Assembly (NCBI GenBank): GCA_011319805.1
Contig: SJRY01000228.1
Coordinates: 310,001-374,000 of the forward strand
Reading direction: 5' to 3'
Origin: Macrocybe gigantea
Taxonomy: Eukaryota > Basidiomycota > Agaricomycetes > Agaricales > Callistosporiaceae
DNA length: 64,000 nt
Part shown: piece by piece, positions 1 through 64,000 of the stretch
Layout: the number at the start of each line of letters is the position of its first letter
Position numbering within the stretch: position 1 is the first letter of the stretch
Notes under the pieces: model-generated
What the model was told of the DNA's origin: nothing
Database searches by the model: none
What the model saw: the letters and a program-made list of their open reading frames with translations, nothing else
Program-made: the position numbers and the translations under genes

Positions 1-2084
1 TCTCCCGAGGGGATAGGAGCGAGGATACAAAGCAGCGGATCCGGCGGCTTGCTCAGTCTATCATCGATGAGACTCGCAACCGAGCGATAGAAACCGATCC
101 ATGGTTCCGACAGTTGGACTGGACTGCTACCAATTCCGACGCCAGTTCGCCCGCCAACGGTAGGAAAAGGCCTGCAAAGCCAAAGCCATTGAAACCACCC
201 CCAGTCATGTGGCCCAAGTGGTACTGGGATGCAACCAAGCCCAAGAAGGACATGCCTCCGGGCAGTCTCGATATAACGGTCCGCAACAGAATTGCGCCCC
301 TGCTTTTGCGCCTTTCCTGGATGGGATGGCCTCTGTTCCACTCTCGCGAGCATGGGTGGACTTTCCGAGTCCCATCAGATGCGGACTTCGTGACAAGAGC
401 CACGCCCCTCACATTCTATGACCCAGCCGACAATGCGCTTGCGGAAGGCTGCCTACACGGCGGTTTCGTCTTTTACAAGTTGCCGCATAAGGATGGAGAA
501 AAGGCTAACGTGGGCAACCCTCTCGGAAAGACATTTCTCAAATTCGCTCAAGATGGCACCTTGAAGAGTCCCGGCGACGAAGCTAAAGAAGCTTTGGATA
601 TGAACTCACAATGCAGCTACTGGATTAGTGCGCGAGATCGCATTCTGAACCAGTTGGTCATTTGGCAGGATGGCAAGCACAACCTTGGCTTTCAACCAGG
701 CAATTCAGAAGCTCAGCACCAGAAATGGGGTGTGATCCTTCCCCAAGTCATCACCATGGGTACCGTAACAAGGCGTGCAATCGAAAAGACCTGGTTGACT
801 GCAAGCAATGCAAAAAAGAACCGCGTTGGTTCGGAATTGAAAGCTATGGTTCGCGCTCCGGAGGGTTTTGCGATCGTCGGAGCTGACGTTGATTCGGAGG
901 AACTCTGGATCTCCAGTTGCATGGGTGATGCGCAGTTTGGCTTGCATGGTGCCACAGCTCTTGGCTGGATGACTCTTGAGGGAACGAAAGCTGCCGGAAC
1001 GGACTTGCATTCAAAGACCGCGAGCATCCTTGGCATATCGCGGGACCAGGCCAAAGTCTTCAATTACTCTCGCATCTACGGCGCCGGAATGCGACATGCT
1101 GTCCTGCTGTTGTTGCAATCTAACGCTGGCATGCTCCCAGAAGAAGCACAAAAGCTCGCTGAAAACCTTTATGCGTCGACGAAGGGCAAGAACACTCACC
1201 GGACGGATATCTTTGAACGAAAGTTCTGGTTCGGAGGGACGGAGAGTTTCGTCTTCAATAAATTAGAAGAGATTGCGCTGTCCGACAAGCCGCAGACACC
1301 GGCCCTAGGGTGCGGAATTACCTATGCCTTGTCAAAGGAGTACCTCCCAGCGGAGTTCGGAGCTGATTACATGCCATCCCGTATCAACTGGGTGGTTCAG
1401 TCATCTGGCGTCGACTACCTTCACCTCCTGATTGTCTCTATGGATTATCTCATCGCCAAATACGACATCAAGGCCAGATACCTGATATCCGTTCACGACG
1501 AGCTCCGATATTTGGTTGAAGAGAAGGACAAGTACAGGGCCGCCCTGGCACTCCAGATAGCCAATCTCTGGACTCGAAGCTTTTTCGCATACAAGCTGGG
1601 TATGGATGACCTTCCTCAGGGTGTCGCATTCTTTTCCTCGGTGGACGTTGACCGTGTCCTGAGGAAAGAGGTCGATATGCCGTGCGTGACCCCATCACAG
1701 CCTGACCCTATCCCGCCCGGAGAAAGTTTGGATATCATTGGCGTTTTGAATAAGACAAACGGAGGCTCACTCTGGAGCGACGGTCGTCCTATGGAGGAGA
1801 CTGCGCAACGAAACCTTGTGGGTAATTTGGATGGATACACCAAACCTGATTGCCTCAATCAACGCGCGAGCAGCGCCGCATTCTTGCGGGCGCAGGCTAC
1901 CGATGATTTTGGCGAAGTCAAAGGCCTCGCACAAAAATATTATGGCAAGAAGTTTTCGGGCGGCATTGGCGGTACGAAAGGCAAGAAAAATTCCTCGACC
2001 AATTCGAAGCTACCTCCCGTTGGGAATGGCCAGGATGTCGACTGGTCCTCCACTCTGGAAAGATTAATGGACTCAGAATCCTAG
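1..2084 (+). CDS. MIP1: Mitochondrial DNA polymerase gamma, catalytic subunit (C-terminal part)
   Basis: Family A DNA polymerase that replicates the mitochondrial genome. The frame is open from base 3, so the N-terminal exonuclease domain and the start lie left of the window. Visible polymerase motifs, in order: motif A with GADVDSEELWI, motif B with RDQAKVFNYSRIYGAG (the O helix) and motif C with SVHDELRYL, whose HDE carries a catalytic acid. The spacing and the RIYGAG variant are typical of Pol gamma rather than bacterial Pol I. No intron is needed in the visible part. The C-terminal tail after about codon 560 is low in complexity and rich in G, K and S, as in other fungal MIP1 proteins. 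Identity is secure; only the 5' end is missing. Confidence 0.95.
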   Translation, partial: SRGDRSEDTKQRIRRLAQSIIDETRNRAIETDPWFRQLDWTATNSDASSPANGRKRPAKPKPLKPPPVMWPKWYWDATKPKKDMPPGSLDITVRNRIAPLLLRLSWMGWPLFHSREHGWTFRVPSDADFVTRATPLTFYDPADNALAEGCLHGGFVFYKLPHKDGEKANVGNPLGKTFLKFAQDGTLKSPGDEAKEALDMNSQCSYWISARDRILNQLVIWQDGKHNLGFQPGNSEAQHQKWGVILPQVITMGTVTRRAIEKTWLTASNAKKNRVGSELKAMVRAPEGFAIVGADVDSEELWISSCMGDAQFGLHGATALGWMTLEGTKAAGTDLHSKTASILGISRDQAKVFNYSRIYGAGMRHAVLLLLQSNAGMLPEEAQKLAENLYASTKGKNTHRTDIFERKFWFGGTESFVFNKLEEIALSDKPQTPALGCGITYALSKEYLPAEFGADYMPSRINWVVQSSGVDYLHLLIVSMDYLIAKYDIKARYLISVHDELRYLVEEKDKYRAALALQIANLWTRSFFAYKLGMDDLPQGVAFFSSVDVDRVLRKEVDMPCVTPSQPDPIPPGESLDIIGVLNKTNGGSLWSDGRPMEETAQRNLVGNLDGYTKPDCLNQRASSAAFLRAQATDDFGEVKGLAQKYYGKKFSGGIGGTKGKKNSSTNSKLPPVGNGQDVDWSSTLERLMDSES

Positions 2085-2222
2085 GTCTGCGAGGGACATC
2101 GTTTCAGAGAACATGCATTATGTACACTATACCAAGAACTTGTATCTTAGTGACGTCTAATCTTATACCTTGAGCGGATTATCAACTAGAAAATTTTGAG
2201 AGGATGTAGACTAGCTGCACAA

Positions 2223-2261
2223 ATGTCGACAAATAACGCGTCAAGGGCGGCGTCACTCTAA
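2223..2261 (+). promoter_or_regulatory. Possible upstream ORF in the HAT1 leader
   Basis: An ATG at 2223 opens a 12-codon reading frame ending in TAA at 2261, 49 bases before the HAT1 start. If the HAT1 transcript begins upstream of it, this is a short uORF that could lower HAT1 translation. Transcript start is unknown, so this is only a possibility. Confidence 0.25.
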
Positions 2262-2309
2262 ACAGGCATCAATTCCTCATTATTTTGACTTACACAATCT
2301 AAACTTGCA

Positions 2310-4157
<1,848 letters not shown>

Positions 4158-4250
4158 CATAAGTATTGCATGAATAGGAGGAAAATGTATTAAATTTTGC
4201 ATGTCTTTCTATTTTGGATAATAATATTTCGATTGAAAAACCCGAACGAA

Positions 4251-4343
4251 GTCACTTTGCCGGAGTGGTTAACGGGATCGCCTGCTATTCAGCATGACAG
4301 CGGTTGGGCTTTGCCCGCGAGTGTTCGAATCGCTCAGGTGACG
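4251..4343 (+). tRNA. tRNA-Ser(GCU) with an 11-nt intron
   Basis: Class II tRNA. The acceptor stem GTCACTT pairs with AGGTGAC, followed by a G discriminator. The D arm is CCG/CGG, the variable arm GGGC-TTT-GCCC, and the T arm GAGTG-TTCGAAT-CGCTC. The anticodon stem ATCGC pairs with GCGGT only if 11 bases (TTCAGCATGAC) are removed one base 3' of the anticodon GCT, the canonical position of nuclear tRNA introns. Intron AGCA can pair with TGCT of the anticodon loop, as expected for the splicing endonuclease substrate. A second copy with an identical mature sequence lies at 57552-57644. Confidence 0.93.
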
Positions 4344-4346
4344 TTA

Positions 4347-4355
4347 TTTTTTTTT
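4347..4355 (+). terminator. RNA polymerase III terminator of the tRNA-Ser gene
   Basis: A run of nine T begins four bases after the tRNA 3' end, the usual Pol III stop signal. Confidence 0.8.
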
Positions 4356-5057
4356 GAGACGTTGTGTTCTTTTTCTGCATCAGTCTGTTTTGTGCCTCAC
4401 ACTCCTCAATCGGTATTTTCCTAGGTTTGTTTCGCATTCCTAGCTGCGAACAGACGTTGGCATGCAACGCACGGAACTGAAACAATGCGCAGTCGATTAA
4501 TCATTACACTGGAGATGAATGTGATTTCATCTACGATCACGTGTTGAACAGCATTCTTATCAATCATTACTAAAAATAGCCTTGACGATCCTTCCCGTGG
4601 GGACTCGGATCCCTTCAACACATTGGCATTGCTCGTAAATCAGACACCTTCAACCTATCATCCATTCACCTCCACATTCTTCTCGTTAGTGACATCACAT
4701 CGTGGCTATGCGCTGTGTTTCTCTAGCTCGCGGTCAAAGTTGAGAGGCAAGGTGATGTGATGAAAGGTTGTCAGGGCAGCCCGAAGCTCATGCATACGTG
4801 GCAAGGGTCTGGGTGTAGGAGTCCCATCCCCTATTACACAACTCTCACTAACTTCGAGAATATGGCAAACAATTTTTTCAAGGAGCCAGAAACGGTGTAC
4901 TGCAAGCTTTTTACGACAAGGCACGCGACGTACGACGAATTCTGAGCCGTAGTGGGGGCACAAAGGCGGCCTTTGAGGATCCGAATGAAGAACACAAAAC
5001 AAGAGCAGTTACGTAAGGCGCCGATGACTCAAGGAGCGGAGTTTGAATATGGAGGGG
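4356..5057. other. Intergenic, tRNA to TBP gene
   Basis: About 700 bases with no coding exon that I can support. Short open frames here on both strands have no family resemblance. The right end holds the TBP promoter. Confidence 0.6.
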
Positions 5058-5066
5058 TATATAAAG
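5058..5066 (+). promoter_or_regulatory. TATA box of the TBP gene
   Basis: TATATAAAG, 86 bases upstream of the TBP start codon, a plausible core promoter position for a basidiomycete gene. TBP would thus act at its own TATA element. Confidence 0.6.
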
Positions 5067-5151
5067 ACCTCACTGACAACTTCAATCCCGCTCTCTCCCC
5101 CCTCGAGTATTTTCCCACGGTTGTATCGAAGTCAAATTTTTTCAACCGCTG

Positions 5152-6237
5152 ATGTCGTTCGCACTTCCTGCTCGTCAAATCACCTTTGGACGTTCTACTG
5201 CTCAGCAGCAGCCGTACCAGCCGCAGCAGCAGTATCAACAACAGACTCAGCAACAGGCTCATCCACAACCTTCCCATGGTCTAGCTTTGCCGACGGGCAA
5301 TCCATATGTGCCACACTCTTCATCCGGACTAGCGCTTCCAGGCCCAACGCCTACTCAATCCCAAACTCAAGTTCAGAGTCAGTTTAAGCCTCCGTCGCCA
5401 CCCTCTTCGACGGCGCACAATGCGAATGCCGTCCCTGGACCTTCAACGGCGACGTCAGCCGCCACCCCTGTTCCCTCTACCCCCGCGCCCTTGACTCTCG
5501 AACAACAGCACATCACCGCTGTTGAGGGCATTGTACCCACTCTTCAAAATATTGTTGCTACTGTCAACCTTGATTGTCGTCTTGACCTCAAGACGATTGC
5601 CCTTCACGCGCGGAATGCAGAGTACAACCCAAAGGTTTGTATAGAATTGTCTTAATGTAATGCACTGCAGTTCGAACTGCTCGGTTATTTCTGCATAGCG
5701 TTTTGCAGCCGTGATCATGCGAATTCGCGACCCCAAAACGACTGCCCTCATTTTCGCGTCGGGCAAGATGGTTGTGACGGGTGCGAAGTCCGAGGATGAT
5801 TCGCGTCTTGCATCACGCAAATATGCACGGATTGTTCAGAAGCTTGGCTTTGTTGCCAAATTCTCCGAGTTTAAAATTCAGAACATCGTCGGCAGTTGCG
5901 ATGTGAAGTTTCCTATCCGCTTGGAGGGTCTGGCGTACAGTCACGGCCAGTTCAGCAGCTACGAGCCTGAAGTAGGTGGATATCCGTTCTCGACTGTGAC
6001 TGTCGTTTACCAATAGCTTTAGCTTTTCCCGGGCCTGATCTACCGTATGATTAAACCCAAAGTCGTATTGCTCATTTTTGTGTCCGGTAAAATCGTGTTG
6101 ACTGGCGCTAAGGTGCGGTGGCTCTCATACTCTGTTCTTGATCATTAAATTAATTCGCCTTTTGCTAGGTCCGTGAAGAGATCTACACAGCCTTCAACAC
6201 GATTTACACCGTGCTATGCGAGTTCCGTAAACCATAG
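5152..6237 (+). CDS. SPT15: TATA-binding protein (TBP), four exons
   Basis: General transcription factor that nucleates initiation by all three nuclear RNA polymerases. Exons 5152-5634, 5699-5971, 6023-6112 and 6169-6237 join cleanly (304 residues), each junction with GT-AG borders. The first about 130 residues are a Q/P/S-rich, non-conserved tail. The saddle core follows as two imperfect repeats: repeat one has [17 protein letters not shown] and [19 protein letters not shown], and repeat two has [20 protein letters not shown] and [15 protein letters not shown], ending [10 protein letters not shown]. These are near-universal TBP sequences. The glutamine-rich N-terminus is longer than in yeast. 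Identity and splice sites are well supported. Confidence 0.96.
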
Positions 6238-6657
6238 ACAACTCACTCGCAAGCCTGTGGTGTAATGCGGCATTTACTCTATCGCCTCGCCTTGGCATCG
6301 GTTTGCAGGTGCAACATCGGCGCTTACAAGGCAGATGGACGTTCGAAAAAGATGAAACGATTATTGATATGGGAAAAGTTTGGATCGTAGTGCACGTCCC
6401 TTTCCTATTATCTATCCCTTCCTTTGCCCCAGAATCATTACCTCTTAATCCCTCTGTTTCGCTATAGCTTTGTCGTGTTGGCATGTTCCCACCATTCCCA
6501 TCCATCCATCCATTTTTATTCTTTCATGTACACCTACTCAATTACAATATATAGTTGTTCTATTACAGCACTTGTGGGATTGAGTGATTGACAGAAACAT
6601 ATGGTGCTTTGTTGGCAATCAAGCCTGCCGTAACTCCTTTGCCAAAACTCAATCTTC
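6238..6657. other. Intergenic, TBP to ALG3
   Basis: 420 bases between two genes on the same strand. It holds the TBP 3' untranslated region and the ALG3 promoter; pyrimidine-rich stretches and a CCATCCATCCATCC run near 6500 are the only visible structure. Confidence 0.5.
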
Positions 6658-8206
6658 ATGCCAAGGACGGTCCCTCACGCCAGCCTATCCTCTAAGTTAT
6701 TGCACTATCTCAACACATTACTGAAGGACCCAAAGTATTTCTGGACAACTGCAAGCTTAGGGATTCTTGGTGATGCCATTCTCACCCAACTCATCCTTCG
6801 CTTCATTCCATGTCAGACAACCTGCTCTCACCTGCGCGACGCGAACGAAGATCTTATAATGTCATAATGCAGATACAGAAATTGACTGGGAGACGTATAT
6901 GGTGCAAACGAAAGTCTTCATGGAGGGGCAGCGGAATTACTCCATGATTGAAGGTCCAACGGGTCCATTGGTGTGAGTATCGACGCTCTTTGTTTTCAAT
7001 GTTGAAGGTTGAAATCAGCCTGAAGATACCCAGCTGGCCATGTCCGCATCCATAGGGCATTGTACGGTATTACCAACTCCGGGAAAGACATATCTTTGGC
7101 GCAACACCTGTACGCCGCGCTATACGTGGCGACGTTGACGCTCTGCTGCGCGATCTACAAGACGGCAGGAGGGGTGCCGAACTGGGTCCTGCTGTTACTC
7201 CCACTCAGCAAGAGGCTGCACTCGATATTCGTTTTACGCCTTTTCAACGACTGCTGGGCTGCGTTTTTCGTATATGGCGCCATTTTGCTGTATCAAATGG
7301 GTCTGGATGACACGGCTACGTTTTTGTTCAGGTAGGTGTGCTGCATATTGCACAGGCGCCTATCCCCTGATTACTAGTTCGCAGCGCCGCCCTCTCCGTG
7401 AAAATGTCCATTGCCTTATATCTTCCAGGCTTGCTTGTCATTCTGTTCAAACGAAAAGGTCTCTTGGGGACTGCTCGCCTCATGCTAACGCTCGTCGCGA
7501 CTCAAGCGATGCTGGCGCTTCCGTTTCTGCAAGAAGACGCCTGGGCGTACCTCCACTCCGCTTTCGACTTTGGCCGAGTTTTTCTCTACAAATGGACAGT
7601 CAACTGGCGCTTTCTGGATGAAAGGACGTTCTTGGATCCGCGATGGGCGGCTGCCCTGTTGGTGGGACATGTACTCACGCTCATTGCTTTTGGACTTTTC
7701 CGGTGGTGCAGGAGCGATGGCGGCGTCTGGAAGGTGTTGGACAGAGGTTTAAGGCGTCCTCGATTGCCGGCTGGCATATCGCCCGTCTCTCCGGACTGTG
7801 AGTATCAGGATATTGCTGGCGGCCTTCTTTGGCTGACTTTCTCTAGACGTCGCCACTGTTCTTTTCACGTCTAATTTAATAGGGATAATTTTTGCCCGGT
7901 CGTTGCACTACCAATTCTACTCTTGGTATGCTCAGCAGATCCCATTTCTAGCATGGAGAACACCCTACCCCATACCTATTAAGTGCTTGACACATCACTT
8001 TTCCATGAAGTCATCATACTCATGCGTGGCTCTGGTTGCATTCTAGACTAGCTTTTATGCTTGGTATTGAATATGCATGGAACGTTTTTCCGTCAACGAT
8101 ACTCTCGTCATCGGTCTTGTTGATCTGCAACGTTGCGCTGTTGATAGGGGTATGGTTCGGTTACCCAGAGGGCAAGTTAAAGCCAAGGAAAAAGAAGGCG
8201 TATTGA
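6658..8206 (+). CDS. ALG3: Dol-P-Man:Man5GlcNAc2-PP-Dol alpha-1,3-mannosyltransferase (ALG3)
   Basis: ER membrane GT-C glycosyltransferase that adds the first lumenal mannose to the dolichol-linked N-glycan precursor. The N-terminal exon has [20 protein letters not shown]. The following exon encodes IDWETYMVQ, whose acidic pair sits in the first lumenal loop and is the family catalytic region, then [18 protein letters not shown], an ALG3 signature. Hydrophobic segments continue through [18 protein letters not shown] and the C-terminal [17 protein letters not shown], then a basic tail KPRKKKAY as an ER-retention-like end. About six short introns are needed. All signatures are in order and unbroken. 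Confidence 0.93.
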
Positions 8207-8371
8207 GGCTCTCTGATGTCCATGCGATACTTCGAATACAACACAGTAATATACAGAGTAAATAAACACGTTGCTGCAGGGAAGGAGGGGATGGGCTAGT
8301 TGTTTCGGCCATACACAGCTCTGATCGTGACTTGATGTTCATCCACACCAAGTGACGGCCTATCCATATCC

Positions 8372-9380
8372 ATGGCGAAAAAACGTGGCGAGAAAGCGAC
8401 TGCGAAGCGGCAGGTGCGACCATCTGGCCAAGCCGACATGAAGGTTATCTTCCCAGACGTCAGCTCTAAGATTGATTTGGAATGTCATGTTCTACTCCCA
8501 AATCAAATACTCCTACTTGACGTGTGTCCGAATCCACATTTCCTACTGCAAAATACCGGCTGAATAGTGCACCAGAACTTCTTTTCGCCCGCGGAATGCA
8601 AAACATTCGTGCAATTCATAGATAGTCTGCCTCTTGAGCTCACACCGCTGAAGAAACGAGGGGAGGCAGAGCGAGTGAATCGTTCGTCACATTGCGAGTG
8701 CCATCAGCCGTATACAATGGGCCTTATATTTTCCAATACTTGCAGATCGCTTCTCCGTGAGCTCCAAGGAGTTTGCAGACAAGCTACACCAGATACTCCG
8801 ACCCTACCTTCCGCCATTCCCTTATCCCACTTTAGCGGTGAAATCGACGGAAGATGTGGGGTCACGGTCGCCGCACTCTTTGAACTCGAACATCCGCGTT
8901 TACAAATACACGCCCTCGCAGCATTTTGGGTTTGCATCATTCTTTCTCGTTCTTCGGCTCCTGGTTCGACTACTGACCAGACTCTAGACCGCATTACGAT
9001 GATTCTGTCCGTGATCCCATGACAGGCGCCAAGTCAGAATGGACTCTTCTCATTTACTTGACAGGTGTAGAGGATGGTGTAGAAGGGGGCGAGGTGATGA
9101 AAAATCCTGCATTACTTTCATGGATATTGAATGTGCCTATATTGCAGACTATTTTCTACAAGGATGAGAGAGGAAAGCCTCGCGAAACCATTGTTGCCCC
9201 GCTGACCAGAGGCACGGCACTGCTTCACAGGTGAGTCAATTGGCGGTCCATGCTGAAGGTTTGCCGTTCAAGTTCATCCCCACACATAGACACGGTCAAG
9301 AATGTTTGCTACACGAAGGTTCTGCTGTGCACAAAGGGAATAAATACGTCCTCCGATCCGACCTCATGTTTATGAGATGA
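8372..9380 (+). CDS. 2OG-Fe(II) dioxygenase, prolyl-4-hydroxylase-like fold
   Basis: Predicted soluble 2-oxoglutarate and iron dependent oxygenase; the substrate is not evident. The basic N-terminus MAKKRGEKATAKRQ leads to LLDNFFSPAECKTFVQFID, the entry helix of P4H-type domains. The iron-binding HxD is in HYDDSVRDP, after RVYKYTPSQHFGPH, followed by WTLLIYLTG. The distal histidine and the 2OG-binding arginine fit HEGSAVHKGNKYVLRSDLMF at the C-terminus. Four or five introns are needed. It converges on RRP3 with only 27 bases between stop codons. Family is secure; orthology to a named enzyme is not claimed. Confidence 0.85.
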
Positions 9381-9407
9381 GGAAGTCTTTTCGAATTCCA
9401 CTGGCGC

Positions 9408-10990
9408 TCATCGTCTGCTTTTGGATCTCTTCTGCCGTATGGGCATACCAGCCTCCACCATGTCATCATCCCGATCTTGATCGTCTCGACTAGACCCGCC
9501 AGTGTCTCGTCTTCTCTTTCGACCACCGCCATGGTTCTTCATGGCTTGCTCCTTCAGCTCATTCACGGCCACTCTCGCAGCTTCATCCACACGCTCTTTC
9601 AGCAGCGCAATCTCCTCCTTATCCGTCGGCCATAGGCCCATCTTCTTTCCGGTCACTTTTTCGATGCGCTGTATGAGCTCGACATCGTATTGGGTCACGA
9701 AAGTGATGGATTTCCCTGCTCGTCCTGCTCTTGCTGTTCGACCAACACGGTGAATGTAATCTTTTGAGTGTGTAGGTACATCAAAGTTGATTACGGCGTC
9801 GACGGTTGGTATATCGAGTCCACTGCGAAGCAACATTTCAAAAATTATAGCGCGACGAAAGGAGTTTCTACACTGACCGGCTCGCTACGTCTGTGGCTAC
9901 GAGAACATTGCGACCGCCGCTCTTAAACTTTCCCAAGGCCCCTAGTCGTTGGCTTTGGCTCAACTGGCCATGTAAAGGGACAGCAGGGAATCCTAGTACG
10001 CGAAGTATGATCGACAGCCTGAACAGGGTGATGAGAGAAACTCCAACACTTCGACACTCGTGCCACTTGCCTCTGTGCATCATGTACAGTTCTTGTGAAG
10101 ATGATAATCGAGTTTTGGGCAAGAGAGTTTGCTAGGTGGATGAGATAGACGTCTTTGTCCTTCAGAGGCATGAGCAGATAGTACTGAAGCAACGTAGAAA
10201 CTGTCTGGTATCTAACGGCGAAGTACATCAATTCATGACTGTCTCGTACAGAACATATGCGACTCACTTCGAAGATACCTCTACACGAACCGGATTTGAC
10301 AAGCTGGCTCGTTGGAGTTTGGCGACTTTCGTTGTCATTGTAGCAGAAAACAAGTAGGTCGTCCTTTCTTTTGGAATAAGTTTGAGAATTTTATCTATGA
10401 TAGGCCCGAAATCCATGTCCAATAATCGATCCGCTTCATCAAGAACCTGCAGGCATGTGGTATTCAGGGCGTGGACGGACGAATGCGGATCTTGTTCGCA
10501 CCAAGAATTTTATGCCGCGCAAGCTGAATCCTTTGGTGTTCTCCAAGTGGTCCATGAGACGTCCAGGAGTAGCTATGACTATGTGCGGTCGTTTTGCCAG
10601 AGCTATTGCCTGTGTTGGCATGTCCATTCCACCAACGATGACTGCACATCGTACGCCCATGGCCGACCCAAGCGAATCAAATTGCTCTGATATTTGATAT
10701 GCCAATTCGCGAGTAGGAGCCAGGATGCACGCGAAGAGACCCTTCGGCTGCTCCCATAATTTCTGCAAAATAGGAAGCGCAAAGGCAGCAGTTTTCCCGG
10801 AACCGGTGGAGGCAACACCGATTATGTCTCTGCCTTGTAAAGCATGAGGTAAAGCCTCCAACTGGATGGCTGTCGGGGTCTCGTAGCCAACTTGCTCAAT
10901 GGCTTCTAGAAGAGGGTCGATAAGGCCGAGTGACTTGAACGTCGCTGGCTGCGCTGAAGAGGAGCTGCTGGCCTCTTCTGGCGACGGCAT
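9408..10990 (-). CDS. RRP3: DEAD-box ATP-dependent rRNA helicase RRP3 (DDX47 family)
   Basis: RNA helicase of small-subunit rRNA processing in the nucleolus. All helicase motifs are visible: Q motif region [17 protein letters not shown], motif [33 protein letters not shown] in [17 protein letters not shown] in LFSATM, then [19 protein letters not shown] and [11 protein letters not shown]. The phrase [13 protein letters not shown] and the C-terminal KVTGKKM point to RRP3/DDX47 among DEAD-box subfamilies. The tail is basic and rich in R, K and D, as is common for nucleolar helicases. Four introns interrupt the gene. The start at 10990 gives an acidic, serine-rich leader. It shares a 63-bp divergent promoter with TRS130. 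Confidence 0.93.
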
Positions 10991-11053
10991 TTATATAGGC
11001 CTAGAAGAGATAACGAACACAAAACTTTTTGGACATGTTTCTCACGTTGCCTG
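10991..11053. promoter_or_regulatory. Compact divergent promoter, RRP3 / TRS130
   Basis: Only 63 bases separate the two start codons, so both 5' untranslated regions and core promoters must overlap or extend into each other's genes. No TATA box is visible. Confidence 0.55.
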
Positions 11054-14000
11054 ATGACTGCACCGCCACGGCATGTCGGTAACTCGACCGTGACGGTACC
11101 TTTGTCGCCGACCAGAATGGTCAATGCCCAGCTAGGCTCCAGCCAAAGTGTTATAGTAACTTATTCCGCCCCTGCCCCTATCCTATCGTCCTCGAAATGG
11201 CAGCACCTGAAGACATCCTTAACCGCTCAATTTCCATTGCGTAATATCCACTGGAAAGCTGCTTCCCGGTCGTCTCTCCGAACGATTCAAGAACTAGACG
11301 TGAACTTTTTGCATCTGGAGACAATACGAGATGCACATTCACAAGTGCCTATGACGCTGCTAGAGAAACCGCTTTTAAACATCTATGTTGTGACCTGCCA
11401 GGTGCAAAATCAGGCATCAGACGCAATGTTGTTCGATCTCATCTCCTTGCAATTATTCAGAATACGGATCTGGACGGCTATCGGACCTCAGTCAAGAAAC
11501 AAATAAAAGATTGGCATGTCGCCGCAACGTCCAGAAAGAATCAAGAATGGTTGATCCTCCATGTATTGAAACCAGATGCCAAGGCTCCGAGCGCCAACTT
11601 CTTCCAACTCAAGGGTTCGGTATTCGAGAAAATTAGGGCGGATTTCAATGCTGAGAAACGGGAGCGGTTCGCCTTTTGGTCGCTGTGTCTATGCGCATCG
11701 TCTAAGGCTGGCTTTCCGCAGATGTGTCCAGGTGACTTGGTCGGCAGAAACTGACACTCCAACTGTTTGGGCGGAACTCATCAACAAGATCAAAGACGGT
11801 GTTCTCTCAGCATATGATTCTGCTGTTACGCTCCGGGAAGAGGAAGTCAAGCGGTCTGAAAGTCAACGTCAAATGCCAGGCTGGAATTTCTGTACATTCT
11901 TCATACTCAAAGTATTTGAACTTTACTGAATGTCCGAATCCCCGAGCTGACGCGCAATCCAGGAAAGTCTTGCAAGTTCGTTTGAAGGTGTTAATCTTCC
12001 CGAAGATGCATATTCGCAGTACGAGGAGCTGGAAACGACGTTTCAGGAGGTTTTGAAGGAAAAGAATCTATCCTGGTTTGGAAACCTGATAAACTACACC
12101 GAAGGAGACGACTCCGCCCCTTTGTTATCCGTGTCAAGGAAGGCGTATCGTGACCTTATCCTTGCGAACACGATATCTGTCTTTGATTTTAGGATATACT
12201 TGCTCTCACGACAATGTGAACTTCTAGCCAAGATGGGCCGACTGAACGAAGTCTGTAAGAAATCGGCGGCTTTCCTCAGTGCTTTTAGTAGGCGGCTGCG
12301 AGACGTTGAAGTGCGTTCATTACTTATACTTCGGATTTTCTGCACAACCAATGGCCGCAGACTACTTTGCCTAGATTCTTCATCGAGTCGTGGATATACT
12401 CCTCCGCGCTAAGTGTTGTTGACCAATGCGACTTGTGGGCGTCCCAGTCACCTGTGCCGGAAGCTAATGTCCCGGTATTCAATGCTACAAAGGGTGAACT
12501 ATTGGAGTTAGCCAAGAACGAGGTAGGAAGTAGTTGCCGTATTAAAATTGCAGAACTGAAATGTCATCTGGTACCATAGCTGGATGCTATAGGCGTAACG
12601 GTCGGGCACCTTCCGCAGAAATCTCCGTTTTCGGCTACGACGCCGAAGTCACCTCCAGCCATCAGTCTACCGGTTGGTATCACAAATACGAAGCTGGTTT
12701 CCGCGATCGAATCTGCAGACGCATTTTACGAGACGTACATAGCCACCACGAACCGTTCCATTGATATGTATACCAAAGCAGGACGGCGCAAGTTCGCATT
12801 GAAGCTCCACGGGAGCCTGGCAGCGCTCGATTTGTGAGTTTCTAGGTTCCTTGTTCGCTGACAAGCCTTGAAGGCTCTTTTCAGACACCGCGGGAATCTC
12901 GCTACGGCCCTTACGACATACACATCGTTACCGAGTCACTATGCACCGCATATGTGGACATCTTTGGAATCCTTCATGTTATCTAGGGCGCTAGACACTC
13001 ACGCAGATCTAGGCAAAAAGAAAGACGTTGGATGGATCCACATACTGTTGTCATACCTGAAAACCTACGTGGATGCCTCGGAGTCAGAGCTTCTGCTTCA
13101 CGAAGAAGATAAGGTCATGTACATCACCAGCCTAGTCGATGGTTTGAAATTCGCAACCTCCAGCCTCGATGCAGGTGTGAAAATCATTATCCCTGACTTT
13201 CCGTAACTTACACGTTGACTGCTAGACTTGTTACACTCGGATCACCCATGCATTTCAGTGTCGGTACCGTCTAACGTGCGGCTTGCAGAGACGCAGGACG
13301 GTTATCTCTTGGACATAACTGCCCGCAACCACTTGCCTTGCGTGCGTGACTTCTCCGTATCTACTGGGAATCTACGCACACATTTCGTTACAGCCGCTCC
13401 CCGCTGACGGGTTTGCAATATATCTCGCAGGTCGAGATGGTGAGAAATATCGTTTCTCGTCTAAAGTAGACAGCCTGCCTACCGGAAAATCATCTTTGAC
13501 GTTGTTTTGTCCGGTAAATGTCTATAACACCCTTTCTGAGCAATCATTGACAAGATTGGATCCCTTAAAGACATGCGCTGCCGGCATGTACGTTTTCGAC
13601 GCAAGCGAAGCTCGCCTATCGCATTTGCTACTTCAGTGGAATCATCGAAAAGACAATCCGTCAAAATCATCGCGGAGAAAAGGCACCCCGGTTCTAGTCC
13701 GGCTGCCACGGGATCTTCTGGCATTGGGCGTGTCACTCGCCCTCCCTGATCAGAGTAAGTAAAGTGTGCGAATGCAGCTGGGCTTGTGAAATTCAACAAA
13801 GCCACAGTTGAATTGGGCGAGACACCTGCGCTGCTTGTTACTGTATCGACGGGACGCAATCGGGTTTCGAAAGTTGGTATTCGTCTCTCGTCTTCAAGCG
13901 TGGCTTTCCGACCTCAACAAGCTTTCTTGGCCGAAGGTGAGGTTGACGTCTATCACCGACTTCCGTTTACAACTTTGTACTGCAGGGCAGGAAGGGTCAT

Positions 14001-15681
14001 TGGAAATCGTCGACCATACCATCACCCTTTCAGACGTTGGCAAAGGCAGAAAAGTTTCGATCATGGTCCCTCACTCGGATTCATCAGCTTTGCACGCCAT
14101 GGTACGTGCAAATTTGTCTGTTGTTGGTTTCCCACATTGATTAGGTGCATTTAAAGAAAATACTTGCTGAGGTCGAATACATCACCGTCGCAGAGCCTGA
14201 CATTCTGCGGGCCATGAGGTTTACAAGGGCCGTCCTTACATCGCTGCCGATCTCCGTAAATGTCGAGGATTTCTTCCGGGGTTCAAGGTACGAACTCTGG
14301 CACCATCCCTGCCTATCTTGACTAGAGTATTTGCACATTCAGACTCATTTCAAAGTTTACGATATCATCAACGACTCACCAGCACGTTCGGATAGCCGAA
14401 ACGTGTTTAGAAACTCCGAAGGCAGGCCTTGAAGGAGTTACAATTATACCCACTTCTACCAAAAACCGGGATGTTATTGTCAGTCCCTGCTGGAGCCATG
14501 GTGATGGTCGCTTGCTGAAGATGTATTCAGACAGTAACGCCAGCTCAACCCGCTCATTTTTTGTTCTGCGTCGATTCCAAAAACGGACCAGGTGCGTTTG
14601 CTAGGAATCTTTGTAACTGGTTGTCCAGCTGACTCGAGACGAAGTACGCGAGGCGCTCACCTTATCGGTCAAATATCGTATGCTGAGAGAAGGTATGCTT
14701 TTCCATGTTTCACCCATCTATGTGATCATCTGACGCAACCTATAGAAGTCGAAGCAGTGGTGGAAAAGGTTGTAGACACCGTGCTAGCAAATTCACCGTC
14801 TTCGACATTGCAAGATCGGGTCGAACAGGTCAACAGTTTAGTAGAAGGCCTTGAACACGATGCGAATTGGGTCGACCTCTATGGAATCACAGGAGAGTTG
14901 AACGTTCCCTGCACACCGCGCGAGGGAAGAGGGGAGGTCTGCGACCTCTATAGAGAAGCGAAAAAGGTCGGTACGATAGGTTACTTTTGTATGACGGGAT
15001 ATTCAGTTGGCGCGGTACTCCTACAGCTCCTGAGTCAGCACAGGCATCCTTCTCCGCCAGAAGGAAAGTGGCGGGTGATCAAAATACCTGTCGATGTTCC
15101 GTTTATGAACGTAAGCATTCCCAAGATAAGTGATTGTGTGGACGCAGGTTGAAGCTGCTCTAGATTGCTGCATCTGCTCGAATACGCATCTTCTCGACAC
15201 AGTTTGCGAATGTAGCCGATAGCAAATCAATTCCGCTTTTTGCCGGGCAGCCCATTTCGGCCGAGCTCAGCATCCACACTTCTTTTCACTGGGGTTCCGG
15301 TGCAAACGACAAGGATCTGCAGTATAGAATGAGATACGACGTGGAGGAGATGGTAAAGGACTGGCTCGTCAGTGGGCAGAAACGCGGCGACTTTACTGCA
15401 AAGGTATGACTGGATGCCTCATTGTTTTCATTTGCTCATAAAAGCGCAAGGACGATGCAACATATACGATGCCGATTACGCTGATCGCACTACACCATGG
15501 AGAGCTTTCGCTTCCAAAAGTGTCTGTAACTGCATTGCCAGTGGCTGGAGAGATAACGATGGGGTCGTTGGCCATTCCGAGTGCAGAGACATATCAAGTA
15601 CATGGTGCAGAAAGGGTGCTGGTGCTTCCTAGGGGCGGGCGTAGTACGTTTGTGATAGGCATGGGCTCAAGGGACGCGTAG
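11054..15681 (+). CDS. TRS130: TRAPP II complex subunit TRS130 / TRAPPC10
   Basis: Large peripheral Golgi subunit of the TRAPP II tethering and Rab-GEF complex. The N-terminal exon starts MTAPPRHVGNSTVTV and continues through a VYVTCQ-type strand to DLDGYRTSVKKQIKDW, which with QEWLILHVLK and FFQLKGSVFEKIRADF is diagnostic of the TRAPPC10 N-terminal domain. The middle (CELLAKMGRLNEVCKKSAAF) is the helical repeat part. The C-terminal exons form beta-sandwich domains, ending GAERVLVLPRGGRSTFVIGM. More than a dozen introns are needed, so individual junctions are approximate, but start and stop are well defined. No frame break was detected in the conserved parts. Confidence 0.85.
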
Positions 15682-15773
15682 ATTTTGTGTTTGAGCGAGC
15701 ATGGTCGATTTGGTTCCGGCACGTGGCCGGCTTCCTACTCCTTTCGTCCATCGCCCATGACCAAACGTGGAAC

Positions 15774-18611
15774 ATGCCCGACGTTATTGATGTCGACGCC
15801 CCCATCTTCGTCGACCTCACCCTCGATCCGCCCATGATAGATCTTACGCGTGACATCGTCATCGACCTTTCAAAGGAAGAGCCAGCACAGGGCGGCCGCG
15901 TGATGCCGCCGCCTACGAACCGGGGCAGACTGCACCACACTACGGGTGCTGCGGCTTTCCCGCAATTCAACTAGTAAGCTTCAAGAAGAGGCATTTTCGA
16001 AACAAACGGTTAATGCAGATCCGTGTCTAGTCTAGGTCCACCATCATCGATCTCTCTCGAGCTTCCTCCACGAACAATCCAGGTACGGACGCGCTCCTTG
16101 TCGCAGACATGGCTAGTCTTCGTTTATGCGCGTCTAATTTGCAGAAACGACCTGGTCCTCCCTACCCGCGTGATCAACTGCCGAAGAAACCGAGGTTGAT
16201 TGAACAGAGGCCCTTGAGTTGCGAGCCCCAGCCTGCATCGCCGAAACGGACCCCTTCGAATTCACCCTGGAACGCGAGAGCGCCGAAACGGGAGTATATC
16301 GAATTGGATACGGAAGGAGATGAGACTACATTCGACCACTTCTCCAAAGTGAGTCTTACTGCTGAGTGATCTTCGACATGTCAGCCAATGACGACCAGAA
16401 AATCAGAAGGGAGCAATCCTCAAGTTCTGAAGACGATGAAGAGTGGGATTACGCTAATATTCATGCAGGTTTCGACCTGACCAACCCGGAGAACGTACGC
16501 AGACCAATCTAATCCAGAGTTGCATACTTTGACATTTTCATAGTGGAAGCCCATGAAATTCAACGAAGCTAGACTCGAGTCTGACCTCGCCGACGCGATG
16601 CAAGACCTGTCGGTGTCATCAACACCATTAAAAAAGCATAAAGCAAGGTGCTCCGGACAAGGCAGGTGGAAGCTAACGGTATCGCATCCGGATTTCGTTT
16701 GGGAGGCCGTATGCATCACGCTGTTCATCAAAAGAGCGTCATTGACAATTGACGATTTGTGACTAGTTACAAAATGCCCGCAACATTCCAGCCGACCTCA
16801 AACCACATCGCCCGAAAACTTGTAACTCGCCATACGCTCAACCCACAAACCATAATCATCTAACTCGACGTCGCAATGATCCGTTCACGCCTCTTGTTAC
16901 ATTCAAGAGTGCTCCAGGCCGTGAATTTGCCCCTTTTCTGTTCATTTATCGAACTGACGCATGATCTTGTTTCAGCGATTAATAAAATTATTCAATCAGG
17001 TCCATGGGTGTCTATATGTACCGCCACTCTCGGTGGTTATCCTGATCAACCTGACGGTATGTATCGACTAGGTAACTTTTCAATTTTTGAACGCCGCCAT
17101 AGAGGAACCACATCCATGGAACGGGGATGGAATGCTGATGGCGTGGAACGACCGTTTGCATAAGTTGCTTGGACACCAGCGAATTCGTAACGGAACAGGT
17201 ACATGTCTTTGTCGTCATTTACGATTTGTCCATGACGCTTTCGACTTCGTAGTGAAAAATTATTCAATCAATGACATCAAAGTTGATCCTTGTAGGTAAG
17301 GTTTCCTTTTCGTCATCGTGATTTTCCGCTTACTGACTATTCCTTCCAGTCATTCGCTCGTGTCTTCCGGAAACGACAAGACAGTGCATATTTGGACACT
17401 GGATCCAGAACCGTCAGGACAAGAATCTGATCAAGAAAATGACGGGCCATATTCTCTAGACCTTAAATGTATCGTGTTATCCATTCTATTCATTTCGAGG
17501 TCTCTGAGTGATAAGTTATAGGGAATTACATGAGTGTCCCACATGACTTGGCATTCAAGCCTGGCGAATCTATTTTGGCAGTAGCAGAGCGGTGAGTGGC
17601 AGTCCCTTGTGATATCTCATACGAACGAATTTCTGAATAGCGTTTAGCAAAATCTTTGTTTACTCTGGCATCACGGATGAAGCCGTCGGAACACCGCTTA
17701 CACTTTCCCCAAACCGTCGACATGCGGCAGGTGCCCTCGTGTGGGGCCATGAACCGACTTCCAATCATCTCTTTGCGTCATCAGAACCTAGGAACGGGTA
17801 TTACGATGGCCACCACAGAGTTTTTGACATCGGCCCCCAAGAATTGGCCTATGAACTACTCGCTGAAGGTGCTGGCGACGCCATATCCATCACCTCAGAC
17901 GGTGCGACCTCATTGCTGTGGGGACACATTCTTGACATTCTGACTTGATCACAAGGCACCACACTGGCCTTGCTCACACGCGAAGAGGACCGCAAGCACT
18001 CCTTGCGTATCTACGACGTGCACCGGCGGAACCCCAGACCTGTCCGCCAAACGCGGCTGCGACCCTTCCCTGCAGATGTCGAGGGTGAGGTGAACTGTGC
18101 TGTCTTCAGCCCGGACGGGATCTACCTCGCCCTCGCGCGGAATGACAATCATGTCCACGTGTACGACTCGCGGAAGCTCGACCGCATGCTATTTGACTAT
18201 GAGCACTCTGGGCCCTCGCGCGTCACGCCGGGGAACATGTCGTTTGGCGTGCTGCATGCTCAGTGGACGGAAGTGGAGCGAGGAGTCGGGCTTGTGACGG
18301 GCGGCAACGACGGTGAGAGGCCTTCTCTCGCCGTCTCAATGTTTTGCAGCCAGTCATTCACATTTTTTCCTAGGCTGCGTCCGACTTTGGAACCCTTTGA
18401 TCGCGGCTGACAATCCTACGAATGGCAGAGTATTGGCAGAGACCTCATCAGACGTGGCCTTTTTCTCGATCGGCGACCACTTTGCTGGGGAGCGTGATCT
18501 CATTGTGTATGTGGCTGATGCATATCACGCTTCTCTACTTGCTTTCCTGACGTGAATTACAGAGGCGATTGCGCGGGAGAGGTATCTGTTTACGATCGAA
18601 AACGGAGTTGA
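15774..18611 (+). CDS. WD40 repeat protein, fungal, function unassigned
   Basis: A predicted beta-propeller scaffold of unknown partner. The N-terminus MPDVIDVDAPIFVDLTLD is acidic and carries VIDL/IDLT motifs resembling SUMO-interacting stretches. It continues over introns into PRTIQ-KRPGPPYPRDQLPKK, a serine/acidic patch SSSSEDDEEWDYANIHAG, then a propeller: LGHQRIRNGTG, SHSLVSSGNDKTVHIWTLD, VFSPDGIYLALARNDNHVHV and TGGNDGCVRLWNPL are typical WD40 blades. It ends CAGEVSVYDRKRS. Start chosen because exon 15774-15971 joins cleanly to later exons by GTAAGC/CTAG and GTACGG/GCAG borders. It lies 92 bases after TRS130. Confidence 0.75.
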
Positions 18612-19058
18612 AGGGTGCCCACTGCATTTGTTGCTTTATTTAATGTCACTGTTACTTTAATCTGTCCTCTTCACAATGTTCTTGGACGAGTCTCACTCAG
18701 CTTAGGCGATCGGAATGTATCAATATGCACATGTAGAAGAAGGGTATGGTATTATTATTGAAAAGTGCAAAAAGCGTAATCTTGAACGGAGATATGGAAG
18801 GGGAAAGTAGGAACAGAACAGCAGTGGAAAGAAACAAAAATATAGATGGTGCTCCCTGGACGATTCGTGAATGGGCGGAACTGAACGTTCGCCAATGTAT
18901 ATCATAATAAGAGAAAACCGCTCAACGAAAAGAAAATTATGTAAACCATACAACATCCGGTCTAAAAGATCTGAACCCGTTCTTACACGCCTGCGACGAT
19001 CCTGTGGTATCGGGGGAAAATGAGCACACTGATCATAGCAAAACGTCGATGAGATGAC
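18612..19058. other. Convergent intergenic region
   Basis: 447 bases between the tail-to-tail WD40 and VPS1 genes; presumably both 3' untranslated regions. AT-rich, nothing else seen. Confidence 0.5.
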
Positions 19059-21907
19059 TCACTCTTCGGCCTTGTTGAGGGCTTGGACCATGCTGACGAC
19101 CTCCTTCCTGCGGTTGACGACATACTCGGACTCTTTCAGGAGCTCGTCGAGCACGTCGGGCTTGTACAGCTCCTGGAGGAGCTCCCGCTGCAAGGTTTCC
19201 TTTGAATGCGACACGAGCGTGAGCGAGATCGCCTTTGGCACCATGTCGATCATCTCCCGCTTGACGATGTTGTAGTACGAGTTGATGAGCAGCTCTAACG
19301 GTAAAAGAAGTTTACGTTACACCGGTCAGGATATCGAAAGGGATAAGGAAGGAGGGACGGCGCAACTGATGACTTCCGTCTCCATCGTCTCTCTTTCGCT
19401 CAGCGCCGCTTGAGGCCTGATGATGGGAGGCGGGGCGTCCATGACGGACGCGCCCTTTTTCTTCGTCGCTGTAGCGCCCTTGTTGAAGAATGAGCCAAAG
19501 AAGCTCTGCTCCTCCTTCCGAGGGTCGACGTCGAGGTCTTTGCTGTTGTTCACGTGGCTGCGCGGGTTCTTGGGATCGGGCGTTGGCGGCTTGTTTGCGC
19601 CGAGTCTTTCTGTGACAATCGCCGTGGCCTGAGAGGGGCGAACCCTGTGAATCGAGAACACGCAAAGTAGGCATCTGGTATACGCACCTTGTGTCCGTTG
19701 ATGAAGTCGGGATGTGTAGTGTTAATGTAGCACGCTTGCATTCTGTCATAGCCCGACGTATGAGCACAGATCATCCCAATGCGCAAGGTTCAAAAGACAC
19801 CCACGCGACCATATCCGAGACAAGTTTCGTTGTCGGCCCCATGGCTTGCTTAAAAAAGTTGACGACAACAGAATTGAACCGTTCGCGCAGGGCAGGATAG
19901 CGCCTGAACGCCGTCTGTTACACGTGAAAAACGAATGAGGAGATGCAAGGAAAAAGGTAAAGCGAATATGCTTACGATTTTCTGAAGCAGCTGCCCGAGG
20001 ATGCGGATGAGTTCGTCGTAGACGAGCTGGCAGCACTTCAAGCTCGGCTCTTCTAATCGCTTGATCTGCTGCTTGACAATGACCTCGAATGCTGCGGTGC
20101 CAACGAAAAGCGCCGGCGTGGAGCCCTAAAGCAGAAACGAGGCATGAATAAGAAGACCAATTCCATCGTCAGAGGAAAGCTACACACAGAAGAGTTGTAC
20201 AAGATGGTCCTAATATCCCCGTCCTTGACTTGGTCAAACGGATCGATGCTCCTGATGCCGTTGTTGAACAGCTCATGGAAGACAAAACTGATGCGAGCTC
20301 CTCCGGAGAGCTCGTTCAGCGAGAGGTCGTTTGTGTTTCCGTCAATCGTAGTGCGGAACTCGGACGTGAATTCTGTGATGACAGAGAGGACGACGTTGCC
20401 GGCATTGCCGTCGCCCAAGGGTCCACCGAGCGACGCAAGCTCGGCGTTGTATTTCTGGAGCTGCTGCGAGATGCGGGCTTTGATGTCGGGAATGGTCGCG
20501 CGGATGTGGTGCATGAGGATCTGAGAACGGCCAAAACGATCAGCATGTTGCCTGGGCCAAACAAGGGGAAGATATAGGGACGCACCATGTTCAGTTTCCT
20601 GGCAAGGAAGGGCGTGCCGCAGAACTGAGCTTTGCTCTTGTAGGACGGGTGGTTTTCGAAGAACTGCCGCTCGTTCTCGAGGGCTTGCGTGATCGGTTTC
20701 GAGGTCTCAATATCACGCTGTCCACGGTTCACGACGGGTACGTACCCCAGGCGTAGCGGGATAACGCGCCCTGCAAGGATGTCTACCACGTCCGTCCCCG
20801 TGTCCCTGTACAAGCATCGTTAAGGGAACCTCCCCGCAAACAGCAACAAAAGCCGAGAAGAAAAAGCCGAACTCACATGAGGTCCACTTTCGTCAAGACA
20901 CCAATAGTCCTCGTGCCGTCAGGGTCCACCTCCCGGGCCATCTTCAGGCCGTCCGAGTTGGCCAAATCCGTGTTGGCGGCCGTGACAGCAAGAATGATGC
21001 ACGCAGGCTTGGAAATGTACTTTAGCAGCATCTCCCTGATCTGCTTCTCGATGTCGCGCGGCTGGTCCCCGACGGGGACCTTGGTGAGACCGGGTAGATC
21101 GACGAGGGTGAGGGTGAGGACGTTTGGGGAGAAGATGCGCAGATTGATGGGCTGCGGCGAGATGCCCGCATTCTTACCCGTCTTGGCCTCTGTATCGCGG
21201 ACGATCTCGTCTCTAATCTTGTTGAAGTCGTAGAATTTCTCGCCTGGGACGTGCAGAAACTCGCCCCATTCGTCTGGGTTGGCAGCTTTATCGGAGCCTC
21301 GGTCAGCGCCGTTTATTTGGGCTATGAAAATAATAAGGTTGAGAGAAGAAGGATGATACGTCAGACGAAGTTTCCTAGGATTGAGCATAAAGCAGGAAAA
21401 AACGTACTTGCACCGGGGGGATGGCCGCCGGCGGGTCGATGGATGAGTTGCAGAACCTACACAGCACAGACTCAATCACCCAGACGCCCGATATAGGACG
21501 AGTCCAACGCACCAAAGGACGCCGCGTCACAATGCCCGTGCCACGGGGCAAAAAGTCTCGTCCGACAATGTTCTGCAAGACAAAGGGTAAGGGGGAAGGA
21601 AGAAGAAGAAAAAAAGATGCCTCAGTCAGCCATCACAGCAAATCAGAAAAGCGCACACGCAGGCCTGCCCGCCCGTGCAGGACAAGACAGGACGGGGAAG
21701 GAAAAGGCGACGAGCACCAGAAATGCAAGGCAAAAAAAGACACAGTACCTCTAGCACGCTGCTCTTCCCACTGCTCTGACTGCCGAGGACGCATATCTGG
21801 GGAAGGTCAATCTGCGAGCCCGAGGAGCCGATCGTCGCAAAGACGTCCTGGAGCTTGTTGACCATGTTCACGATCTCCGTGCCGAGACCTGTCGTTGTCG
21901 TCGCCAT
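19059..21907 (-). CDS. VPS1: Dynamin-like GTPase VPS1
   Basis: Large GTPase acting in vacuolar protein sorting, endosomal and peroxisomal membrane fission. The exon at the 5' end reads [17 protein letters not shown], then [20 protein letters not shown] with the P-loop, a split [17 protein letters not shown] (switch I), [16 protein letters not shown] (G3) and [11 protein letters not shown] (G4). The middle domain and stalk follow, then a variable lysine-rich insert ([17 protein letters not shown]) in place of a PH domain, and the GTPase effector domain ending [13 protein letters not shown]. Roughly a dozen introns are needed. No PH or proline-rich domain is present, which separates VPS1 from classical dynamins. 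Identity is secure. Confidence 0.95.
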
Positions 21908-22703
21908 GATGAAGGGCCTTGTCTATCGTCAAAGTCGATGCAAAAGTGGAGGACGTTAAGAAGAAAGAAAAGAAAAAGAAAAGACCAGAGAAGGCTGGGC
22001 GGTGCGGAAGAAAGAGAGGATGTGCGATGCTTGAGGGTTGTTTGCAACGCGGCTTTGATCTGAGTGTCCTTGACTCCAAACTGCGACAAACTTGGCCGCA
22101 GCACGCCTCCGTCCGCAGTTCAAAGTGTCGCTATAAAACTCTTTATCATATTCAACTACACGGCGACCAAGAAAAGATAAGCAAAGCCAGAACAACAGAG
22201 ACGAGCGAATATACATTTAATGATGATTGGATGGGGTAAGGGAGAAGAAACAAAGAAAAATTGCAGGTATATATACAGATGAGAAAAATGGTAAAAGGAG
22301 GTTTGTGATGTCGAGCAAAAGGCAGGAAGGGATAATGTCAACATCTATAGAAAAAATCCCTTGCCTCTCTTCCTTGACGATGTCACGAATCCGTGCCCCC
22401 CGTGAGATGCAGCAGAATCTTGTAGAGAAGGAAATAAAGCTGGAGATACGTTAATGCGAACCCGCCAGCGTGCCGCGTGATGAGCACGCGGGACGTGGCC
22501 GCGTCGCGATTATTCATGTCCAAAACGAGATTGCGTGAGTGAGTTGTGATTATCGTGGGTGCTGGAGATGAGGGTCTTGATATGCATAGCGGCGAGTCAG
22601 ATAAAGTCTTGGTGGTAATATCATGCATGGTATCCCGATCCGCCTCTCTGTCTTTGGCGGATCCATCTTGCGCTTCCGGTTCCTGGAGATCGGGTCCTTC
22701 TAG
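21908..22703. other. VPS1 upstream region and BCS1-like 3' region
   Basis: About 800 bases between two genes of the same strand. A purine-rich tract (GAAAGAAAAGAAAAAGAAAA) at 21964-21983 on the + strand lies just upstream of the VPS1 start and is a likely promoter pyrimidine tract on the coding strand. No coding exon seen. Confidence 0.5.
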
Positions 22704-25654
22704 TCACTCCCATCCGCTCGACTGCGACGAGGACGAGGAGGAGGACGGTGGGGGGATGTTCTCCAAATCGCTCTCCTCGCCATCGTTCTCCTCCTCTGCT
22801 TCCTTCTCATCCTCCTGTTGCTTCTTCCTCGCTGCCTCGACCTCCGCCTCCATTCGCTTCAGCTCCTCCTCTCGCGCTTTCTTCGCAGCCTCCGCCGCGT
22901 CTTCTAGTTCCTTTTGCTGCCGCTGCTCCTCCGTCAGCTTCGCGCGCTCCCTCTCCCGTTCCTCCCGCTCACGTTTTTCCTTTTCCTCCTTCTCCTTCTC
23001 CTCCAATGTCTTGCGCATCTTTTCGAGTTCTTCTTCCTTCTTCTGAAGCTCTTTCTTGGCCGCCTCCTTGGCCGCTGCCGCTTTCTTCTTCTTTTCACGC
23101 TATGCAACAAACCCGTCAGAACTAATTCCCTCTATGACACTTAAAGCACATACTTCGAGCTTCGCCTTGGCCTCCCTCTCCTCCCTCTCCTTCCTCAATC
23201 TCTCCCTCATCACCCGTTCACTGGCGACCCACTCCTCCACGCCATTCGCGGCAGCTTCCGGTTGGGACTTGTTCTTCAACAAGTCTACGGAAATGACGAA
23301 ACAGCTCAACCATCAAGACTCCATTCATCAAGCCAAAAAAAAAGGACACTCACATCCCTGAAGCGCAGCGACGCTAAACTCCTCATCTGGCACGCCGTCC
23401 GCGAAACGCTTCGCGAGCATGTTCAGCGTCGCCGCATCGAGTGGCTTGGCCGAATGCGACGTGCTGATCAGGTGCTCTTCCAGTTCGGGTGGTAGATAGG
23501 ACCGGTTCTTTGATTCAAACTTCCCTTGCTGCTGCCCTGTCTGTGGCGTAGACGGTATTGGTGGCAATGCAGGCGCGCTATCTACGGTTGGCGAGTCCGG
23601 CGTCGGCGACGAGAATGCGGACGAGAAGAACGACGAAACGGAGGACGACGACGGGGAAAGGCTCCACAACGACGACCGCGGCGTCGAATCCTGGACGCTG
23701 GACGCGTTCAACGACGGTATGGGAGGCGTTGGAATGCAAACTACAGGCTCGGGCTCGGGCTCTGAGAGGTCTTCTTCCGCAGAAGGGAAGAAGTTGCGGA
23801 AAAGCGCCTCGGCCTGCCACCTCGTCGCGTTCTTGAACTCGATCCAGACGTCCATGCGGCCAGGGCGAGATAGCGCGGGATCAAGCCGCTCCAGGTGATT
23901 TGTCGTCCTACGCGGGGAATCGAGTCAGTCCGAAGGCTCAACAGCCGCAGGGAGATACAGAGACACGCACGCAAACAGTAGCCGCCCCTCCGCCGCCGCC
24001 ACACCATCGAGCGCGTTCAACAGACCGCTCAAGCTGAGCGTGTTGACGTCCGACAACTGATCCTGCCTTCTACCTCTCTTCGGCCTGCCGCGTCCGCCGC
24101 TCCCACTGCCACTTCCATTGCCGGACTGGTTCTGTTCCTCAGGGCCCTCCTTCTTGTCGTCGTTGCTCTCTGTCTCCTCGCGGCTCACGCTGCGCACGAA
24201 GGCGGCGTCGAGGTCTTCGAGGAGAAGAATGCACCGTGCGGGAACGCGACCCATGAGCGTCGTCAACGTCGAATCGGATATCCACGAAGCGGACAAGGAG
24301 ACGACGTAGATGTCGAGCATGAGCTCGCCAGCAATAGCGTGGATCAATGACGACTTGCCCGAGCCAGGCACGCCATGCAAGAGGTAGCCGCGTCGGAAGG
24401 GAATGCCCCTGTCTGCATACCACTGAAAATGGAAATGATTAAAAATGCAGGTCATGAAAGAGAAAAGATTGCGTACTTTTTCAGACTTTAAAAAGTCTTT
24501 GGTATCATTCAACAGCATTTCCTTGACGCCGGGGTTGAGCACGATGCTACTCATAGGACGTTTATGCCTCGAGTCAGTCCATCGCCAGGAGCCATGGGAA
24601 TCCGCGAAATATATTTGGATGCGATGAATTGCCTCCGCTTCATACTCTTTTTTGGCCTGAAGGACTAGCTGCTTGAGGATGGCGTTTGAGCGAGCGACCA
24701 CGCTACATGTGGGTGGGTGGAAAAAAAATAAAAAGAAGAGCGGGGCGCAATTAAGCCAAATGGAATAAAGCGACAGAGAGCACGACTCAAACCTTATCGA
24801 GAGGACCTCGGTGCCACTACCGTCGCTTTTTCTGCCTCGGCGAACCCGGAGCCAATGGCCGCGGTAGTATATGGTATGAGTGGTGTCAAAGGTGGGCTGA
24901 AAGACGACGCGCGTCTTGACCTTGCCCGGGATGTCGTCTTCTTCATCTGGAGCGACGGAAGGACTTTCATCGTTAAAGTCCTCGTCGCCAAAGGAATTGT
25001 CTGAACCGATTCCGGAGGTGCGGGTGGTGGTCTCAAACTCCCTGGAGCGCTGCCACTCTGGCCTGCGGGAGAGCCAGAGCATGAGCCAATCGTAGGGGTA
25101 GTCTTCTTCGGAAAAGTGGGCCGTGAGGAAGAAAGCTGGATGGGGAAATGGCACAGGTCAGTTGATCGAGCTCGTGGCAGTTAGTGGGGGAGGAAGCAAG
25201 GCGCTCATGGTGACTGGGGTGCAGTGGGATGGGTGTGCAGGGTGTCATAGCGGAGTTGAGGGAAATGGCGTAGCAAGCGGAGGAGAATGGATAATGAAAC
25301 GGGTGACGTGAGCACGAGGCGTGCATTGAGCCCGCCACGACTGCGGAAGGTCGTGGACAGAGAGAGGCAAGCTGGGTAGCAACGCAGTCGTCGACGTCTC
25401 CACCGCACAGGGAAAAAGAGGGAAGAGAAGAAGTCGACTCACAGTTGACAAAATGCGACCTAAAGTTGAGAGAGACGTGAACAACGGTACGAGACACGCA
25501 AGGGGGTGAAAAACAGAACGCACCATGCAGAGCTGGAGACTCGTCTCGCGGTTTCGACGGTGCCGCCGAGGACGACGAGCTTCATGCCGTCAACGACAGA
25601 CGAGCCGCCTGCGCCGCCGACGAGGGGCTGGATGAGGGACTTGAGTGCGTCCAT
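22704..25654 (-). CDS. BCS1-like AAA ATPase with charged C-terminal extension
   Basis: AAA protein of the BCS1 family (mitochondrial inner membrane translocase/chaperone in yeast; many basidiomycete paralogues are uncharacterised). The first exon MDALKSLIQPLVGGAGG starts the BCS1 N-terminal domain. TTHTIYYRGHWLRVRRGRKS and VLNPGVKEMLLNDTKDFL are family-specific. The AAA core has Walker A GVPGSGKSS, Walker B CILLLEDLDAAF and LLFATTNHLERLDPALSRPG. A Gly/Ser/Asp-rich insert of about 45 residues sits between Walker B and the second half of the domain. The last about 180 residues are a K/E/R-rich coiled coil ending in serines, absent from canonical BCS1. About eight introns. Orthology to BCS1 itself is uncertain. 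Confidence 0.85.
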
Positions 25655-26263
25655 GGAAGAAAGAGGTTGTTGTAGGGGGAGCCAACGTGGCGAAAAGCAA
25701 AAGACGTTGAAAGGGAATTGTAGCGGAGAGCGCGTCTATATGAGCAGACGAAAGGAGGAAGAGATGCAAATCAGCGCAGCTCAACCCGAGTCAGGGCCTG
25801 TCATTAATATGCAGACCCGCTTGGACCTAGACATGTCCCCCGTCGACTTTATGGCCTTTTACAACAACAACAATATCATGTCAATCCTGCAGCTATTCCA
25901 TCGTCGCTTTCTCTAATGTCATCATCACTTTTTGGCTTTTATTTTCTTGCAGAATTGCAGATGCTTGACGCTTTTGTCTCGGAGCCGAACCTAGTCACTT
26001 TTCGGAGACAAACTTGAAAATGAAATATGCCCAGCCACAGCAGAGTCACCGCATAGCTGTGAACTGGAAAACGTTTTTCTTTCCTCAAAACCGCGTCTCG
26101 TGAGCACAGCGTCCACGCGACTGCCTGCTCACCGACAGCCACGGTCCGGTGCGTCAATGACACGCGCCGCGTGCACCAGCTGGTTTCTATGCCCGCTTAT
26201 TCGCCTGCACCATAAATATGGAACCATGCCGCTGCCCCCCTCCTGGCATCGAAGCCCCAATCC
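25655..26263. promoter_or_regulatory. Divergent promoter region, BCS1-like / GH88
   Basis: 609 bases between divergent starts. CCATAAATATGG near 26210-26221 is a TATA-like element about 50 bases upstream of the GH88 start. No other structure recognised. Confidence 0.4.
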
Positions 26264-27930
26264 ATGCGTATCTCCCCGCTCCCGATCGCCCTCCTCCTTC
26301 TCTCAGGCGGGGGAAGCCGCGGCGCGTCCGTTCCAACACAGCTCTTCTCTCCGCTCGTACCGCAAAAGGTGCTCGCGGCGTACAAGGCCCTCCCGAACCC
26401 GGTGCAATACCCACAGTATACGACCACCACAGGCCAGTGGCTCTTCTTCTCCCCCAACACGTGGACGTCGGGCTTCTTCCCTGCCACGCTCTACGCACTC
26501 AACACCCGCTTGGCCCTCTGCGGAGCGACGCCTGCCAACGCGCTCGGCAGCGCTGACTGGCTCGCCCTCGGACGCGCTGCGAGTGCGGGGCTTGTTCCTC
26601 TCGAAACTGGCAATGGCGTCGGGCATGATGTCGGCTTTTTGAGCTTTCCGTTCGTGGAAGAGCTCGCGTTGTGGGTCCCGGTAGACTCGTTTAGATCAGC
26701 GTCTGAATCCGTGAACGCAGGAATCCGTCCAACAAGACAGCGCAGACGGCCATAAACGCGTTCGCCAAGCTGCTCGCAAACCGCTTCAACCCCATCGTCG
26801 GATGCACCAGGAGCTGGGACACGTCCGATCCAACAGATTTCCAGGTATTTTGTTTTCGCACGACACAACAGAAAGAAAAGAAAAAAGAAACGTTTCGTGC
26901 CGTTGTAGGTCATCATTGACAACATGATGAACCTCGAAGTGCTCTTCCACTCTGCGGACCTGACGGGCAACGCGACGCTGCGCACAATCGCCACGACGCA
27001 CGCGGACACGACGATGAAGAACCACATCAGAGATGACGGTGCGCTGCTCGGACTCTTGTTCTCCTTTTTTTCGTTTGATCAAATCTTGGCTTAGGCTCGA
27101 CTTGGCACGTCGTAGAGTACAACTCGACAACCGGGCTGGTCATTCGGAAGAGGACCGCGCAGGGCTTTTCGGACAGCAGGTTGGGCGTCTCGCATTTGCT
27201 CCGACTCTTGATGACGGGAATCTTTTTAGCACCTGGTCCCGCGGCCAAGCCTGGGGTATATACGGATTCGCGAACAGCAAGTCGCCGATGCTAGTTTACG
27301 CGTCCCTTTCTAATTTTTTTTCCTCTTCTCTCCCTTCCAGTGTTCAGGCTCACGAAGAACGTCAATTACCTCAACACCGCGCGCCGTTTCGCGACCTACT
27401 TTTTAAACACCATGCCCGCCGACGGCATCGTGCCCTGGTGCGCTCCTCCCTCTTGTCTTTGGCCTTTGTTTACCAAACGGTGATACAGGGACTTTAACGC
27501 CCCCCTTACGCCTCCCCCTCGCCCAGCCGACTCTTCCGCCGCGACGATAGCCGCAAACGGGCTTCTCATGCTCTCCCAGTTCGAGACGTCCGCCGCGGCG
27601 TCAAAGACGTACAGCGACGCGGCCATCAGCGTGAGTTTGCAGTCCTGCGCACTGCTGCTTGCTAGGGTTGACCACGTTGGATACTGATCAGATTTTGCAC
27701 AACATCACGGCTCTGGCGTGGAACCCGCCCTGGCAGAGCATCCTGTCCAACGGGACGGTCAACAAGCCCGCGAACAACTTTTTGACGGGCACAGTTTATG
27801 GTAAGCGCTGCCGGTTATCTTCATGCTCGTGATCTTGCGACGGTCTGCAGGTGATTATTACTTTATCAAGGCGGGAAACGAGCTCGTTAAGCGCGGGCTG
27901 GCAAAGTGCTCGGATGGAAAGGCTGTATGA
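26264..27930 (+). CDS. Secreted glycoside hydrolase family 88-like (unsaturated glucuronyl hydrolase)
   Basis: Predicted secreted enzyme with an (alpha/alpha)6 barrel, acting on unsaturated uronosyl ends left by polysaccharide lyases; the exact substrate is inferred from the family. The N-terminus MRISPLPIALLLLSGG is a signal peptide. WTSGFFPATLYAL, HDVGFLSF, VIIDNMMNLEVLF (catalytic Asp region) and TWSRGQAWGIYGFA are hallmark GH88 motifs in order. It ends GDYYFIKAGNELVKRGL before a short tail. Five or six introns; an apparent frame change near 26670 is explained by the intron at about 26670-26725. No frameshift detected. Confidence 0.85.
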
Positions 27931-28164
27931 GTTATATCTGATTCTGTTGTTCTCATGTTTATCGAATACCCTTCCTTTTTTACAAACAAGACAATTACAT
28001 TTCTGCACACCGATGAATTACATACACCGTCAAAAAAGCCACGTACACAAATTCGCCGTTCAGCTTCGCATCACCAAGTAATGTATCTACGAGAAAAAAA
28101 AAAAGCTCCAGATGTCCAAGGGAAAGAAAGGCCTCGTCAAGAGAAAAGTGAGTGAAACGGGCGT

Positions 28165-28776
28165 TTAGCCGTAGTTGAGACGGAAGATGTCGTTGAGGCT
28201 ACACGAATAAGCATGAGCAGCAAAGGAATGAGATGATAGCGTACGCACACGTAGTAACTCGATCCGTCAGGAATGAGTTGAAAGACTTGGCTAAACTGGA
28301 GCGGATTCGTGCCGTCGTCGACCTAGTGCAACAGGGATATGTGACCATTGACATTTGATCAGCTCCATCATACGCCTGCGACGCACGAGCAAGAGGCCTG
28401 TGACGCTGACGAGCAGGCTGGGGACGTTCGGGTTCGACGGCTGCGCGTCCATCGTGACCACTTTGTGCTGGACCTTTGAGAACGGCAAGCTCTGTGCATG
28501 AACGGAGGCGCGTGAATGAGAAGAACGCGTCGAACGAAGGGAAACAAGGGAATTGCTCACGGAGAGTTTTTCAACGATAGCCTGCGCACCCTGGATCGGG
28601 GTGCCCTCCCACGAGAGCATCGACTCTGGGCGCTGTATGATAGAGACGTCAGATCGTGGGGATGTTGGGCGGAAGAGGGCACGGACGTAGAGAGGCGTCA
28701 AGTTGGAGCGGTTCGCATCGAATGTCTGGTAGTAAAAGTCTGTAAACTGTTTTGCGATTGCGTTGATGTCCGCCAT
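28165..28776 (-). CDS. NTF2: Nuclear transport factor 2
   Basis: Homodimeric carrier that imports Ran-GDP through FG-nucleoporins. Exons read MADINAIAKQFTDFYYQTFD, SMLSWEGTPIQGAQAIVEKL, SLPFSKVQHKVVTMDAQPS, VSVTGLLLVDDG and [20 protein letters not shown], ending NYG, about 125 residues as expected. The sequence is near-consensus for fungal NTF2. Four introns, one flanked by an AATTG-rich segment. Convergent with GH88, 234 bases apart. Confidence 0.95.
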
Positions 28777-28970
28777 ATTCCAAGAGAAAAAAAAAAAGAG
28801 CTGGTGAAGCGAATTGATAAAGATGATCAGAGGGAGGTATGACCACGTGATCTGGTGGCGACACTCACACCCGCATCACCCGGCTCGAGTTGTCAGTGAA
28901 CTGTCCATCGCTGCCAGGACACTGGCAGATCAAGAAAAAGTAAAAAAATTTAAAAAATTAAAATAAAGAG

Positions 28971-30527
28971 ATGTCCCACTTTGCCTCTTCCGACCAGCTT
29001 CCATCCCGACCCACAATGCGCCGCAAATCCTCCGCCCAGAACCTTCTCTCTTCCTTCAAATCCCCTTCCGCCGCCGCGTCCACACCCGCCCCGCTCGCCC
29101 TCGGTAGCGCAACCGCGCTCTCCTTCGCCGCCGCAGTGGGAGGCGCTTCGACGCCAACCGCGCGCGAGTGGGACGCGCAGTCGCTCGCTTCGGAGTCGGT
29201 GGGCGGCTCTGCGCTCGCAGGCGCGGGCAGCCCGCAGCTGGGCCAGGGCACGTCCGCAGAGTACCTCCGCGACCTCGTTCAGAAGAGGATCATCACGCTG
29301 ACGTACATCCGCAACGTGCACGAGGGGTGCGTTCCGCGTCCTTGCGTTCTTGTTTGGAAGACCTTCTGACGGTGTTGCTGCTTGCTGCTGACGTGCTGAA
29401 CGGATTAGGCGAACGCACTGGTTTCATACCGTGCTGATCACCCGCGCAGATCTCGACAAAGAGTTTAGCAACTATTTGCCAGAGATCAAGAAACGGCGAG
29501 TATTCATTTCCTGAAGATCGCACTTGTGGCTGATCATTGCTACTCGTTCAATGCAGGGCCTTCCGTTTCACCGTCCTCGGAATGTCCCTTTCCAGTTTGC
29601 TGGACATCAATCAGCCTCAGGATCTGCTGCGCGGTCTCCTCAACACCATTACAGAATACGACCAGAACAAGGACGACAACGAAAAGCCCAACTTTTCAAA
29701 ACGATTTCTGCGGCCGACCAAAATCACTAAACGGCTCGGTGGAGGGTTCACAGAATATTCCTCGTCCTCCGATGCAAACTCGGATACCTCTTATCTCATA
29801 ACACCCCACATAGTGAGTCCGACGCGTCCATCCATATCTCATGAAAAATAACAATCAAACGTAGCCATTCGCCCTCGACTATCACCAAACCCTCCTCTCC
29901 CTCCTCGACGTCCTCTCTGAAGTGTACAACAAGATCTCCAAGCTCCTAGGACCTTCGCCTTTTCCGCATGCTGCGCAGCACATGATGGGCCCCCTCGGGC
30001 TGCTTTCGCCTCACCCTGGCGTGTCCTACCTCTTTCCAGCGGACAGTCCACCAGGCGCTAGCGGCAACGCCACCGCCACCCCATACCAGTCGCAGCAGTA
30101 CCAGCAGCAGACATCAACCGCCGCAGCTGGCGTGTTTCAGCTCTTCCATCCTGGCAGCAACGCGACGCCGGAGGAGGTCAACGCGAGCCTCTGGGGCATC
30201 GCAAACGGGACCATGGCCGGCGGCGGCGCGGGCTTGCATGGCGCGGCGTTGAACAGTCCGCCCTCTGTGTGGATGCCCGTCTGGGGCGAGACCGTGCTCA
30301 AGATTGATAGCAAGTTCAAGGTGAGTCGTTCCTCGTTCACCGTTCGTTCGATCCCCGACATCCTGCTCCAGAAAATCACGTCGATGCTTCTGAAAGAACT
30401 CGACACCCTCGCGCGGAATGGGATCAAGGACGAGCTCGCGTCGCTCGATCCTCTCCTGCGAAACATCAAGGTCGACGAGGGAGCGACCGGCGCGGGAAAC
30501 AAGTCGCTTTATGAATATGACGCATGA
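28971..30527 (+). CDS. Conserved fungal protein, function unknown
   Basis: I do not recognise a named family. Exons join into about 400 residues. The N-terminus is S/A-rich and probably disordered (MRRKSSAQNLLSSFKSPSA). A conserved-looking block follows: EYLRDLVQKRIITLTYIRNV, HWFHTVLITRADLDKEFSN, AFRFTVLGMSLSSLLDI and FALDYHQTLLSLLDVLSEVY, which looks helical. A low-complexity Q/G/A insert precedes PSVWMPVWGETVLKIDSKFK and SMLLKELDTLARNGIKDELA, and the protein ends NKSLYEYDA. The long second segment has no signal peptide or clear membrane helix. GT-AG introns near 29325, 29495, 29810 and 30320 restore the frame. A cytoplasmic scaffold or membrane-traffic role is possible but not shown. Confidence 0.75.
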
Positions 30528-31330
30528 CACTGATCAAACCCCGGGACGTGATGCGAAGAGTTCTAACAACCTAATCACATCGAAGCCTCATCGATGCCGT
30601 ACATCGGGTGCATTCCGGCCGCCTTGCTTCTCGATCAATCGCCCACATGGAGCACACAGAGAGATCTTGTGCTTTCCTTCCCCCTTCCCCCCGTCAATTG
30701 TACACGTCCGGATTTGGAACGCGAGCTTTTTGCTGTCTCGGGCGGTAATGCGTCTGGCCCTTGTTTTCGCTTCTTCGCAAGCTGGTCGCGTTTTGATTGT
30801 TGGGAGATGGGCGACTCACAGAGAACGGCGCAAAATTTTTCAGCTTCACCTAACTTGCGGCGCGATGCAGGCTTTCCCTCTTTTGATGGTCGTACCGCCG
30901 CGTACGCACGCCCAAACTAGAACATATACGATTTACCCAGCACACATTTGATATACCTTTCTTCGAACGATGACGCAGGCCTTCGCTGTCGGATACCCTG
31001 ATACCGGTTTCCCTACACTGTATATCTCAGGACACGTTTCTTGCTTTTGGTTTCTTTCCTTTTTGACTTTCCAGTTTCGGGTATGATTTATAGCTCTGGG
31101 GACTTTGTTTTCTTTGTGTTCATAGCATATGTATAAATCTTGGCGCGGGCGTTATTCGTTTCTCTTTTGAATGGCTGTGAACGTTTCTAGGAATAGGCTC
31201 GACTACAATGACATGGTCTTGAATTCAATACAGCATACATTTCAATTTATCCTTCGCAAATTTGTTATAATATATACATTCTGGAGGATTGAAATGAGTC
31301 GTGAAGCCAGTGGGCCGCCGTATGGTGCGT
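30528..31330. other. Intergenic, no gene seen
   Basis: About 800 bases between converging genes. Several short frames lack any conserved look. The left part is presumably the 3' untranslated region of the upstream gene. Confidence 0.5.
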
Positions 31331-31547
31331 TCAGTTGCACTTGCACTCGTTGGGCTTGCAGGTGCAGCTAAAGAGAAGGTATCGGCCTGAGGGGCATGAA
31401 GAAAAATCATGAGCACCGTACCCGGTGTTGCACTGGCAGTTGTTGGCGCCGCAGGCGGCATTGACGGGGACAGCAGCGTTCTGTGAGAAGGGGGTCAGGG
31501 CCTGCACAGGAGCAAGGGCAGCAGAATCGACGACAGACAGAGATCAT
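31331..31547 (-). CDS. Seven-cysteine fungal metallothionein (34 residues, three exons)
   Basis: Small cytosolic metal-binding peptide (Cu/Zn/Cd buffering in characterised fungal relatives). Exons 31547-31539, 31480-31422 and 31367-31331 join into MISNAAVPVN, AACGANNCQCNTG and CTCKPNECKCN, stop TGA. The cysteine pattern is C-x4-C-x-C-x3-C-x-C-x4-C-x-C: seven cysteines with three C-x-C pairs, as in Neurospora and mushroom metallothioneins. Introns have GTACGG...TTTAG and GTCTGT...CACAG borders. The last two exons are well supported by the cysteine pattern; exon one (nine bases) is the weakest part. A TATA-like CATAAAAAGG (31630-31639, minus strand) lies about 85 bases upstream. Confidence 0.78.
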
Positions 31548-32610
31548 TGTGAATCGGTTGAAGTGTGGGGTTGTTCTGATGATGGGTGGTTGTCTGAGGA
31601 CTGGGTCTCGAAAAGCAGCCATTTGCGTCCTTTTTATGCGTTTTCCTCTTGGCCTGTGCGCAGTAGAGGAGCCGGCCTAGGAACGCGCAGGGGGATCTGA
31701 CATAACGCGACATATGCACATGCGGCGCGTGCACTCGAAGAATAAAATAAAATAAGAGGATCAGAGTCAAAAGCACGGTAACGTCAGCAGCAAAGAGCCC
31801 AGATATGGGAAGGGTCCGAAGCCAAGATAATCATAATCAGCTAGATCCCGTACTTGGACCGAATGCTGATGTTGATAACGACAGCTTGCCAGGACCACAT
31901 GACGATGCCAGGGTTAGCGTTACGTCCGATAAGCTACGACTTTCATTGCAGTGCGGCGCGCGCAGATAGACCGTGTAGACGCTTGTAAAATGAGTGCGCA
32001 CCAGCAGCAAGAGCTCTTGCGAACACAGGACGTCTGAGGATGCTGCGTCCGCGCCTAGATAGGGCGAGGCCGAGACCTACGTAGCCTCGTGCACAACTAC
32101 CGCCACGCATCTGCCGCTGGGCTGCCATCGCACCTCAGTTTAGGCCAAGGAAAAGGAACACGAGCGTTCGCGAGTTTGCGGAGCTATTCCCTTCTTGGGC
32201 GCGTTTGAGCATTGTAGCATCCCGTTAAGCGTTCCTGTTTGTGGAGAGTCCATGGCAAGAGAAGAAAAGAGACAAATAGACAGATCAAGCCATGTCAGAG
32301 CGCATGCCATTGCAAATATATGGATCACCAGAGAACATCGGGAAGGCCAAGGTCAATTGTCGTTCCTGTAACAAGTCAGCGTAACTTTTTCATTTAACTC
32401 TTGACTTTTGCAGATGCGACTAGAATCGGCGACAGACTCCGCCTCCTCATGGCTGATTCATTTTGAACATTCTCGAATACAGCGCGTCGTTTGCTGATGA
32501 GCTACTGAAGTAGGTGGAGGATTTGTTTGGATTTGTGGATGATCACTCCTATTTTGGAGATAGGCTGGAAGCGAACCTTGTTCCGAAAAACTGTGCAGCA
32601 TCTCGGCGGG
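31548..32610. other. Intergenic, metallothionein promoter to H15 gene
   Basis: About 1 kb between divergent genes. It holds the metallothionein promoter on the left. Minus-strand frames around 31943-32128 and 32140-32328 show no family resemblance and I do not call them. Confidence 0.5.
31630..31639 (-). promoter_or_regulatory. TATA-like element of the metallothionein gene
   Basis: CATAAAAAGG on the minus strand, 83 bases upstream of the proposed start, a suitable position for a core promoter of a strongly inducible small gene. Confidence 0.45.
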
Positions 32611-34938
32611 ATGCACCCATCCCCTCCTCACTTCACTCCTCCACTTTATTCTCCATATCAAAATCCATACCAACCTCAGCTCTCCGGTTCGTCTGTCGAG
32701 ACCCTGTACTTTCACTCTTTACATAGTGAACTGATCTTGTCGTGTTTGATTTTTCCTTTTTTTACATATCGTATCAAAATAAAGGCCCTCATGACCATGA
32801 GCTCAAAAAGCAGTACCTCAACCTTCTGCCGCCTCAGCAGATCATTGAGATATGTCTGACGTTCGACATTCACGTCCCGATCTACATCAGGAATTCCGTA
32901 TGGCCGCCAGACATACATGCGGCCATCGTAGCGATCCAAAAGTCCAGCGGTACCAACACCGCAATGGCACCAACAACATTGAAGTCGATGGCGGCAGCAG
33001 TGCGAATGATCAGACCTCATCATCGAAGCCCGATGAGCTACCTGTCATGTCGTCGTTAGCAGAGACGCCAGACTCGTCGCAGACTGGCGTATCGCAGCAG
33101 GACGCGCCCGCTGAGCCTCGGCCACCAGACAAGCCCGATCCTTCGTCCACTTTGCAGCCCCAGACGCCTGGTTTGCAGTCCTCATCGTCTCAGCTTACTT
33201 CCTCGGCTTCGGATTCGACAACGACCGTTGCAGATACACCTACGCCTACGACGGCCGTCCCACCGTCTTCAGCACCGGCACCGACGCCCATGCCAGCCAC
33301 AGCACCAATACCAGCCGCACCCTTGACGACCATACCGCCATCAGTACCTCAAACGCCCTTTCCGCACCAGCCGTACGGATACCCGCAAGCCCACTACCCT
33401 CATGCGCCATACTATCAACACTCCGGCTATCCAGGCTACCCGCCCTCGTCGTCGTATCATCCCTACCCTCTGCAGATACCAGGCGCGTATCCAGGCTTCC
33501 CCCAGCCTAATCCGATTTCGCGAACCCGGCTCTGAACCCGGCTGTGCGGCCGCAGGAGTCGTTCAACGCCATGGCCAACGATGACCTGCCGAGCTACGAA
33601 GAGATGATCGTCGAGGCTCTGATGGACTGCACCGATCCAGAAGGACGTGCGCCGAAGGACCTGTTTGCGTGGATGGCATCAAAGTATCCGTTGCAATCGA
33701 ATTTTCGTCCATCGGCGAGCCAAGCGCTACAGAAGGCGTTCAAGCGCGGCAGGTTCGAAAAGACCACCGGTGGAAAGTACAGACTCAACGCTACTTGGGA
33801 AGGCGGTAATGTCAGCATCCGTTTTGTTCTCTTTGAATTCGTCCGTCGATTTATAGTCCTTTCGTACGCTAGACTTCCAGACGCACGACACGACGTCCGC
33901 AGACCCAATCCCAGACACAAAGTGCCGCGGGTGCATCGAGCGCCGGGCCTGGATCGCTATTCACGCATGCGCCCTTGGTGCACCAGCACCAGCCTTCGCC
34001 CGTCCCACACCAAGCACCACCCTATCCTACGCCCCCATACCCATACATGTACCCGCACCAGCCACCTCCGCCTGGGTATCCTCCTTACCCTCACCTCCCG
34101 CAACCGCTTCTCCCACCACCCCAACAGCAGCAGCAGACCCCAGCCTCCACCGAATCCCAGCCGTCTCTGGGCGTCGACGGTCGGACAAGCTCCGATACGG
34201 CCGACGCGTACGAAGCCGCTCAGAACATCCTCAAAGCGATCAACTTTGGCGAGCTGCTCAAACTGCCGCCCGAACCTGTGGACGGTACCGTCGGTAGCAG
34301 CAGCACTGAGAGTTCTGCCGAAAAATTGGCGACGCTGACAGACGGAACGGTCATGGACGATACTGGTGTAATCGTGCAGCAACAGCAGCAACAGCAGGCC
34401 CAAGCTGCAGCGCTGCCTCCGCAGAGTCTGGCTAGATTGATGCATCCCAGCGCAATGACGCCTGAGATCTCGACTGCAGCGAGGAGCACCGTGGACAATA
34501 CCCGTGCGGAGTTGCAGGCGCAGCTCGCGCTTCTGGCTGCTCAGCTGACAGAGTATGCACTTGAAAGTGAGGACACGGACAGGCGCAAACGACGACGATG
34601 ACGACGACGACCGCGACACACGCCACCCAACCTTTCCCAGTTTCGCCTTCACAACCGCCACCATCCTCAGCACTAGCCGGCCATTTCCCCATCCAAAATC
34701 CACTTTCATCTTTTTCAGTCGTGCCACCCTTTTCAAATTCTCTTCAGGACCCTTCGTTAATTCCGCCGGGTCCAGCGGTGACCTCTGTGCCACCCCCTAC
34801 TGTGCCTGCACATTCTTTGCCGCAAAATCATGTGATCCACCGCCACCCGCGGAGCGAGAAGGGGCTAGTCCCTTAAGCATGACGGCAGAGCCCGAGGAAG
34901 AGGAAGAAAGTGACGATGATATGGAGGAAGTCATTTGA
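32611..34938 (+). CDS. Linker-histone (H15) domain protein with P/Q-rich tails
   Basis: Predicted nuclear DNA-binding protein. Exon one starts MHPSPPHFTPPLYSPYQNPY; the next carries KKQYLNLLPPQQIIEICLTF and the following exon is S/T/P-rich (33000-33530). The winged-helix H15 domain is at about 33570-33800: LPSYEEMIVEALMDCTDPEG, PKDLFAWMASKYPLQ and ALQKAFKRGRFEKTTGGKYR. Then comes a Y/P/H/Q-rich tail with a run of glutamines and a helical ELQAQLALLAAQLTEYAL. The 3' end is uncertain: the frame stops at 34601, but a GTGAGG donor inside it and an acidic terminal frame ESDDDMEEVI stopping at 34938 suggest further exons. A frame change near 32900 also needs an unresolved intron. Confidence 0.65.
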
Positions 34939-35218
34939 TCGGCGACGACTCTTTTCTGCCTAGCTATCATCTCCGTCATCTAGGCCAGATGACCTATTCA
35001 TTCCGTTTATATGGCCTTTAATATAATATTTATGGCATCGATTTGTACAAGCATATATACGATGTTTTGTGAATTACTTCACAGAAAATGATAGCGAGCA
35101 CTTTACTCAATCTGAGCGAGACGACAATTTGCTTTGATTTAGAATTGCTAAGTACATTGAGAGCCAGAGATTCGAATACGAAGACTTTCAAGACCTCACG
35201 ATCAGCGGTTTTGAAGAA

Positions 35219-37401
35219 CTACGCGAGAGCAGAGATGACGGCGCTATACGCAGGTTTGGGTTGATAGTTCCTATCGAAAAGAGTGGGTTGTCACTAGAGC
35301 GCCAAGAGTTCTAAGGCGCAAAAAAAGAAGAGATTCTGGATTAAGATTGTCTCCCAAAACCAGCAGGAAATGACTCACGGCGTCGCTGACACCCCAACTG
35401 GTAATACCAATGCAAGCGGGTACAGCCAAGCACGCCTTCACGACGTGGTGTAATCATTGGCGGACGCCTGGACGATATCGAGCTCGGTGATGGCGACTTC
35501 GGACACTCCAGAACCTGCAAGAGCAGTCAACGCTGCTTGAGCACCACCGGCTCCGCCAGCCTATTGCAGGGGAGAAAGATATATCATGTTCAAATCCCTA
35601 GCTAACAGCGTGCTTACTCCAAGGTGCATCTGAGTGCCAATGCCATCAATGTAGCGTGTTCCAGAGTTGATGCGCTTGACGAGGTTGACCATGCCTGGAT
35701 GGCGAAAGTCAGTGAGTGGTACATGCATTGTCGATTACGGCTTCTGAACTGACCTTGAACCTTGGCATTGTTAGAGTCAAGGTTGTAATCATTGATGTAA
35801 AGCCTGTTCACATGGGCAAAGTCAGGGAGCAGGGCGCTGCGCCACGGACGCTAGCCTCACTTGGCCGTGGAATCGGCGCTCCTGGCGGCTTGGAACGCAA
35901 TCGTAACGAAGGACTGGAAACGTCAGTCGAGTGATCTTGAATGCAGTCGATGAGGGGCAACGCACTTCACCCAAGACGTTGTAGAAGACACTTGAGCGCA
36001 GGGAACCGTCTTCGTTGAGAATTTCGCTGGCGAGATGTGAGATCCAGGTATGAAGTGGGACAGGAAATTAGAAGCTCACTTGCAGACGTCCCACTAGATA
36101 TTGGGAGCAAGTGTTAGCACATCTTTAGGCCCTATTCCCGTCCGAAAGATTTTAACGAAACCAACGTACAGCTATTGACCAGGGGGTCAGGTCCGGGGTC
36201 CATTACTTAGATTGATTAGCTCACCGTATACCTTGCCCTTATATCGGCCAGCAACATTGGCAATGTGATTTTGTATGACAGATGTCTTGAAAGCCGATTA
36301 TCAGTGAAATAATGTCTTCCTTCACCTTAAACGCCATACCAAAGTGGCTTGGTCGCCGATTGACGAGACCCAGGAAGGCAATTGCGAATGCCATACTGTG
36401 AAAACGAAACATAAGACACCCCAAGAAATGATGCAGAAAATGGGAGCCATACCAAGAGTGTGGCCTCGAATCAACTTGCCATTGGAGGTTGCCCAGTTCG
36501 CAAGAGTGTCAGCGTTGCCAAACGTGAACACACCCCTGGTGCCTATACAATGTTTGAGGGTTGTTTATGAGTTCCTGGAAAATAAAGGCGTTACTTTCCG
36601 TTGCATCCCACTGATTAAGGAGGTCAGCGGTCGCGTAAATGATAAGGACAGCTCAGTCATTACTTTCATGGAATTTTCCTACGAAAAATTTCAGTTTGAG
36701 ACGGATGCATGGAACAAAATCAGAATACATACAGGAGTAACTTGGCCGAACTCCGATTTTAGAATCGCAGCATTGGCTTTTGTAAAAGCATACATGAGGT
36801 TTGCGAGGACAGTATGCCTGTGAACGAGGCTGACCAGCGATGTTAAGGGTGTTGGGATCAGCGCATGAGCCCTTTTGATTTGAATGTCAACTACGATGTG
36901 CTCCAAGGTACTTGAGTGTACATACCCAATATTTCTTCCCTTTAGCCTGGAATTTCGTGCTCAGGCCACTCAGTCCAGTCGAAGTAGGGGGTGCAGACGT
37001 CGTAGTCGCAGAGCCCGGTTGGCATCTACATGGCGATAAAATTCGATTAATTGGACATGTGTCAACGATATGAGTTATGGCTTACTGGGAGTAGTAATCA
37101 TTAACGTAGATACAGGTACTACCGGCATCACCTGGCAGATAGCATGACCCATTATCTACCGTCCTTCGCACTGGGATCCATACGCACAGACAGTCTGCGA
37201 TATTAGTGAGCGTTGAAAGTGCGGGAACGAAAAAATGATCACTTACACTGCCAGTGTAGCCGATGCCACCACCTGGAAATCTGATTGTTAGACGTGGAAG
37301 GGCGGGACTGGAGCGTGAACTGTACATTGTCCCCAGACAGCCACTGCAGCAGCGCGATGGGCAGCGAGAGCGAGAGCTACGAAAGTATAGAGCTTGAACA
37401 T
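35219..37401 (-). pseudogene. GH10 endo-1,4-beta-xylanase, copy 1, with two single-base deletions
   Basis: Secreted xylan-degrading enzyme in origin. It starts MFKLYTFVALALAAHRAAA (signal peptide), then a CBM1 (AVWGQC-GGIGYTGS), linker, and a GH10 barrel with FGQVTPENSMKWD, LIRGHTLVWHSQLP, acid/base WDVCNEIL and nucleophile [10 protein letters not shown]. Compared with copy 2, one base is missing in the ANDYTT codons (about 35443-35447), giving a premature TGA at 35438-35440, and another in the [10 protein letters not shown] codons (about 35279-35285). Roughly the last 55 residues of the barrel are lost unless these are sequencing errors. The unshifted stop would be at 35219. Contains a 2-nt microexon at 36170-36171. 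Confidence 0.8.
36170..36171 (-). other. 2-nt microexon (CT) in xylanase copy 1
   Basis: The exon ending at 36225 finishes AAG-GTA-TAC-G; the exon starting at 36093 begins TGG-GAC-GTC. Joining them directly breaks the frame. Two bases, CT, flanked upstream by a 53-nt intron ending AATAG and downstream by a 76-nt intron beginning GTACGT, restore Y-A-W-D-V, the expected GH10 sequence. The same arrangement exists in copy 2. Confidence 0.75.
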
Positions 37402-37954
37402 GTCGATTTCAGCGAACTGCTGGTTTCTGGGCGATCAATCTTTGCCCTTTTATGCGTTTTCGATCCAGAGGCGACCAAGCATAGGCGGGAAGAAGCAGCG
37501 AGATTATTTTTGCGAAGATCCGTTGTGGTGCCGACAATGCAACCAAGTTGTCATATGTTCAGAAATTTCTGGAACAATGGCCCGGTGTAGTAGGAAGTTG
37601 AAGCTAGCGCCTGTGCCAGCGGATGAACCTCGCGGAGCGATTCTTCAACTTGAAAGTTAGATACCCCGATGTGTCAACAGTGGATCACTCTGCATCATTA
37701 ACAGCAGACCTGTAACCAGTGATTCCATGTAGTCGCCTAGGAATTGTATGGAGTCTCGCTATTTTGTCGGAGATGTTGCCTGACCTATTAGTGTCATCTG
37801 CAAATAGGATGAAAGGTCGATATTTGACGACTATCGGGGGCTGATACTTACCTGCCTCGCTCTACTGGTCGGATTCCAAGGAGAAATATTCCTTCATGCG
37901 ATCCCATAACTAAAACGTCAAATCGGCATTGAGTTACACAGACACCAGCTGGTC
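37402..37954. other. Upstream region of xylanase copy 1
   Basis: About 550 bases that partly match the region upstream of copy 2: short shared stretches such as TTGTCATATGTTCA and TCGCTATTTTGTCGGAGAT. Likely promoter carried along in the duplication. No coding exon supported. Confidence 0.55.
37446..37455 (-). promoter_or_regulatory. TATA-like element of xylanase copy 1
   Basis: CATAAAAGGG on the minus strand, about 45 bases upstream of the copy 1 start, matching the position of TATAAAAAGG in copy 2. Confidence 0.5.
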
Positions 37955-39257
37955 AATAAGCTGTCGGTCCAGTCGGCCCGGCATTGTGGAAATAGTTTCC
38001 GATGGCTTGACCCTGGTAGTTAGGCTTTCAAGGGCACATTGACCGTTGGCGTGTATTGAGAATTGCCCAAGGCTGCTGACCCGAGACAGAATACCTTTCA
38101 TCCGCAATAAGGACCGCAGCTTTGTTCATGGTGCTATGGGTGCAGGGATCTAGGAATTCGGTAGGTGGTAAAAGCCAGGAAAAACCCTCTGTTTGTTATG
38201 ATTAGCCGAAGTTGAAGCATTCAATCAAGGAAAGGCAACCAGTCATGCGGATTGGCCGGGTTCGGTGAGAAAGGCTTCGCAGAATTTGTTCAGAGACCAA
38301 CTCATGCATGGGATCGGATCAGAATAATGTCGGTAGAGTGACTGACTTGCAGTCGCTTCAAGAGATAGTGAAGTGCTGAACCTAAGTCACCTTCAGCAAG
38401 AATTGAACAGTGTGGCCATGACAGTTCCTACCTTTCTATCCTGATATTAGAAAGTCTTTTTACAGGTGGCGTGAATGGATCATGGAGAAAGTCCCTGAAC
38501 ATTTTCTGACCTTTTCAATTAACGCAGTCACTCACCATGCAATGCCACGAGTAAGGTAAATGATGACCATCGCCTAAGATATAGATGTACGAACTTTGTC
38601 CGGACTACCACAGGAAGGTAGGGAAGGTTGAATTGAGCGGCTTCTACCAAAGGAAGGAATGAAGGAGTAGGGGCACATTCTGGCTTTTAAGTTATGAGCG
38701 ACGGAACGAAAAGGCAACAAACGGGAGACAGTTTCCAGTCTCCGCTCTCGAATTTGTCCGCATGCATACCGACAAATCTGCAGCAATGACAGATATAAGC
38801 ATCAAGAAAGGAAATTAGTCAGTCTCTGGGACGCTCTCATTGGTGCAGACCGTTAAGAATCTGCCGAGGCCATGATAAGTGATGGAATCGGCAGACCTTC
38901 TGACATTCTCGATCACCTCCATTAGAAAACATGCAAGGCCAAGAGATTCCTCCTATGGAGACAGGACACCTCGTACCTTTTTTTGCAGTAAGCAATATTC
39001 CCACTATGCATGAGCATCGCAGGACTGTGATACAGCATCCCGTATCCCGTTATACCAGCGCTTGAACAGACATCTTCCAGAATATCAGGATGACCTAGTT
39101 GACTGAGGTCGGCCGAAATTACGCCAGATCTGACGTGCCAAGTCGGCTTGGGGTTGGTGGCTGCAGACGAAGGATGGTATACAGCAGCATGCTCAGCATT
39201 TGGATAGGAGTTCCAGCATGAAACTGCGTAGATTTCATGACTTTCTTGATGGATACG
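37955..39257 (-). other. Possible multi-exon gene or gene relic, unidentified
   Basis: The best exon is 38977-39257: open for 281 bases, preceded by a CTATTAG acceptor and followed by a GTACGA donor, reading EIYAVSCWNSYPNAEHAAVY, KPTWHVRSGVISADLSQLGH and GITGYGMLYHSPAMLMHSG. Part of it (TWHVRSG) has a degenerate counterpart at about 43222-43272 in the second duplicated unit. Downstream segments are protein-like and bounded by plausible splice sites, with a possible final exon ending in TAY and a stop near 37955, but several frames look acceptable and I could not find one continuous model or a start codon. I recognise no family. It may be a decayed gene. Confidence 0.3.
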
Positions 39258-39367
39258 CTAATAGATTAGAGGAGGAAGAAAGCTGGTAAGACGAGCCGAA
39301 CGGGCTCGATTGTCACGTGCAGTGGTTGGACGCGTCTGAGTACGCAACATTCAAAACGCGTCCAAGG

Positions 39368-39993
39368 ATGACGACAGTTTATGCTAGAATACCCCCGAAG
39401 GTGTGCTTTGAGATTGCCACACGTTATAATGCTAACGTACGTAGAATAGTCTCAGAAGAGAAGCGCCCATACCGTCCTGCTCGACACAAACACCTTCCAA
39501 GCAATTGGAAGACGAGCGATCACTATTATCTCTACGGCTGGGCAGTGACGAACAACATTCTCCGGGACTACATTAGCAGTATCAACATGCCAAGAATCAG
39601 CGAGGATGACGAGATTGGGATCATTTCGTCTGCGATTTTCTACATGCCACAAGACATCGGATTCCATCGTCTCAACTGTGTACCAGGCAAGGTTGACACC
39701 GAAGCCGCGGTGAAGGGCAGAGTAATTCAGAATGAAGAAGGGGTGATGCTGAATCTGCTTGTCATCGGTTGTACGCGGTCGAAGAGTGTCCGTTCTTGTT
39801 CCGCGGCGCGTTCAAACTGACCGCCTTTCGTTCTCGACCACAAGAATTCAACAATCCGGCCCATCTCTCGGCTGAATTCGTCAAGCGAGACGGACTCAAA
39901 CCACTGGGTCAGCAGTCATTTCGATTTCGAAATAAATACACAAATATCAAGCCATGTCGAATTTCTGTGGCGAAATTTATTGAGAGAAATTAA
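39368..39993 (+). pseudogene. Hypothetical ORF with an apparent frameshift
   Basis: From an ATG at 39368 the frame reads MTTVYARIPPKVCFEIATRY, HKHLPSNWKTSDHYYLYGWA, IGIISSAIFYMPQDIGFHRL and GVMLNLLVIG, then stops at 39820 after a serine/arginine tail. Near 39770 another frame takes over with YAVEECPFLFRGAFKL and continues to 39993 through FNNPAHLSAEFVKRDG. No intron fits the switch, so a one-base indel is the simplest reading. No family recognised. It overlaps the 3' end of xylanase copy 2 on the opposite strand. It could be a decaying gene or a sequencing error. Confidence 0.45.
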
Positions 39994-42169
39994 GCAAGGG
40001 CAGAAATGACAGCGTTATATGCTGCCTTGGGCTGGTAATTCCTGTCAAAGAGAAGTGGATTGTCTCCAGAGCGCCAAGAATTCTAGAAGAGAAAAAAAGA
40101 AAAGGTCTCGGAATAGGTTACAAAACTGAGAAGCAGCAAAATGACTCACGGCATCGCTGACACCCCAACTGGTGATACCGACGCAAGCTGGAACAGCCAA
40201 GCAGGCTCTGGCGACTGTGGTGTAGTCGTTGGAAGAAGCCTGGGCAATATCGAGCTCGGTGATTGCAACTTCAGAGACACCAGCACCAGCAAGTGCGGTC
40301 AGTGCGGCCTGGGCACCCCCAGCACCGCCAGCCTGTTAGAGTGCACAAAAGAGATATGTCAAAAGTTCATGTAGCATAGACGGTGATGTTCGTACTCCAA
40401 GATGCATCTGTGTACCAATTCCATCAATGAGCCTGCCCGATGCGTTGATGCGCTTGACAAGAGCAACCATGCCTATGAACAAGAATCAGCGTCATGATAC
40501 AGATCGGCGCTCGCAACGGTTCAACAGACCTTGAACCTTTGCATTGTTGGAGTCGAGGTTATAATCGTTGATGTAGAGCCTATTTTCCGTTTGTAAGTTA
40601 GAGCAAACTCTGGCTCCAGGATGCCACCCTCACTTGGCATTAGCATCGGCGCTTCTTGCAGCTTGGAACGCAATAGTGACGAAGGACTACAGTAAAGCAT
40701 GAGATGCATGATTCTAACTTGTATTCCAGAAATCGATGACACACTTCGCCCAGGACATTGTAGAAGACGCTCGAGCGTAAAGAGCCATTCTCGTTAAGAA
40801 TTTCGCTGATAAACGTCAGTTACAAAGAGTCGTTTAAGATCCAGAACCTGTGAAACGTACTTGCAGACATCCCACTGTTAGTTTCGTAACAAATGTGTTA
40901 ATCAAATTCATCCTATTGACTAGCATACGAAAACATACAGCTAGCAATATAATCCTTCGTCAAGGGCGTTCAACATCAGAAGAAAAGAGCGGCATACCAT
41001 AGATCTTGCCCCGGTATCTACCAGCAACATTGGAAATGTGATTTTGAATGACAGAAGTCTTTCAGAGGGATGATTAGCTCTGCAAACACGTTCCTTCGCT
41101 GGCTCACCAAGGTATTTCTATCGCTGATTGATGAGACCCATCCAGGTAGCTGGGAATGCCATACTGTGAGGTGCAATGAACACAATCAGTTGTATTGAAG
41201 GCAGCGATTAATGATAGGACTCACCAAGAGTGTGTCCACGAACAAGCTTGCCATTGGACGTTGCCCAATTCACAAGGGTATCAGCATTTCCGAAATTGAA
41301 AACTCCCCTAGTGCCTATGCGAAATTCAGTCGTTTTGTTTTTTCGAGCGTTGAAGGAGTGTGGAAACTTTACTTTCTGTTGCATCCCACTAATTCTCAAA
41401 ATTATTTCATGCATAAACAGATCACTGACAAGGATTAATGATTACCTTCATGGAGTTTTCCTACAGAAAGTTCAGACAGGTTGTGCATATGTGAGATATT
41501 AGACCACGTACAGGAGTAACTTGGCCAAATTCCGATCTCAGGATGTTGGCATTTGCTTCGGTGAAGGGTTTGAGCTCCAATAAGAGGAACGTTTGTCGCG
41601 AAAATACTGACCAGCAATGTTAAGCGTGTTGGGATCAGCGCACGAGCCCTTACGGGGATCTACATCAACTACAATACACAGCTAGGGGATATCAGGTGAC
41701 GTACCCAATATCTCTTTCCTTTAGACTGGAATCTCGAGCTCAAACCACTGAGTTGAGTTGACGCAGGAGGTGTGGATGTTGCGGTCGCAGTTGCAGAGCC
41801 TGGTTGGCACCTACGGACGGATTAGAAATATTCAGTGGTAGCACGAAGTGCACACACTGAGAGTAGTAATCATTGACGTAAATGCAAGCGTTGCCGGCAT
41901 CGCCTAAGGTGCATCACGATGTATCATCAAACATCGAAGGCAGTGCTTTCCGTACGTACAAACGGTCTATGCTTGTCGTTAGCGGTCGAACCAAGGAACG
42001 AAAAGTGGTCCTTACACTGCCAGAGTAACCAATACCACCGCCTGCAAATCTAATCGTGAAGCATTGAACAAGGAAAGGCAGCATGAACCATACACTGTCC
42101 CCAGACAGCCACTGCGGTAGCACGTTGAATGAAGAGGGCAAGAGCTGCGAGAGAGTAGAGCTTCAGCAT
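39990..42169 (-). CDS. GH10 endo-1,4-beta-xylanase with CBM1, copy 2 (intact)
   Basis: Secreted endo-xylanase cutting beta-1,4-xylan in plant cell walls. [19 protein letters not shown] is the signal peptide; the CBM1 ([13 protein letters not shown]) is split by an intron inside the cysteine codon as in copy 1. After an S/T/P linker the GH10 barrel has [15 protein letters not shown], the acid/base in [27 protein letters not shown] and the nucleophile in AITELDI. It ends [20 protein letters not shown] with TAA at 39990-39992. About eleven introns, including a pair flanking a 2-nt microexon. No frame break found, so this is the likely functional member. Confidence 0.9.
40939..40940 (-). other. 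2-nt microexon (CT) in xylanase copy 2
   Basis: Exon ending at 40998 reads AAG-ATC-TAT-G, the next full exon begins TGG-GAT-GTC at 40874. A CT dinucleotide lies between a 57-nt intron (GTATGC...GCTAG) and a 64-nt intron (GTATGT...AACAG), completing the alanine codon of Y-A-W-D-V. Identical in size, sequence and position to copy 1. Confidence 0.78.
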
Positions 42170-42210
42170 ATCAGTTTTCGTCGACTGCTAGTCCTATGGC
42201 CGATCCTGGG

Positions 42211-42220
42211 CCTTTTTATA
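42211..42220 (-). promoter_or_regulatory. TATA box of xylanase copy 2
   Basis: TATAAAAAGG on the minus strand, about 45 bases upstream of the start codon. Confidence 0.6.
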
Positions 42221-43336
42221 CTGCAAGATCCACACACACGGGATAAAGGAAGCGGGGAGATTATTTTTTGCGAATATCCGTCGTAGTGCCGAGAATGCAT
42301 TGACATTGTCATATGTTCACCATTCACAAAAAACGATGGTTGGCTGTAATTGGGTGTCAAGGAATAACACCTACACCAGGCGGCGGATGAATCTCGCAGG
42401 GCAGTGTTTAAGTTGAAGCCAGATACTCCGATATATTGTAAATGTGATCACTTACCATGAGTTTCGGGTTGTATTCATGATTAGTGGCGAGCGAAGTCAA
42501 TAGTTTGGTAGACTGGCCTAGGAATTAATGAAACATTTCGCTATTTTGTCGGAGATCTCATTCAGCAAGGAGCTTCACGCCCGAGATACAGCGCGGTTCG
42601 CAGAGATCAGGAAAGTTTTCCGTTTGTCATATTGAGCCGGGTTTCAACGACTCGACCTGTACATTAGGGTAAAAGTCCAATCATGTGCCATCGTGGCAGA
42701 AGACGTGCCAACACTGATGAGAATGTGTGCGAGTGGTCCGCCGAGAAGATTTGGTCATCGCAGGACATCTGGACCTGGGCAGTTTTCAAGTCATTGCAAG
42801 AGAGGGTGGGCATATGGGAAACACGTTCATCTTGAAAGTTTACGATGAGTTATTTAGAAGAGCGTGCCAGAAAATTACACCATATATACACTATCGGACA
42901 GATTGTCCATAGAGGGGCGTTCGTTTTGCCCTAACAATCCCCCGCAGGTGAGAGTCCTCTGAGGAGGAGGAAGCAACTGAACTCGACATACCTTCTGACG
43001 TGCGGTCCGCTTCGATCAGGCCATGATCAAATTTCGATCGGTTACTCCATCAAGCTAGCAAATTGAATATCCTTTGACGAGCTGTCGATGTAAATCGCAG
43101 TCCCGCTCATAGAGGGCCAACATGAGTCTCGACATGGGGTGCCGCATGTCCTAATTGCTGTTAGTTGGAACATGCATTTTCGTAATGTTAGAGGAGAGCT
43201 GAAATCAGATCGACAAAGTCGAGGTTGACCGAAATTCTGCCAGTTCTGACGTGCCAAGTCCACTTGGGATTGAACTGGCGGGGGACCAACTTGAGCACGC
43301 GAGGTAACATCATAAACTTGAAGTCACGCATTTCGT
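42221..43336. other. Decayed upstream arm of the second duplication unit
   Basis: About 1.1 kb upstream of xylanase copy 2. A minus-strand segment near 43222-43290 reads RQFNPKWTWHVRTGRISVNL, related to the possible exon at 38977-39257, but is soon broken by stops. The remainder has no supported gene; a 61-codon frame at 42727 is not convincing. Confidence 0.5.
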
Positions 43337-43632
43337 TTGATCACATCCGTCCCATCTCTGTTCATCGCGAAAGAGGCTCCTTTACTGCTCTTGGAGGGTA
43401 CTACCAGTGATGCTTCAGTCGGCATTTCGGACGTGGACCACCTGTTGATCGAGTTTTATGCCCATGGCAAGAGGTCTCTGCTTTTGAAGAACACATCTGT
43501 TCCCGATTTCAACAAGGTGCATGTCATCAGTCACCAGTGTCTATGACAACTTCTCCCCTTTGCCCGCCACACTGTGGTTGCCGTTCGACAAGAAAAAGGT
43601 TCCATCGCAGCCGTTCGAAGACGGCCAGTGAC
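43337..43632 (+). pseudogene. Relic fragment of the repeat-module membrane protein gene
   Basis: Translated segments SVPSLFIAKEAPLLLLEG, FYAHGKRSLLLKNTSVPDFN and, in a shifted frame, VYDNFSPLPATLWLPFDKKK match the fourth module region of the gene at 53752-56530 (SIPSPFIKNEAFLL, FYAHDEKSLLLKDTPAPDFN, IYEDFFPLPATLWSPFDKEQ). Frame breaks near 43520 and at the end show it is not functional. It is inverted relative to that gene, 11 kb away. Confidence 0.75.
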
Positions 43633-44046
43633 GCTCTTCATCTCACTCGGCCAAAAATTCTCTTCATTTTCGTCTTATCTCTGTCTGTGCATCTGTTCTC
43701 CCTTCGTCTCTCTCAGATCTGGCCGCGTCGCATCATGTCCGGCGCCGCCGCACGACTATAATGCAGCGCAACACTACATTCATCCCACAATACAGCCCAT
43801 CACCGGTATACCACATGCACATGGCTATACACGCATCACTATAAACCTCATTATATACATTTACTATTTTACATCTTAGCAAATCCATACTAGTATGTAA
43901 CAATAGAGCACACTCTCCCCACTGCTTCCGGGTGCGATTTGAGGAATAGGGATGGACAGGGTATCCAAACATGGAATGCATGCAATTGTTTGCTTAAGAG
44001 TACAGAATTCAAACGCACACCTGGCCCACAGAAAAAGAAAATAAAA
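43633..44046. other. Intergenic
   Basis: 414 bases between the relic and the DUF6593-like gene; AT-rich near 43800-43880. Nothing supported. Confidence 0.5.
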
Positions 44047-45006
44047 TCAAGCCTCCATGGCGCTAACTTCTCCGCCGCCTCCGTCGCCTTGAGGATCCTC
44101 GAAATGGGCCGTGAGCCTGCTGCCGTCACCAGCCCGGTCGCGCCTCTTCTTTTCCATGATCATGAACGAGAGGATCACGAGGTCGATGTCGAGCGTGGAG
44201 CAGGGCTCGATGTGGAGGACTGCTTTCTTCTCCCCGGCAAACAGACCCTCGTCTGCGACGCTGTAGACATATTCAGCGATCTGCTCGTCCGTGTCGCTGC
44301 GGGTCAGCTATGAGCAGGGGGAGGACGTTTCTGATCAGTTTGGGTGACGCGTAGAAGGAGAAGGGAAGAAATTGAACGTGACGATGACACACCATACATC
44401 CTACACCGCTGACGGACTTCCACTTGTACTCCACACCGTCGTTGCCAATGAAATACCGTGAGCTATAAAAAGAAGATCAATGAGACATGAGAATAGGCCG
44501 ACGTCAACCTCGTGGGAGGCTGACCACTGGTAGGAAGATACCCACCTGCTGAAACGATTACGCTTATACAGAAATCCGACAATGCCATTGCCCCTTTTTG
44601 CGACGCGTCGCGGCACCGCGGCTGGATCGGCCATACGCCCGTCACGATGTTGACCCAGACTCGCGTTTTTCGACTTTGCCCTTCCCGTTACAGGCCCGCT
44701 CGTCCTTCTCTGCATCATAGCCTTCCTCCTCATCGTCATCACGCTCGCACTGGTCGCAGCGGCCGTACTTGTGGCGCCCACAAGCGGCAGGAGCGGGCAC
44801 TTAACGACTGTCGGCGTGCCCCTGACGAGCGACTTCCACTCCACCTCCGCGACGATGCTCGCCTCTTCGGACTCGGCTGGGCGCTGAATGCGCGAGACCC
44901 AGAGACCGGGCTTTGTCTTGGACGTGCGGATGCGGTAGTGTGCGACGCCATTCGTGGACACGAGCACCGTGTGTTCGGGGTCGTTGGGGAGCAGGTAGAG
45001 GTTCAT
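44047..45006 (-). CDS. DUF6593-like basidiomycete protein
   Basis: Member of a basidiomycete family of unknown function. The start MNLYLLPNDPEHTVLVST leads into VAHYRIRTSK, then IVAEVEWKSLVRGTPTVV. A basic, variable middle is followed by SRYFIGNDGVEYKWKS, EQIAEYVYSVADEGLFAGEK and LHIEPCSTLDIDLVILSFM, which together make the strand-rich pattern of DUF6593 proteins. The start at 45006 is preferred over an in-frame ATG at 45099 because the family begins at this strand and a CACAAG acceptor precedes it. Four short introns. No signal peptide or domain of known activity. Confidence 0.75.
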
Positions 45007-45448
45007 GCTATGCTTGGCTTGTGAAGAAGATAAAGTCAAGTCAGATGCGAACAATAGAAGGAGGCAAATGGCAAAGAGAGTATAGGGACAGGGAAACATA
45101 CCTAGGCTGACGGTCCTGGACTGAAGCGTTCAAACCAGTAGTCAAAGAGGAATCGTGCAGGCACATCTCTGGAAGCAAAAACGAGTGCGATGACCCGCTA
45201 GGATCGATACCAACGAAGCATGACAGATTGAAGACTCCGCATTGCAGATGAAGGAGGAAAGGACAAAAAAAATGTTGACAATGCGGGAAAACGGTGCATA
45301 GCGTGGTCAATACTACAATAAAAGATATATATATATAAGTCCATATGCAAACGACAAGCATTGACAATAGAAAGTGGGAAAATGCGAATCATGATCGTGA
45401 GTATCCCGTGCAGAATGACATAAGAAAGATCGCAGTCCGGCAGACATC
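45007..45448. other. Intergenic, DUF6593-like gene to DCN1
   Basis: About 440 bases between two genes on the same strand: promoter and 5' leader of the first and 3' untranslated region of DCN1. A TATATATATA run lies at about 45326-45335. Confidence 0.5.
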
Positions 45449-46615
45449 TTATGCTTGCGTCCGTCCCTTCGTCTTCCATGACACAAAATCATCGAGCAAC
45501 GTCGGCCACGCCTGTAGAATGGTAAACATGTTACGAATAAAATAACGCACGCTCTGATCAGGACGTACCTCTTCACCCTCATAGTTGCTCAGATCAGATC
45601 TCACCACACGGCAAAATTCTAGCATCTAGAGTGACTTGAGAAAGAATCACGAGGTGACACATCACGACCTACCATATTCCAGACGTCCTTGTTGACAGCC
45701 TTGTAAGTGGTGGCGTTTTGCTGCGACAAGGATTACCATCCCGAGCTCAAGGCAGGTTTCAAAGTCGAAACATACATTGATGAACTCTGTGATCTCCAAC
45801 ATTATAGGAAACTTGGGAGCGAGCAAGACCGACCACAACGCTGTTGCAGTCTACTGAGAGGATAAGGAATTCTTGCCGACCAGAATCGACGGTTCGCGCA
45901 CCTCCATGTCAATATTTCTCGATTGTCTAATCGGGTAAGAGGTAAATTGACGTGATGCTTGCAAAAGGCAGTGACGTGCTTACTCCGGTTTGGCGAGCAA
46001 GAAACAAAACATGTAAAACTTTTGAAACGCAGCCTGCTTGTTCTCACAATACTTGTAGTAGGTAGAACGGTCGTATGGATCGGCCTTTCCAGATTTCTTC
46101 AACGGGGGCTTATCGAACATAAGGACATCTTGAAGGTCGTTCATGGCTAGGGCTAATTGCGGGAGAGTAGACGCCCTATAGATTAGAGATTGGGGCTTGA
46201 ATGAACCAGGTCTAGCAGAGAGGGGAGAAAAAGCGCGCCTCAGTGAGTGTGAGCCATGCTTCCAACCTTCCTCCGTTAGCTTCATCATCTCCTTCGACTC
46301 CATTTGCCAAGAGAGGATTAAAGGCAAGGCACCATCTAGCGCAATCCCCGCCTCCGAGCACAGCTTCTCAAACCCTTCAGGACCGATCACTCTGGGCTCG
46401 TCCTCGTCAACGAAGGACCTGAACAAAGCGAGGGAACGTTCTGGGGTATACGATTCAGACGAGAAATTCTGCGCCGCTGACTGGGACTTCGAGGCCGAGG
46501 TCTTCGATTGGGTCGAGGTCTTTGACAGCAGCTGATGGAGAGAAAATTGTGTCACGTAAACCGAAACAGAGGAGGGGGTGACTAAAGGAGAGACAAAACG
46601 TACGTTGGGAGGCAT
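45449..46615 (-). CDS. DCN1: DCN1-like cullin neddylation E3 (PONY domain)
   Basis: Scaffold E3 that brings Ubc12~Nedd8 to cullins, activating cullin-RING ligases. Exon one is the four-codon MPPN, followed by LLSKTSTQSKTSASKSQSAA, a serine-rich leader. The PONY (DUF298) domain follows: SLALFRSFVDEDEPRVIGPE, FEKLCSEAGIALDGALPLIL, TYYKYCENKQAAFQKFYMFC, IDMEVATALWSVLLAPKFPI and DVWNMMLEFCRVV, ending near EEAWPTLLDDFVSWKTKG. The N-terminal UBA domain of yeast Dcn1 is absent, resembling shorter DCUN1D forms. The first intron (GTACGT...ATCAG) fixes the start. About seven introns. Confidence 0.88.
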
Positions 46616-46931
46616 GGATGTGACGGGGCGAGCATCGTCATCGCTGCAAACGTGTTTCAGAGAGTCAGATAAGCAGCAAAGGAGGGAGCGGAGACGCATG
46701 GAGAATGGAAGGGATTGAAAAAAAGAGCAAGACCCCGAAACGCGGCGGGGCAGAGAGAATGTCTGACGCGCATGAGACTGCCTAATTCGTGCTTAGAACA
46801 AGATCAGGAAACATCATAGCTTATGTCAGCCACCCCGCCATAAAAAACACGTCAATTAAAAAGCGCGGACGCGGGTCGACAACGAGGGCAGCTCGCGAGG
46901 ACGTCTTCAGAAGCATACAAGAGCGTACCAC
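46616..46931. other. Intergenic, DCN1 upstream
   Basis: 316 bases; DCN1 promoter and the 3' region of the next gene. A GTAAGT motif at its right edge may be a splice donor of that gene (see 46932-47370). Confidence 0.4.
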
Positions 46932-47370
46932 TTACTTTGCCAGGGAAGACGGACCGTTTTTTACAGACGACTTTTGCGATCTGGTCTTGCTAGCTTTAGA
47001 TGTCTTGGTGGCTTTCTTGGACTTTGATTCGCTGTCAACCGAAATAGTCTTCAGAGGATGCGACGGAACAACGCAGATCAGCGCGTAATGTTAGAGTATT
47101 CCATCAGATCCACATAAAATAGAGGGGGGATTACCTCTCGGTCATCCGTGCCTGACAATGCAACCTTTTTTGCCGGGGGCGGCTTGGTCGTCGTGGCAGC
47201 ACTCGTTGATTGGTTCGTATGACGAGCAGATCTTCGGGTCGACCGCGTCGAGCTGGTGGTTTCAACAGAGGCGGCGTCTTCCGCGTGTTTGCGCTTTGAA
47301 AAGGGCCGGATGAACGTGTTCAATAGGCGCTCGAACGACACTGACGAAGCAGACTCACTTTCGGTGGCAT
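46932..47370 (-). CDS. Small basic protein, probably nuclear, unknown function
   Basis: A 12-base first exon (47370-47359) reads MPPK and splices by GTGAGT...TTCAAAG to RKHAEDAASVETTSSTRSTR; the joined MPPKRKHAED start is a very common style for chromatin proteins. Exon two continues to KKVALSGTDDRE. Exon three is lysine/serine-rich (TISVDSESKSKKATKTSK) and ends SLAK with TAA. About 90 residues, no fold recognised. The TAA overlaps a perfect GTAAGT donor, so a longer product with further exons is possible. Confidence 0.6.
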
Positions 47371-47559
47371 CGATGGATATACGAGTCGGTCAGAAAAGCG
47401 AAGCGTTGGACGGCCAAGCGAGAGAAACTCGAGACTGGTCCAAGAACAAAAAAGGGAGCACGACTGATGGGTGGACGCGCCTGGCCGCGTGACATGGAAC
47501 CGGCGAATTGATAATAGAGTCATACTTAGCAATCACAACCACCGAACCCACTCCCAACC

Positions 47560-48344
47560 ATGCCAGCCGAAATCTTCAACCCCAACCCGACTGTTTTTGT
47601 GCCGACAAAGCCAGTAGGCAGGACGTCTGACTTTGCCACGCGCTCTCTGTGGATAGACGAGCAGACCGAGCCGGAGGATGCGACCGACGACGTGGAGCCG
47701 ATTGACCCAGACGAAATCTTTGGTGTGCTCGTCAAGGAACCAGCACGCATCCTCTTCTTGACTCTATTTCATTCCAGATCTAATCCGTTCCATAAACGAC
47801 CCAGAGCATCCAAACACGCTCGAAGAGCTCCGCGTCGTCTCGGCTCCCCAGATCAGCGTCGCAGGTAACAATGTCATCGTCGAGTTCACCCCCACGGTTC
47901 CGCATTGCGGCATGTCGACTCTCATTGGTGAGGACCCGATTCGCATAGTTCTCCCAGCCCATTGCTCATGGGCGTCTTCCCCGCTCAGGCCTATCTATCC
48001 GCGTCCGGCTCCTGAGAAGTCTCCCCAACCGATACAAAGTCGACATTCACTTGAAACCGGGCTCGCATCAGAGCGAACACGCCGGTAAGTTTCGAACAGC
48101 AATCTCCGTCCCCCACCCGAGTCACTTTGGCAATGCCATGCGTTCAAAAATTCAAATACCACGCCAACTCACTTTGTCTCGTACAGTGAACAAGCAGCTT
48201 AACGACAAGGAACGTGTTGCCGCTGCCTTGGAAAACGCCGTCCTCGTGGATACGGTCGAGCAGTGCTTATCCACCGCTGGACGAAGGGAAAGGCGGAGTG
48301 AAGACAGAAACGGATGGATGTCTGGCTTATGCGTGTATCCATAG
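47560..48344 (+). CDS. CIA2: Cytosolic Fe-S assembly component CIA2 (MIP18/FAM96 family)
   Basis: Subunit of the CIA targeting complex that hands Fe-S clusters to cytosolic and nuclear apoproteins. [18 protein letters not shown] leads to [19 protein letters not shown] (DUF59 core start), [28 protein letters not shown] with the conserved reactive cysteine, [20 protein letters not shown] and [20 protein letters not shown]. It ends after [15 protein letters not shown] with a non-conserved tail. Three short introns. Divergent from the small basic gene, 189 bases apart. Confidence 0.93.
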
Positions 48345-49053
48345 TTTGTATTTTATTCATCTTTCAATGCATCTAGATATTCACAATAATTGTATGAGAC
48401 CGTCGTGCTATTTGCTCCGAAAGATATAGAGCAGGTTGCTCTGTCTGCTTATCAGCTTACAGATGTCCTCGGGAAAGGAATTCCTGCTCCTGGCAATATG
48501 ATAAAGAGGATCTCAGACCATGACGACTGTTCGGGAGCTCCGCGGCCTCGGAGGAATGGAACCAATAAAACGAATAAAGCGGACATAGTAATCTGTCGGA
48601 GATCCATGTGCGTGAGATTGTCATAGAATTGAGGTCATGATAGGTGGTTATGCTACATATGGCATGGCATGGAAGCTAGAGAAAAAATAGGTAGGGAGGG
48701 ACAATACGATAAGTGTACCAGACTATAGCTACAACATTGGGTGAATGCGAAGGACAGCGAGAGCGGAAAGACTTTATACATATGAAGGTTCTTGCAAAAA
48801 ATTGTGATGCAAAGAGACTTGTGTGGTGTTGCCGAATTGCGGGAATGCAGGTTCCAAACCAGCAATGACCAGAGAAAATGAGAACGAGACGATGATGATG
48901 CGATGTGATGGAAAAGGGAAAAGAAAAGAAAACCGTAGGGAGCGACGAGAGAGTTGGCCTTTCTAAATGTTTAATCGAAGGTGGAGTGAGAAAGCCCAGC
49001 AAATGCGGCATGGCCTGATGGAGACGGATGGGAGGGTTGAAGAATCTCCACGA
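48345..49053. other. Convergent intergenic region
   Basis: About 700 bases between tail-to-tail genes. The 3' untranslated regions presumably occupy most of it; no coding signal seen. Confidence 0.5.
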
Positions 49054-49838
49054 TCAGTCTTCCAAGAGGAAATCCCAATCGATCGTCGTCTCGGGAGCTT
49101 TATTCGTGCACCCGAACAAGCGCTTCAGGGCTTCCTTGTGCGTGTTCTCCGGTGCGCCGGTCTGAATGTCCCACATGCGGAACGTGACATGGCCGCGGGT
49201 GTCCACGACGACGTCGTCCTCGTTCGGGTTCTCGTCGTCGAGCCGCACAGGCTCATTCAGCCGCACGTTGCGCATGATGCGGTTCACAAATCCGGCGGAA
49301 AACGTCGCCTTGCCGCTGTGGTGGATCTGCCCACGGAAGTCGGACGGCAACCACACCGTCACGTCCGACGTGGCGGCTTGGACTTCTAGGTAGAATTTGG
49401 AACGGGGGTATGTTCGGCACTGCAGATTTGCGGTCAGTGACTGCTGTGCACGTCGCAGGCTTTTCAAAACTCACAATTTTCAGTTTAATGGGCGCGGCGT
49501 CGCTAGCCACGAAGATGCTCATGCGGTAGTCGACGGGTTGGTGACGGGCGCGATAATGCGGCAGCGCCAACGACAGGTCGATGGGCTGGCGCTCGACTTC
49601 GAGGTGAAAGTCCCAGTCATCATTTGGCTGGTACTTGATTTTATGAGTTCCTGCTGTTGGGTTCCGTTGAATCTGGTAGACAGGCTGGTTAGTTGAGGAA
49701 AGAAGAAAATGGCGGTGTCACGCCGAGATGCTCACCAATGGCAGATGCTTTTCGGACGAGAACTAGAACGGAATGTCAGCCTTGCATGTGAGCATTGTGC
49801 CGTTGAGAGAACTGACCATGGAGTGGTCACTGGACATG
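49054..49838 (-). CDS. DUF7330-like protein, paralogue A
   Basis: Basidiomycete family of unknown function. Seven-codon first exon MSSDHSM, then FSSEKHLPL, DDWDFHLEVERQPIDLSLAL, DYRMSIFVASDAAPIKLKI and YPRSKFYLEVQAATSD, VTVWLPSDFRGQIHHSGKAT, FSAGFVNRIMRNVRLNEPV, VVVDTRGHVTFRMWDIQ, ending ETTIDWDFLLED. The strand-rich block around VWLPSDFRG is what I associate with the DUF7330 family; the family name is from memory. Start set by a GTCAGT...TTCTAG intron. No signal peptide. A paralogue lies at 50318-51173. Confidence 0.65.
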
Positions 49839-50317
49839 CTGAGTCTAATTGTTTGCGTGCAAGAGTCTTGGAATCGTGAGCGAGAATTGTTACAGTAGAT
49901 GATACAGGTTGAGGGCGGGGAGCCTGATAGAATGCAATCGGGCTTTTTTGTTTGACGACGAGCTCCGTTAAATAGTACCAAGGGGTCTCGTGCCTAATTG
50001 GGGAACAAGACAGCCCGTCGCCACGTTCTGATACAAGGATTTCCTTTTCGAGTAATCATGAATAGCCCGTTATGGTATGCCATGTGTTTTGTACAGAGCC
50101 AGCCAAGAACAATACCGATCCAACGACAATAACAACATACCCTGCATTTCATTACAGCACAATGCCCGGACCTTCCATTGTACCATACAAATGACTTGTT
50201 CTCGCCTCATTCCTGACTTCATTCCCTCAACATTCCTTCTCTCGGACAGCAATGTGGACCAAGCATGGTCACACGCCCAAGCGTTCCCTGAGCCGCACAG
50301 AATGGAAGCCCGCTGAA
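49839..50317. other. Intergenic between the DUF7330-like paralogues
   Basis: 479 bases; promoter of paralogue A and 3' region of paralogue B. Nothing further seen. Confidence 0.5.
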
Positions 50318-51173
50318 TCAAAGTCTGCGCCGTTCTCGATTTGTCACAAAGGGAAGGCTCAAAACACGCTTGAACAGCCGCCTTATTTTTTTCTCCCCAG
50401 GGAACCAAGACCAGTCACCGAGCTTGAACCTTGCCTTGTCCTGCTCCATCAGGCGCAGCTCGATGGTTCCAAACGCGCAAATGTCGATGGTGTCGGCATC
50501 GGCGTCATAGGGCACCGTGCTTCTCAATGGTCCCGTCTGGATCGTGATCAGGCCCTTTCTCACACGGTCGGCGAACGCGCCGCAGTATTCGATCCGCCCG
50601 GTGAAGCTTTCTACCAAAACAACTCCGCGCATGTTACTGGGCAGGAAGACACACGCATCAGCTTCACGCGTTGTGATGGTGAGATCGAAGTGGTGGTCTT
50701 CTGCCCCGAATGGCCTGATCTGTATTGTCCATTTTTTGATCATTAGCCCCGAGTGAGGACCACAAGGACCCTAATAGACGTGTATTAGGGATTGAGAGCG
50801 TAAAACCCACGATTTCCAGTTCCACCGCTCCAAATTGGCAATACAGATCGATGGCCGAATTTTTGAACGGAGGGCTATCTCCGGCGCACGGGGCCAGCAA
50901 GAGGACACGCGCATTGATGCCTTCGGGCGTGAAGCAAGCTTTGCGCCATTCAGAGTGGCGATGAACACGCGCGGGGTACATTTCTGGACTCGGCACAAGC
51001 TGCTCGGTGATAAGCTTCGCCCACGCACGGCGCTGTGGATGACATCTTGGATCAGCGTGTCGGTCAGGGGTTTAAGAGCAGTTCAACATGCTGCTTTGCC
51101 TCACGCTCACCTGGATAAACTTCATCTCCTTGGCAGGCTTGCGGCTTGACGACGTCCGCTTACAGCGGTCCAT
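50318..51173 (-). CDS. DUF7330-like protein, paralogue B
   Basis: Probable start MDRCKRTSSSRKPAKEMKFI; after a GTGAGC...CACAG intron: RRAWAKLITEQLVPSPEMY, then CQFGAVELEIV, and after another intron IQIRPFGAEDHHFDLTITTR, ADACVFLPSNMRGVVLVES, IDICAFGTIELRLMEQDKA, ending in a basic tail NRERRRL. CVFLPSNMRG aligns with VWLPSDFRG of paralogue A, but the N-terminal parts have diverged and the tail differs. Likely an old tandem duplicate. Start is less certain than stop. Confidence 0.6.
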
Positions 51174-51523
51174 TGCTGTATCGATGTTTGCCTTTGAACG
51201 GGCGAAGCGCTTGAAAGAACGTCATCAGCTGAGCTGCATCCGTCTTCCGGACAGCTGGCACTCACAGGATTGGGATTTACTTTGGCTACCATAGCATGAA
51301 ATAATCACCGTGATGTCAATGGAATCCATTTCATCCAACAAACCCTTAAATACGCGCAACACAGGCCACATATTACTGTGGCATCTCATGTCTATTGTTC
51401 AGCTTTGCGTCTTGCTTTGTGGCTCGGCGTGATTGCGCACAGGAGGAAAATCCAAGAGCCCATAAAGCAAATTGTCTGTATATACATGTAACAGGTAAGA
51501 AACACAGTTGTATGGAATAGATA
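51174..51523. other. Intergenic, RAD18 3' side
   Basis: 350 bases between paralogue B's start and the RAD18 stop. No signal recognised. Confidence 0.45.
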
Positions 51524-53104
51524 CTAACTATCGAGAATTTCTTCTTCAGAGTCCAGGACAATGGCCTCATCAGTCGGATCGCGCCCTGTGCTGAAGATCT
51601 GACTTCTCCGCACCACTGAAGCTGTAGATGCAGCCGCCGACATCTGAGACGGTGGCTGACTCGAAAGCCGCTTTGGTTTTGCGACCTCTATCAGCTGTGC
51701 GAACTCAGACTTGTGACGTTTCTGGAAGACAACAGCACATTTGGTTATCCTTCAGCAAAGAAATGTGCAGATGGGGGTACACACGACATGGGCCAGCGGA
51801 TCGTCCACTGTGACCTTTTTCTTTTTCGCCTTCTCCTCCTCCCACTGTTTCAGCTCCTTTCGCAGTTCCGCCTTGGTCTTCCGATGGGGTAACGATCTAT
51901 CAAGATTGGCGTTATGAATTGTCACCCATCTACGACGTATATCCATCATCATCACGCTTTAGTAATTGCATGGATTGCATACCGTTGATGTCGCTGTATC
52001 CAGTTGCTACGGTCGCCTGTTGTGGGCAGGTTGTGCTCCAACAGCATTTCCTTGATCCTCTTATCTTTAAGGGTATCATAAGAAGCTTTCGGAAGGGGAA
52101 AACCATCAATGTCATCATTGGTCAACCTGTTTCAGTTTTAGAACTCTGGAATAGGGCGGTATCGGAGGAAGGCAAGACGGACTTTTGTTTTCCCTTATTC
52201 CCGGCGTCCAGTATCTTCCTCCATTCAATTTTATCCGATCTCCCTGACTCCACTGTGAGGGTTTTACAGCCTCTGTCGATGTGCGCATTTATATTCTTGT
52301 ACTTTACGCGTTTAGCACAAAGAGGACAATTCACGACTGCATCCGCTAAAACAGATGGTTCAGGTCCTAGAGCGCGTAGTCTATCGAGTGGAAATTTTCT
52401 GGACTTACGGCCAGGATCAAGGGCCTGTGCTTGGTCCTCGTCCACATCCGAAGTCGGCACTGCTCCCAGATCGAAGACGTCATCCAAGCTGGCTGCGGCC
52501 TTTCGCGTACTTGTCGGTCTCTTCGTTGGTGAGCTTGGTGGAGTCGTATAGCGGCTGCTTTCGGCCGAGCTGGACTCTGGTCCTCTCTTACGTTTCCTCG
52601 GAAACGGTGTGGAGTTTTGGCAGTCGGATTCTTCGCTATGCGGCCGTCGTTTCCGCCTTTCGTCTGCTTTAGACAAGTCTAGCATGTAGGGCCTTTCACA
52701 GCAGTTGAAAAAGTGTCTAAATTGAGCTCAGTCGTGAAGGACTCTCACCTCGAGCGTTGCCACGCCAGTACTACTTCCTCCATGACAGGGTTGGGTCGTA
52801 TGTGGCCCTCGTTCGCAGCCTTGCGACAGCTGGGGCACTCTTGCTTGCTCGAAATAGCCGTTCTCACACACTTCAAGTCAAACTCGTCAGAAAGGCTCTG
52901 GAACGGACAGAGAGTTGTGGACTCAGAGCTTTGCCTTACGCAGGAACAGAAACAGTGACCACAGGGGAGGGTCACTGGTGCGTCATACAGTTCGCCGCAG
53001 ATGCTGCATCGCAGAGCGCCGTCCAGGCTCCGCAGACTGGGCGATATCGAATCATCGGGAAAGTCTGTTGGGTCTGGGACATCGGACAAGAAGAGGGCAT
53101 TCAT
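51524..53104 (-). CDS. RAD18: E3 ubiquitin ligase RAD18 (RING, UBZ, SAP)
   Basis: Ubiquitinates PCNA at stalled forks together with Rad6, starting translesion synthesis. MNALFLSDVPDPTDFPDD precedes the RING: CSICGELYDAPVTLPCGHCF and TECPSCRKAANEG, followed by IRPNPVMEEVVLAWQRSR, a RAD18 signature. A nuclear basic/serine linker leads to the UBZ4 finger NCPLCAKRVKYKNINAHIDR with its final Cys, and the SAP helix pair LKDKRIKEMLLEHNLPTTGD, SNWIQRHQRWVTIHNANLD. It ends with an acidic SEEEILDS. About six introns. All domains are present in the expected order. Confidence 0.93.
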
Positions 53105-53751
53105 TTGTCGTCTGCTGGAGGCAGCGCTGCTAGCTGGTAGCGGAGGGCCTTGACTAAAAGAGTGCTTGGGAAACGCGGTGCCGTGATTATCACGTGGTCT
53201 AACTAATACAACGCGTCGAGTTCAATGAGGACTTGTGGCCTCCAGATAATAATAATAAGCGTCAGTCCGAATGACCACCAGCACCTCTGCACGCTCTTCA
53301 CCTTCGAAAATGAAAATTCTGAAGACCGTTTCTGCATCTCATCCGAAAATAAAAGAATAGTCTGTTCTCTATTTTTACACTAATATACACACCGAACCAC
53401 AATAGCGCCGTGTAATGTGGCCTGGTAAGATTTAGGATAGAATTGTGGTGGTATAGGGACCCGCCGTATAGTAATGTATGCATGGTGTTGAAGGGAATAC
53501 TGTGTCGCAGGAATGCACTGTTCTCTGTATAGTATTGCGGGGAATAGTGATAGGTCGTAGTGGTAGTTTGATAGTCGTGAAAATGCGCTGTGTAGGAGCG
53601 GGTCATCGGGTTGCAAGAAGAGTATTTCGGGGCAGGCTGCAGTAGTGAACCAGAGCCGGTTGGTATCATCGCAAGTAGGTTTTGTAAAGATGAGGAGAAA
53701 TCGTGCACGAATGAGGGCGGAGAGATGAGGAAATGAAGCGTAAGAAAAATC
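53105..53751. other. RAD18 upstream region
   Basis: About 650 bases. Minus-strand frames of up to 171 codons here (53298-53813) are low-complexity H/Y/S/T-rich and have no family look; not called. Confidence 0.45.
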
Positions 53752-56530
53752 CTAGGCGAGGCCTCGATTGAAATGAGGGGTAGTGATGTGAAGGAGACAA
53801 AATACAGGGCCAAGTCTCAATCGCGCCAAAGGAAAGGGAATGCTGGGCGATGGCATGGCAGCCTGTAAAAGGGGGGAAATGGAAAATAAAATAAATAAGC
53901 GAATAAAAGGTAAATCTTTGGAGCAAAAGCGAGCGTAGTTTTCTTTTGTTTTTCTTTTTGCGGTTCCTTTTTGGCTATTCCTGGAAGATGGAGCATCTTG
54001 AATTCGCCTAATAGATGGCCGAGGCAGGCGAGATGGCAGGCTGGGTAGGTCGGTCAATGTTTCGGCAAACTTGAGCTGTCCTCGTGTACAAGATTCAGGC
54101 TGATAGATTGGCAGAACCGTCTGCACAATCGACGTCGAAGGAGAGGGAGGTGACCATGGGGCAATAAGGAACTTGAGCCGCCGAACCGTGGAGAACGCGA
54201 AGAGGCATCCGCTTATGATAAGCTGGAACCTAAAAGATGCGTGCAACGTCCCAGTGGTCCACGACGACGAGGGGAATGAAAAAGTCACGTTCTGTCACTT
54301 ACGTCAGTAAATCAAATGCAAGGGATTCAGGACGCTTACAGATGAGAGGACGAGGACAAATGGTGCGAATAGTAAAGTCAACGAGGTCGGAAGGGGGGCC
54401 AAAGAAATCAGAAAGGGCCTTGTCGATGTCGAAAGGAGCATCACTGTCCGTATCCTCAATTGGCTGACAAGGCGCCTGCTCCTTGTCAAACGGCGACCAG
54501 AGTGTGGCAGGCAAAGGAAAGAAATCCTCATAGATACCGACGACATCGATTCCGTTGAAGTCGGGAGCAGGTGTGTCTTTCAAAAGCAAGGATTTTTCGT
54601 CATGGGCGTAAAACTCGGCCAACAGGTAGTCCATGACCGGAGTGCCGAATGAAGCGTCACTGGTCGCGTCCTGCGAGAGCAAAAAAGCCTCGTTCTTGAT
54701 GAACGGAGATGGGATGGATGAGGGTAAAGGCAAGAAGTCATCGTAGATACCAACGATGTCCGCATGATCAAAGGAGAGAGGAGCTGTATTCTTGATCAGC
54801 GCCGAATCGTCCCCGTTATTAGCGTAGAAACCGGCCAATATGCTGTCCATGTCAAAGTCGGACTCAACGGCATTGATAGCGTCGAAAGAGGCGCGAGCAA
54901 CAACAACAGGACTGCAAGACAAGGTCAGTTGAAATCACTATCGGCAAAAGAAATGCAGGAAGAACAGACGTTTCAGTAGAATCAATAGGATGAAAGTCCT
55001 CATAGATGCCGACGATGTCCGCTTTGCCAAACTCGGGAATCGGGATGTTCTTTAACAAGAACAAATCGTTTTTGTCGTCGGCGTAGAATTCATCCGAACG
55101 GTGGTCCACGTCAAACTCTCCCTCCTGTGATTCTTCAGAGTCTTCAACGGTTGTCTCCGATACTGTAGCAGCTGTCGAGCGGATCACCGATACATAAGGA
55201 ATAACAGGGCCAAAGGGGTCCAAGACCTCGGGAATGCAGCCGTCGGAAACGATTTCAATTGGATCGAAATCCTCATAGACGCCAATGATGTCGACCTTAT
55301 CGAAATCGGGGACTGGAACATTCTTTAATAACAATTCATAGCCGGTGTTGTCACGACCATAAAACGATTCCTGGATTTCATGCAGGCTGACCGAGTCTTC
55401 AGATACAATTTCACCCGTTTCCACTTGAGCTGCTGTTGATTCTTCAGATACGATGGCAGGATTCTCCACTTGGGCGATCGCCAAATCTTCAGGAAAGTCA
55501 ACTGTGACGTCTCCGGCCATGAGCAGGGTCCGAAGAACATCTACAGAGCTGATGATGAGACCAATGAGAAAGCCAAAGACAGAGATGCCTATAGGAAGAA
55601 TAAGAACGATATTTCCTGCCGAGTCAGTCCGAGCAACGGCCTTTGATGAAGAACGTTGCTGATGGGCGACTACAGTAGCATAGAGACCATATAGAGTGAG
55701 TTTTCTAAGCCAATCGGTAAAGGCGGGATGTCCAAAATTCGGGAACCGGAGTTCAGACACAGAATGGCGAAGGCGCTTCAATGCTCTTCGAACGGCCTTG
55801 ATCTGTCGCTTCAGCAGCTTGTACAGAACAGTCAAGACAGCAGAGTAGATGCAGCCAGAGAGGATAAGCAGCCACCAGGAGAAGTTCGAAGCGCTGTCCT
55901 TGGGATCATAATCGCCTTCAGGCCCAGTGGACGGAGGTGGCGGAGGTGGCGGGGGTGGCGGGGGAGGACCAGATGCCAGAGGTCTGCTCGAGCTTCGGGC
56001 CTTGGAAGCACGCGATCTTGTCAATGGACTGGGATCTGACCCGCCTGGCGATCCTCCATCACGCCCTCGCCCTCGCCTTCGTCTGCTTGACTTGCCTGCG
56101 AGGGCAGTGGATCCGGCAGCGACACCGCCAGAAAGCAGTAACAGCAAAACGATAAGGTAGAAGAGCTTGTCTTTCTTGAACGCATCCGGCTGGGCGAGGG
56201 CAGTGGGAGTGGAGAGACCAATGGAGCGATTGGGAACAACGTGCAGGACATGTCCAAAGGGCTCTTTGGCTGACCGAGTGTATGGGCTGAAGATAATCTC
56301 GGCGAAGGGAAGAGGATAGCAGCGGCGGGGATGATGATACTGGAAATTTGTCTCGAGGATCCACCGGGGACCCAGGAGTCGAAAAGGACGTTGGAAATCA
56401 TAATTTCCGATGAGCGATGTGGGCAGTTCTGAATGCTTGAGTGTTCAAAGGTGGGCGACGGGATCGACAAATAATTCTGCCGTCCAGCCACCTCGCCCAG
56501 GAATCTTATATTCTCGGCAGAGGCTGACAT
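53752..56530 (-). CDS. Membrane protein with four D-[IV]-[IV]-G-[IV]-Y-[ED]-D-F modules
   Basis: No known family recognised. Possible first exon MSASAENIRFLGE (56530), spliced to HSELPTSLIGNYDFQRPF; the frame then runs open to an intron near 54910-54973. Features in order: hydrophobic FYLIVLLLLLSGGVAAG, basic/RS stretch, a run of 12 prolines, a membrane helix SWWLLILSGCIYSAVLTVLY, a second IVLILPIGISVFGFLIGLII, then four modules, each FY-x(5-10)-[LI]LKN/D-x-P-x-[PS]-[DE]F-x(4)-core, at about 55260-55370, 54988-55092, 54723-54836 and 54508-54618. The in-frame stop at 54299 overlaps a GTAAGT donor; splicing there to an acceptor at about 54225 adds FQLIISGCLFAFSTVRRLKF and a stop at 53752. Start and 3' exon are inferred. 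Confidence 0.6.
54508..55370 (-). repeat. Four tandem protein modules (about 35 residues each)
   Basis: Module cores: VDIIGVYEDFDPI, ADIVGIYEDFHPI, ADIVGIYDDFLPL and IDVVGIYEDFFPL, each preceded by a PDF/PEF/LSF turn and an FYA/FYG-acidic lead. Spacing between modules is irregular (about 215-275 bases), so these are diverged modules rather than a recent minisatellite. Confidence 0.75.
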
Positions 56531-57551
56531 TTGAGGTCAAAACAAACACAAGACGACTGCCTTTTTGGGAAATACGACGATATCATCTGCGAAGAAAATA
56601 TATTTCAGTACCTGTCGACGGAATTTTATGACCTGCAATGGACGCAGAAACGGGTTACAGACCTGGCGGGCAAATTTAACACGCACTTGAACGACAGGAA
56701 TCGCAGTTCAAGCCTCAATGTCGGGAGCCCAAATAAATGCGGCATCCTCTCGTGATCACGTTCCGGTCGATCACCAATGCTGACTGTTCAGGCGAAGACG
56801 ATATCATCCAATGAGCAGCGGAAGCATGGTGCATGCAATCGAGTTCGCGTGCAGGTGACGCGAATATCATTATCGAGGTATCCTAGCCTGCATGGCTAGC
56901 GGAGAGGCGGGAGAATGGATGAGAACGGTTACGCTGGAATCCTCGGGACCGTGAGGCGCGAATACGACTCGGAGCGTAGAGTGCACTCAGCAGACACGGA
57001 GAATTGCGAATGAATAGACTAAACGTGCCGGACTATACGAGGGCGCTCCAATGCGATAGCTGGGGTCTCGGGCTCTTCTTTCGAAAGCGCCTGGAGCTCG
57101 AGCGTATAGTGACACTTTTGAACTTGCAATACTAGTGGAGTCCAGAGAGTGTGCGAGGCTCGGATACCGGTCGGACAAGAGGAAGGATGTGCAAAGAAAA
57201 ATAATTCAGTCGCGTCATTGCGTCTTCAGCTGGACGGCATCTGGATGGCTGTCAGGTTTCCAGTAATCTCTGTGGAAATGCGCACAGTACCTTGATAATG
57301 GTACTGCTGGAAATCAAAAACGCAACCATGCAAGACGTGAGAAAGGCCTGCCGTTCTGAATCTGTTGATGTTAATTCCCTTGAATGCTACGAGAAACCAG
57401 AGCCTGTACTCAGTAGCCAACACTGCGGAGAAGAGGATCGAGCAAGATTTACAGGTAACAGTCGGCAATGTGAGTCAAGGCACGACGAATACAATCAAAC
57501 AAGCATCGACGATGAATAGGAAGAACGAAAAAGAATCAAGGAGCAAAAAAA
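56531..57551. other. Intergenic upstream of the repeat-module gene
   Basis: About 1 kb to the tRNA gene. Plus-strand frames at 57292-57610 partly overlap the tRNA and are not coding. Nothing else supported. Confidence 0.5.
57545..57551 (-). terminator. RNA polymerase III terminator of the second tRNA-Ser gene
   Basis: Seven T on the minus strand directly after the tRNA 3' end. Confidence 0.75.
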
Positions 57552-57644
57552 CGTCACCTGAGCGATTCGAACACTCGCGGGCAAAGCCCAACCGCTTTCA
57601 TGCTGTATAGCAGGCGATCCCGTTAACCACTCCGGCAAAGTGAC
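57552..57644 (-). tRNA. tRNA-Ser(GCU) with an 11-nt intron, second copy
   Basis: Mature sequence identical to the tRNA at 4251-4343. The intron is TACAGCATGAA, differing at two positions from TTCAGCATGAC of the first copy, while the AGCA that pairs with the anticodon loop is kept. Length 93 bases including intron. Confidence 0.93.
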
Positions 57645-57814
57645 CTATTACTTTAGGACACATTTTATTTTCATATATCGCAATTGTGCGACGATGCAGA
57701 GATAAAGCACAATCAGTTTATTTCATACGCATATAATCTATCGTAAATGATTATTCTCCTCCTAAATCAACTGCATGAACCGCAAATATGGGTCTTATTT
57801 TTGAGCGAAGGACC

Positions 57815-59154
57815 TCAGGCAAGGACTTCTGCCGTTTCTTGGCCGATAAAGTCACGAATGTACGCGATCAGTTTGTCCGTTTGTTCTTCTGTGACGGCGT
57901 TGTATAACGAGACGCGAATACCTGTCAAAGACCGGATCAGGTTGCCTAAAGTCAGAATCTTGCGCGAGTTTTCATACCTCCGACAGAGCTAGATGCGTAG
58001 AGATCGTTCAGAATGGCGATATATGTGAAATTCAAAAGCCCTCACCGATGGCCTTTGAGGCCTTTCATGCCCTGCTGCTGAGCGCCGGTAATAAACCGGT
58101 CCTCCGCGCCTTCGCCAAGGACACCAAAAACGATGTTCATCCAGCTGCCAGAGCCCTCCTGAATCTTTGCTTGAAGCACGCCCTTCTCGACGCCCTCCTT
58201 GAGCACAGCATAAACCTTGTCCTTCTTCCTCCTGTTGAGCTCCTCGTAGTACTTTACGCCGCCGAGCTCCTTGTTGCGCTTGAGAACGAGGGCGGAGATG
58301 TATATCGAGAGCACGGGTGGGGTGTTCGGCATGCTGTCGTTGTCCGCAAACTTGCGGTACACCATCCCGATAGGGATCGGTGTGGCGCCGAGCCTCGCTG
58401 CAGCATCGACGTCGACGATGCAATCCTTGCGCACGATGACGATCGTGAGCCCCGCAGGCCCGACGTTCTTCTGCGCGCCGGCGTAGATGATCGCGTGGTC
58501 TGCAAGGCGCGGGATCGGCCTGCTCATGAACGAAGACGAGTAGTCCGCGACGAGCGGGACGAGCGTGTCCTTGGGCAGCAGATGAAACGGGAACGACGTC
58601 GGCGCACCTTCCTCGTGCGAGAACTGCGTGCCATTCACCGTCTCGTTCTCGCAATAATATATCAGCGCAGGGTTCTGCGAGAACGCGTACGCGTCATGCG
58701 GTGGGATGTTATCGAACGACTTGCCATCCCTCGAATGCGCACGCGCGTCTACGGCGATGCGCATCCTCGCTCCTCCGAGCCGCTTCGCCTCCTCGCAGGC
58801 GGCGCGGGACCACGAACCTGTGACGACGTAATCCATCACGCGCTCCTCGTCCGGAAGGTCCGGATTGAGCAGACGGTGGCGCGCAAGCATGTTGAGCACG
58901 ACGGCCGAGAACTGCGCCGTGCCGCCGCCCTGCATGAACAGGACTTCGTGCGTGCTTGGCACGTCGAGCTGCTCCCGCACGAGCTTCGCGAATTCCTTGA
59001 TGAACGCGCCAAACTCCTTGGAGCGGTGCGAGATCTCGGCGATGCCGATTCCCGTCCCGTTGAAGTTGAGCAGCCCGCGTGTCGCTTCCTCGAGCACAGA
59101 CTCGGGCAGCGCGGAGGGGCCCGCGCCAAAGTTGGCTACACGACCTTCCACCAT
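57815..59154 (-). CDS. SER1: Phosphoserine aminotransferase
   Basis: PLP enzyme converting 3-phosphohydroxypyruvate and glutamate to phosphoserine, second step of serine synthesis. MVEGRVANFGAGPSALPESV is the family N-terminus; EISHRSKEFGAFIKEF, EVLFMQGGGTAQFSAVVLNM and the PLP lysine in YAGAQKNVGPAGLTIVIVRK follow, then NTPPVLSIYISALVLKRNKE. A short intron at about 57980-58045 separates GLKGHR from SVGGIRVSLYNAVTEEQTDK, and a further one precedes the last residues ETAEVLA. Long antisense frames over this gene are shadows of its strong codon bias. Full length, no break. Confidence 0.95.
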
Positions 59155-60037
59155 GGATTTGAAGAGATAAGATAGATTAGATAAGACGTAGAGAAGGAGG
59201 TGACAGTTGTGTTTAATGGAGCAATGTTTCAGAACGGGTGAATGCCAGGTTTTTTATATCGTTTGCGGACTTGCCTGGTGGAGGCAGGAACACAAAGTGG
59301 AGTTGAGTCAGACCTGGGTCGATGCGCCTCAACACATCATGCGATGACTCATGCCATGACAGGACGGCGCAACGAGACTAGTGGCTCAATTAAATGTTAA
59401 ATACACCAGCAAGTGGCTACTACACAGTCGAGAGGAGATTATATAGTCGAGCAGAAAAATTTGGACAGCAGCTAATGACATCATGGAGAAAACATAAAAG
59501 ATGCAGTAAGAAAAATTTGGACACGTACATAACGGTGAACGGGATAGAACGGCGAAGAATTGTAAACAGCGAGTACGAGAACATGTCCGTGTGAGGCATG
59601 AGGAACTTTAGCAACATGGAGCGCAAAGACAGCAAAGGCGGCGACGAGCGAACATAGACAGAAGGGGAGAAGCACCAGTGCGTCGATAAGTAATAATAAT
59701 AAATGATGCGAATATTTGGCAAGATTATACGATAGGACGGCGGCGATACAGAGCTGAGGTGTGATAGAGGATCGAAGGCTGCTGAAAGATGAGAGGTGAT
59801 GCCATGGTAATTGTTGAAATGCATGGGGGGCGTGTCGTATTAACATTCAGGGACTTTTGCGAGCCGAGACAATGATTGCTGAGTGGACGTCGAACGATGA
59901 AGCAACGGATGATCGGAGTTCAGAGTGGAATGTCATGGAATCTGAATCGGAAGACGAGAGCTTTCAAAGACAGCCGAGTGATTGATGAAGTTTGTTTACT
60001 ATGCGTCACGAAGAAGAGAAGAAGAGACTTTCGGGTT
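59155..60037. other. SER1 upstream region
   Basis: About 880 bases with no supported gene. A TGACTCA-type motif (TGACTCATGCCATGAC at 59346-59361; also AGTTGAGTCAGA near 59303) resembles the Gcn4/CPC1 site of general amino acid control, which would fit a serine biosynthesis gene; the link is inferred. Confidence 0.4.
59346..59352. promoter_or_regulatory. Possible CPC1/Gcn4-type site upstream of SER1
   Basis: TGACTCA, the palindromic consensus bound by Gcn4-family bZIP activators of amino acid genes, about 190 bases upstream of the SER1 start. A partial match (TGAGTCA) occurs at 59304-59310. Confidence 0.4.
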
Positions 60038-60598
60038 TCAGCGGCGTCGACCTGATGGGGAAGTAACGTTACATTCGGGAGTGTCTTCATTAGTGTGAGA
60101 GTCGAGAACTGGCATGAGATTGTGGAACAGCACACGAGACGGGATGAATGAAGGATGAGGAGGAGTGCAAGGCCGAGCATCGAGACAGCTATCAGTGAAT
60201 GGAAGAGAGGGCCTTGACGTCCTCAATACTTCGGTGACATGCGGATGGTTCAGTGGAATGGGACTAAATGGACGGGTACGAAGCCCGTGTTTTCGGCGGC
60301 GAATGGGACCTGGACCCGAAGGCTGAGTGCCGCCACGAATTGGCGCGTCCAGCAGGGACAAGTCTGCAACGTCGGAATGGCTGGTCCGCCATGTCGAGTG
60401 TTCGGAGGTGCCCTCAAGCGCAGAAATCCACGGAAGGTGGTCAAAGACGTGCGACGACGTCTCTGGCTGATACTCGACGCGCGAAAGGGGACGTCGCCTG
60501 CGCAGGGCGGCCGCCAGGTGTTTCGCGCGGCGTTTAGCTGGGACTTCGCACGACGGCGGGGTCATCTGGATGAGATCATCAATGAGACAACGCGACAT
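60038..60598 (-). CDS. Hypothetical protein (weak ORF)
   Basis: A 186-codon uninterrupted frame beginning MSRCLIDDLIQMTPPSCEVP and ending SPSGRRR. It is R/P/S-rich with no recognised domain or signal. The frame extends upstream to 61114, but that part looks like leader sequence and includes a CTATTTATCC TATA-like element near 60820, so I prefer the inner start. A competing plus-strand frame (60239-60769) is likely its shadow, or the reverse. Could be non-coding. Confidence 0.35.
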   Translation of the reverse strand: MSRCLIDDLIQMTPPSCEVPAKRRAKHLAAALRRRRPLSRVEYQPETSSHVFDHLPWISALEGTSEHSTWRTSHSDVADLSLLDAPIRGGTQPSGPGPIRRRKHGLRTRPFSPIPLNHPHVTEVLRTSRPSLPFTDSCLDARPCTPPHPSFIPSRVLFHNLMPVLDSHTNEDTPECNVTSPSGRRR

Positions 60599-61568
60599 GA
60601 CGGGGACTGGGGCGGGAGTTGGGCGAGAAAGGAGAACAGGAGGACGGGGGCGGCACGCACCAAAGTGGACCTGTGTATGGCTGTGGCGAGCTGGATGGGA
60701 GACAGGAGGCGGGACGGGGCGTGGCGTTGGGACTTTGGACGGGCAAGTCTGAGCCACAGGACGCGCTAGAAAGGTGAAAGACAAGGGCTCACCGTGGTCA
60801 TCTCGCAGTGCTGTGGATAAATAGCAGAGGGAGGCAGCAGCTGGATGGAGGTCGTCGGGCGACCTTGGGGTGTCGGGGAAAGGGGCAAGCGGATGGGTTT
60901 GGGAGCTGCTATCGGTGGAGGCATGTCTAAAGGAGGTGACAATCGTAGACAATGGAAGAATTGGAAGGCTTATATTATGAAGGAAACGAGTCAGGGAGCG
61001 CGAAAGGACATTATGGAGACAATGAGACTGCAGAATGCGACGACAATGCGGACAAACAACCCTTCCACTCCCAGACTCGTCCCGATATGGTGCCGCCCAA
61101 ATAACCATCCCCATTCAGTCCGTCTGGATACCTGGACAGTCATGCAGTCTCTTTTTGTGGGCACCTTTTGATCATTTCTCACCGTTCACCGAGTCAAGCC
61201 AAGTCAGGCTACTCGTTTTAACACGGCGTCGCTCATGTCGCGAGAAACACGCGGACACCACGACGTGTCACCGCGCGTCAATCACGCACCGTCCCATTGT
61301 TTGCCATTCTCTTTCACGTTTCATCCCACACAAACGTCTGATCTGTTCACACCTATTTTTTCGAGTCAAAACTAGGCGTTTCTTTGTATTTTGAGTCGTC
61401 TCTCTTGCTCTCTTGTACTCGTAAAAAAAAAGAATATGAAAGGGAAGTGAAATATTGCACAGGAAAAGACGACAGCAACTACGGTAAATGATACACTTGC
61501 TTGAAGACGATGGGGTAAAATAAGCCAGATGTGAACGAGACAGAAGAAACATCCCAGGATGTTACCCT
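60599..61568. other. Intergenic, HSP90 3' side
   Basis: About 970 bases, including the promoter of the weak ORF and the 3' untranslated region of HSP90. Nothing else seen. Confidence 0.45.
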
Positions 61569-64000
61569 CTAATCAATCTCCTCCATCGCCGACGTCGAGG
61601 CGCCCTCCGCTGCCGGAGCAGCCTCTGTGGACGCCGATGCCGCGGCCGGCTGTTCCTCCTCCTCCTCGTCAACGTCAAGTCCGAGGCTGTAAACGCAACC
61701 TGGTCAGAAACCGGAGATAACACGACAGAAACCTCAAGCACTTACGCAATCATGCGATGAATGCGCTTGGCGAACGAAGTCGGCTCCTCGAGGGTGAAGC
61801 CCGAGGTGAGCAGCGCCGTCTCGAACAACAGGTACGTCAAATCCCGCACGGACTTGTCAGCCTTATCCTCCGCCACCTTCCTCTTTAGCTCCTTGATGAT
61901 GGGGTTGTGCGGGTTCAGCTCCAGCGTCTTCTTTGACGCCATGTACGACGACATTGACGAGTCCCGAAGAGCCTGTGCCTTCATGATACGCTCCTGTATT
62001 CGTTTAATACAAAAATTTTGATCCGTCAGCAATCGCGACCAGAAGTGAAACACAACGTACCATGTTCGACGACCAACCGAACTGCCCGGTAACGAGGACG
62101 CACGGCGAATCGGTGATGCGGTTCGAGACGACCACCTTCTCGACCTTGTCGCCAAGAGCATCCTTGACAGTCGAGCACAGGTCGGAATACTCCGCGACCT
62201 CCTTCTCGCGCTCCTTCTTCTCCTCTTCAGTCTCCTCAAGCTCCAAGCCCTCCTTCGACACGCAGACGAGCTTCTTGCCCTCGAACTCCTTCAACTGTGT
62301 AATCGCGTATTCGTCAATCGGGTCGACCAGCAAGAGAACTTCAAAGCCCTTCTTCTTGAGCACCTCCAGGAATGGCGAGTCCCTGACAGCTGCGAGCGAT
62401 TCGCCCGTGAGGTAATAGATCGACTTTTGCACCTCGGGCATGCGAGCAATGTAATCTACATCTCGACGTCAGTAAGACCGCACTTTAGTTTACAGACGAA
62501 CGAAAACTCACCCTTAAGCGAGGTTTGCTCATCCGTCGATTTCGTCGAGTAGAAGCGCAGGAACTCGGCGAGCTTGCTGCGATTCTGCGCATCCTCGTGA
62601 ATACCGAGTTTGAGGTTCTTGCCAAAGGCTTCGTAGAACTTGTTGAAATTGTCCTTGTCCTCGGCGATCTCGCTGAACAGGTCGAGGCATTTCTTCACGA
62701 TGTTCTTGCGGATGACCTTGAGAATTTTGTTTTGCTGCAGCGTCTCACGCGAGATGTTGAGAGGCAGATCCTCAGAGTCGACGATTCCCTTGACGAAGTT
62801 GAGATATTCGGGGATGAGGTCCTCGCAGTCATCCATAATGAAGACGCGGCGGACGTAGAGCTTGATGTTATTGCGCTTCTTCTTGGACTCGAAGAGATCG
62901 AAGGGAGCGCTAAGAAAACGATTCAGAAGCCTTGCTAAACGAGAGCAAATGACACCTACCGCTTTGGAACGAAGAGGATAGCCTTGAACTCGAGTTGACC
63001 CTCGACAGAGAAATGCTTGACGGCAAGGTGATCTTCCCAGTCGTTGGTCAAGCTCTTGTAGAAAGCAGCATACTCCTCGTTGGTAATGTCTTGAGGGTTG
63101 CGCGTCCAGATCGGTTTCGTCTTGTTAAGCTCCTCGTTTGTGACTTCCATCTCCTTGATCTTCTTGGTCTTCTTTTCCTTAGGCTTCTCCTCCTCATCTT
63201 CAACTTCCTCGATTTTTGACTCTTTCGATTCCTCCTCTTTGGCTTCTTCCTCATCCTCGACTTCCTGAATTAGCCATTAGTTTTTTTGTCTAGAGGAATG
63301 AAAGATAAAATGCAGCGCACCTTCTCAACCTCTTTAGTGACGGCGAGCTGGATAGGATACGAGATGAACTCGGAGTGCTTCTTCACAATGTCCTTGATCC
63401 TCTTCTCCTCGAGGTACTCGAGCTGATCCTCTTTGAGGAAGAGGCGAATCTCAGTGCCGCGGCCGAGGGGTTCGTTGACGGTGTCGAGAGTGATGGTGAA
63501 CGTGCCACCGGCAGCGGACTCCCAGATGTATTGCTCATCGTCGTTGTGTTTTGAGATAACTTGGACGCGCTCGGCTACGAGGTAGGCCGAGTAGAAGCCG
63601 ACACCGAATTGACCGATCATGGAGATATCGGCACCTGCGTTGAGTGCCTCCATGAAGCCCTGTCGAGAAGAGCCCGTGAAATGGTTCCTAAGCCTAGAAA
63701 TTCGAAGACCACCAACCTTTGTGCCAGACTTGGCGATGGTGCCGAGGTTGTTGACCAGATCGGCCTTGGTCATACCGATACCTGTGTCGCGAATCCTGAG
63801 GACCTTGTTCTCCTTGTCTGGTGTGATGCGGATGTAAAGATCCTTTCCAGTGTCGAGGACAGAAGGGTCGGTCAGGGACGCGTAGCGAATTTTGTCGAGT
63901 GCATCAGATCCATTAGAGATCAACTCGCGAAGGAAGATCTCCTTGTTGGAGTAGAAGGTATCTAGAGGCGAAGGTCGTCGTAAGATACAACTCGTCAAAG
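61569..64000 (-). CDS. HSP90: HSP90 chaperone (5' end beyond the window)
   Basis: Cytosolic ATP-dependent chaperone. The window contains all but the first exon(s): [20 protein letters not shown], the ATP-site [20 protein letters not shown] and [17 protein letters not shown], the acidic charged linker, then [60 protein letters not shown] and the dimerisation domain [17 protein letters not shown]. The tail after an A/E/S-rich stretch is MEEID, stop at 61569-61571, where MEEVD is usual. About seven introns. Identity is certain. Confidence 0.97.

Follow-up and report, generated by a model that had tools for sequence, protein, structure and literature searches.

How short can a coding exon be, and what becomes of an enzyme gene that contains one of only two nucleotides? 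The question is raised by two GH10 genes on the minus strand of a window of Macrocybe gigantea DNA (the whole stretch that was analysed, 64,000 nucleotides), in each of which CT, an exon of 2 nt, is placed between two introns by spliced protein-to-DNA alignment. A sequence-only reading of this DNA had proposed that the Y-A-W-D-V-C-N-E segment can be made only if CT is included, and that inclusion could act as an on/off control of the enzyme. We arrive at a different view of the second point: CT is very probably a constitutive 2-nt coding exon whose flanking introns are removed one by one, conserved across the GH10 genes of Agaricomycetes and in many cases misannotated, rather than a switch.

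The two window genes and the place of CT

The two genes have the following features, listed in the direction of transcription for each copy.

35444..37401, minus strand: copy 1, CBM1-GH10 gene as far as its frame break (in-frame TGA at 35438-35440)
36225..36285, minus strand: copy 1, 61-nt upstream exon with the 3′ terminus GTATACG
36172..36224, minus strand: copy 1, upstream intron of 53 nt, GTGAGC..TAG, with a branch-point-like CTGAC 15 nt from its 3′ end
36170..36171, minus strand: copy 1, 2-nt exon CT, bases 2 and 3 of the Ala codon in Y-A-W-D-V-C-N-E
36094..36169, minus strand: copy 1, downstream intron of 76 nt, GTACGT..TAG, with a branch-point-like CTAAC 20 nt from its 3′ end
36080..36093, minus strand: copy 1, 14-nt exon TGGGACGTCTGCAA (W-D-V-C-N)
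35966..36026, minus strand: copy 1, 61-nt exon with the rest of the Asn codon and the codon of the catalytic Glu (CGAAATT)
39993..42169, minus strand: copy 2, predicted CBM1-GH10 endoxylanase gene with 20 coding exons in the model (PF00331 364 bits, PF00734 46.6 bits)
40998..41058, minus strand: copy 2, 61-nt upstream exon with the 3′ terminus ATCTATG
40941..40997, minus strand: copy 2, upstream intron of 57 nt, GTATGC..TAG
40939..40940, minus strand: copy 2, 2-nt exon CT
40875..40938, minus strand: copy 2, downstream intron of 64 nt, GTATGT..CAG
40861..40874, minus strand: copy 2, 14-nt exon TGGGATGTCTGCAA

All four introns around the CT exons (53/76 and 57/64 nt) are of the GT-AG type, and the coordinates, sizes and borders that the sequence-only reading had given for this region were right. 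In both copies CT is followed by the second intron and then by the 14-nt exon TGGGAYGTCTGCAA, and the junction TAY-G/CT/TGG is read as Y-A-W. With CT included, the copy 2 product has a GH10 domain at residues 76-367 (PF00331, 364 bits against a cut-off of 22.1) and carries both YAWDVCNE and ITELDI; we take W-D-V-x-N-E and I-T-E-L-D-I to be the acid/base and nucleophile motifs of GH10, respectively. The product that skips CT scores 135.6 bits, its match ending at profile position 121 of 311, and it stops before both motifs. Copy 1 as sequenced is broken downstream of the CT exon by the in-frame TGA, which follows NDYTTS; GH10-like sequence continues beyond it in another frame, which suggests either that the frame broke recently or that a base is in error. 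The last two exons proposed by the aligner for copy 1 (35379-35385 and 35247-35270) lie beyond this stop and were disregarded. Other small exons occur in the same genes, namely 15-, 16- and 14-nt exons in the GH10 part of both copies and a 7-nt exon in the CBM1 part (37188-37194 and 41960-41966, minus strand; in copy 2 it reads ACCGTTT and is followed by the donor GTACGT).

The need for CT was assessed by enumerating solutions with one or two introns between the exons on either side (GT or GC donors, AG acceptors, minimum intron length 35 nt). For copies 1 and 2 this leaves the CT exon as the sole route to G-[KQR]-[ILVM]-x-[ASGC]-W, as the sequence-only reading had held for Y-A-W-D-V-C-N-E. 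Its further claim, of a frameshift just upstream of the catalytic acid when CT is left out, is also upheld: without CT the reading runs into KVYVGRLQRNS.. in copy 1 and KIYVGCLQRNS followed by a stop in copy 2, and WDVCNE is lost.

A 2-nt exon in all six GH10 loci found

A PF00331 profile search of the 41.2-Mb assembly returned at least 19 matches, grouped into at least six loci, and a 2-nt exon is present in all six of the loci found, three of which belong to class A and three to class B. The third class A paralogue (C251, L009) has the same CT and the same intron positions as copies 1 and 2 over the GH10 part, 14 introns having been aligned for copy 1 and 15 each for copy 2 and the third paralogue. 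The class B genes (C243) have the 2-nt exons TT, CT and TT in the contexts ATT-TAT-AGC-TGG, ATC-TAT-AGT-TGG and ATT-TTG-AGT-TGG. The expectation that the arrangement would recur in other GH10 genes was thus borne out within this genome, by the third paralogue and by class B exons displaced 5 nt upstream; its presence in other species would follow from the way in which gene models fail, considered below.

Enumeration in the additional genes leaves some choice. The third paralogue has three solutions that yield the motif, namely CT with the donor GTAAGT, a CT at another place that uses a GC donor, and an exon of 7 nt that gives L-C-C, and in B1 a second 2-nt solution exists (TC, giving I-H-S); the two solutions of the third paralogue that do not use GTAAGT and the extra one of B1 are the poorer ones. 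Chance was gauged from dinucleotide shuffles of the block, 4000 trials per gene. A usable in-frame AG-CN-GT arose in 1.6% (copy 1), 2.3% (copy 2) and 5.0% (third copy) of the trials; when a GTANGT donor was demanded in addition, the figures fell to 0, 0.025% and 0.05%. In class B, chance solutions were commoner, at 1.6-7.5%, or 0-0.125% with GTANGT.

Copies 1 and 2 diverged long enough ago for their introns to be saturated. Exons 2-14 are 81.8% identical (473/578), whereas the interiors of the 14 introns are 52.3% identical (392/750), as against 48.4% for non-homologous intron pairs. With exons and splice sites kept and the introns near background, the splice sites and CT have outlived the intron sequence around them. 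Over 192 codons dN is 0.075 and dS 1.2, a dN/dS of about 0.06.

The position of the unit differs between the two subfamilies. In the class A coding coordinate, the introns around the 2-nt exon follow nt 373 and 375 in class A and nt 368 and 370 in class B, so that the whole unit of two introns and exon lies exactly 5 nt further upstream in class B; intron 135 is common to all genes compared, and intron 810 to B1 and B3. In all three class B genes (L010, L003), a splice from AT to the Ser-codon AG (117-120 nt) is also possible and would remove two residues in frame. One tentative reading, which we hold to be possible though doubtful, is that the 2-nt exon arose twice at one active-site motif, or that the whole unit of intron, two nucleotides and intron shifted together, the Ser-codon AG of class B perhaps providing a natural variant of the enzyme. 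We know of no sliding model that readily gives a concerted shift of the complete unit.

Gene models, cDNA-like relatives and the fate of alternatives

Relatives of class A were taken from the best 120 of 5945 matches (68-87% identity) and those of class B from the best 120 of 6876, in searches that favour full-length ORFs; the closest named relative among the matches listed is from Tricholomella constricta, at 87% identity to the GH10 part of the third paralogue. Sequences known only from jgi or lgn contigs and reading through were classed as cDNA-like, by hand and from source tags and contig size rather than metadata; the contigs behind three of the 29 (P0113, P0187 and P0221) measure 4-5 kb, P0033, with both ncbi and lgn as sources, was placed among the genome models, and P0002 and P0045, which pass but have no contig given, were excluded from the comparison.

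The sequence-only reading had remarked that exons this small are rarely predicted by gene finders, and the relatives agree. In class A, G-x4-WD-x2-NE fails in 60 of 100 genome models and is intact in 18/18 cDNA-like sequences (p = 6e-7; best 120 of 5945 matches, with the models reading Y-G-W, P0027, P0048, P0080, P0089 and P0106, counted as passing). In class B, 46 of 109 genome models fail while 11/11 cDNA-like sequences pass (p = 0.006; best 120 of 6876), so that the motif is held by 29/29 cDNA-like relatives among the matches listed when both classes are pooled. The failing class B models listed include Tricholomella (Agaricales), Coniferiporia (Hymenochaetales), Heliocybe (Gloeophyllales), Trametes (Polyporales) and Leucogyrophana (Boletales). 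Among the same matches 40/100 class A and 63/109 class B genome models pass, and some of the relatives' genes may be without any microexon.

The fault is concentrated at the motif. Within the best 120 of 5945 class A matches, 49 indels fall into the best 11-residue window, which is that of the motif, compared with four in the next, and 45 of 100 models have an indel at the motif site compared with 16 anywhere else in the domain; within the best 120 of 6876 class B matches the corresponding figures are 39 against three indels and 38 against 11 models. Among the failing models listed, 27 of 60 in class A and 38 of 46 in class B keep the WDxxNE of the next exon, which places the fault at the 2-nt exon itself. 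A mere difficulty with small exons was considered as the cause of these failures and rejected, as just 2/100 class A models (best 120 of 5945) are disturbed at the 15- and 16-nt exons that these genes also contain; yet 33 of the 60 failing class A models in this set also lose the adjoining 14-nt exon, and one of the 33, P0111, fails at the next junction only. The string Y-A-V-[SRM], as expected of CT running into GTRAGT or GTACGT, occurs in 16 of the 360 listed relatives. From how the models fail and from this string we infer that the exon is exactly 2 nt long in other species too. All in all, the 2-nt exon looks real, old and frequently missed.

Could the exon nevertheless be regulated, with inclusion at times of demand for xylanase and, under other conditions, skipping that leaves a transcript out of frame and either dead or degraded? 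Loss of CT does put WDVCNE out of frame, and a regulated fungal microexon has a precedent in Xlr2 of Trichoderma virens (PMC11121469). A skip-isoform search, length-limited to shorter ORFs (best 120 of 439 matches), also retrieved one skip product, the Infundibulicybe gibba gene model P0243, which ends in ..GKLYVGCLQ, identical to the peptide that skipping would give in the third paralogue. However, P0243 is the sole match to the skip peptide pattern among 360 listed proteins, and no skip product is seen in the 29 cDNA-like sequences among the matches listed. P0243 is most likely an annotation error, since the cDNA-like P0003 (1224-bp contig), 97% identical to it over 201 aa, includes the exon and reads GKLYAWDVCNE. 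Moreover, the downstream donors are strong rather than weak, and the need for the enzyme alone accounts for conservation of the exon. We regard such a switch as improbable; the on/off control suggested by the sequence-only reading is unsupported rather than disproved.

It is more improbable still that CT is no exon and that another in-frame junction (K/W in copy 1, I/W in class B) leaves the motif two to three residues shorter. Copy 1 does offer a single in-frame intron of 138 nt, AAG/GTATAC..TAG, which drops V-Y-A and gives KGK-WDV, and use of the Ser-codon AG in the three class B genes gives QI- or KI-WDV, a product found in 16 of 109 class B genome models (best 120 of 6876). Against this, copy 2 has no alternative in-frame junction near the motif, the third paralogue has just poorer ones (e.g. 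KLYGKK-W with the donor GTTATT), and the product short of two residues appears in none of the 11 cDNA-like class B sequences from the same matches. In addition, both residues before W are present in the three solved GH10 chains whose alignments were inspected, out of 142 matched.

A still smaller chance attaches to the idea that the block is nested, as in a stwintron, or a recursive site of zero length, with nothing between the introns left in the mRNA. The two introns do lie almost back to back, as in stwintrons, but each has its own complete borders, and removal of the whole block shifts the frame in 6/6 genes. In a stwintron the inner intron interrupts a splice element of the outer one and nothing is retained, and a recursive zero-nucleotide site has AG directly followed by GT; here the order is AG-CT-GT, and CT is needed for the frame. 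No more credible is an accidental microexon in a decaying or misassembled locus: copy 1 has its downstream TGA and class B gene 2 seems, by eye, to lose frame just before ITELDI (L010, about 4360-4370, plus strand), frame breaks in two of six GH10 genes that may be assembly errors, but copy 2 and the third paralogue retain an intact CT block, three further genes have a 2-nt block, and dN/dS between copies 1 and 2 is low.

Proposed splicing of the unit, and other ultra-small exons

The reading of CT as a constitutive exon has to account for how the splicing machinery handles it. The donor downstream of the 2-nt exon is GTANGT in 6/6 genes, compared with 9/53 of the other donors of the six genes (Fisher p = 1e-4; the statistics omit eight introns at weak C-terminal alignment ends of class B, 2/10 in B1, 3/9 in B2 and 3/10 in B3). 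In 2/6 downstream, 1/6 upstream and 22/53 other introns, the interval 8-45 nt before the 3′ end contains no match to the YTRAY branch-point pattern. In the proposed mechanism, the two short flanking introns, each with its own 5′ and 3′ splice sites, would be removed in turn by an intron-definition spliceosome, and the two bases would stay in the mRNA to complete the Ala codon of Y-A-W-D-V-C-N-E. As the last two exon positions, CT would be unable to pair with U1, so that the intronic half of the downstream donor would carry recognition; this may be why that donor has been kept at GTANGT. The AG of the first intron would lie inside the U1 footprint on the second donor, and the two sites could thus hardly be bound simultaneously. 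The exon would be retained since its loss removes the catalytic half of the enzyme, and not as a switch. Inclusion in M. gigantea mRNA, the order of intron removal and the U1 argument are matters that we infer. The sequence-only reading had also seen a challenge for exon-definition splicing in an exon of this size; the challenge is smaller than claimed, given flanking introns that are short and have full borders of their own. One transcript-like ORF, P0247 (ena contig, 1028 bp), reads ..KIYAVSTLP, which fits a molecule with intron 1 out and intron 2 kept, the form expected of a splicing intermediate; it is a single case, and its start resembles the end of another GH10.

As an internal exon in the 1-15 nt range, flanked by complete introns and needed for the frame of a conserved motif, CT belongs with the ultra-small exons. 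Fusarium CYP621A has a 1-nt exon that has been called the smallest fungal exon described (PMC12940212); it is constitutive, as the GH10 exon appears to be, and likewise sits in a conserved enzyme motif, keeps the frame, escapes annotation and is flanked by short fungal introns. In contrast to that exon, which is 1 nt long, lies in an ascomycete P450 gene and is backed by RNA reads, the GH10 exon is 2 nt long and occurs at two places in two subfamilies, in 6/6 loci found. Conserved plant microexons include the 1-nt exons of APC11 (PMC4674806) and VPS55 (PMC8831610), the latter with a conserved GTRAGT donor (PMC8831610); wide misannotation and conservation between species, which is probable for GH10, are shared features, whereas the plant exons are 1 nt long, belong to other genes and have intron retention documented by RNA (PMC4674806, PMC8831610). 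Xlr2 of T. virens resembles the present case as a fungal microexon in xylan-related biology, but its inclusion is glucose-dependent and concerns a regulator (PMC11121469), while the GH10 exon gives no sign of regulation among the listed relatives. P450 genes of Phanerochaete chrysosporium, another basidiomycete, share many small introns and tiny exons; the shortest exon given in the excerpted text is 6 bp, and a conserved 2-nt exon does not figure there (PMC1184071). Stwintrons, or spliceosomal twin introns, described in several fungi (PMC9024468), are similar in having two adjacent introns and consecutive splicing; in the GH10 block, unlike in stwintrons, the splice sites of each intron are left whole by the other and two bases would remain in the mRNA.

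In the literature covered, no title or abstract opening describes a GH10 microexon, subscription journals lying mostly outside that scope and an older xylanase gene paper being a possible exception; searches for a 2-nt exon as a phrase gave matches that are unrelated by title. The GH10 genes add a 2-nt exon, recurrent in one enzyme family, to the few ultra-small exons known, and provide a natural experiment on the lower size limit of exons that a spliceosome working by intron definition can deal with. The motif failures (60/100 class A and 46/109 class B models listed) affect CAZyme catalogues, enzyme cloning and homology models, and the two displaced versions of the unit bear on how introns move or arise. 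Among the 120 shorter ORFs (best 120 of 439 matches), 71 have A-W-V-[SRGCYL] or a similar string, as results when an intron directly after TGG is translated; that intron lies 3 nt further downstream than the second one of class A. Named carriers include Pyricularia oryzae and Colletotrichum, and this read-through suggests that an intron near the motif may be older than the microexon.
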